A DNA stretch of 38,052 bases from assembly GCA_015655335.1 (NCBI GenBank), contig JAATFF010000068.1, positions 1 through 38,052 of the forward strand. Reading direction: 5' to 3'. Source of the stretch: Lysobacterales bacterium (GTDB lineage Bacteria > Pseudomonadota > Gammaproteobacteria > Xanthomonadales > Rhodanobacteraceae). Every line of letters starts with the position of its first letter. The stretch's first letter is position 1. Of the stretch, positions 1-38,052 are shown piece by piece. Position numbers and translations under genes: made by a program. The notes under the pieces were generated by a model. The model did no database searches. It was not told the DNA's origin and worked only from the letters and a program-made list of their open reading frames with translations.

Positions 1-96
1 GAACACGTGTTCGACTACATCGAGGTTTACTACAATCGAACCCGGCTTCACTCGACCTTGGGCTATCTCAGCCCAGAAGCGTTCGAGCTATCCTAA
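1..96 (+). CDS. IS3-family transposase (OrfB, rve/DDE type), C-terminal end only
   Basis: The reading frame is open from base 1 and ends at TAA (94-96), giving the last 31 residues of a protein whose start lies outside the window. The residues [20 protein letters not shown] are the hallmark C-terminus of the IS3-family OrfB integrase-core transposase, just after the catalytic Glu region. The catalytic D, D and E residues themselves are not in the window, so whether the element is intact cannot be judged. The call rests on this motif and on the terminal repeat that follows directly. Confidence 0.9.
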
Positions 97-126
97 GGGG
101 GTGTCCGCGGAGAGGGGGCAAGATCA
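1..126 (+). mobile_element. Right end of an IS3-family insertion sequence
   Basis: After the transposase stop comes GTGTCCGCGG, a purine-rich stretch and GGGGGCAAGATCA. Read on the other strand this is TGATCTTGCCCCC...GGACAC, the usual layout of IS3-family terminal inverted repeats (TG at the tip, a CCCC run, then GGACAC). I place the tip at 126. TGTCCGC (102-108) recurs inverted at 134-140, which leaves a small chance that the tip is at 140. The left end and target duplication are outside the window. Confidence 0.7.
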
Positions 127-179
127 ATAGTTAGCGGACATGCCAATATCCACGAGATGAATCATGAAGCGGGGTTGAC

Positions 180-413
180 CTAATCTGACTTAGATGTATC
201 GAGCTTCCAGAAAAAAATCGCAAAGAAAGCCACAGTGAGGCCAATCGCCGAAGCGATATACGCGCCGTGATGAGAAGCCGGCGCGATCACTCTTGGCAAG
301 AAGATCATCAACCCGGCATACACCAAAAGGGCCAGCCAGCCTTGCCAGCTTCTTGGACCAAAACCGTACCCGAAACGCTTTCGACCAAACCAGTATTTGC
401 CTTCCGACTTCAT
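180..413 (-). CDS. Small two-helix membrane protein of unknown function
   Basis: This 77-residue protein has a basic, aromatic N-terminus (KYWFGRKRFGYGFGPRSWQGW) and two hydrophobic segments (about residues 27-41 and 49-68), followed by a charged tail ending in KSD. GAGG seven bases before the ATG is a fair ribosome binding site. The basic N-terminus and hairpin topology suggest an inner-membrane protein with both ends in the cytoplasm. It stands alone between the IS end and the next minus-strand gene. I do not recognise a named family. It is real on the strength of its protein-like composition and start site. Confidence 0.6.
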   Translation of the reverse strand: MKSEGKYWFGRKRFGYGFGPRSWQGWLALLVYAGLMIFLPRVIAPASHHGAYIASAIGLTVAFFAIFFWKLDTSKSD

Positions 414-628
414 AGCGATGCCTCGGTGGTTTTATCGGAGGTCGCATTCTAAACCTTGGGCTTAAAATGGGCATGTCTCCTTCGGGTGGCGACCGTCTGA
501 AGCGCCCCCCGCTTCGGCCACGCCCTCCCGGGCGGCCAACTTATGCTCTTACGCACACCCAAGACACGATGAGACAGAGCAAGATCTCCGATCTACCGGA
601 ACTATATGTATGAAATGCGCGGGCGCAT

Positions 629-1147
629 TCAATCGATGGCTTGGTGCCCGTAACTAAGGATTCGGGTTATCTCCCACCCCGTGGAAGAATGGTGCCAAAC
701 GATTAAAAATTTAGCCTCGCCGAAGCATTTGTTGGATTTAATCGCACAAAACGTGTGATGTCCCTCTTCGATCGCCCCGTACCCCTCGATAGGAAAAACC
801 TGCAGGCTTCCTGCCGTAAGTACGCGACGGAAATTGCCGCAGACATTCTCTCGAGTTTTCTCGATATAGTCTTGTCTCGTCCAAGTGACACCACCTTTGT
901 CGTGGTAAAACTCAACGTTTGGATTCAAATAACTCGCATGCTTTTTAAGCTGATCGGGTGAGCTGCAGTTGTTAAACGCACTGAAGAACTCGGCATCCAG
1001 CTTTGAGATGGTGCCAAACAAGGATTCGCCATTCGCAGAATTCCCCGAACTTGGTGTCGCGGTTGCCACGGCACCTGCATTCGATGCAGCGAGGGTGAAG
1101 AAAAGGCTTACTAAGAAAACATCCTTATTCACTTCCATCTCCATCAT
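629..1147 (-). CDS. Exported NTF2/SnoaL-like (DUF4440-type) protein
   Basis: The 172-residue product starts with a signal peptide (hydrophobic VFLVSLFFTLAASNAGAVA, cleavage near AVA). The mature part reads like the NTF2-fold DUF4440/SnoaL superfamily: an N-terminal helix (LDAEFFSAFNNCSSPDQLKKHASYLNPNVEF), then HDKGGVTWTRQDYIEKTREN, and strands ending in FLIVWHHSSTGWEITRILSYGH. These are typically small periplasmic or ligand-binding proteins; no substrate is evident. Three cysteines could form disulfides in the periplasm. Starts at 1147, 1144 or 1138 are all possible, and no clear ribosome binding site decides between them. Confidence 0.65.
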   Translation of the reverse strand: MMEMEVNKDVFLVSLFFTLAASNAGAVATATPSSGNSANGESLFGTISKLDAEFFSAFNNCSSPDQLKKHASYLNPNVEFYHDKGGVTWTRQDYIEKTRENVCGNFRRVLTAGSLQVFPIEGYGAIEEGHHTFCAIKSNKCFGEAKFLIVWHHSSTGWEITRILSYGHQAID

Positions 1148-1353
1148 TCACCAATTTTCACTCTACTGATATCCAATTCCGTGCCGGGACACGGATGCAA
1201 TGAGACTAAGATCCCCAGACATTGATACGTTCAGGTGCCCATTGGCTGCAGACCCCTAACGTCAATGGAAGGGGTTCACGCGGTTTCACGGAGAGAACTA
1301 CATTGCGCCATTTCCCTCCCCAACAAGGTAAGAGCCAATGCCGATGCATGACT

Positions 1354-1995
1354 TCAGTAATCGCGAATATCCAACGCAATAAAGCAACGTGCGCTGTACC
1401 CTTTCTCCGTTGATGGCCAAGCCAACTGGCCCAGCAGACGATCACCACCGGGCCATGGCTGGTTATCCAGCAACGCCTCAGTAACCACTGAGCCATCATC
1501 GGCGCGGCGATGGAACAGGCGAATCCAGTGCAATTCGCCACTCAGTGACTCATTGCGCAGGGCATCATGCAAGCCCGAAATCAAGCCTTCGGGTGCAGCC
1601 AAATCATCACGACTGAACGCCAGCGGGCCGACAAATACATCCCAGCTCCGCACGCCCAGATCCCAGCTTTGCAGTTGAATGCGCCGATCATCGGTGACGT
1701 ACCAGCATGCCGCCAACAGGGCGTACAAGGCATTGCGTTCGAACGCGTTAAGCGCATCACGCGCACCGGCGTCACCACGACCATTGCCGGCAAAGCTTTC
1801 CTCGATGTGGCGCTCTTCGCTGATCACCACATCCACATCCAGCCGACCCGGCGCACCTTCTTCGCCCTCGTGCCAAGTGGCACGAATAGCCGGAAAATCA
1901 CCATCGGTTACTAGCCACTCTTCATCCAATTCCAGCTCTACGTCGTGGCGCTCGAACAGGCGGAGCAAGTTAGTTTGAAGGACGTCGTTGGTCAT
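1354..1995 (-). CDS. DUF6348-like cytoplasmic protein
   Basis: The protein has 213 residues, is acidic, and has no signal peptide or membrane segment. AAGGAG eight bases before the ATG at 1995 gives a strong start. Its pattern (an N-terminal helix, a conserved W..VTDGDFPAIRATWH stretch, a central LNAFERNALYALLAACW helix, and a C-terminal LLGQLAWPSTEKGYSARCFIALDI strand region) resembles the family I know as DUF6348, which has no assigned function. That family name is from memory and is the weak part of the call. It is a lone gene, with no partner in the same operon. Confidence 0.6.
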   Translation of the reverse strand: MTNDVLQTNLLRLFERHDVELELDEEWLVTDGDFPAIRATWHEGEEGAPGRLDVDVVISEERHIEESFAGNGRGDAGARDALNAFERNALYALLAACWYVTDDRRIQLQSWDLGVRSWDVFVGPLAFSRDDLAAPEGLISGLHDALRNESLSGELHWIRLFHRRADDGSVVTEALLDNQPWPGGDRLLGQLAWPSTEKGYSARCFIALDIRDY

Positions 1996-2389
1996 CGAAA
2001 TTACTCCTTGGCTTTAAGCCGCGATAGTCTCAGATAAATGAGCAGCTGCTTCCAGGCCGATGGAAGTTGAGCCAGCCGAATTGGAAGATTCTCGCCCATT
2101 CGCGCCTCCAGTAAGGATGGCGAATACATCATGGTGAAATGATTACTGATTTGGGTCTAAATCTTACATTGTCACGGCGCTACCAACGTTGGCGTTCACA
2201 CGCAATGGAAAATCAATGGAGTACTTCAAGATTGGGGAGGTCTGACGAGCACTTGTACGTCCGCTTGGCGAAGCGCAACCTATGCATTCATCCAAGCGGA
2301 CGCGGCCTATTGCACGCCGCTTGCCTCAGGCGCTAGATACGCACCAAATGCTGGCGCCGTAAGCACGCGGGCTCAACGTGGAGCCGATG
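1996..2389. other. Non-coding gap between divergent small genes
   Basis: This gap of about 390 bases between two divergently transcribed genes must hold both promoters, but I cannot assign -35/-10 boxes with confidence. Its visible structure is the 10-bp inverted repeat at 2259-2301 and the palindrome CCAACGTTGG near 2187. A 65-codon plus-strand frame through it has no protein-like composition and was not called. Confidence 0.5.
2259..2301. repeat. 10-bp perfect inverted repeat with 23-nt spacer
   Basis: GTCCGCTTGG at 2259-2268 is matched by its exact reverse complement CCAAGCGGAC at 2292-2301. A second, weaker pair (GCGGC/GCCGC) lies just downstream at about 2302-2322. It could be a folded recombination site, a remnant of a mobile element or a transcript hairpin. 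No T-run follows, so it is not a standard terminator. Confidence 0.6.
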
Positions 2390-2773
2390 ATGGAAGTGCA
2401 GAATATCCGGATGGCGATTGACCGACATTGGGCGGCATCCGCTGCGGGCGATCAAGTCGCCGAGCATGAGATCTATCACGATGACGTTGTGTGCGAGTAC
2501 CCGCAGTCAGGCGAAATCATTCATGGCCGGCGTAACTTGCAAGCGCTTCGTAGCCATCACCCAGGCAAACCATCGGGGTTTATGGTTCGTCGTATCGCAG
2601 GAGAGGGCCACTTCTGGGTGACCGAGTATGTGATTACCTACGAGGGCAACGCCGCCTACACCGTGAGCATCATGGAGTTTCGCGATGGAAAGGTATCGCA
2701 TGAAACTCAATACTTCGTCGATCCGTTAGCCGCGCCTGCCTGGCGTGCTCAGTGGGTCGAGCGAGGGGCCTGA
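2390..2773 (+). CDS. SnoaL-like / NTF2-fold protein
   Basis: A protein of about 127 residues with the SnoaL-like fold pattern: N-terminal helix (IRMAIDRHWAASAAGD), the typical Y.DDVVCEYPQSGEIIHGRRNL motif at about residues 30-50, then beta strands ending in FRDGKVSHETQYFVDPLAAPAWR. Members act as small hydrolases, isomerases or ligand binders, and the substrate here is unknown. The frame opens with GTG at 2378, but GGAG at 2380-2383 is correctly spaced for the ATG at 2390, so I use that. No signal peptide, so it is cytoplasmic. It is a single gene, unrelated in sequence detail to the exported NTF2-like protein at 629-1147. Confidence 0.75.
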   Translation: MEVQNIRMAIDRHWAASAAGDQVAEHEIYHDDVVCEYPQSGEIIHGRRNLQALRSHHPGKPSGFMVRRIAGEGHFWVTEYVITYEGNAAYTVSIMEFRDGKVSHETQYFVDPLAAPAWRAQWVERGA

Positions 2774-2835
2774 TCAGAGGCAAGGATCGGAGTCGGAACT
2801 CGTTGCATCTGACGACCGTTTGACTGCCCGGATAA

Positions 2836-2857
2836 GCCTGCCGCCGAAGCGGCAGGC
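2836..2857 (-). terminator. Strong hairpin downstream of the giant glycosidase gene
   Basis: GCCTGCCGC (2836-2844) pairs perfectly with GCGGCAGGC (2849-2857). On the minus strand the loop is UUCG closed by C-G, an exceptionally stable tetraloop. It lies about 70 bases past the stop of the minus-strand giant gene and about 60 bases past the stop of the plus-strand SnoaL gene. No T-run directly follows on the minus strand. On the plus strand a TTTTT run lies about 9 bases further on. It may serve as terminator or 3'-end protector for either transcript. Confidence 0.5.
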
Positions 2858-2924
2858 AATGCCGAGTTTTTATGTAGCTCGATCATCACTCAACAAAGAT
2901 CAATCCAAGCACGTCCTCAAAAAG

Positions 2925-5900
2925 CTACCAGCCAATGCCAAAGGCCATGTGCTCGGGCTGTTGCGTCGTAATGGTCGTGCTCTGGTTGTTGTTGTCGTCG
3001 TACGAGAAGCCGTAGGCCAGTCCGCTCACCGAGTGTTGATGCCAGAACTGCGAATACGAGTTGGCGGGCGAGGATTGATAATACGTCGATGCATTCGCCC
3101 AGTTCGCGGAAGTAGGCAGCACGCCACGGTTCATCGCTGCGCAGATTTGATTTTCCAGCTGCAACTGGATGGCGTTCTCGTCCTGTTGTTGCGGCGCGCT
3201 TCCCGCAACACCGCTGGCCATCGTCCCTGCGCACTCCAGCACATCTTGCGTGGAGGGCAGCTGTACGACAAAGGTCTCTCCGACGTTGGCCGCAGCGGGA
3301 TTGACCTCGGTAAAGGTGAAGGTCGATCTGGACGTGGTGCCGGTGAACTGGCGCCCGTTGAGAGTCAGCGTTAGCGGCGTGCTGCTGTACTGCGCCCATG
3401 CGCTGGCGATGGTACTGTCGAAGTAGGTTCCGTTGGTTCCACCTGCATTGAAGGTGGTTTCCGCGGGCGACAGAATGCGCAGGCTGTCCGGCGCAGGCGT
3501 GTGGAATACCGTTGGTGTTTGGGCGATGTATTCCTGGTCGAGGTTTGCGATCGACTCGTTGATACCCACCTGCATGTGGTAGGTCTCTTTCGATCCCCAA
3601 ACATCCAGTAGCAGCGGCAGGCCGAACTGATTGACCTGGGTGGTGTTGATAAAGATGCCGCCATTCGTGCCGTAGGTGAACTCGTACCAGTCGTAGTGGA
3701 CGTTGATATTGGGATCGGTGTTGTTGAGCGGGTTGGGCCCGGCGTATCCGTTATTGCCGCCGTTCGCACCGGCCATGATCGACATGTAGAGCGGGCTACC
3801 TTCCGAAATGTAGATGCGTCCAGACGTCAACGGTGGCAGTTGAAGCTGATGGTTGGCCTGAGCAAGCGTGAATGCGTAATGGGGATACGTCTGTCCATTC
3901 GGCGCAACCAGTGCATTGGCAGCCGTGTTGTCCGACACGTTTGCTGGCGTGATCGTGCCGTCGTAGTTGACCCACGAGAGCGCGCCGGTGGCCGGATCGT
4001 TGCCGAGGATCTCGACATAGATCTGGCTGTCCGTCCATGCACCGTTGGTGTTGTTGTTGAGGTCGGTGACAATGACGCCGGGAACGACTGTGTAGCTGGG
4101 CGCAAGGTTGACGCTCAGCGTTGCAGCCGACGATGTCAACGATCCTGCCGTGTTGCTGACCGAGACCGTGAACGCACTGAGGTTATCGGCATACGTGGTT
4201 CCCGGTGTGGTGTAGCTCGTGCTGGTTGCCCCGACAATGGCGGCGCCATTCTTGTACCACTGATAGGCCAGTGAGCCACCGCTGGCTGCCACGGAGAACG
4301 TAACCGTCCGCCCAATCGTGACGGTTTGGCTGGTTGGCGCAGTAGCAATGGCCGGTGCCGTCACCGCCCCCGAACCGGACGCCGGTGTCGTGGTGATCGC
4401 GCTATTGGAAGCCGGCGATGGGCCGGCCGCGTTGATCGCTTCGACAACATAGGTGTACGCGGTCGAGGCGGTCAGGCCTGTGTCGCCGTAAGCGGTGCCA
4501 GTCACGCCATTGGCGACGGCAACACCATTGCGAATCACCGTGTACGTCACGCCGGACGTGGTCGATGCCGTCCATGTGAGATTGATGACGCTGGAGGAAG
4601 CCGCGGTTGCCGCCAGATTGGTAGGCGCGATCGGAATCGCCAGGGTATTGGCGCTGGCTTGCGCGGTCGGTGCCGACGTGCCGGACGCATTGGAAGCCTC
4701 GACCACGTAGTAGTAGGTCGCGTTCGTCGCCAAGCCGGTATCGGAATAGCTGGTGTCGGTGGCTGTGGCGATTTGATTTGCGCTGGAAGGCGTGAAGCCG
4801 GACGTCGTACTGCGGAAAACGTCGTAGACCACGCCGGAAGCCGACGAAGCCGTCCAGTTCACATTGATCTGACTGGCCGACACGGATGTCGCGGTCAGGC
4901 TGCTCGGCGCGCCGATGGGAGCGGAGACCACCTCGATACCATTGACCACGGCGTTATCGGTGATCGCCTTGAACAGCAGCACGATCTGCCCTTGCGCATT
5001 CGCCGTCGCGGTAAAGGGCTCGGCGATCGCGATGTCCTGTCCACCGGCCGTTGCGAAGACGTCGAAATTGCTCAACACCTGCGTGCCGTTGATGCTGACG
5101 TTGAACACGCGCTGTCCCGCCTTGGTCCAGTAGAACTCGTCGAAGTGCAAGCGCACGAGGTAGCTGGCACCCGCGGTGAGACCAGGAAGCGTGTAGCTGA
5201 AGTTATTGCCGACACGCTGGTTCTGATAGACCGACTGCGGCGCGGGGTTGGTCACGCCAGCGGTGTTGATGGTCGCGCCGGTACCGGATGCCGCGCCGCC
5301 GCTGAAATCTTCATCGGCGACGTAAGTGCCGGCTGCGGGACCGCCGGCGCTGATGGCAAGCACATCCGAGCCGCACCCCGAGGTGCCGCAGTTGACGTCG
5401 AACGTGGTTGCCGTGGCGGTGTTGGAAGCCATCGAGGTACCCGCCGAATCGACGGCCTCCACCGTGTAGGAGTACGTGGTGGTGGAAGTGAGACGGGTAT
5501 CGCTATAGGTCGTTCCGGTCAGGCTATTGGCCACCGCGACGCCGTTACGGAATACCGTGTACATCACTCCCGATGCCGCCGAAGCCGTCCAGCTCAGGTT
5601 GATCTGGCTGGAGGAAGCCACCGTTGCTGCGAGGTTCGATGGCGCATTGGGTGGTGTGTTCGCCGCAGACGCGGTTTCAATCTCAATGCCGTTGATCTCG
5701 GCATTGTCTTTGACGGAGGCGAACTGCAGTACGACTTGCCCCTGCGCATTGGCCGTCGCGGCAAACTGCTCGACCACCGCAATATCCTGACCGCCCGCGG
5801 CAGCGAAGACATCGAAGTTGCTCAGCACCTGCGTGCCATTGATGCTGACGTTGAAGACACGCTGTCCGGCTTGCGTCCAATAGAACTCGTCGAAGTGCAG

Positions 5901-8900
5901 GCGCAGCACGTAGGTGGTCCCCGGGGTCAGGCCAGGCAGCGTATAGGTGAAGTTGCCGAAGCGCTGGTTCTGGTACACCGATTGCGGCGCGGGATTGGTC
6001 ACGCCGTTGATGTTGATCGTCGCATTGCTGCCCGATGCCGTACCGCCGTCGAAATCTTCATCGGCGGCGAAGTAGCCCGCACCAGGACCGCCAGCACTGA
6101 TCGCAATGGCGTCCGGGCTTGTGCAGTTTGACGTGCATGTAGAGACGGACGTGGTCACCGTGGCGGTGTTGGACGCCGCCGAAGTACCGGCAGCGTCATT
6201 CGCTTCGACGATGTAGTAGTAAGTGGCGGCAGCAGCCACGCTGGTATCCGAATAGGTGGTTCCCGATGTCGTGCCGATCTGGTTTGCGTTGGACGGTGTA
6301 AATCCGGCAGCGCTGCTGCGATAGATGGTGTAGCTGACCGTGCAGCCACTCCCCGCCGTACTCGCGCCCCACGTCAGGCTCACCTGGTTGGAAGCGTTAG
6401 CGCCAGCGGCCAATGTGCCCGGCGTACTCGGAACAGCGGTGCAACTGTTCTGCTGCACGGCGAGTGTGGCCGCGTTGCTCACGGTCGTGCCAAACACGTC
6501 GCTGACGGCCACGCTGAAGATCGCGCCATTGTTGGCCGCCGCCGTAGCCAGCGTCGTATAGCTGGACGACGTTGCGCCGGCGATGGGGCTTCCGTTTTCA
6601 GACCACTGGTAGGTCAAGCTACCAAGGCCGGTCGCGGCCACACTGAAAGTTGCAGGTTGTCCAGGCGCTACGGTCTGATTGTTTGGTTGTGCGGTAATGG
6701 CAGGCACCGTTCCGGCGTCGTTGCCGGAGACGCACAGCGTGGCACCAGGATAGTTGACGGTGACTTGGTAGTTGGACGTGCCGTCGAAATTCACCACTGA
6801 GGTTTTTGTGGAATCGTTCGGGTCGATGGTTGACGTCCACGTACTCCACGTTCCCGAGAACGCGGTGGTGTTGTTATTGACGCCGCTGATGCTTAGCGCT
6901 TCTGCTTGCGTGGGCAGACGCATGTTGATGCCCGCGCAATAGCTCTGCGCATTCACACCGGTGAACTGCGAACCGGGTGTCGTGTCCGTCATCACGGTGC
7001 GCGTCCAGGTCAACCCGGTCAGGGTATCCGTCACCAGGCTGGGGTTCGATGCGTTGACGGTATATCGATCCGTAGCGGTGCAACACTGCGCGACGTTGTA
7101 GACCTGGAACTCATAGACCGAGTAGCCGTACTGCGTTGCGCGCTGTATCCCGTTCAACCGCACATAACGCCCGATGACGGTCGGGAAGTTGAGCGTTTCC
7201 GTTCCACCCGCCCCGGCGTTGTTGGTGTAGGCCACATTCCATGTCGGATTGGTGGCCGGATCCTGGTTGGTATAGAGGATCTGGTACTGGGTCGCATACG
7301 CGTTTTCCCAGTTGATGATCACCGTGTTGAAGGACTGCGTCGAACCCAGATCGATCTGCAGCCACGAGGGATCGACACCGGGAACAGCAGGCGTAGGCGG
7401 CGCACCGGCGGTCGCCGAGCCCCATCGCGTGGAGAGATTGCCATCGACCGCATTCTCCGGTCCCAAGCATCCCGTGCCCGAGTACGGCGGCGTTGTCGTG
7501 CTATCGGTGCACGCGTTCTGCGTGCTGCTTGACGTCGCAAGCGTATTCAACGCCAGGTTGACACCTGGCGGTGCAAGCGTAATCAGCGCTGCGCTGCTGG
7601 TGACCGGCGCGCTAGCGGCATTGTTCACCGTGACCGTGTACGTGCCGACGTTTGCGGCGCTCACCGCCGGAATCGTATAAGTGAGCGTATTGGACTGTTG
7701 CGTTCCGCTGCTGACAATCGTGGCCGAGCCCCCTGCAGGCGTGAACTGCCACTGATACGTGTACGGCGCAGAGCCGGTAACGATCGCCAAGAACTGAACG
7801 GGCTCGTTGACTGGCGCAATGGTGCTGGCTGGCTGTGAGGCAATCGACACCAGTGTTGCCGCATCGACCGTCACGGCGGCTGTGGACGATTGAACCGTAC
7901 CCAGGTCGTTGGTAACCACGACATAGAAACTTGCACTTCCTGCCGCTGTAAAGATCGGCGTGGTGTACGTGGCATTGGTTGCACCGGCAATGGCACCGGA
8001 GCCAACCTGATACCACTGATATGTCAGTGTCGGCGAACCGGTCGCGGCCACCGTCAGCGTGGCCGATTGCCCATCCACTACCGCTTGGGACGCTGGCTGC
8101 GTGGTGATGACCACGTTCGCTGGCGCATCGACGCTGAGCGTGACGGGCGTGGATGTTACCGTACCGTTGCTGCTGCTGATCGTCACCGTGAAGGTGTCGC
8201 CGTTGTTGGCAGCCGTTGTCGCAGGCGTGGTGTACGTGGCGCTGGTTGCGCCGGCAATCGGGCCGCTTACGTCAGACCACTGATAGCTGAGTGCACCCGA
8301 ACCGGAGGCCACCACGCTGAAGGTTGCTGGATAGCCCGATGTAGTTGCCACGCTCACCGGCGGAACGATGATGGCCGGCGCTTGCGACTGCGAGGAGATA
8401 GGTGGTGCTACCGAGGCCAGCGTAACGCTACCGCTAGTCAGTCCGGGCGCACTCGCCGTCACCGTGACGGTGCCGGCCGTAAACGTGCTGCGCAGGGCGA
8501 TCTTCTGCAACCCGCCTTCGAAGTTCAGTTCCGGATCGCCGGGCGAGTGGAAGAAGGCGTAAGGCACGCCTTGAATCACATTGCTGTTCGCCTGCGAGAA
8601 CGCATCCTGGTAATAGCCGGTCCACGATGGATCAGCCACCAGCTGTTGCGTACCGCCCATGTAGCTGGCCGGCCCGCTGACCGAGAACGTGACGTTGTCC
8701 TTTGCCGTCGGCACAAGATTGCCATTGGCGTCCTCGACCTGTGCGACCACAAAAGCTGCATCCGAACCATTGGCGGTCCACTGAAAAGTGGTGCCGTCAG
8801 GCTTGATCACTTCAGGAACGACGCTAAGAACAATCTTGCTCTCCTGCCCCGCGGTCGTGCGCGTATCGCTTACGCCGGCAACCGGATTGCCATTTGCATC

Positions 8901-11285
8901 GAGGCACTGTGCGGTAACCGTGCCCGGGGCCCAATTCACCATCCAGTGCACTTGCCCCGGCATGACCGTAGTGTTTTGCGAGAGATCGGCGCTGGAATTG
9001 ACGTTCCAAGGATTGGGCGTCTGATCCTGCAGCGGCGTGCCCGTAACCGGATCGCTGGGAACGCCGTTGATGAGCAAGCGCACTCCCGGACAGTTGCTGA
9101 AAGCGTTCTCTTGGAGCGGCGTGCCTGCGGTGTACTCATAGGCGCGGTTCCAGTGATGCGCCAGATGCACGACCGGTTTTACCGTGTACGGTATCCAGTT
9201 GGCCTGATAGATGTAATAGAGCAAGCGCGGAAAACGATTCGCGTCGGTGGAGGAGTAACCGAGCGAGCGCACGAAGTTCACCATGTTGGGCTGATTCTGA
9301 TATTCGGCCCAAAGGCTGACCTCACCCGGCGATTCGGCGAAATACCACTGCGCCATGCCAAACGCGTTGGCCACCCTTCCCCGCCGCCAGTCGTCGAGAT
9401 ACGGCGCCGCAAACGCAAGTTCATAGTCATAGGCCAGACCGCGACCGGTGCCCATGTTGTCCCAATACTCGGCGCCAAAGGCCGGGTTGTTCGGATTCTG
9501 CTGCTTGTTGCCGGCTTCGCAACCTGCGCCGTCGCATTCATCGATGAAGCCGTACGAGGAACTATAAGTACGATCGGCGCTCATGCGTGGATTGATGCTG
9601 TCCCACGTCGTTTCGATGCTGCCCAGTTCGCTCGCAAGCGTCGGATTCATGCCGCCGTTATCGCGCTCCCAATCGAGAATGGAGGGATGGTTACGGTCGC
9701 GGATGATCATGTCGCGATGCAATTCCTGCTTCAGCTGCAGATCGTCGGCGGTCGGATTGGAACTGGCATTCCAGTAGCCTTCGCCGTCGCCGCTGGGCTG
9801 GTCAATCATGATGCCGTAGGCATCGGCAGCTTCCACCATCTCTTCGCTGCTAGTCGAATGGCCAGGGCGCCATACGTTGCCGCCTTGCGCCGCGATCTGC
9901 GCCATGTCGCGCCACCACTGCTCGTCGGGAACCGATGATCCAAGTCCCGGATAGTCGTAGCGGCTGGAACCTCCCCACAGATAAACCGCATGGCCATTGA
10001 AGTAGGGGAAATTCGCATCCCAGGTAATGGTGCGAATTCCCAGCGTGCTTTGCGTCGAATCGACCACGACGCCGTTCACGCTGACGATGTGATACACCTT
10101 GTACAGATACGGCGATCCGCACGAGACCGGCGGCGTTCCACAGCTTGCGTTATTCGGATACCACAACGTCGGGTTGGGTACCGTAATCATCTGATCGAAC
10201 ATCGGCGTCGCGCCGGACGGAAACGTACTGGGCGTCATCGCTGGGACGGCTTGCGTGACCGGCGGCGCTGTAACAACTACGTTGCCTTTTGCGTCCACGA
10301 TCTGCGTTGTCAACGTGACTTGCTGCGTCGCCGTGGTCTCGTTCAGTACATTGGTTTGTACCTCGACGACTGCGGACGTCGCCGTTGCCGTTCCTTGCGC
10401 AGAGCGCACCTCCGATACCGTTCCGGCGTAGGTGCCCCAAGTCTTCTGATTCGAATAGACGTTCGGCGGAATATGAACCGGATTGGTGACGTACAGTTTT
10501 ACGTTCCGGAATAATCCCGCCATCGCCTGGCCGAAACGGAAAGCACCGGAAAAGTTGGGGTTCTCGAACCACGGAGCACCGCGCGAGACATCGATGGCTA
10601 TGACATTGTCCGTGCTGCCATCCGCGACGATATACGGCGTCAGATCAACGACCACCGGAATGAAGCCCACTACGTGAGTAGCCTGCGAATCGGCTGCTAC
10701 TGCGCTGACGCCGGGTAACAACTTCCCGTTTATAAAGATCTGGATGCCGGTGTGCGACCCTTCAACATTGAGCAGGAACTTCTGCGCTGCGTACTTCGGG
10801 TCTACTTTGAAATGCAAACGGTACCAGTTGTCGTTTCCCGTCAACGATCCCTGGCCGCCGCCCGAGGTCTGGTTGATGAAAGTGCGCGGGATATTGGCAT
10901 CGTAGGGCAAACCCACCTGCGTCCAGGATGCACTCGTATCGGAACGCTCGCTAAAGCCGGTCGCCGAGTAGGCCGCCGAGTTGTTGGTGTTTTCGAACCA
11001 CCAGTTACTCTGCGGTGTATTCGACGTAGAACTGGCGTTTCCGATGTATTGCGGAACACCCGCAGCGAGATTGATCGTTTGGCGCTGTGAGCTTGGCAAC
11101 GTCGGCTCTACTTGTTGCGCGTCCACATGACGAGCAGTCAATGACGACGCCAATACAACAACAAACAACGCGAAGACAGCACGCACCCTGCGCGCCGTCG
11201 TGGAGACTCTGCGTTTGGGTCTTAGCGTGTGGATCGTAGGACTGCACTTCGAAGCTATCACTTCCCAATAGGTATGCAGCCCCAC
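2925..11285 (-). CDS. Giant exported multidomain protein: GH2-like N-terminus, Ig/FnIII/discoidin/malectin modules, GH64 beta-1,3-glucanase C-terminus
   Basis: 2786 residues. The GTG start has AAGGGGA at 11291-11297 as ribosome binding site. Order by residue, boundaries approximate: secretion signal with a long basic n-region (h-region 36-51, cleavage near 56); GH2 sugar-binding jelly roll (90-270); GH2 Ig-like sandwich (275-420); GH2 TIM barrel (430-710), with NHPS at 532-535 and probable nucleophile E606 in FGAEYWD; GH2-like C-terminal Ig domains (to about 960); three Ig-like repeats (972-1240); F5/8 type C discoidin (1240-1397); Lcl/DUF1566 domain (1400-1520); Ig-like (1524-1608); FnIII; malectin (1724-1874); FnIII; malectin (1974-2122); two FnIII; Ig-like (2307-2394); GH64 (2397-2786). 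It probably acts outside the cell on beta-1,3-glucan or similar polymer. Both catalytic units lack one expected catalytic acid (G544; N2552). Domain calls are by eye. Confidence 0.85.
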   Translation of the reverse strand: MGLHTYWEVIASKCSPTIHTLRPKRRVSTTARRVRAVFALFVVVLASSLTARHVDAQQVEPTLPSSQRQTINLAAGVPQYIGNASSTSNTPQSNWWFENTNNSAAYSATGFSERSDTSASWTQVGLPYDANIPRTFINQTSGGGQGSLTGNDNWYRLHFKVDPKYAAQKFLLNVEGSHTGIQIFINGKLLPGVSAVAADSQATHVVGFIPVVVDLTPYIVADGSTDNVIAIDVSRGAPWFENPNFSGAFRFGQAMAGLFRNVKLYVTNPVHIPPNVYSNQKTWGTYAGTVSEVRSAQGTATATSAVVEVQTNVLNETTATQQVTLTTQIVDAKGNVVVTAPPVTQAVPAMTPSTFPSGATPMFDQMITVPNPTLWYPNNASCGTPPVSCGSPYLYKVYHIVSVNGVVVDSTQSTLGIRTITWDANFPYFNGHAVYLWGGSSRYDYPGLGSSVPDEQWWRDMAQIAAQGGNVWRPGHSTSSEEMVEAADAYGIMIDQPSGDGEGYWNASSNPTADDLQLKQELHRDMIIRDRNHPSILDWERDNGGMNPTLASELGSIETTWDSINPRMSADRTYSSSYGFIDECDGAGCEAGNKQQNPNNPAFGAEYWDNMGTGRGLAYDYELAFAAPYLDDWRRGRVANAFGMAQWYFAESPGEVSLWAEYQNQPNMVNFVRSLGYSSTDANRFPRLLYYIYQANWIPYTVKPVVHLAHHWNRAYEYTAGTPLQENAFSNCPGVRLLINGVPSDPVTGTPLQDQTPNPWNVNSSADLSQNTTVMPGQVHWMVNWAPGTVTAQCLDANGNPVAGVSDTRTTAGQESKIVLSVVPEVIKPDGTTFQWTANGSDAAFVVAQVEDANGNLVPTAKDNVTFSVSGPASYMGGTQQLVADPSWTGYYQDAFSQANSNVIQGVPYAFFHSPGDPELNFEGGLQKIALRSTFTAGTVTVTASAPGLTSGSVTLASVAPPISSQSQAPAIIVPPVSVATTSGYPATFSVVASGSGALSYQWSDVSGPIAGATSATYTTPATTAANNGDTFTVTISSSNGTVTSTPVTLSVDAPANVVITTQPASQAVVDGQSATLTVAATGSPTLTYQWYQVGSGAIAGATNATYTTPIFTAAGSASFYVVVTNDLGTVQSSTAAVTVDAATLVSIASQPASTIAPVNEPVQFLAIVTGSAPYTYQWQFTPAGGSATIVSSGTQQSNTLTYTIPAVSAANVGTYTVTVNNAASAPVTSSAALITLAPPGVNLALNTLATSSSTQNACTDSTTTPPYSGTGCLGPENAVDGNLSTRWGSATAGAPPTPAVPGVDPSWLQIDLGSTQSFNTVIINWENAYATQYQILYTNQDPATNPTWNVAYTNNAGAGGTETLNFPTVIGRYVRLNGIQRATQYGYSVYEFQVYNVAQCCTATDRYTVNASNPSLVTDTLTGLTWTRTVMTDTTPGSQFTGVNAQSYCAGINMRLPTQAEALSISGVNNNTTAFSGTWSTWTSTIDPNDSTKTSVVNFDGTSNYQVTVNYPGATLCVSGNDAGTVPAITAQPNNQTVAPGQPATFSVAATGLGSLTYQWSENGSPIAGATSSSYTTLATAAANNGAIFSVAVSDVFGTTVSNAATLAVQQNSCTAVPSTPGTLAAGANASNQVSLTWGASTAGSGCTVSYTIYRSSAAGFTPSNANQIGTTSGTTYSDTSVAAAATYYYIVEANDAAGTSAASNTATVTTSVSTCTSNCTSPDAIAISAGGPGAGYFAADEDFDGGTASGSNATININGVTNPAPQSVYQNQRFGNFTYTLPGLTPGTTYVLRLHFDEFYWTQAGQRVFNVSINGTQVLSNFDVFAAAGGQDIAVVEQFAATANAQGQVVLQFASVKDNAEINGIEIETASAANTPPNAPSNLAATVASSSQINLSWTASAASGVMYTVFRNGVAVANSLTGTTYSDTRLTSTTTYSYTVEAVDSAGTSMASNTATATTFDVNCGTSGCGSDVLAISAGGPAAGTYVADEDFSGGAASGTGATINTAGVTNPAPQSVYQNQRVGNNFSYTLPGLTAGASYLVRLHFDEFYWTKAGQRVFNVSINGTQVLSNFDVFATAGGQDIAIAEPFTATANAQGQIVLLFKAITDNAVVNGIEVVSAPIGAPSSLTATSVSASQINVNWTASSASGVVYDVFRSTTSGFTPSSANQIATATDTSYSDTGLATNATYYYVVEASNASGTSAPTAQASANTLAIPIAPTNLAATAASSSVINLTWTASTTSGVTYTVIRNGVAVANGVTGTAYGDTGLTASTAYTYVVEAINAAGPSPASNSAITTTPASGSGAVTAPAIATAPTSQTVTIGRTVTFSVAASGGSLAYQWYKNGAAIVGATSTSYTTPGTTYADNLSAFTVSVSNTAGSLTSSAATLSVNLAPSYTVVPGVIVTDLNNNTNGAWTDSQIYVEILGNDPATGALSWVNYDGTITPANVSDNTAANALVAPNGQTYPHYAFTLAQANHQLQLPPLTSGRIYISEGSPLYMSIMAGANGGNNGYAGPNPLNNTDPNINVHYDWYEFTYGTNGGIFINTTQVNQFGLPLLLDVWGSKETYHMQVGINESIANLDQEYIAQTPTVFHTPAPDSLRILSPAETTFNAGGTNGTYFDSTIASAWAQYSSTPLTLTLNGRQFTGTTSRSTFTFTEVNPAAANVGETFVVQLPSTQDVLECAGTMASGVAGSAPQQQDENAIQLQLENQICAAMNRGVLPTSANWANASTYYQSSPANSYSQFWHQHSVSGLAYGFSYDDNNNQSTTITTQQPEHMAFGIGW
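4915..6118 (-). repeat. Internal duplication: two malectin plus FnIII units within the giant gene
   Basis: Two malectin-like (CBM57-type) domains are encoded at about 5665-6115 and 4920-5365. Both open with AISAGGP and share NPAPQSVYQNQR, LRLHFDEFYWT-type residues and the run VFNVSINGTQVLSNFDVFA. By eye they are about three quarters identical at protein level, with matching DNA stretches. Each is followed by an FnIII domain ending in TYSDT...AGTS. A recent in-frame duplication of a malectin-FnIII unit explains this best. Confidence 0.8.
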
Positions 11286-11318
11286 TGTCTTCCCCTTATG
11301 CGATCCAACCCCTCACAC

Positions 11319-11344
11319 AAAATATGTGGCGTGGCACATATTTT
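11319..11344 (-). promoter_or_regulatory. 10-bp perfect inverted repeat just upstream of the giant gene
   Basis: AAAATATGTG (11319-11328) and CACATATTTT (11335-11344) are exact reverse complements around a 6-nt centre. The repeat lies 34-59 bases before the GTG start. It could be a protein operator near the promoter or, if transcription starts further upstream, a leader hairpin. TGTG and CACA are 6 bases apart, not the 8 of a CRP/Clp site. Confidence 0.6.
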
Positions 11345-11519
11345 CCGTCGAACGGATGCAAGCCTGGGCGCGACACTGTCGCGCTCAATGGACTGACTCC
11401 GCATGAACCCCTGTAGGGGTGACTAAATCATGTGCGATGCAAATGATCCGCGCAATGCAAGAAGGAAGGTTTTTAAGAATATTTCGTGTATTTCTTTATA
11501 TATTGCGACGCAGTAAACA

Positions 11520-11547
11520 TTTAGACGTCTAAATTTAGACGTCTAAA
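11520..11547. promoter_or_regulatory. Two abutting perfect 14-bp palindromes (candidate operator)
   Basis: TTTAGACGTCTAAA occurs at 11520-11533 and again, with no spacer, at 11534-11547; each copy is a perfect palindrome. Two dimer sites on adjacent turns suggest cooperative binding by a regulator with helix-turn-helix dimers. The site lies 235 bases before the giant gene, and no regulator gene is adjacent. The regulator family is unknown to me. Confidence 0.75.
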
Positions 11548-11776
11548 TTTGCAACAAAAATTAAATAATTAGATTGATGAGACTTCTACAAACATCAATC
11601 TTTATTTTCTGTTCTGAAGCGTGGATACGTTTATCTGGTCGCATTAACGGGTCTAGTGTTCTGAGCAAACGTATGCCCGGCGTTTGATCGATGGAATCAC
11701 GGGCGAAGCCAAGGCGCGTGCAAGAAAGCGAAAAAGTATCGTTTTTGATAGCGGCTGCATCATTCCGGGCAGAGAC

Positions 11777-13354
11777 CTAGCGCTTGGCCAGCACTTCCAC
11801 CAATACGACATCATTGGATCGCATGGGAATGGACAAGTTTGCGATTCCATTGGAATCGACCACTAGCGCGTGTATTTCGGGGCGATCCGCCGTCGTGACC
11901 TGCAGTTGTCTCAGTTGATCGTCACTAAGTGATGCGGGTGAATCCATGCGCAAATAAGCCGAATAGGCATCATTGGCATCGTAGCCCGTTCGATAAATTG
12001 CGACTTGGTATTCACCGGGTTGCATATGCTCAAGATCGAGCCTCACTACTTGGGCAGGTTGCGACGGAAATACCTTGGTATAGAACGATCGATCGCTCTG
12101 CGTCTGTTTGGGTGAGACGAAATTCCACACGAGTGCCTTGAGCACGTGGTCATTCCACGTGACATAACTTTCCGTGTCGGTGGTTTTCAGTTCGGTGCGG
12201 CCCAGGCGATGCAGGTATTTGTAGGCGAAATAAGCCGGTTTGCGAATGCCTTGTGGATTCAGCAAACCAAAGCCGCCCTGGAATGGTGCAGTCGGCGGGC
12301 CCGGTTCTTCGAACAGATCGCTGAAGGTCCAGTAGCTCATACCCTGCGCCATGCCTTCACAGGCTTTGAGTTTGCTGAGAATGTAGGCAGCACTCACGTA
12401 CGAGTCGTGCACGGGATCGCGCGGCGTGTAGCTGGTGCTCCATTCGGTGAAGTAAAGCGGCAACCCTGGTCTGGAGGAAGTGTCGATCTTCTCGCGTACG
12501 CGACGCACGTCGCCGACGATCGCATCCGGAGACGGCGACAGCTTCGTGTCGCTTTCGCCATGCTCATCGAGGAATCCACCGTCTACGCCGTACGTATGCG
12601 TGGTGACGAAATCGAGTGGCACGCCGGCCTGAGTAGTGTGCTGCATCAACTCAGGCACCCATGCCGCGCCGGCGGTGGCCGGCCCACCAACCTTCAATTG
12701 CGGATCGACCCGCTTGATGGTTCGCGCGGTTGCATCGTAGAGATCGAAGTACGCCTTTTGATCGCCGCCCTGCCAGAAAAGAGCCAGGTTGGGCTCGTTC
12801 CATACTTCGAAATACCAAGCCCTTATTTCCTGTTGTCCGTAGCGTTGCTCCAGATGGCGCACGAAGGCGTCAACCAATCCGGTCCACTTCGGAAGTTGCG
12901 GATGCGAAGTGTTGCCCTTCCAGTAAAAGATGTGCTGGTCGGATGTCTTCATGGCCTCCGGCGTAAACCCCAATTCAACGAAGGGCCGGATACCTATCGC
13001 AAGCAATCGGTCGTAGAGGCGGTCGATCTTCGTCCAGTCGTAGACCGGCTTGCCGTTCACTTCCCGATATGTGCCCAGCACGTCGTGAAAAATCGCGTGA
13101 AAGCGAATGTAACGCGGCCCCAATTCCTCGCTTACGGTCTTGAGCTGAGCGAGACTGTCATCGCGCATCAGCGTTCCCGGATAGTCCGAGCCGATGGAAA
13201 ATTCGTAGTAGCGATCAAGCGGCGATGACGCGCCGTCCACGTCAATGGCGATGTGCCGTATATCTTGACCGGCTTGTACCGTAGGCATCATCAAGCAAAG
13301 AACAATCGCTGCCACCGATGCGCGCAACATGAGGTTCATCCGTCGAGCGCGCAT
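11777..13354 (-). CDS. xynB: GH39 beta-xylosidase, exported
   Basis: 525 residues with a signal peptide (hydrophobic residues about 9-28, cleavage near VQA-GQ). The TIM barrel carries the GH39 acid/base E187 in EVWNEPN and the nucleophile E304 in YFTEWS, plus the GH39 features LGPRYIRFHAIFHD and RPFVELGFTPEAM. The C-terminal 130 residues form the usual beta sandwich. The enzyme should release xylose from xylo-oligosaccharides in the periplasm. Its ATG shares one base with the TGA of the upstream abfA, so the two are co-transcribed and probably translationally coupled. An alternative start is the Met at residue 6. The symbol follows the GH39 XynB naming used in Xanthomonas and Caulobacter; substrate is inferred from family and partner. 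Confidence 0.88.
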   Translation of the reverse strand: MRARRMNLMLRASVAAIVLCLMMPTVQAGQDIRHIAIDVDGASSPLDRYYEFSIGSDYPGTLMRDDSLAQLKTVSEELGPRYIRFHAIFHDVLGTYREVNGKPVYDWTKIDRLYDRLLAIGIRPFVELGFTPEAMKTSDQHIFYWKGNTSHPQLPKWTGLVDAFVRHLEQRYGQQEIRAWYFEVWNEPNLALFWQGGDQKAYFDLYDATARTIKRVDPQLKVGGPATAGAAWVPELMQHTTQAGVPLDFVTTHTYGVDGGFLDEHGESDTKLSPSPDAIVGDVRRVREKIDTSSRPGLPLYFTEWSTSYTPRDPVHDSYVSAAYILSKLKACEGMAQGMSYWTFSDLFEEPGPPTAPFQGGFGLLNPQGIRKPAYFAYKYLHRLGRTELKTTDTESYVTWNDHVLKALVWNFVSPKQTQSDRSFYTKVFPSQPAQVVRLDLEHMQPGEYQVAIYRTGYDANDAYSAYLRMDSPASLSDDQLRQLQVTTADRPEIHALVVDSNGIANLSIPMRSNDVVLVEVLAKR

Positions 13355-14916
13355 CAGTGAAGATCCAGCACCACGACGGATTTCGGCGGCAACACGGCCG
13401 TCACCACTCCTTCCTTGAATGTTGCACCGTCAAAGACTGCTGGCTTGACTCGGTCCGGCTGATCGAACGTGTTGACGGCGTTGATCTCCGCCGCCGTCAG
13501 CTCGCGACCATGCACAGTCGTTCCTTTGACGCCAAGTAACGTCAAGCGAACGGTATCTGTATGGTGCGGATCGAGATTCACCAGCGCGACATGCAGGACA
13601 CCGGCCGCATCGCGTCCCGCAGTAGCGTGAACACCTGGCACCGACGTATTCCCATAGCGATACGCCGGTACCTGTACGTCTACCGGGAGATAGGTGGCGC
13701 CCTGAAACACCTTGTACATGTCGAACACGTAGTACGTTGGCGTCAACACCATCCGCGACTGATCGGTGAGAATCATCGCCTGCAGCACGTTGACCATTTG
13801 TGCGATGTTGGCCATGCGCACGCGGTCCGCATGCTTTTGGAAGATGTCCAGCGTGACGGCTGCCGAAAGCGCGTCGCGTAGGCTGTTCTGCTGATAGAGC
13901 GCGGCATCGCCCGTGCCGGGATCCTGATCCATCCAATTGCCCCATTCGTCGACAACCAACGCCACACGTTTCTTGGGATCGTATTTATCCATCACCGCGC
14001 TGTGTTTGGCGATGAGATCGTCCATGCGCAAGGCGCCCTGCAGCGTGGACATCCATTCACCCTCGCTGAACTGCGTGGCCGAACCTTTGTGCGACCAGCT
14101 GCCGGTCGGAATGGTGTAGTTATGCAGGCTGATCGCATCGATCTGGCTGCCCGCGATCGACATGACGGTGTCGGTCCAGCCGACGTCGTCGGCATTCGCG
14201 CCGCTGGCGACTCTGACAAGGGACGCATTGTGCGGCGCATGCACGAACGTGGCGTACTGACGGTAGACATCGGCATACAACTGCGGACGCATGGACCCGC
14301 CGCACCCCCACATCTCGTTGCCGATGCCGACGTAATCGAGCTTCCACGGTTTATCGCGTCCATTCGCGCGCCGCTGCTGCGCCAGGCTCGAATGCCCGTC
14401 CGCGGTGATGTATTCCATCCATTGGCTCATCTCGCGCGGCGTGCCGGTGCCAACATTGATACTGAGATAAGCCTTGGCGCCGATCAGCTCGGCGAAGTCC
14501 ATGAACTCGTGCGTACCGAACTCGTTGCTGTCTTCGCCGCCCCAGGACGCATTCATGCGCACGGGCCGCTTGTCACGCGGGCCAATGCCGTCGCGCCAGT
14601 CGTATTGATCGGCAAAGCAGCCGCCGGGCCAGCGGATAACTGGCACCTTGATGGCTTTCAGCGCCTCGACCACGTCCTTGCGATATCCCCTGATATTGGG
14701 AATGGAGGAATGTTCCCCAACCCAGATACCACCGTAGATGCCTCGCCCGAGCTGCTCGGCGAACTGGCCGTAGATTTCCGGATGGATGACCGGCCCGGGA
14801 CGGTCTGCATGCACGATAACCTGGGCTTCCTGAGTGGCATCTGCGTATCCATGGCCCGATACCAGCACCAGCAACGCGACAAGACCACTTCTCCACACTC
14901 GAACCTTTGCCTTCAT
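13354..14916 (-). CDS. abfA: GH51 alpha-L-arabinofuranosidase, exported
   Basis: 520 residues from the ATG at 14916, which has GGGGAGAGG as ribosome binding site and starts a clean signal peptide (MKAKVRVWRSGLVALLVLVSG, cleavage near ADA). An upstream in-frame start at 14952 is less likely. The GH51 signature is complete: HPEIYGQFAEQLGRGIYGG, VIRWPGGCFADQYDW, acid/base E201 in GIGNEMWG, and nucleophile E324 in VDEWGN. A C-terminal beta sandwich follows. It removes arabinofuranosyl side chains from arabinoxylan or arabinan, opening the backbone to the xylosidase encoded next in the operon. Length and catalytic residues fit an active enzyme. Confidence 0.92.
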   Translation of the reverse strand: MKAKVRVWRSGLVALLVLVSGHGYADATQEAQVIVHADRPGPVIHPEIYGQFAEQLGRGIYGGIWVGEHSSIPNIRGYRKDVVEALKAIKVPVIRWPGGCFADQYDWRDGIGPRDKRPVRMNASWGGEDSNEFGTHEFMDFAELIGAKAYLSINVGTGTPREMSQWMEYITADGHSSLAQQRRANGRDKPWKLDYVGIGNEMWGCGGSMRPQLYADVYRQYATFVHAPHNASLVRVASGANADDVGWTDTVMSIAGSQIDAISLHNYTIPTGSWSHKGSATQFSEGEWMSTLQGALRMDDLIAKHSAVMDKYDPKKRVALVVDEWGNWMDQDPGTGDAALYQQNSLRDALSAAVTLDIFQKHADRVRMANIAQMVNVLQAMILTDQSRMVLTPTYYVFDMYKVFQGATYLPVDVQVPAYRYGNTSVPGVHATAGRDAAGVLHVALVNLDPHHTDTVRLTLLGVKGTTVHGRELTAAEINAVNTFDQPDRVKPAVFDGATFKEGVVTAVLPPKSVVVLDLH

Positions 14917-15370
14917 GAGCCTCTCCCCAGGGAAACACAGGAAGTACAGCAAATTTCGGGTAACGATTTCCAGGGAAAGGCTTTTATGATTTTGATCAGT
15001 GTACCTGTGTTCTTACGCCCAGCCGAGAGCGGCGTAGCAAAAGCTGCCTGTTTGGTGCATGTTTCGACTTTCCAACGCACATACGCGAATTACTTTGGGC
15101 GATGTGAAGAGATAAAGAGCGAAATGCCGATGAGAGTGCCCATCGCAAACATGATCCATCCAATCATGGGCTATCTATCGGAATGCGGAACCGAACCACC
15201 CAAGGCACCAAGGCCAGCAGCAACGATCGGTTTAATATGACTCGATCGATCCTTTACCGGGCCACAGGCTAACTTTGGTGACTCCTATGGCATCGCTCCC
15301 CCTGCCGCAATAAATTCGTTAGTCTAGGCCGCGATAGGAAAAGCAGGCGCGATAACTGCATGGAATCGAC
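14917..15370. other. Divergent promoter region of abfA
   Basis: The 454-bp gap holds the abfA promoter. GGTAACGATTTCC at 14959-14971 loosely resembles LacI-family operators (CG-centred, GGTAnCGnT core), such as the xyl-box described in Xanthomonas, but its right arm is poor, so this is only a hint. A 25-codon minus-strand frame at 15090-15167 would encode MIGWIMFAMGTLIGISLFIS plus a short tail, a single membrane helix. It has no convincing ribosome binding site and may be a decayed gene or chance. Nothing else is evident. Confidence 0.35.
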
Positions 15371-16039
15371 ATGAGACCTTGGTTAAAGCACTTTTCATGG
15401 ATCAGTCTGCCTGGCTGCGCATTTAGTACTGCGGCGATTGGCCAGCAGACATTGTCGCCGGTTAACGTTACCGCGCCGGCCTACATATCGCATCACGGCG
15501 GCTACCTCATTTCCGGTGATTTCAAAACCGATCCGCATATCCCGTCGGTTGTTTTCCCGTCGCAAGCGTTGGTGAAAGACGACGTCCTCAGTGTCGAGCC
15601 GGTTCACCTGGCAGATACCGACTATCTTGTGGTCCAGGAATGCGCCTCGGCTGATTGCAGCACGGCCAGCATCGTACGTGTGTGGAACCCGAACGGCGCA
15701 ACGACTGCTGTAAGAAATAGCGAGACTCGTATTCAGATTCAGCACGAAAACAAATACTGGATCTGGGTAAAACGTTTTCCCGAGGCTTTTTCAGCAGGCT
15801 GCGATTGTGGTGAGCACTACAGCAGCTTCGAGCCCTTCAGTCCGCCGATGGTGCTTGTCCCCAGCGGGGAACTCGCTGCGTTGAATAAGAACGAGCTGGC
15901 CGCCGCACGAACGCAAGAGCCTGTGCAAATTGAAAGTCAAACGCACGAAGGTTCAACGTTTGTGGTGAACTATGAAGGTGGCACTATCGTTCGAATTCGG
16001 CGCATGCATGCGGATCGCGAAGACAAGTCCGAGCATTGA
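15371..16039 (+). CDS. Exported protein of unknown function
   Basis: 222 residues beginning with a probable signal peptide (about residues 1-24, cleavage near AIG-QQ). LPGC at 13-16 could be read as a poor lipobox. The mature part is mostly predicted beta strand, with two close Cys pairs (CASADC and CDCG) that could form disulfides or bind a metal, and a hydrophobic-aromatic KYWIWVKRFPEAF segment. The tail from about residue 165 is charged and helical. I recognise no family. The ribosome binding site is weak (GGAA). It stands alone ahead of the esterase gene with a gap of about 190 bases, so co-transcription is uncertain. Confidence 0.6.
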   Translation: MRPWLKHFSWISLPGCAFSTAAIGQQTLSPVNVTAPAYISHHGGYLISGDFKTDPHIPSVVFPSQALVKDDVLSVEPVHLADTDYLVVQECASADCSTASIVRVWNPNGATTAVRNSETRIQIQHENKYWIWVKRFPEAFSAGCDCGEHYSSFEPFSPPMVLVPSGELAALNKNELAAARTQEPVQIESQTHEGSTFVVNYEGGTIVRIRRMHADREDKSEH

Positions 16040-16232
16040 TGCCTTGACTACTTCTGTCTGCCTCGGGTCGAAAGCAACCATCCCTCGCACGCCGCTTCAA
16101 TAGACTGGCCGCACCATCCTGTATCGGCCGAAAAATGCCGTACGTGCCATTCGTTCGCCCGAATCGCGCCACTCTGAAGGCCTCGGCATGGGTGACAGTT
16201 TGCCCTGCTCTGTCCGCCGCTGAGGGATTGTC

Positions 16233-17144
16233 ATGAAGCTTATAGTCTTCGCTCTTTGTGCCGTGCTCGCATCCGCGAACCTCATCGCGCAGCCGTCTAC
16301 TTGGCAGCCATCACCGGGGCACACGCAAATACCCATATGGCCGGGAACCGCGCCAGATGCGCAGCCGATGCCGGGGGCCGAAAGCGAAACGAAGGGGGCG
16401 GTCACCAACGTGACCCAGCCGACGATGACGGTCTATGCGCCACAGGGGAAAAACACGGGTGTTGCGGTCGTTGTGTTTCCGGGCGGCGGCTTTCAAATCC
16501 TGGCCATCGATCTCGAAGGCACCGAGGTTTGCGATTGGCTGACATCCAAAGGCATCACGTGTGTGTTGTTGAAGTATCGCGTACCGAGTGTGCCCTATGT
16601 CTGGCAATGCGATTGTCGTCCACACAATCTGACGACATCGGTGCCGTCGCTGGAGGATGCCCAGAGAACATTGCGGCTGGTGCGCCTGCATGCTGCGCAA
16701 TGGCACATCGATCCCCACAAGATTGGGGTGATCGGGTTTTCAGCAGGCGGATATCTGGTGGCGGAGGTGAGCACGGACTTCAAGCGTCGCTTGTATAAAC
16801 CCATAGACGCGGCCGACAAAGAAAGCAGCCGCCCGGATTTTGCTGCAGCGATTTATCCGGGCCATCTGGCGACCGATAACGATGCGCTAAATCCCAACGT
16901 GCCGGTTTCCCGCGATACGCCACCCACTTTCCTGCTGCAAGCCGAAGACGACAACGTGGATGGTGTGCAGCAATCGCTGGTTTACTACACGGCGTTGAAG
17001 AACGCCGATGTACCCGTGGAGATGCATCTGTATGCGCAGGGGGGGCACGCGTTTGGGCTACGACACACAAAGCTTCCGATTTCTGAGTGGCCTTCCTTGG
17101 TGGAGACATGGTTGAAGACGATCGGGATGACGTCGGCACAGTAG
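16233..17144 (+). CDS. Exported alpha/beta-hydrolase, carbohydrate acetyl-esterase-like
   Basis: 303 residues with a signal peptide (MKLIVFALCAVLASANLIAQ); GAGGG precedes the ATG. The alpha/beta-hydrolase fold is clear: oxyanion-hole motif FPGGGFQ, nucleophile S170 in GFSAGGYL, probable acid D243 in EDDNVD, and H272 in GGHAFG. This pattern (BD-FAE/Aes type, close to acetyl-xylan esterase-like proteins) fits removal of acetyl or aryl esters from plant polysaccharides in the periplasm. Its position near the GH51/GH39 operon supports that role, but it lies on the opposite strand and has its own promoter. Substrate is inference. Confidence 0.8.
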   Translation: MKLIVFALCAVLASANLIAQPSTWQPSPGHTQIPIWPGTAPDAQPMPGAESETKGAVTNVTQPTMTVYAPQGKNTGVAVVVFPGGGFQILAIDLEGTEVCDWLTSKGITCVLLKYRVPSVPYVWQCDCRPHNLTTSVPSLEDAQRTLRLVRLHAAQWHIDPHKIGVIGFSAGGYLVAEVSTDFKRRLYKPIDAADKESSRPDFAAAIYPGHLATDNDALNPNVPVSRDTPPTFLLQAEDDNVDGVQQSLVYYTALKNADVPVEMHLYAQGGHAFGLRHTKLPISEWPSLVETWLKTIGMTSAQ

Positions 17145-17300
17145 TCGATCGACCTCATCGAAAGTCGTACCGGGTAAAGTCTGAGCTGAGTCGCAACACT
17201 CACTACTGTCATAGGTTGTCAGCAATAACGGCACAGGGACCGCCCCTACAGTGGGCTTTGTCTGAATCTGCGTGCATCATTGGCGAACTGTTCTCCCGCC

Positions 17301-18197
17301 ATGGCTGCACTCATGTCATCACGTTCCACCGCTGCTCCGGTCGCGCTCGCGGTCGGCGTGCTGTTGATCAGCATGGTTTCCTACCAATGTGGCGCGTCGC
17401 TGGCCAAGCATCTTTTTCCGCAGGTTGGCGCGCAGGGTGCCACCGCCTATCGGCTGGGGCTCAGCGCGCTGATTTTGCTGTTGTGGCGGCGCCCTTGGCG
17501 GCGGCGGGATAGTCAACGCGACTGGCGTGCGCTATGGGGCTACGGCCTTTCGATGGGTGCGATGAACCTGGTGTTTTATATGTCGCTGCGCACGATCCCG
17601 CTGGGCATTGCCGTAGCGCTGGAGTTCACTGGGCCGCTGGCATTGGCACTGTTCGGTTCGCGCCGATTGCTCGATTTTGTATGGATCGCGCTGGTGCTGG
17701 CCGGGCTCGCGCTTTTGCTTCCGCTGCGCGGGCAGATGCAAGCGCTCGATCCGGTTGGCGTGATGTACGCCTTGGCCGCTGGCGTGGGCTGGGCGCTGTA
17801 CATCGTGCTGGGAAAGAAGGCTGGCGCAGCCTACGGACCGGATGCGGTGACGCTAGGCACCTCGATCGGTGCTTTGCTCGCGATACCATTCGGTGTCGTG
17901 CATGCCGGTAGCGCGCTGCTTTCGCCAGCGCTGTTGCCGTATGCGCTGGGTGTGGCGTTGCTCAGCTCGGCGCTGCCCTATTCCCTCGAAATGATCGCCC
18001 TGACGCGGCTGCCAGCGCGCACCTTCAGTACGTTGTTGAGCCTGGAGCCAGCCATCGCGGCGGTGGCTGGTGTGGCATTGCTAGGCGAGCAGCTTAGCCT
18101 GCTGCAGTGGCTGGCCATCGTAGCGATCATCGTGGCAGCGGCGGGTACTGCGCTGAGCGTGCAGCGACCGCCGCTGACCGAGCCACTGGCGAACTAA
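17301..18197 (+). CDS. rhtA: EamA-family amino-acid exporter (RhtA-like)
   Basis: 298 residues from the ATG at 17301 (E. coli RhtA is 295), with ten predicted membrane helices in two EamA repeats. The first repeat contains ISMVSYQCGASLAKHLFP and AYRLGLSALILL; the second ends in LSSALPYSLEMIALTRLPARTFSTLLSLEPAIAAVAG, which is strongly RhtA-like. RhtA exports threonine and homoserine. The frame also opens at a TTG upstream, but the hydrophobic core fits the later ATG. Its 3' end overlaps the convergent Lnt-like gene by four bases, so the two transcripts are antisense at their ends. Confidence 0.8.
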   Translation: MAALMSSRSTAAPVALAVGVLLISMVSYQCGASLAKHLFPQVGAQGATAYRLGLSALILLLWRRPWRRRDSQRDWRALWGYGLSMGAMNLVFYMSLRTIPLGIAVALEFTGPLALALFGSRRLLDFVWIALVLAGLALLLPLRGQMQALDPVGVMYALAAGVGWALYIVLGKKAGAAYGPDAVTLGTSIGALLAIPFGVVHAGSALLSPALLPYALGVALLSSALPYSLEMIALTRLPARTFSTLLSLEPAIAAVAGVALLGEQLSLLQWLAIVAIIVAAAGTALSVQRPPLTEPLAN

Positions 18198-19630
18198 GTG
18201 TCACTGCCAAACTGAGTGCGACACGGCAAGAAAGCTAGCGTCAAACATACCGCCAGGGCGATCAGGTCGAACCATATAAACCAGTCACCCCAGCGCCCAT
18301 ACACGGTATGCGTCTGACGCAGCGGTAAGTCACCCACCAGCTCGGCGTCACTTCTTTCACTGGATGCCTCGGCCACCACGCGGCCACGATCATCGCTCAG
18401 CGTGAGCCGGCCGCCACGGGCGGCACGGGCAATGGCGAAACCGCTTTCTACACCTTGCATGATCGCCATGCGGCTATGCAACCGGCCGTCGACGATGAAA
18501 TCCGACGCAGGCACCAGCAATAACTGCGCGTTACGTATTGCGTAGGCGTGGCCGATATCGTGGAAATCCATGTCTTTGCAGATCGCCAGTCCGATCCGTG
18601 GCGCACTTTCCAGCACGGTGTAGGTGTCGCCCGGCGTGTATTGCTCCAAACCGATGAGTAGATGATGCTTGCTATACGTGGCGGGCGACGCAGCGCCCGG
18701 CTGAAACACCGTCGACATGTTGCGTTCCGCTTGCGCATCGCCTTGGAAATCGATGCCGGCACCCACGATCAAGTTGCGCTGATTCGCTAGCTGCGCGAAT
18801 GCCGGAACGGTGGCATCGGGCGTGGCCAAGGATGTTTCCGGAATCAGCAGGATCTGCGCACCCTGGCCTGCAAGACGACCCAACACGTCCATATAACGCA
18901 CCTGCAGAGCTTGTCCGACCGCCGTGTTCAACCCGGGCTTAACGGGATTTTTCAACGATGCCAAACCGATGCGCATCGATGCCGTGGGTGGTGCCTGTAA
19001 TCGCCAGCCACCATATGCAACGGCTGTGACGATAAATAATACGGTAATGGCAAGCACCGACAATCGGCCGCGTTTCTCGGGCTGCAACGATGCCTGCACG
19101 GCAACCGCTGCAGGAAAAAGCAACACAAGAAAGCCGATGCCCCACAGGCCCGTGACGGCGGCGATCTGGATGATCGCGAGCGCATCCATTTGCGTGTAAG
19201 CGATGTTGAAGAATGTGCTATGCGGTGAGAGCACGCTGTTGACGTATTCGGCGGCCACCCACACCGTCGGCACGGCGAACACCGCTGCCAACGTATGCCC
19301 GCGTAACGACAATCGCCGGAACAGCAGCGCGCATAACGCCAGCATGATGCCCGGTAAGCTGATGAAACATGCGATCACTGCCAAAGGCAGGCCTACGTAT
19401 GTATGCACATACGTCCACAGATTGAGCCCACCGATGACATACGCCGCGAAGGCCGCCAGTGCCGCCCAGTGGGCGCGGACTCGCGGCGCGAGCCATAACA
19501 CCGGCAGCGGCGCAAGCCACGTCAGCCACCACAGCGGTTGCAGGCCGCTGCCAAACCACCAAGCGAGCGCGGCGAGTGCCGTTGCCACCAACCAAGCAAG
19601 CAGCGTAGAACTACTAGGCTTTGAGGCCAT
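18194..19630 (-). CDS. Lnt-like membrane protein with nitrilase domain
   Basis: 478 residues: about six N-terminal membrane helices (1-210), a periplasmic nitrilase/CN-hydrolase domain (about 225-450) and a C-terminal helix. This is the architecture of apolipoprotein N-acyltransferase. The nitrilase triad is present as E265 (IPETS), K321 (YSKHH) and C351 (AICKDMDF). In canonical Lnt the cysteine is followed by Tyr-Glu; here it is followed by Lys-Asp. It is probably a paralogue and not the housekeeping enzyme. Its start overlaps the end of the upstream tetR-type gene by 17 bases, so it is likely controlled by that regulator. The acyl or amide substrate is unknown. Confidence 0.75.
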   Translation of the reverse strand: MASKPSSSTLLAWLVATALAALAWWFGSGLQPLWWLTWLAPLPVLWLAPRVRAHWAALAAFAAYVIGGLNLWTYVHTYVGLPLAVIACFISLPGIMLALCALLFRRLSLRGHTLAAVFAVPTVWVAAEYVNSVLSPHSTFFNIAYTQMDALAIIQIAAVTGLWGIGFLVLLFPAAVAVQASLQPEKRGRLSVLAITVLFIVTAVAYGGWRLQAPPTASMRIGLASLKNPVKPGLNTAVGQALQVRYMDVLGRLAGQGAQILLIPETSLATPDATVPAFAQLANQRNLIVGAGIDFQGDAQAERNMSTVFQPGAASPATYSKHHLLIGLEQYTPGDTYTVLESAPRIGLAICKDMDFHDIGHAYAIRNAQLLLVPASDFIVDGRLHSRMAIMQGVESGFAIARAARGGRLTLSDDRGRVVAEASSERSDAELVGDLPLRQTHTVYGRWGDWFIWFDLIALAVCLTLAFLPCRTQFGSDT

Positions 19631-20195
19631 TGATCAGTCTCCTCAACGATTGCGTGTAGCAGGCGCGAAACTGCGTCTCGTCGTAGCTAAAACGACCGGC
19701 GCGGTAGAGGGCGACCAAACCATGCTGCTGCGCCCACCATGCCATCGCGACATCGTGCGGATCGTCTTGTTTCAGCACACCCTGCGCTATGCCTTCGTTG
19801 ATCGCATCAAGCGCGACATTGAAGGTGGGTGAGAGGCGTGCGCGAAAGTCTTCGGGATAACGCCGTGCATCGTCGCGACGCACTGAAAAGGCGTGATCGA
19901 ACAAGTGTGGATGCGCCAACGCGTAGTCCAGATAGGGATCTGCCAACGCCATCAGACGCTTGAGCACGTCGGGAGTTCGCGTGCGTGCCGCCCACTCATG
20001 CGCGACAGCGTTGAAGCTGTCATCGGAGAGCCTTCTCAGCAGCGCATCGCGGCTGGGGAAATGGCGGTAGATCGCCATCGACGTGATGCCGACCGTATCG
20101 ACCACGCGGCGCATCGTCACAGCATCCGCGCCTTTGCGGTCGAACAGCTTATGCGCGGCGCAGAGGATTTTCTCGGCAGTCGTCAAGCGAATCAT
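19614..20195 (-). CDS. TetR-family transcriptional regulator
   Basis: 193 residues from the ATG at 20195. The N-terminal helix-turn-helix is classic TetR (TAEKILCAAHKLFDRKGADAVTMRRVVDTVGI..AIYRHFPSRDALL, about residues 5-52). The C-terminal ligand domain is helical, with conserved H/W/G positions (WWAQQHGLVALYRAGRF) as in the WHG-type TetR proteins. An earlier in-frame start at 20231 exists but would place translation through the palindromic operator. The operator at 20194-20212 covers the start codon, so autorepression is likely. It is in one operon with the Lnt-like gene (17-base overlap), and so probably regulates it. Inducer unknown. Confidence 0.88.
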   Translation of the reverse strand: MIRLTTAEKILCAAHKLFDRKGADAVTMRRVVDTVGITSMAIYRHFPSRDALLRRLSDDSFNAVAHEWAARTRTPDVLKRLMALADPYLDYALAHPHLFDHAFSVRRDDARRYPEDFRARLSPTFNVALDAINEGIAQGVLKQDDPHDVAMAWWAQQHGLVALYRAGRFSYDETQFRACYTQSLRRLINGLKA

Positions 20196-20212
20196 GTATA
20201 CATCGTATACAT
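20194..20212. promoter_or_regulatory. Candidate TetR operator overlapping the regulator's start codon
   Basis: ATGTATAC (20194-20201) and GTATACAT (20205-20212) form a perfect 8-bp inverted repeat around ATC. Its left edge contains the start codon of the minus-strand tetR gene. The size and symmetry fit a TetR dimer site. Bound protein would block transcription or initiation of the tetR/lnt-like operon. It may also affect the divergent cyclophilin gene. Confidence 0.7.
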
Positions 20213-20377
20213 GCCGGCAGCGACGCTGCAACCCCCTCTACTCAACGCTGATTGAAAGCCGGCTGGCATCCCGCTTCAACGCTACGTCGATGCCCACTTT
20301 CATGGATGCATAGCAGTAGGCCCCGCCATGGCGTCTCTGCTACCTTGTTCATCCAGTACATCGCCCAGGGGAAGTCC

Positions 20378-21322
20378 ATGCATCTGCGCTATCTATCGAC
20401 CGCTCTGGCCGTCGCTATCGGCCTGCTGACTCTGCCGGCTGCGGCCGATACGTCGAAGCCGACGCCGACCGCGAAAGAACTGATCGCGAAGTCGAAACCG
20501 GAAGAGTGGCGCACACCGGATCCTGCGAACCTGCTCTATATGCAGCTCCCGCAAGGGCGCGTCGTGATCGAGTTGGCACCCGACTTCACGCCATTGCATG
20601 CGGCGAACATCCGCACCTTGGTGCGCGAGCACTATTTCGACGGACTGGCGATCATCCGCGTGCAAGATAATTTTGTAACGCAGTGGGGCGACCCTAACGA
20701 CGATGACAATGGCGATAAGAGCAAGATCAAGCCGCTGGGCAGCGCAAAGGCCAAGCTTCCGCCGGAATACACGCGCACGATCGATCCCAAGCTGCCGTGG
20801 ACACCTCTGCCCGATGGCGACATTTATGCGCCGCTAGCGGGTTTCACCGAAGGCTTTCCCGCCGCGCGCGATCCCGCTGGCGGCCGCGAATGGCTTACGC
20901 ATTGCTACGGCATGGTCGGTGTAGCGCGGGATATCGCACCCGATAGCGGCAACGGCAATTCGCTCTACGTCGTGATCGGTCAGGCACCGCGTGGGCTCGA
21001 CCGCAACCTGGCTATCGCCGGCCGGGTGATCGAGGGTATGCCGTATCTCTCTGGACTTCCCCGCGGTACCGGTCCGCTCGGCTTCTATACACAGGCAGCG
21101 CAGCGTTTGCCGATTCTTTCCGTTCGCCTAGCCGCGGATCTACCCCCTTCAGAACGCGAAAAGCTGCAAGTGCTGCGCACCGACAGCTCGACCTTCGCAG
21201 CCATTGTCGAAGCGAAACGCAATCGTCGCGACACGTTCTACACCTTGCCCGCCGGCAAAATCGATGTATGCAATATCGATATCCCGGTACGCACAGAACC
21301 CGTGGCGAACGCCAAGCCATAA
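20378..21322 (+). CDS. Periplasmic cyclophilin-type peptidyl-prolyl isomerase
   Basis: 314 residues from the ATG at 20378, which has AGGGGA upstream and begins a signal peptide (MHLRYLSTALAVAIGLLTLPAAA). The cyclophilin core starts at YMQLPQGRVVIELAPDFTPLHAANIRTLV and contains the catalytic region YFDGLAIIRVQDNFVTQWGDP, which keeps the key Arg, Phe and Gln. Insertions relative to PpiA (acidic DPNDDDNGDKSK and a PWTPLPDGDIYAPLAGF loop) and a C-terminal extension of about 80 residues make it longer than the usual 190-residue form. It should assist proline isomerisation in periplasmic protein folding. The longer frame from 20252 is not protein-like. It is divergent from tetR. Confidence 0.87.
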   Translation: MHLRYLSTALAVAIGLLTLPAAADTSKPTPTAKELIAKSKPEEWRTPDPANLLYMQLPQGRVVIELAPDFTPLHAANIRTLVREHYFDGLAIIRVQDNFVTQWGDPNDDDNGDKSKIKPLGSAKAKLPPEYTRTIDPKLPWTPLPDGDIYAPLAGFTEGFPAARDPAGGREWLTHCYGMVGVARDIAPDSGNGNSLYVVIGQAPRGLDRNLAIAGRVIEGMPYLSGLPRGTGPLGFYTQAAQRLPILSVRLAADLPPSEREKLQVLRTDSSTFAAIVEAKRNRRDTFYTLPAGKIDVCNIDIPVRTEPVANAKP

Positions 21323-21455
21323 GAGACACGTGAATGGGGCGGATGAATCGGCCCTGAGCGCGCTGGCTCAATTACACAAAATCTTCGCCTGCGGCATAGT
21401 CTCTTGAACAGTGTGCCGGCCGCCCCGGCCGGCAGCGCAGCGAAGGCAAGGAGTC

Positions 21456-23573
21456 ATGAGGCGCCGCTACAAAATACTGGCTTGGATCGCAGGCGTGCTG
21501 CTAGTGCTGTTCCTTGCGCTGGTATTGCTGATCGCCTTGTTCGACTGGAACCGACTCAAGCCTTATATCGATGACAAGGTCAGCACTGCTATGGGACGCC
21601 CGTTCGTCATTCAGGGCGACTTGACGGCCGCCTGGCAGCGCGAACCCACCGAACGCGGCTTGCGCGCATGGCTACCGTGGCCCACCTTCACCGCGCGCGA
21701 TATCGATATTGGCAATCCTTCCTGGGCGACACAGCCACAATTTGGACATCTCGACGCCGTGCAGTTTCGTATCGTGCCGTTGGCGCTGCTGATTCGACAT
21801 ATCGACGTACCTTCGGTGCAACTGATTGGCCCGCAGATCGATCTCGAACGCAATAGCCAGGGACAGACAAACTGGGATTTCGTCATCCCCTCAAGCAGTA
21901 CACCGTCAAGCTGGCAACTGAACCTGAAGTCCATTGGCTTCGACAAAGGACAAGTCGCGCTCGACGACGCCAAGAACCGACTGAATCTGCACGGCACCAT
22001 CACTCCATTGCAGCAGGCCATTTCCTACGACGACATCGTGGCGCAGGCTACAAGCAACGCACGCGCCGATGTGGGCCACGATGTTGGAAAAGTCGTGGAT
22101 TCGAACAAGACCGCGCCGGACACCTCCACCAACGCCCATCACACGAGCTATCAATTCACGTGGACCGTCGACGGCAGCTATCAAGGCACCCCAGTAACCG
22201 GTACCGGCAAGACCGGCGCCGTGCTCGCGCTACAACAGACTGATCAGCCGTTCCCGGTGCAGGCGAGAATGCACATCGGCGACAGCAAAATCGCACTGGT
22301 GGGCACCCTGACCGACCCCGTGCATCTGGGAGCGATGAATCTACGCGTGTGGTTTGCGGGCAGCAGCATGGCCAAGTTGTATCCCATCATCGGCATTACG
22401 CTCCCCGACACACCACCCTACGCCACCGAAGGCCATCTGTCGGCGGAACTGCACCTGCGTGGCAGCCGCTTCAGCTATCGCGACTTTCGTGGCCGCGTCG
22501 GCGAAAGCGATATCGGCGGCAATATGCTTGTTGTGACTGGCGGCGACCGACCAAAACTCAGCGGCGACATGCACTCGCAACAGCTGCGCTTCGTGGACCT
22601 GGCACCGCTGATCGGCGCAGACAATCAAGTTCAGAAGCAACAACGCGGCGACACTACCAAGCAGCCTGCCGACAAAGCGTTGCCAGTCGAACCATTCCGT
22701 ACAGACCGCCTCCGCGCGATGGATGCCGACGTAACGTTTAGCGCTGCGCGGATCGAGCATCCCGGTGCGATCCCTATCGATGCACTCAGCACGCATGTGT
22801 TTCTAGACAATGGCTTGCTCCGACTCGATCCACTGCACTTGGGCGCAGCGGGTGGTACCGTCGACGGGCGTCTTCGTATCGACAGTAGCGTGCAACCGAT
22901 GCGTAGCGCCGTGGATCTTCGCGCACGCCATCTTCAACTGAAGCAGCTGTTTCCGACCGTTCAGTCCATGCAGACCAGCTTTGGTGAAATCAATGGAGAC
23001 GTGAAGCTGAACGCAAGTGGCAATTCCGTCGCATCGATACTTGGCAAGGCCAATGGCGAACTGAAGCTACTGATGAACGATGGCGCCATCAGCAAGACGT
23101 TGCTCGAAACCGCCGGCCTGAATGTCGCCAACGTGGTCATGGAAAAAATGTTCGGCGACAGAACGGTGCGAATCAACTGCGCTGCGGCCGATCTCGCCGG
23201 AACGGATGGCCTGTTTACCAGCCGATTGTTCGTACTGGATACCAGCGATGCGACGATCGATGTGGATGGCACCATCAACTTTGCCAACGAAAAGCTGGAT
23301 ATGGATGTAACCCCTCACACCAAGGGTATCCGCGTCTTTTCGCTGCGCTCGCCACTGTACGTAAGGGGCACTTTGAAGAACCCGGACGTCGGCGTACACG
23401 CGGCGCCTCTGTTACTTCGCGGCGGCGGCGCCGTGGCACTCGCTGTGGTAGCCGCACCCGTAGCGGCGTTGTTGGCGGTGATTGTGCCGAGCCGAGGGCA
23501 GAGTGAGAACACCTGCCAGCAAGTACTGACTTCCTTTCATCACATTCCGTCGCCGACGAACGGCAAGAAGTAG
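21456..23573 (+). CDS. AsmA-family protein
   Basis: 705 residues from the ATG at 21456, preceded closely by AAGGAG. The N-terminus is typical AsmA: short basic stretch, one membrane helix (about 6-28), then FDWNRLKPYIDDKVSTAMGRPFVIQGDL. A long predicted beta-rich periplasmic body follows, and the AsmA C-terminal domain near residues 520-640 (LGKANGELKLLMNDGAISKTLLETAGLNVANVV, IDVDGTINFANEKLDMDVTPHTKGI). A second hydrophobic segment lies near residues 650-680. AsmA-like proteins form bridge-like structures between inner and outer membrane and are implicated in phospholipid transport and envelope assembly. The first frame codon at 21411 is too far upstream. It ends seven bases before the convergent ABC gene. 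Confidence 0.87.
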   Translation: MRRRYKILAWIAGVLLVLFLALVLLIALFDWNRLKPYIDDKVSTAMGRPFVIQGDLTAAWQREPTERGLRAWLPWPTFTARDIDIGNPSWATQPQFGHLDAVQFRIVPLALLIRHIDVPSVQLIGPQIDLERNSQGQTNWDFVIPSSSTPSSWQLNLKSIGFDKGQVALDDAKNRLNLHGTITPLQQAISYDDIVAQATSNARADVGHDVGKVVDSNKTAPDTSTNAHHTSYQFTWTVDGSYQGTPVTGTGKTGAVLALQQTDQPFPVQARMHIGDSKIALVGTLTDPVHLGAMNLRVWFAGSSMAKLYPIIGITLPDTPPYATEGHLSAELHLRGSRFSYRDFRGRVGESDIGGNMLVVTGGDRPKLSGDMHSQQLRFVDLAPLIGADNQVQKQQRGDTTKQPADKALPVEPFRTDRLRAMDADVTFSAARIEHPGAIPIDALSTHVFLDNGLLRLDPLHLGAAGGTVDGRLRIDSSVQPMRSAVDLRARHLQLKQLFPTVQSMQTSFGEINGDVKLNASGNSVASILGKANGELKLLMNDGAISKTLLETAGLNVANVVMEKMFGDRTVRINCAAADLAGTDGLFTSRLFVLDTSDATIDVDGTINFANEKLDMDVTPHTKGIRVFSLRSPLYVRGTLKNPDVGVHAAPLLLRGGGAVALAVVAAPVAALLAVIVPSRGQSENTCQQVLTSFHHIPSPTNGKK

Positions 23574-23580
23574 CTACCTT

Positions 23581-25476
23581 TTATCGATAGCCCGCTGCTT
23601 GCAGTTCGAATAACTCGGCGTAGTGGCCGCCGGCCGCGACCAATTGTTCGTGGCTGCCCATCTCGCTGATCTGTCCATGATGCATGACGATGATGCGATC
23701 GGCCATGCGCACGGTGGAAAACCGGTGCGAAATGATGACAGCACTGCGTCCATGCGATAGTTCCTTGAAGCGCTGGAACACCTCGAACTCCGACCGCGCA
23801 TCGAGCGCTGCGGTTGGCTCATCCAGTATCAACAACTGCGCATCGCGCATATAGGCGCGGGCGATAGCTATTTTTTGCCATTCGCCGCCCGAAAGATCGA
23901 CGCCTTCCTTGAACAGCTTGCCCAGCATTTGCGCGTAGCCTTTGGGAAGTCTCGCGATCACGGCATCGGCAACACTTCGCCGCGCGGCGTCGCTGATGCG
24001 CTCTTCATCGTCGCGCGCTTCGATACGGCCCACGGCGATGTTGTCGGACGCGGTGAAGTAGTAGCGCACGTAATCCTGAAATATCACGCCGATATTGGCG
24101 CGCAATTCCGCCAGGCTGTAATCGGAAAGCGGATATCCATCGAGCAAGATGCGCCCCTCGTCGGGGTCGTAGAGGCGCGAAAGAAGCTTCACCAGTGTGG
24201 TCTTGCCCGCACCGTTCTCACCGACCAGCGCAAGGACCTCGCCCGCACACAGCGTGAAACTGAGATGGCGGACAGCCCAGCGCTCGGCACCCGGATAGCG
24301 AAAGCCCACATCTTCGAAAATCAGCCCTTCGCGAATCGGCATCGGAAAGGGGCGCGGATCGGCCGGAGACAGAATTTCCGGCTGGATCTGAAAAAACGAA
24401 AACAGATCGTCCAGATAAAGCGCCTGCCCCGCAACCTGCGAGAAGCCCGTCAACAAACTCTCAAGCAACGTGCGCAGCCGCCTGAACGAGCCCGACAGGA
24501 AGGTAAGGTCGCCAATGGTGAAATCGCCACGCACGGTGCGAAAGGCGATGATGGCGTACGCGGCGTAGTAGCCGATGGTGCCGATGGTGGTGAACACACC
24601 ACCCCAACCCGCCCGGCGCAGCGCTACGCGGCGATTGGCGCGATAAATCGATTGCGACAGCACCGCATAGCGATCGATCAGGAAGCGGTTGAGCCCGAAG
24701 CTTTTGACTTCTTTCGCGGTCTGCGCACTGGCGCCCACCATGCGCAGGTAGTCCAATTCGCGCCGCTCCGGCGTCCACTGGAAATTCACCGCATAACTCT
24801 GCGCATTGAAATGCATCTCACCGGCAAAGGCAGGCACCAGCGCCACCAGCAACAGCACGATCAACCAGGGTGCATAGACAAGCAAACCGATGGCAAAGCT
24901 GACAATGGTGACCGCGTCCTGCGCCTGACTCAGCAACTGCGACAACAACGCGCTGCGCCCGGCAACCTGGCGGCGTGCGCGGTCCAGGCGGTCCTGCAGG
25001 TCGGCATCTTCAAAATCTTCGAGATCCAGCGATGCGGCGTGCTCCATCAGTCGCACGCTGGTGCTGTTGGAGTACAACTCGGTCAGCAGCGAATCGCACA
25101 GGGAGACCACACGCCCCAATAAATCCGCGCTCACCGCCAGCACGAATTCCAACGCCAACAACATCCACAGGTGATGCAAGACGCCACTGCTGAGCCACGC
25201 AGAGACATCGGCACGCGGACCGCCCATCCGCAGCAAACGCGTCACCTCATCGATGATCAACTTGCCGACATACAAGGTGGCTACCGGCAATACAGCACGC
25301 ACCAAACGCAATGCCACGCTGGATAACGTGAGCCAGTGACTGGTGTGCCAGATGCTCAGCAGGAACGGCGGTACGTTGCGCAGGGCCCCCAGGCGTTCGC
25401 GCAAGCTCAGTGATTCGGCTGGCGATTCGGATCGGCGCCCGCGCCCCGATCCCCCTGCGTTATGTTGACGAGCCAT
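23581..25476 (-). CDS. ABC exporter, fused membrane and ATP-binding domains
   Basis: 631 residues. The N-terminal half (about 40-370) is a six-helix type IV exporter membrane domain. The C-terminal ATPase has Walker A GENGAGKT (K425), the signature LSGGE (S529) and Walker B LLILDEPTAALD, followed by the switch His in IISHRFSTVRMADRI. A GGAG precedes the ATG at 25476. There is no N-terminal peptidase domain. By layout it resembles peptide or lipid exporters working as homodimers. No precursor peptide, modification enzyme or membrane-fusion gene lies beside it, so the substrate cannot be named. The N-terminal 30 residues are basic and probably cytoplasmic. Confidence 0.88.
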   Translation of the reverse strand: MARQHNAGGSGRGRRSESPAESLSLRERLGALRNVPPFLLSIWHTSHWLTLSSVALRLVRAVLPVATLYVGKLIIDEVTRLLRMGGPRADVSAWLSSGVLHHLWMLLALEFVLAVSADLLGRVVSLCDSLLTELYSNSTSVRLMEHAASLDLEDFEDADLQDRLDRARRQVAGRSALLSQLLSQAQDAVTIVSFAIGLLVYAPWLIVLLLVALVPAFAGEMHFNAQSYAVNFQWTPERRELDYLRMVGASAQTAKEVKSFGLNRFLIDRYAVLSQSIYRANRRVALRRAGWGGVFTTIGTIGYYAAYAIIAFRTVRGDFTIGDLTFLSGSFRRLRTLLESLLTGFSQVAGQALYLDDLFSFFQIQPEILSPADPRPFPMPIREGLIFEDVGFRYPGAERWAVRHLSFTLCAGEVLALVGENGAGKTTLVKLLSRLYDPDEGRILLDGYPLSDYSLAELRANIGVIFQDYVRYYFTASDNIAVGRIEARDDEERISDAARRSVADAVIARLPKGYAQMLGKLFKEGVDLSGGEWQKIAIARAYMRDAQLLILDEPTAALDARSEFEVFQRFKELSHGRSAVIISHRFSTVRMADRIIVMHHGQISEMGSHEQLVAAGGHYAELFELQAAGYR

Positions 25477-25597
25477 AGCCGCTCCGTGAGCTGTAGCTCG
25501 CCAAGCATGCCACGTCGACGCGACAGCGGTGCGACGCCCGCCTTTTCTCGGCGGCAGCTAGAATGGTCGACTCGTCCCCATTTACATCGCCACCACC

Positions 25598-26527
25598 ATG
25601 CAGCCCGTTAACAAGGCCCGCTTACAGATTCACTTTTGCGTCGTGTTGTGGGGCTTCACCGCCATCCTCGGCAAGTTGATCACGCTACCGGCCATCGCCT
25701 TGGTGTGGTGGCGCATGCTGTTGGTGGCCGGCGCGCTGTTGTTGATGCCTCGCGTTTGGCGCGGCCTGCGCGCAATGACGATGCGATTGCGGCTGGCTTA
25801 CGCAGGAATCGGCATATTGGTGTCGTTGCATTGGCTCACGTTCTACGCGGCCATCAAGCTTGCCAACGCTTCGGTGGGCGCTACGTGCATTGCGCTCGGG
25901 CCGGCGTTTCTCGCCTTTATCGAGCCGTGGGTGGCGCGTTGGCGCTTCGATCCGCGTGAGCTTTTCATTGCTATCGCCGTTGTGCCGGGCGTCGCCTTGG
26001 TCGCCGGTGGCGTGCCGCCAGGCATGCGCTGGGGTATTGCGGTAGGCGTGCTTTCCGCGTTGTTTGTGGCGCTGTTCGGCTCCCTCAATAAGCGGTTAGT
26101 CGAACATGGCGATCCGCTAACGGTTACGTGTATCGAACTGGGCACCGGTGCGTTGTTCCTCACGCTGCTGGCGCCGCTGTTGCCGCATACCGGGCCGGCT
26201 TTCGTTTTGCCCAGCATGCACGATGCAATGTTGTTGTTGGCGCTGGCCTTTGGCTGCACCTTGTTGCCGTTCACGCTCGCGCTTATCGCGCTGCGCCATA
26301 TCAGCGCGTTCGCCACGCAGATGATCACGAATCTGGAACCTGTCTACGCGATCGTGCTGGCCATCCTGTTGCTGGGTGAACAGCGCCAGCTGGATGCGTG
26401 GTTTTATGCGGGCGTGGTGGTCATTCTCACCGCCGTGTTTATGCACCCGCTGCTGCATCGCTCCGATCGCCAGCCCATCCAGCCGGAACTGCTTGGCACT
26501 GCGGAAAGCCACAACATGGTGGATTAG
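25598..26527 (+). CDS. EamA/DMT-superfamily transporter
   Basis: 309 residues with ten hydrophobic segments in two EamA repeats. The first repeat has HFCVVLWGFTAILGKLI and LVWWRMLLVAGALLL; the second ends with ATQMITNLEPVYAIVLAILLLGEQRQLDAWFYAGVVVI, the usual second-EamA signature. These proteins export metabolites or amino acids; the substrate is not predictable. It is distinct from the RhtA-like protein at 17.3 kb. It is divergent from the ABC exporter (121-bp gap) and ends eight bases before the convergent LysR gene. Confidence 0.85.
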   Translation: MQPVNKARLQIHFCVVLWGFTAILGKLITLPAIALVWWRMLLVAGALLLMPRVWRGLRAMTMRLRLAYAGIGILVSLHWLTFYAAIKLANASVGATCIALGPAFLAFIEPWVARWRFDPRELFIAIAVVPGVALVAGGVPPGMRWGIAVGVLSALFVALFGSLNKRLVEHGDPLTVTCIELGTGALFLTLLAPLLPHTGPAFVLPSMHDAMLLLALAFGCTLLPFTLALIALRHISAFATQMITNLEPVYAIVLAILLLGEQRQLDAWFYAGVVVILTAVFMHPLLHRSDRQPIQPELLGTAESHNMVD

Positions 26528-26535
26528 CGTCCCGC

Positions 26536-27432
26536 TCAACGTGCGGCGAGCCGGTCACGCATAAAGTCGATAAACGCGCGCACCTTCGCCGGCGGCTGCG
26601 GATCCGGATACACCGCGTGAATGCCGCCTTCGGGCAAGCGATATTGCGCCAGCAAAACGTGCAGACGTCCGGCCTGAATGTCGTCCTGGACGAGATAGTC
26701 GGGCAACACCGATACACCCGCACCGCTCAGAACAAGAGAGCGAACCGCTGCCGCATTGTTGGCTTGCATCGTCTGTCGCATGCGTACGATGCGACGCGTA
26801 CTGCTACCGCGCGTGAAGGTCCAGCGCAGTGGCGCCGCCAGCGCCGACATGGCGATCCAGGGATGCGTGGCAAGATCTTCGGGTCGTCGCGGCACGCCCT
26901 GTTCGGCAAGATAAGCCGGCGTTGCCATCACCAACTGACGAAAGCTGCCCAACCGCGCGGCTCGCAAGCTCGAATCGCGCAGCCAGCCGATACGGATGGC
27001 TACATCGAAGCGTTCCGCAATCAGGTCGCTGATCTGATCGTTGATGACCACATCCATCTGCAGTTGCGGATGCAGACGCTGGAAATCGGCCAAGGCGGGA
27101 GCGACGACCGACATGCCGTAGTCGGTCGATGTCGTCAGACGCAACGTGCCTGTCGGTGTGTTGCGGCGATCACCGATCCGATCGATGGCGGCCTGGGCCT
27201 GCTCCAGCAACTGCACGCAGTCGGCATGAAACGCCGCGCCCGCTTCAGTCAACGCCATGCGCCGCGTACTGCGCACAATCAGCGTTACGCCAAGCTCGTG
27301 CTCCAGACGCAACAAGTGCTGGCTGACCATGGCTTTGGTCAACCCAAGTTGAACGGCGGCGGCCGTAAACGACCCTGCGCGTACCAGCGTCACAAAAACG
27401 GCCAGGCGATTGAGATTGACGTCGCGCTGCAT
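26536..27432 (-). CDS. LysR-family transcriptional regulator
   Basis: 298 residues. The winged helix-turn-helix at residues 5-64 (NLNRLAVFVTLVRAGSFTAAAVQLGLTKAMVSQHLLRLEHELGVTL..) is typical, followed by the LysR substrate-binding domain (about 92-295, TGTLRLTTSTDYGMSVVAPAL...). It belongs to the CrgA/PA0477-like group judging by VAIRIGWLRDSSLRAARLG. It is transcribed divergently from the NAD(P)-binding protein across a 114-bp gap containing a LysR-type repeat, so that gene is its probable target. The inducer is unknown. Confidence 0.9.
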   Translation of the reverse strand: MQRDVNLNRLAVFVTLVRAGSFTAAAVQLGLTKAMVSQHLLRLEHELGVTLIVRSTRRMALTEAGAAFHADCVQLLEQAQAAIDRIGDRRNTPTGTLRLTTSTDYGMSVVAPALADFQRLHPQLQMDVVINDQISDLIAERFDVAIRIGWLRDSSLRAARLGSFRQLVMATPAYLAEQGVPRRPEDLATHPWIAMSALAAPLRWTFTRGSSTRRIVRMRQTMQANNAAAVRSLVLSGAGVSVLPDYLVQDDIQAGRLHVLLAQYRLPEGGIHAVYPDPQPPAKVRAFIDFMRDRLAAR

Positions 27433-27443
27433 GGTCGAATCAT

Positions 27444-27462
27444 TGTCAATTTATTATTGACA
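27444..27462. promoter_or_regulatory. Candidate LysR binding site
   Basis: TGTCAAT (27444-27450) and ATTGACA (27456-27462) form a perfect 7-bp inverted repeat around TTATT, in an unusually AT-rich 114-bp divergent gap. A further TCAATTACTAATTAG stretch follows. The position, 12 bases from the lysR start, fits an autoregulatory site also controlling the divergent gene. Confidence 0.6.
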
Positions 27463-27546
27463 GTCAATTACTAATTAGTCCATTTATTCGACCAATGCAA
27501 ACGTGCATGCTTCGCCCCGTCGCCCCTTTTTTGATGGAGATAGGTC

Positions 27547-28188
27547 ATGAAACTGGTTCTGTTCGGTGCTACCGGCCACGTGGGTCACGCAATCCTTGAA
27601 GAAGCGCTCACACGCGGTCACGACGTCACGGCGATCGTGCGCGATGCTGGCCGCCTTACGCAGCAGCACAAGAGGTTGCATGTGGTCGTGGGCAACGTCG
27701 CCCAACCGGCTAGCTGGCTTAGCGCCGCGAAGGGCGCCGATGCGGTGATCGCCAGCCTGTCTGCACGGCGAGAGGGCGACAGCGACACCATTCCGAACGC
27801 CGCCAGGACCCTGCTAGACACGCTACCCGGTGCCGGCGTGAAACGCTTGTTGTGGGTGGGCGGCGCCGCCAGCCTGGAAACCGCACCCGGCGTGAAGGTG
27901 ATCGACGATCCGCACTTCCCCGCCGCGTGGAAGCCGGAGGCCGAAGCCCAGGCCCGCGCGCTGGATATCTTTCGCGCCAGCAAAGCCGATATCGACTGGA
28001 CCTATATCAGTCCGGCCGCGTTGCTTGAGGATGGTGCACGCACCGGCACCTATCGCGTCGGCCAAGACAAATTGCTGACGGATGCGAGCGGCACCAGCCG
28101 CATCAGCGTGCCCGATTACGCCGTCGCCCTGCTCGATCGCCTCGACAAACACGATGCCCTGCGCCAACGGATGACCGTGGCCTATTGA
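27547..28188 (+). CDS. NAD(P)-binding atypical short-chain dehydrogenase
   Basis: 213 residues beginning MKLVLFGATGHVGHAILEEAL, a Rossmann nucleotide-binding motif (GxxGxxG, residues 7-13). The rest fits the NAD(P)H-binding, atypical SDR group (YwnB/BVR-B-like): ADAVIASLSA, KRLLWVGGAASLE, DIDWTYISPAALLEDGARTGTYRVG and SRISVPDYAVALLDRL. GGAGATAGG precedes the ATG. Members often act as reductases or redox-sensing proteins; the substrate is unknown. It is the likely target of the divergent LysR regulator. No Tyr-x3-Lys catalytic pair is present, which is normal for this subgroup. Confidence 0.85.
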   Translation: MKLVLFGATGHVGHAILEEALTRGHDVTAIVRDAGRLTQQHKRLHVVVGNVAQPASWLSAAKGADAVIASLSARREGDSDTIPNAARTLLDTLPGAGVKRLLWVGGAASLETAPGVKVIDDPHFPAAWKPEAEAQARALDIFRASKADIDWTYISPAALLEDGARTGTYRVGQDKLLTDASGTSRISVPDYAVALLDRLDKHDALRQRMTVAY

Positions 28189-28216
28189 AGTCACGGCTCG
28201 CGGCGGCCCGGGGCTC

Positions 28217-28222
28217 TATACT
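28217..28222 (+). promoter_or_regulatory. Possible -10 box before rlmJ
   Basis: TATACT lies 27 bases before the rlmJ ATG, within the loop of a GGGGCT/AGCCCC inverted repeat (28210-28231 region). No good -35 hexamer is found at the usual distance, so this is tentative. Confidence 0.3.
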
Positions 28223-28248
28223 CTTAGCCCCAGCCTGCCGCGACCGCC

Positions 28249-29190
28249 ATGAATTACCGTCACGCCTATCACGCAGGCAACTTCGCCGATGTACTCAAGC
28301 ACAGCGTGTTGTTTGCGCTGATCCAATCGCTGCGCGCCAAAGACACGCCGTTCGCGCTGATCGATACCCACGCCGGCAGCGGTTGCTATGCCCTGGACAG
28401 CGAAGAGGCGGGCAAGACCGGCGAATATCGCGACGGCATCATGCGTTTGCTGTTTCCCGACATGTATCAAGCCGGGAAAGCGTCTGGTGCAACGCTACCG
28501 CCGCTGCTGCGCCATTGGCTCGACGCGATCCTTGCATTGCCCGGCAACGAACAGGGCTTGAAACTTTATCCCGGCTCGCCCTTGCAGGCCGCTCGCGCCA
28601 TGCGCGAAACGGACAGCGCCCAACTGTGCGAACTGCATCCGGAAGAAGCGATACAACTGCGCGAACTGTTTCGCCATGACCATCGCGTGCATGTGCACAA
28701 CCGCGACGGCTACGAAGCATTGAAGGCGCTGGTTCCGCCCAAGGAGAAGCGTGGCCTGGTGTTGATCGATCCGCCGTACGAAGCGCAGGAAGCGGAATAT
28801 CGCCTGATCGACACGGCACTGAAGGCAGCGTTGCAGCGTTGGCCGACCGGCATCTACGCGGTCTGGTATCCCATCAAACTGCGCAGCCAGGTACAGCCGT
28901 TTCTGCGCGGCTTGCAGCATGGTATGGCTCGGCGTGTGCTGCGCGCGGAATTGCTGGTGCGTCCGGACGATTCGCCGCTGCGCCTGAATGGTTCGGGCAT
29001 GGTGATTCTCAATGCGCCGTGGAACCTCGATCAGGTATTGCGTGAGCCGCTGCAAGCGATGGCCACACTGTTGTCGCAAGAACGGGCGGCCGAATGGCGG
29101 CTCGATTGGCTAGCGCAAGACAAGGAAACGCCCACACCAACATCCGTGCATCACATGAGCCGCCTACCGCCACCCAAGCGCACCCGCTAA
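28249..29190 (+). CDS. rlmJ: 23S rRNA (adenine(2030)-N6)-methyltransferase
   Basis: 313 residues. The N-terminus MNYRHAYHAGNFADVLKH is the RlmJ family signature, with the SAM-binding DTHAGSGCYAL at about residues 39-49. The catalytic N6-adenine motif DPPYE is at D174. The helical insertion typical of RlmJ lies between these (PPLLRHWLDAILALPGNEQGLKLYPGSPLQAA). The enzyme methylates A2030 of 23S rRNA before or during ribosome assembly. E. coli RlmJ has 280 residues; this one has a longer C-terminus rich in Pro, Thr and basic residues. It has its own short upstream gap and appears to be a single gene. Confidence 0.95.
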   Translation: MNYRHAYHAGNFADVLKHSVLFALIQSLRAKDTPFALIDTHAGSGCYALDSEEAGKTGEYRDGIMRLLFPDMYQAGKASGATLPPLLRHWLDAILALPGNEQGLKLYPGSPLQAARAMRETDSAQLCELHPEEAIQLRELFRHDHRVHVHNRDGYEALKALVPPKEKRGLVLIDPPYEAQEAEYRLIDTALKAALQRWPTGIYAVWYPIKLRSQVQPFLRGLQHGMARRVLRAELLVRPDDSPLRLNGSGMVILNAPWNLDQVLREPLQAMATLLSQERAAEWRLDWLAQDKETPTPTSVHHMSRLPPPKRTR

Positions 29191-29245
29191 GCTCAGTGCT
29201 TGACCGGCAACCACGCGTTGTCATGCTCGACGCAAGGATTTCGTC

Positions 29246-29761
29246 ATGCCTATCCGTAGCACTTCAGGTTCATTGCGCTGGCTGGCTCCCCTTTTCGCGA
29301 TGACGTTGGCCGCTTGCGCGCCGGCGCCCATTTACAAAGTTGCGTCAGGCACGCTGACCGTGCTTCCTGCCCAGGTGGCGCAAGCACCCGAGCAATACGG
29401 CCAAGGCGAGGTGATCTGGGGCGGTACCGTGATCGAGGTGCGCAATTTTCCGGATCACAGCGAGATCGAGATCCTTGCGTACCCGCTGGATGCGTCGCAG
29501 CGCCCGCAGCCCAACACGCACGGTGCCGGACGCTTCATAGCGATCTACCCGGGTTATATTGAATCGTTCAACTATCCGGTCGGCGCCTTGATCACGGCCA
29601 GCGGGCAACTGCATGGCAGCCGCGCAGGCGCGGTAGATCAGGCTGCGTATGTCTATCCGCTGGTTGGCGTGGCGCAGTCGCATGTCTGGACCCCCGCGGA
29701 ACTTCGGCAGGGTCATCCGGATATTCACTTCGGCGTAGGTGTGGCCGCCGGTATCCGCTGA
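29246..29761 (+). CDS. slp: Slp-family outer-membrane lipoprotein
   Basis: 171 residues with a lipoprotein signal ending in the lipobox LAAC (Cys at about 25), followed by APAPIYK. AAGGA sits seven bases before the ATG. The body matches the Slp/YeaY family: VLPAQVAQAPEQYGQGEVIWGGTVIEVRNFPDHSEIEILAYPLD, then SQRPQ....AGRFIAIYPGYIESFNYPVGALITASGQL, and a C-terminal aromatic YVYPLVGVAQSHVW. Slp is a stress- or starvation-induced outer-membrane lipoprotein in E. coli with unclear biochemical role. It is probably co-transcribed with the CDF gene 47 bases downstream. Confidence 0.88.
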   Translation: MPIRSTSGSLRWLAPLFAMTLAACAPAPIYKVASGTLTVLPAQVAQAPEQYGQGEVIWGGTVIEVRNFPDHSEIEILAYPLDASQRPQPNTHGAGRFIAIYPGYIESFNYPVGALITASGQLHGSRAGAVDQAAYVYPLVGVAQSHVWTPAELRQGHPDIHFGVGVAAGIR

Positions 29762-29808
29762 GGATCGCCGTCGATCGTGGGATAGGATTTGCGACAAGAG
29801 GTTGATGC

Positions 29809-30717
29809 ATGTCCGGTCATGCCAATTCGCTCAAGGCCATCCTGCTGGCGCTCGGCGCCAATTTTGCGATCTTCGTCGCCAAGCTGATCGCGGCGGTGAT
29901 CACCGGTTCGGGCGCCATGATGGCCGAGGCGGTGCATTCGCTGGCCGATTGCGGCAATCAGGGTTTGCTGCTGTTAGGTATGCGGCAAGCCAAAAGGCCT
30001 CCCTCGGAGGACTACCCGCTCGGCTGGGGCCGCGCCCTGTATTTCTGGTCGTTTGTGGTTGCGATCTTGCTGTTTGCGGTTGGTGGCCTATTTTCCATCT
30101 ACGAAGGCACGCATAAGCTCACGCAGCCCGAACCCATCAAGTGGCCGTGGCTGGCGCTGGGTGTGCTGCTGTTCGGCATCGTGGCCGAAAGCATCTCGAT
30201 GCGCGGCTGCATGCAAGAAGTGAATCGCGCACGCGGTGATCAGGGACTGTGGCAGTGGTTTCGCGAAACGCGCTCCAGCGAATTGCTGGTGATCTTCGGC
30301 GAAGACCTCGCCGCGTTGATTGGCCTGTGCCTGGCCGCGCTGGCCATCGGCGCCACCATGCTCACCGGCAACCTGTTGTTCGATGCGCTGGGCACCATCG
30401 CCATCGGCGTGCTGCTGGTAGTGGTGGCGATCGCGCTGGCGATCGAAGTGAAGGCGCTGCTGATCGGCCAGGGCGTGGAGCCGCGTCGCCGCGCCGAATT
30501 GCTCGCCTTCCTCGCCGGACGCGCGGAGGTGGCCGAGGTGCTCAACCTGATCACGCTGCAAATGGGACCGGACGTCATGGTGGCGATCAAGGCACGCATG
30601 ACACCCACTGCCGACAATCTCAGCCTGATCGAAGCGATCAATACCGTCGAACGGGCTATGAAGGCGCAATTTGCCGAGGTGCGTTGGAGTTTCTTCGAGC
30701 CGGACATCGCCGACTAA
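29809..30717 (+). CDS. Cation diffusion facilitator transporter, ZnT9-like subgroup
   Basis: 302 residues, six membrane helices and a C-terminal cytoplasmic domain (about 215-302) as in CDF antiporters. Helix 2 carries H43-S-L-A-D47, the usual metal pair. In helix 5 the usual HxxxD is replaced by FGEDLAALIG, which is the pattern I associate with the SLC30A9/ZnT9 branch. LGWGRALYFWSFVVAILLF is also typical of that branch. It presumably moves a divalent cation out of the cytoplasm in exchange for protons; metal unknown. AAGAGG precedes the ATG. Confidence 0.87.
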   Translation: MSGHANSLKAILLALGANFAIFVAKLIAAVITGSGAMMAEAVHSLADCGNQGLLLLGMRQAKRPPSEDYPLGWGRALYFWSFVVAILLFAVGGLFSIYEGTHKLTQPEPIKWPWLALGVLLFGIVAESISMRGCMQEVNRARGDQGLWQWFRETRSSELLVIFGEDLAALIGLCLAALAIGATMLTGNLLFDALGTIAIGVLLVVVAIALAIEVKALLIGQGVEPRRRAELLAFLAGRAEVAEVLNLITLQMGPDVMVAIKARMTPTADNLSLIEAINTVERAMKAQFAEVRWSFFEPDIAD

Positions 30718-30858
30718 ACAAGGCCAAGGCATGCTGTGTTGCGCAATGAAAAGCGCTGCGCATCGCTGGAATCCACAGGAATTCGCTCAAATATGGGACG
30801 GACGGTGTCCCGCTGGTTGCAAGTTGTTCATGTTGCATTGCACACAATACGCTAGAGT

Positions 30859-31476
30859 ATGGTGATGCTTATGACCCCCGCCCGCGATCCTGGATCCCAC
30901 TCCCGGCACGCTCAGCTGCCGCCGCGCAGTCCGGAGCGCTTTGCTTCGCCGAGCGGCGTGACGACGCCCAAGGGCCAAGTGGTGCACACGGCGGATGGCC
31001 GTGAACTGGTGATCCGCAGCATCGAGCCCGGCGATATCACGGCTATGCAACGTTGCTTCAAGCGGTTGTCGCCGCAGGACGTGCGTCGTCGCTTCATGCA
31101 CGCCATGTCGGAGCTGCCTGCCCCGATGGCGCAGCGTCTGTGTCGGATCGATCCGGCGATGGAAGCGGCTTTCGTGCTGATGGACGAAACCGTCAAGCCC
31201 GCCGAGCTGCGTGGCGTTGGCCGCATTTTTGTCGATGAGGCCAGCAACACGGCCGAGTTCTCCGTGCTGGTGGAACGCGAGTGGACGCGCATCGGGCTTG
31301 GCGCGTTGCTGATGCAGCAACTGGTCGACGAATCCCGCCGTCGCGGCCTCAGCGAGCTGTGGGGCTACGTACTCATGGAAAACCGGCCCATGCTTCAGCT
31401 CTGCAAAGAGCTCGGCTTTGTCGCCAACATGCTGCCCGGTGAAGCCGGCACGGCACAAATCAGCTTGGCGCTCTAA
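30859..31476 (+). CDS. GNAT-family N-acetyltransferase (Pat-like domain, standalone)
   Basis: 205 residues. After an N-terminal tail of about 45 residues comes a GNAT domain starting GRELVIRSIEPGDITAMQRCFKRLSPQDVRRRFM, followed by the acetyl-CoA loop in EWTRIGLGALLMQQLVDESRRRGL and the motif B region NRPMLQLCKELGF. The start of the domain resembles the C-terminal acetyltransferase of Pat/YfiQ protein lysine acetyltransferases, here without the large ATP-grasp/acyl-CoA-synthetase-like part. Protein acetylation is therefore possible but not proven. Starts at 30859, 30865 or 30871 are all possible. Confidence 0.82.
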   Translation: MVMLMTPARDPGSHSRHAQLPPRSPERFASPSGVTTPKGQVVHTADGRELVIRSIEPGDITAMQRCFKRLSPQDVRRRFMHAMSELPAPMAQRLCRIDPAMEAAFVLMDETVKPAELRGVGRIFVDEASNTAEFSVLVEREWTRIGLGALLMQQLVDESRRRGLSELWGYVLMENRPMLQLCKELGFVANMLPGEAGTAQISLAL

Positions 31477-31570
31477 AGCGCGCGTCACGGGAGACGGCTG
31501 CGACGACGCGCTACACTTGCGCGCTTGATCGGCGCGGCACAAGGGCCGCGCCTGCCCATGCAGCCTCCCC

Positions 31571-34500
31571 ATGCCGAATCCGATCAGTCACCCACCGCTC
31601 CCCACTTCCCCCAAGCAACGCCGCTTCTGGACTCCGCCACACGGTTCGGCGCGAGCCCTGCTGGTCGCGGAAGCCGCGCAATCGCATAGCGGCTTGCTGG
31701 TTGCGGTAACGCGCGATACGCAGCGTGCGCATGCGCTGGAAGACGAACTGCGCATCTTCGCAGGCACGCTGCCGGTGCTGCATTTCCCCGATTGGGAAAC
31801 GCTGCCCTACGACGTGTTCAGCCCGCACCCCGAGATCGTCTCTCAGCGTATTGCCACGCTGTATCAACTGCCGAGCGTGAAGCGCGGCGTGCTGGTGGTA
31901 TCGGCGGCGACGCTGATGCAGCGGATCGCACCGCGTTCGCACATCACCGGCTCGGGATTGATGCTGAGCAAAGGGCAGAAGCTCGATCTCGCCAACGAAC
32001 AGCGCCGTCTGGAAGCATCGGGTTATCGCCACGTGCCGCAAGTGGCCGAGCCGGGTGACTTCGCCGTGCGTGGCGCGTTGATCGATATCTTTCCGATGGG
32101 CGCGTCCGAGCCGTATCGCATCGAGCTGTTCGACGACGAAGTGGAATCGATCCGCAGCTTCGATCCGGAGACCCAACGTTCGCAGCAACAGGTCGAAAAG
32201 GTCGAATTGCTGCCGGCGCGCGAATTTCCGGTAAGCGACGATGCCGCCAAGGCATTCCGAAGTCGTTTGCGCGAACGTTTTCCGATCGATGTACGCCGCT
32301 GTCCGCTTTACCAGGACATGAAGGAAGGTGTGACACCGGGTGGCATCGAGTACTACCTGCCGCTATTTTTTGAACAGACTGCCACGTTGTTCGACTATCT
32401 CGCCGACGACGCACTGTTTGTGCTCGGTGAAGGCACGAGCGAAGCTTCCGAACAATTCTGGACGCAAACAGCCGAACGTTACGATCAGCGCGCACATGAC
32501 ATCGAGCGTCCGGTGCTGCCGCCGGGCGAGCTTTACCTCTCCGCCGAGCAACTGCGCGAGCAGCTCAACAAACGCCCGCGCGTCGAAGTGGTCGATAGCG
32601 GCCATGAACATGCCGTCACCGCGGGAACGCAGCCTGCCCCGGAGTTGCCGCTCAACCGCAAGGGCGAAGAACCCGGTACATCGCTACGTCACTTCATCGA
32701 AAGTTATCCGGGCCGGGTGCTGGTTACGGCCGATTCTGCCGGTCGACGCGAGGCGCTGCTCGAACAGCTCGCCACCGTTGGTCTGAAGCCGCTGAATGTC
32801 GACGGCTGGCAAGCCTTTCTTGGCGATGCCAGCCGGCTTGCCATCACCATCGCCCAACTGGAGCAAGGCTTCGCACTAACGAAGCCAGCGATCACCGTAC
32901 TGACCGAGCGCGAACTGTTCGGCGAACGCGTGCGTAGCGAACGTCGGCGCCGTCGCGGCGCGGCGCGCGATCCGGACACCATCATCCGCGATCTCACGGA
33001 GCTTTCCATCGGCTCGCCCATCGTGCATGTCGATCACGGCGTGGGTCGCTACCAGGGACTGGTATCGATGGAACTGGGCGGCATGACGGGCGAGTTCCTG
33101 ATCATCGAATACGCCAAGGGCGACAAACTCTACGTGCCGGTAGCGCAGCTGGGTCTGGTCAGTCGTTACTCCGGTACCGCGCCGGAACTCGCACCGCTGC
33201 ATTCGCTGGGCGGCGACGCATGGGAGCGCGCACGCAAGAAAGCCGCTGAAAAAGTGCGCGACGTGGCGGCAGAACTGCTGGCGATCTACGCCCAGCGCGA
33301 AGCGCGCGGCGGCGAATCGTTGCCGATCGATCGCCAGCTGGTCGAGGAGTTCGGCAGCAGCTTTCCGTTCGAGGAAACACCGGATCAGCAGCGGGCCATC
33401 GATGCGGTACTTGGCGACCTGGCCGCGCCACGCGCGATGGATCGCGTGATCTGCGGCGATGTCGGCTTCGGTAAAACAGAGGTCGCCCTGCGCGCCGCCT
33501 TCGCTGCAGCCACCGCCGGCAAACAGGTCGCGGTGCTGGTACCGACCACCCTGCTCGCACAACAGCACTATCGCAATTTTGCCGATCGCTTCGCCGATTG
33601 GCCGGTACGCGTGGATGTACTGTCGCGTTTCCGTTCCACCAAGGATGTGAACGAAGCTCTCAAGCGTCTGGCCGATGGCCAGATCGATGTGATTGTCGGT
33701 ACGCACAAGCTGCTGCAGCCCGATATCAAGTTCAAGCAACTGGGCCTTGTCATCGTCGATGAAGAACAGCGCTTCGGTGTACGCCAGAAGGAACAGCTGA
33801 AAAAGCTGCGCGCCGAAGTGGACCTGTTAACCATGACAGCGACGCCGATTCCGCGCACCTTGAACATGGCCATGAGCGGCCTGCGCGACCTGTCGCTGAT
33901 CGCCACCCCGCCAGCGCATCGCATGGCCGTGCGCACGTTCATTTCTGCGTGGGAACCCGCGCTAATTCGCGAGGCTTTCCAGCGCGAACTCCAGCGCGGT
34001 GGCCAGGTGTATTTTCTGCACAACGAAGTGGAAAGCATCGAGCGAACCACTCGCGACTTGCAGGAGTTGATTCCCGATGCACGCATCGGCATCGCTCACG
34101 GCCAAATGCCAGAACGCGAATTGGAACAGGTGATGGCGGATTTCCATCGCCAACGTTTCAATGTGCTGGTGTGCACCACCATCATCGAAACCGGCATCGA
34201 TATTCCCACTGCCAATACCATCATCATCAATCGTGCGGATCGTTTCGGCTTGGCGCAGCTGCATCAGCTGCGCGGGCGCGTGGGACGCTCGCATCATCGT
34301 GCCTACGCTTATCTGATCGTACCGGATCGCAAAGCGATTACGGCCGATGCCGAGAAGCGTCTTGAAGCGTTGGCATCGCTCGAAGAATTAGGCGCAGGCT
34401 TTACGCTGGCCACGCACGATCTGGAAATTCGTGGCGCCGGCGAGCTGCTGGGCGATGAGCAATCGGGCCAGATTCAGGAGATAGGCTTCGGCCTCTATAC

Positions 34501-35020
34501 CGAACTGCTGGAACGCGCCGTACGTGCGCTGAAATCCGGCAAGGTGCCCGATTTCGACCTCAGCAGCGAACACGAGACGGAAGTGGAGCTGCACCTGCCG
34601 GCACTCATTCCCGATGATTACCTTCCCGACGTGCATGCGCGCCTGACGCTGTACAAACGTATTGCCAGCGCGCGCGACGAAGAAGCATTGCGCGAACTGC
34701 AAGTGGAAATGATCGACCGCTTCGGTTTGCTGCCGAATGCCGTGAAGCAGCTATTCGCCGTGGCAAGTCTGAAATTGATGGCCACGCCGTTGGGCATCCG
34801 CAAGCTCGACTTTGGCGCCAATGGCGGACGCGTGACCTTCCGCGACAAGCCAGACATCGACCCGATGGCCATCATTCGCCTGATCCAGAGCTATCCACGC
34901 GTCTACAAACTCGAAGGCCAGGACAAGCTGAAGGTGCACATGGAACTGCCTGGCGCGAGCGAACGCATTCGTACCGCCATGGAGATCCTGGTCCGGCTGG
35001 GTGCTCGCAAGGCGGCTTGA
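31571..35020 (+). CDS. mfd: Transcription-repair coupling factor
   Basis: 1149 residues, essentially the length of E. coli Mfd (1148). Domains in order: UvrB-like N-terminal region (about 30-340) for UvrA contact; a linker; the RNA-polymerase-interacting CarD-like domain (GSPIVHVDHGVGRYQGL, about 478-560); an SF2 translocase with Walker A GDVGFGKTE (K635) and DEEQ box (D730); TRG motif (HDLEIRGAGELLGDEQSG, about 950-970); and a C-terminal autoinhibitory TRCF domain (about 1000-1149). It removes stalled RNA polymerase from damaged template and recruits UvrA. It is a single gene whose stop lies ten bases from the convergent egtD stop. Confidence 0.97.
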   Translation: MPNPISHPPLPTSPKQRRFWTPPHGSARALLVAEAAQSHSGLLVAVTRDTQRAHALEDELRIFAGTLPVLHFPDWETLPYDVFSPHPEIVSQRIATLYQLPSVKRGVLVVSAATLMQRIAPRSHITGSGLMLSKGQKLDLANEQRRLEASGYRHVPQVAEPGDFAVRGALIDIFPMGASEPYRIELFDDEVESIRSFDPETQRSQQQVEKVELLPAREFPVSDDAAKAFRSRLRERFPIDVRRCPLYQDMKEGVTPGGIEYYLPLFFEQTATLFDYLADDALFVLGEGTSEASEQFWTQTAERYDQRAHDIERPVLPPGELYLSAEQLREQLNKRPRVEVVDSGHEHAVTAGTQPAPELPLNRKGEEPGTSLRHFIESYPGRVLVTADSAGRREALLEQLATVGLKPLNVDGWQAFLGDASRLAITIAQLEQGFALTKPAITVLTERELFGERVRSERRRRRGAARDPDTIIRDLTELSIGSPIVHVDHGVGRYQGLVSMELGGMTGEFLIIEYAKGDKLYVPVAQLGLVSRYSGTAPELAPLHSLGGDAWERARKKAAEKVRDVAAELLAIYAQREARGGESLPIDRQLVEEFGSSFPFEETPDQQRAIDAVLGDLAAPRAMDRVICGDVGFGKTEVALRAAFAAATAGKQVAVLVPTTLLAQQHYRNFADRFADWPVRVDVLSRFRSTKDVNEALKRLADGQIDVIVGTHKLLQPDIKFKQLGLVIVDEEQRFGVRQKEQLKKLRAEVDLLTMTATPIPRTLNMAMSGLRDLSLIATPPAHRMAVRTFISAWEPALIREAFQRELQRGGQVYFLHNEVESIERTTRDLQELIPDARIGIAHGQMPERELEQVMADFHRQRFNVLVCTTIIETGIDIPTANTIIINRADRFGLAQLHQLRGRVGRSHHRAYAYLIVPDRKAITADAEKRLEALASLEELGAGFTLATHDLEIRGAGELLGDEQSGQIQEIGFGLYTELLERAVRALKSGKVPDFDLSSEHETEVELHLPALIPDDYLPDVHARLTLYKRIASARDEEALRELQVEMIDRFGLLPNAVKQLFAVASLKLMATPLGIRKLDFGANGGRVTFRDKPDIDPMAIIRLIQSYPRVYKLEGQDKLKVHMELPGASERIRTAMEILVRLGARKAA

Positions 35021-35030
35021 AAGCCGCCGG

Positions 35031-36008
35031 CTAACCCGCGTTGCTTCGTGTCAGGTACTGCAGGCTGAAAAGGCCTGCGGAATCCGTCCATACATGCTGC
35101 ACGACCAACCCGGCGGTGGCAGCAAGCGCCGCAAAATCTTCGAGGGAATACTTGCAGCTGTATTCCACCAGCATCGTTTCATCTTCGCGAAACAGGGCTT
35201 GCAACCGGCCAACGCGCACGCGTTGTTCCCGCAGGCTCACGATCTGCGTTTCGATGCGTCCGATCATCGCGTTGTAACGCGCGCGATGACGGAAACCGCC
35301 GAGCTCGAAGTTGCATCCCAGCTCTCTGTTCAACCGCGTCAGCATGTTGAGCGTAAACGCCGCCGTGATGCCGGCGCGATCATTGTAGGCAGCCTCGATG
35401 GTGGCGCGGTCTTTCTTCAGATCCGCACCCACCAGAATGCCGCCGTTGTCGCCCATTTCGCCGCGCATTTTGCGCAACAGCTGAGCCGCTTCGCGATCAT
35501 CGAAATTGCCGATGGTGGAACCCGGGAAATACAACACCGTACGACGCGGCGCACGCGGCGGAACCGGCAAACGCAACGGTCGGGTGAAATCCACGGACAG
35601 CGGTTGAATCGGTACATGAGGCAGGTCGTGCCCCATGCGTTCCATGCCCAGTCGCAGCGGCTCGGAAGAGATTTCCACCGGCACCCATGCAACGGGCGTT
35701 ACCAGATGTTCCAACAACAAGCGCGTCTTGATCGCGTGTCCGCTACCGTATTCGACCAGACGAACATCGGGACCGAGCACGTTAGCAATATCGGTGGCGT
35801 GCTCATTCAACAACACGATCTCGGCGCGCGTGAGGTAATACTCCGGCTGTTCGCAAATTTGCTCGAACAACGCCGAACCGCGTTCGTCGTAAAACAACCA
35901 GGACGGCAATCGCTTGGGCTGCGAACGCAGGCCACGTTGGACAACTTGCAACAATGCATTATCGGGCGGGCGCTGTTCGTCCCGCACGGCGTAAGCTTGC
36001 ACACTCAT
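35031..36008 (-). CDS. egtD: L-histidine N-alpha-methyltransferase (ergothioneine biosynthesis)
   Basis: 325 residues from the ATG at 36008, close to the family length of about 320. The ATG overlaps the egtB stop as ATGA, so translation is coupled; the longer frame from 36128 lies inside egtB and is not used. SAM-binding signature LVEYGSGHAIKTRLLLEHL lies at about 78-96. Other EgtD features are ALFEQICEQPEYYLTRAE, VLYFPGSTIGNF and GGILVGADLKKD. EgtD adds three methyl groups to histidine to form hercynine, the substrate of EgtB. No egtC or egtE gene is in the window. Confidence 0.93.
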   Translation of the reverse strand: MSVQAYAVRDEQRPPDNALLQVVQRGLRSQPKRLPSWLFYDERGSALFEQICEQPEYYLTRAEIVLLNEHATDIANVLGPDVRLVEYGSGHAIKTRLLLEHLVTPVAWVPVEISSEPLRLGMERMGHDLPHVPIQPLSVDFTRPLRLPVPPRAPRRTVLYFPGSTIGNFDDREAAQLLRKMRGEMGDNGGILVGADLKKDRATIEAAYNDRAGITAAFTLNMLTRLNRELGCNFELGGFRHRARYNAMIGRIETQIVSLREQRVRVGRLQALFREDETMLVEYSCKYSLEDFAALAATAGLVVQHVWTDSAGLFSLQYLTRSNAG

Positions 36009-37261
36009 CGGTTCTGTCCCAATCGGATGCCCGCGAATTGCCAACGCGCATGGGGCGGAAAAAAATTGCGATAGCTGGCTCGAAGGTGTTCGCGTGGCGT
36101 CGCACAAGAGCCGCCGCGTAAGACCCACTGCCCGTTCATGAATTTACCGTTGTACTCGCCCAATGCACCGGGCAACGGCTTGAAGCCGGGATAACTCACG
36201 TAGGGCGATGCCGTCCATTCCCATACATCGCCAAACATTTGCTGCAAGCCATCGCCGTGTGATGCCGCCATCGGATGGAAGCGATGACTTTCTTGGAAGT
36301 TGCCGGTGATCGGCAGATGGGCCGCCGCGTCTTCCCATTCCGCTTCGGTGGGCAAACGCGCACCAGCCCAGCGCGCGAACGCGTCAGCCTCGAAATAGCT
36401 GAGGTGACATACCGGCGCCCAAGGCTCCAGCGCGCGCATACCGGCGAGCGTAAATTCGCTCGCTAAATCCTCTTGCCAGTACAACGGCCTCTGCCAGCCT
36501 TCGCGCTGCACGGTCGCCCAACCATCGGAAAGCCACAGACTGGCTTCGCGATAACCACCCTCCCTTATGAAGGCCAGATACTCGCTATTGGTCACCAAGC
36601 GATTGGCCAGGGAGTGTGCGGATAACCAGGTGCGATGACGTGGCGTTTCGTTGTCGTAGGCAAAGCCATGGCCGTCGTGGTGACCAATGTCCACCGGCCC
36701 TTCGCGCCCGGGTAGGAAGCGCGTCGGTAACGATTTGGTCTCGCCCCCCACGACAGATGCGTCGCGGTAAACGGGATGCAACGGGTTACACCAGAACGCA
36801 TGCTTGAGGTCGGTAAGCAATAACTCCTGATGCTGCTGCTCATGCTGCAAACCCAGCTCGATTCTGGCGGCAAGCCCGTCATCGAGACCTCGCATCATCA
36901 GCTCTCCGACGGCCTCGTCGATGCGCGACCGGTAGTCGCGAACCTGTTCCAACGTCGGTCGCGACACAAGGCCACGCTGCGGGCGCGCATGCATCGGTCC
37001 TACCGATTCGTAGTAGGAGTTGAACAGGTAATGCCACGCAGGGTCCGGTGACTGGTAGGCCGGATCGTGCCCGAGCACGAACTGCTCGAAAAACCAAGTG
37101 GTATGCGCCAGATGCCATTTGCCGGGACTGGCATCGGGCATGGACTGAACCAGAAGATCTTCCGGGCCAAGGCCAGCACAGAGCGCCCGCGTCTGCCGGC
37201 GTATGCGCATAAAACGCGCAACGCGATCTTCGGTGTGTATGGTGAATGTGGGGGCATTCAT
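36005..37261 (-). CDS. egtB: Hercynine sulfoxide synthase (EgtB)
   Basis: 418 residues from the ATG at 37261; the in-frame extension to 37321 is less protein-like. The N-terminal DinB-like helical domain carries the iron ligands expected for EgtB: H50 in KWHLAHTTWFFE, and H140/H144 in QHEQQHQELLLTD. The C-terminal FGE-sulfatase/C-type-lectin-like domain has RLPTEAEWEDAA, GDVWEWTASPY and GQWVLRGGSCATP....RASYRNFFPP..RW.F.GIRL. The non-heme iron enzyme joins hercynine with cysteine or gamma-glutamylcysteine using oxygen. The coupled egtD downstream supports EgtB over the related selenoneine enzyme SenA. Confidence 0.93.
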   Translation of the reverse strand: MNAPTFTIHTEDRVARFMRIRRQTRALCAGLGPEDLLVQSMPDASPGKWHLAHTTWFFEQFVLGHDPAYQSPDPAWHYLFNSYYESVGPMHARPQRGLVSRPTLEQVRDYRSRIDEAVGELMMRGLDDGLAARIELGLQHEQQHQELLLTDLKHAFWCNPLHPVYRDASVVGGETKSLPTRFLPGREGPVDIGHHDGHGFAYDNETPRHRTWLSAHSLANRLVTNSEYLAFIREGGYREASLWLSDGWATVQREGWQRPLYWQEDLASEFTLAGMRALEPWAPVCHLSYFEADAFARWAGARLPTEAEWEDAAAHLPITGNFQESHRFHPMAASHGDGLQQMFGDVWEWTASPYVSYPGFKPLPGALGEYNGKFMNGQWVLRGGSCATPREHLRASYRNFFPPHARWQFAGIRLGQNR

Positions 37262-37443
37262 AGCGCAGGCACGAGCTGGGCGAACTTGCTGCGATACACC
37301 TTGTGGGGGGGTGACCAACAATCGATCATAGCGTAACCATGCCGCAAATACCGTTCATATTGTGTGATGCGTGTATGGCGGGAATATGGCCGAAGCGGTA
37401 GTTCAAGCAATCATTTGCATCTACAGAGCACTGAGGTGATTTC

Positions 37444-37884
37444 ATGAAACCCATCATTTCTGTACTGCTGGCTTTTACTCTTGCAACAAGCGCGGAATCG
37501 GTGCTGGCGCAATCCTCCCCGGCGAGAACCTCGTTGGCGTACGGCGACTGCATTCGTGTCGACCAGATCAACGAGTGGCACATTGTCGACGCGAGAACTG
37601 TCGTTGTGCGTACAGGCCCTTATCAGCGCTACCTGGTGAATCTCCAGGCCGAGTGCCAGAGACTAGGCATCGGCAACCAGGCTCCGATTTTTGTACTGTC
37701 CCCCGCAGACAAGGCGGTAGGGAATCGCATTTGCGGCTCGATTGGCGAAAAGGTGCGCTCCAGGAATCAACCACCGTGCGCGATTCAATCGGTTAGCTTG
37801 ATCAGCGAAGACCAATTCAATAGCTACCGCACAAAAGCCAAGTATCACAGCGTAAGAACGCAGCAGCCTAGCAAGACGCCTTGA
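37444..37884 (+). CDS. Exported DUF6491-like protein
   Basis: 146 residues with a signal peptide (MKPIISVLLAFTLATSAESVLAQ, cleavage near LAQ-SS). GAGGTGA precedes the ATG. The body has four cysteines (YGDCIRVDQINEWHIVD, QAECQRLG, RICGSIGEKV, PPCAIQSV) and the pattern of the small exported family I know as DUF6491, common in Xanthomonadales: an INEWHIVDARTVVVRTGPYQRYLVNL core followed by C-terminal VSLISEDQF. The function is unknown; it is probably periplasmic with disulfides. The family name is from memory. Confidence 0.72.
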   Translation: MKPIISVLLAFTLATSAESVLAQSSPARTSLAYGDCIRVDQINEWHIVDARTVVVRTGPYQRYLVNLQAECQRLGIGNQAPIFVLSPADKAVGNRICGSIGEKVRSRNQPPCAIQSVSLISEDQFNSYRTKAKYHSVRTQQPSKTP

Positions 37885-37963
37885 ATAAGCCATAACAAAA
37901 AAAGCCCGGCATCGCCGTAATGCTGTTCACTTAAGCATTGCATCGTAGCCAAGGCATCCCAAG

Positions 37964-37999
37964 AATCCGGTCTTCACGTGTTGAAGGCCGGATTTTTTT
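37964..37999 (+). terminator. Rho-independent terminator
   Basis: AATCCGG (37964-37970) pairs with CCGGATT (37988-37994) and CTTC (37972-37975) with GAAG (37983-37986). A T-G wobble joins the two helices into a 12-bp stem with a 7-nt loop. A T-run (37993-37999) follows at once. It is the only textbook terminator seen in the window and ends the plus-strand transcript of the DUF6491-like gene, about 80 bases past its stop. Confidence 0.85.
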
Positions 38000-38052
38000 G
38001 TGTCCCTGCAAAGTGTTCTGTTTGATATCGATGAGCTGCACTCGTTTTCTGA

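Follow-up and report, generated by a model that had tools for sequence, protein, structure and literature searches.

The stretch of DNA analysed here (the window, 38,052 nucleotides long) raises the question of what is done by a single, probably exported protein that carries a GH2-like half at its N-terminus and a GH64 domain at its C-terminus, and whether such a protein cuts glycans or binds them. The gene lies at exactly 2925..11285 on the minus strand, and the translation of its open reading frame gives it 2786 codons, from a GTG start at 11285 to a stop at 2925, which bears out the uninterrupted frame of 2786 residues picked out earlier in a sequence-only reading of the window. A purine-rich stretch, AAGGGGAAGACA, is found upstream of the GTG start. 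The N-terminal region (residues 1-56, 11118..11285, on the minus strand as are all the features of the gene given below) was judged by eye and by comparison with orthologues, and a charged stretch, a hydrophobic core and VDA|QQ make up a Sec-like N-terminus of the kind that had been proposed. The first 60 residues are weakly conserved, with a mean identity of 0.40 against 13 orthologues.

The GH2-like half (residues 60-960, 8406..11108) is recognised by Pfam, by NCBIfam and by its match to a solved GH2 structure. Pfam places within it a GH2 N domain (residues 152-269) and a DUF4982 domain (727-803) that both score below cut-off, together with a GH2 sandwich (303-418), a GH2 TIM barrel (428-633) and a GH2_C5 domain (from residue 835) that are above it, and the GH2 matches in NCBIfam, to models of beta-galactosidase and of beta-glucuronidase, all fall far short of the cut-offs. 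A jelly-roll N domain (below its curated cut-off), an Ig-like domain and a TIM barrel in this order place the half in the GH2 sequence family, and are the three-domain arrangement that the sequence-only reading had described. The GH64 domain (residues 2407-2782, 2940..4067) does sit at the extreme C-terminus as suggested, with a Pfam match of E 7.3e-77 and 259.5 bits over positions 5-368 of a 370-position profile, a significant match across the whole profile length, and is further recognised by its match to solved GH64 structures and by its predicted fold.

Between the two ends Pfam finds five Ig_3 stretches, one F5/8 type C, one Lcl_C, three fn3 and two malectin stretches, so that every kind of module named beforehand (Ig, discoidin, Lcl/DUF1566, FnIII and malectin) is present, with Lcl_C below cut-off, and the order is that of a GH2 half, about twelve modules and GH64. 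Ig-like modules, three by length although their number and boundaries are approximate, fill the region between the GH2 half and the F5/8 type C module (residues about 970-1240, 7566..8378), and are followed by the F5/8 type C, or discoidin, module itself (residues 1263-1390, 7116..7499) and the Lcl_C/DUF1566-like module (residues 1417-1507, 6765..7037). The first malectin module (residues about 1725-1872, 5670..6113) is one of the two Pfam stretches and has limits that were judged by eye, on its resemblance to the second (residues 1975-2102, 4980..5363), after which come the best of the three fn3 stretches (residues 2126-2210, 4656..4910) and the last Ig-like module (residues 2317-2392, 4110..4337). 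In seven proteins compared by Pfam the middle modules vary by lineage and the GH2 and GH64 ends are fixed; the window copy and that of ZG23-2 have malectin and fn3, L051 has malectin, and L017, L018, L047 and L055 have two to four F5/8 type C modules and no malectin at the threshold used.

A frame of this length might arise as an assembly artefact or from two genes taken as one, and the source genome of the window is a fragmented draft of 169 contigs that is 86% complete. This explanation is very improbable, as a GH2 profile searched against 197 Rhodanobacteraceae genomes hit 29 of them, from three genera, with 30 matches at E <= 1e-60, and all 30 share a single frame with GH64 when contig and frame are compared with a GH64 search of the family, the one-contig genomes G010, G035 and G180 being amongst them. 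Further fused frames are found in Acidobacteriaceae, one of them on a complete chromosome, and the orthologous frames seen in independent genomes run uninterrupted for 2146-3380 amino acids, therefore chance or misassembly is excluded. Domain searches did detect both GH2 and GH64 and no joining of two genes was found, these being the two points on which the sequence-only reading had said that it might fail, and the search of Rhodanobacteraceae that it proposed returned the same GH2 and GH64 frame in all 30 close GH2 matches.

The same gene, or most of it, is found at 37 other loci in Dyella (the genus of the window), two further Rhodanobacteraceae genera and Acidobacteriaceae, of which 25 come from a scan of named genomes and 12 from the other two genera. 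The GH2 end is present at 36 of the 37 and the GH64 end likewise at 36, with L053 being without the GH2 end and L049 without the GH64 end on the stretch read. The scan of named genomes gave 27 loci, 25 with the fused gene or part of it (13 of the Dyella clade and 12 of Acidobacteriaceae, including Edaphobacter, Silvibacterium, Granulicella and other members) and two in Verrucomicrobia that match the Ig region only. The 13 named Dyella-clade loci come under the title Dyella in ten cases and Rhodanobacter in two; the remaining one, L032, carries a Dyella-type copy, and its title, Candidatus Eremiobacteraeota, is probably wrong. Within the genus Dyella the fused gene is present in 13 of the 16 genomes searched and is not in G003, G006 or G015. 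Across the phylum, 398 sampled genomes gave a match to the GH2 profile at E <= 1e-60 in just one case, that of the window's genome. Separate, unfused GH64 genes of about 400-660 amino acids also occur in several genomes of the family, and in G008, G013 and G014 they are found beside a fused copy.

It had been suggested that the fusion is without a characterised precedent, and this is so to the extent that no description of a GH2-GH64 fusion was recognised among the titles and abstract openings returned by searches of a library of open papers, or in the GH64 and GH2 passages of PMC6252331 and PMC7922503. The fusion is real, but it is not unique to the window, being a conserved family of Rhodanobacteraceae and Acidobacteriaceae. 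The domains are of known kinds; what is new is that they form a fused family from which catalytic residues have been lost.

The catalytic pair of the GH64 enzyme LPHase (3GD9) is Glu154 and Asp170 in the available part of PMC4758615, and Glu153 and Asp169 have the same roles in GluY according to the portion of PMC8394091 at hand. The spacing in the alignment to 3gd0 puts this pair at Glu2535 and Asn2552 of the fused protein. Alignment and comparison of copies show that the acid, Glu2535 (3681..3683), is kept, with Glu present in 37 of 37 copies as in active GH64 enzymes, and that the base position, Asn2552 (codon AAT, 3630..3632), which corresponds to Asp170 of LPHase, does not hold the Asp of an active enzyme in the window. 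It is Asn in all 14 Dyella-clade copies, whereas it is Asp in all 23 others (11 of Acidobacteriaceae, 11 of one genus and 1 of another), a count that leaves aside seven GH64 loci from 5 other Gammaproteobacteria genomes where the motif search did not find the site. A fifteenth Dyella-clade copy, that of G010 (L028), has Asn too. Dyella copies use AAT or AAC at this position, and the eight Acidobacteriaceae copies read for it have GAT or GAC.

How exact the change is can be gauged from the 81 columns of GH64 that are invariant in 26 non-Dyella fused rows. The base is the only one of them that is changed in all 15 Dyella rows, three others changing in one or two rows, a count made after the Asn had been seen and with some rows from close kin, so that it is a gauge of exactness and no blind test. 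The ten unfused GH64 rows in the same count keep the Asp and with it the full catalytic pair. Trp163 is one of the sugar-binding residues of LPHase in the part of PMC4758615 available, and its position is Phe or Tyr in Dyella and likewise in the Asp-bearing Acidobacteriaceae copies, therefore it does not separate the two groups. The structure prediction proposed in the sequence-only reading was of use at this end of the protein, where the GH64 model has a mean pLDDT of 73.4 and matches a solved GH64, 5h4e, with TM 0.82/0.85. The closest solved GH64 chains are 9vp9 (E 3.2e-67), 5h4e and 5h9x. The model of the GH2 half is poor, with a mean pLDDT of 46.9.

In the GH2 half a canonical catalytic residue is missing from every fused copy read. 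The canonical acid/base of a retaining GH2 is read as W-x-x-x-N-E, and at this position the window has E540-R-D-N543-G544 (9654..9668), with Gly544 instead of Glu and with Glu540 conserved. The reading W-E-x-x-N-G is found in 37 of 37 fused copies, from which the canonical Glu is absent. The nucleophile position, Glu606 in GAEYW (9468..9470), is by alignment kept in 37 of 37, as is QPSGDGE, which contains Glu502 (9780..9782), a candidate substitute acid by its conservation and by its alignment to a Glu in 6hpd; both Glu502 and Glu540 are invariant across the 37 copies. As a control, a search of 117 family genomes with the GH2 profile at E <= 1e-12 gave 17 unfused GH2 genes, all of which keep N-E, 16 of them reading W-x-x-G-N-E and the last, L126, WEVTLNE. 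L126 (G128:C31:214378-215013) has a Glu after the Trp as in the fused family as well as the canonical N-E, with one residue more before it.

At E <= 1e-20 the family profile picks out 21 distinct PDB chain sequences, which carry the names GH2, beta-galactosidase or glycoside hydrolase, and the nearest solved GH2 is 6hpd (E 5e-80), which we take to be P17_GH2. Its acid/base site reads WEGGNW, so the canonical Glu is also absent there, and both Glu502 and Glu540 of the fused protein align to Glu residues in it. P17_GH2 of the Formosa ulvan pathway is counted among the ulvan-degrading enzymes in the part of PMC8511951 available, and therefore GH2 activity without that Glu may be real. The structure prediction is of too low a quality to place Glu502 or Glu540 in an active site; the half may cut with a relocated acid, either Glu540 or Glu502, or may only bind.

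Loss of a catalytic residue might be the beginning of decay, but the rates of substitution argue otherwise. For the Dyella clade, 91 pairwise comparisons of each half give a median dN/dS of 0.086 in GH64 and 0.065 in GH2, and in eight Acidobacteriaceae copies it is 0.125 for GH64 and 0.095 for GH2 (28 pairs, two of the GH64 pairs having saturated dS), all by a simple count in which synonymous differences are high, with median pS of 0.50-0.68. In both halves the ratio is no higher in the Asn-bearing Dyella than in the Asp-bearing Acidobacteriaceae. To judge from these ratios, purifying selection acts on both halves, and the loss of the base has not been followed by decay of the Dyella GH64. The 14 Dyella-clade copies form one group (100/99) in the GH2 tree, beside two Acidobacteriaceae copies (99/99), and in the GH64 tree the 14 together with one Acidobacteriaceae copy form a group of 100/97, although a constrained tree with ten Acidobacteriaceae as a single clade does not fit significantly worse (p-AU 0.162). 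Transfer of the gene between the phyla is most likely, with no direction claimed.

Two genes that have one base in common lie upstream of the fused gene on the same strand, the nearer of GH39 (11777-13354) and the other like those for alpha-L-arabinofuranosidases (13354-14952). Relatives of either (E <= 1e-15) were found at none of 27 other loci, some of which are short stretches, therefore these neighbours are not used as evidence of function. In the 491-bp gap after the GH39 gene are two tandem copies of TTTAGACGTCTAAA (11520..11547), each a perfect 14-bp palindrome and the pair a candidate operator 235-262 bp before the start codon. Over the 800-1000 bp read, the palindrome is found before 13 of the 15 Dyella-clade fused genes, being exact in 10 and with one mismatch in L036, L040 and L042; at L033 and at the copy of G010 any match has four or more mismatches, and the palindrome is counted as absent. 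Before the four Acidobacteriaceae fused genes checked it is matched only with four or more mismatches. The window's genome has two exact palindromes, both before the fused gene, and six sites with up to one mismatch, from which about 0.001 sites would be expected in 600 bp; the 13 orthologous cases have related leaders and are not independent. An inverted repeat, AAAATATGTG / CACATATTTT, lies between the palindromes and the start codon at 11319-11344, with a similar one before the gene in L035. There is no Rfam match at gathering score in 11200-11800 that would point to an RNA regulator in the leader, and neither a sigma-70-like promoter nor a terminator was found in 11250-11800.

The other sites of the palindrome give some idea of what might bind it. 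Of the four single-mismatch sites elsewhere in the window's genome, the first separates cysG (siroheme synthase) from a LysR-type gene, a second is between a PLP enzyme and an alpha/beta hydrolase that are arranged as cysteine synthase and metX are in other Dyella, the third is close to a DAHP synthase and around the fourth there is no gene start. Ten other Dyella genomes have 12 exact sites elsewhere, of which 6 adjoin metX and/or cysteine synthase genes (one copy each of metX, metB and cysteine synthase was named and the rest were grouped by similarity), the other 6 being near a kumamolisin-type protease, a TonB receptor and PI-PLC, a LacI-type regulator, a histidine kinase and, in two cases, genes without a match. 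Sites found in the family's other genera, with one mismatch at most, adjoin cysG, TonB receptors, a subtilase, an RHS-repeat protein or unmatched genes; others fall inside frames or have no start nearby. The palindrome is more numerous in the family genus g19, with 10 sites in G127 and 9 in G115 (up to one mismatch). At the metX/cysteine synthase sites L142, L144, L146, L147 and L148 it is extended to 20 bp, ACGTTTAGACGTCTAAACGT, and nearly so at L141, an extension that sets these sites apart from those before the fused gene.

The MetJ box is AGACGTCT. Table 1 of PMC4239095, a paper available in part, has no Xanthomonadales entry for MetJ, and the text of the same part gives the operator of SamR, the methionine regulator of Xanthomonadales, as a 24-bp palindrome with ATC-10 nt-GAT; by eye no ATC-N10-GAT, as taken from that text, occurs across the 14-bp palindrome and its flanks. 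With such mixed neighbours, it is no more than a fair guess that the palindrome is the site of a sulfur-amino-acid regulator. Sulfur sparing was also considered and set aside, the fused protein having 1.68% Cys+Met, which is not clearly below the content of seven other proteins of the window (1.06-3.55%).

The sequence-only reading spoke of a machine that degrades or binds polymers. With Asn at the GH64 base and Gly at the GH2 acid/base, degradation is doubtful for the window's copy, and binding fits better. Our preferred reading of the conserved and altered residues, with a probability of about one half, is that of a secreted glucan-binding protein derived from a two-enzyme degrader of beta-glucan, with GH64 turned into a binding module in Dyella. 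The chain would probably be exported by Sec and then by type II secretion; gspD, the gene for the type II secretin in the window's genome (G000:C108:73317-75320), was seen to have one in-frame TAG. A GH64 domain that has kept its fold and its catalytic acid and lost its base would bind beta-1,3-glucan, such as that of the fungal wall, callose or curdlan, with little or no cleavage. Modules of the Ig, discoidin, fn3 and malectin kinds often bind glycans or act as spacers, and here they may give spacing or reach and further glycan contacts, whilst the GH2 half would handle a second glycan. The likely target would be the fungal wall, because GH64 acts on beta-1,3-glucan and the hosts of the gene are presumably soil bacteria.

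In principle GH64 enzymes could use another acid as base, and with a relocated acid/base in GH2 and modules that hold the substrate the protein would then be a fully active two-enzyme degrader with which Dyella digests fungal or plant walls. Such a protein would account for the strong conservation of both halves, for the retention of Glu2535 and for the invariance of Glu606, Glu502 and Glu540 in all 37 copies, the latter two aligned to Glu in 6hpd; it is nonetheless rather unlikely, as the one invariant GH64 column to change uniformly, in every Dyella-clade copy, is that of an Asp to which the available parts of PMC8394091 and PMC4758615 give a catalytic role. Should neither half cut, the protein would be a double pseudoenzyme, purely an adhesin or a component of the matrix, by which cells are held to fungal glucan and, through the GH2 half, to a second glycan. 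Both canonical catalytic residues are indeed missing in the window copy and the intervening modules are of suitable kinds, but an invariant GH2 nucleophile with neighbouring acids suggests that chemistry is still selected in that half, and the Acidobacteriaceae and the other two genera keep the GH64 catalytic pair, which makes this doubtful.

A bolder history can be imagined for the Dyella branch, where a fused degrader common to Acidobacteriaceae, its GH2 acid/base already lost, would have become a catalytically silent giant adhesin by a single change of Asp to Asn at the GH64 base, and its promoter would have gained an operator common to cysteine and methionine biosynthesis genes, whereby a shortage of sulfur amino acids would lead cells to attach to fungal glucan. 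As a whole this is quite improbable. Beta-1,3-glucanase, the name to be expected from profile-based annotation, is probably wrong for the Dyella clade, and the family would be a natural experiment on the turning of a glycosidase into a binding module, for which close relatives that keep the Asp, from another phylum, could serve as controls. Common to Acidobacteriaceae and Rhodanobacteraceae, the fused family may aid attachment to, or use of, fungal wall glucan.

Compared with known systems, the GH64 domain has the same sequence family, predicted fold and catalytic Glu as the LPHase-type enzymes (3gd0/3gd9 and 5h9x, PbBgl64A) and as 5h4e and 9vp9, but differs from the solved enzymes in having Asn for Asp at the base in the Dyella clade and in its place at the end of a chain of 2786 residues, whereas PbBgl64A carries one CBM56 and GluY one RICIN domain in the parts of PMC13251364 and PMC8394091 available. 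The GH2 half, with DUF4982 and GH2_C5, has the domain order of GH2 beta-galactosidase-like enzymes and is like 6hpd in having W-E-x-x-N without the canonical Glu, but is distant from it in sequence, is fused to GH64 and reads N-G where 6hpd reads N-W. GH64 and thaumatin-like proteins are placed in one superfamily in the available part of PMC13251364, which also describes fungal beta-1,3-glucan binders with a thaumatin-like part. These serve as a working analogy only for the fused protein, from which they differ in being fungal, in their other domain partners and in having no GH2.
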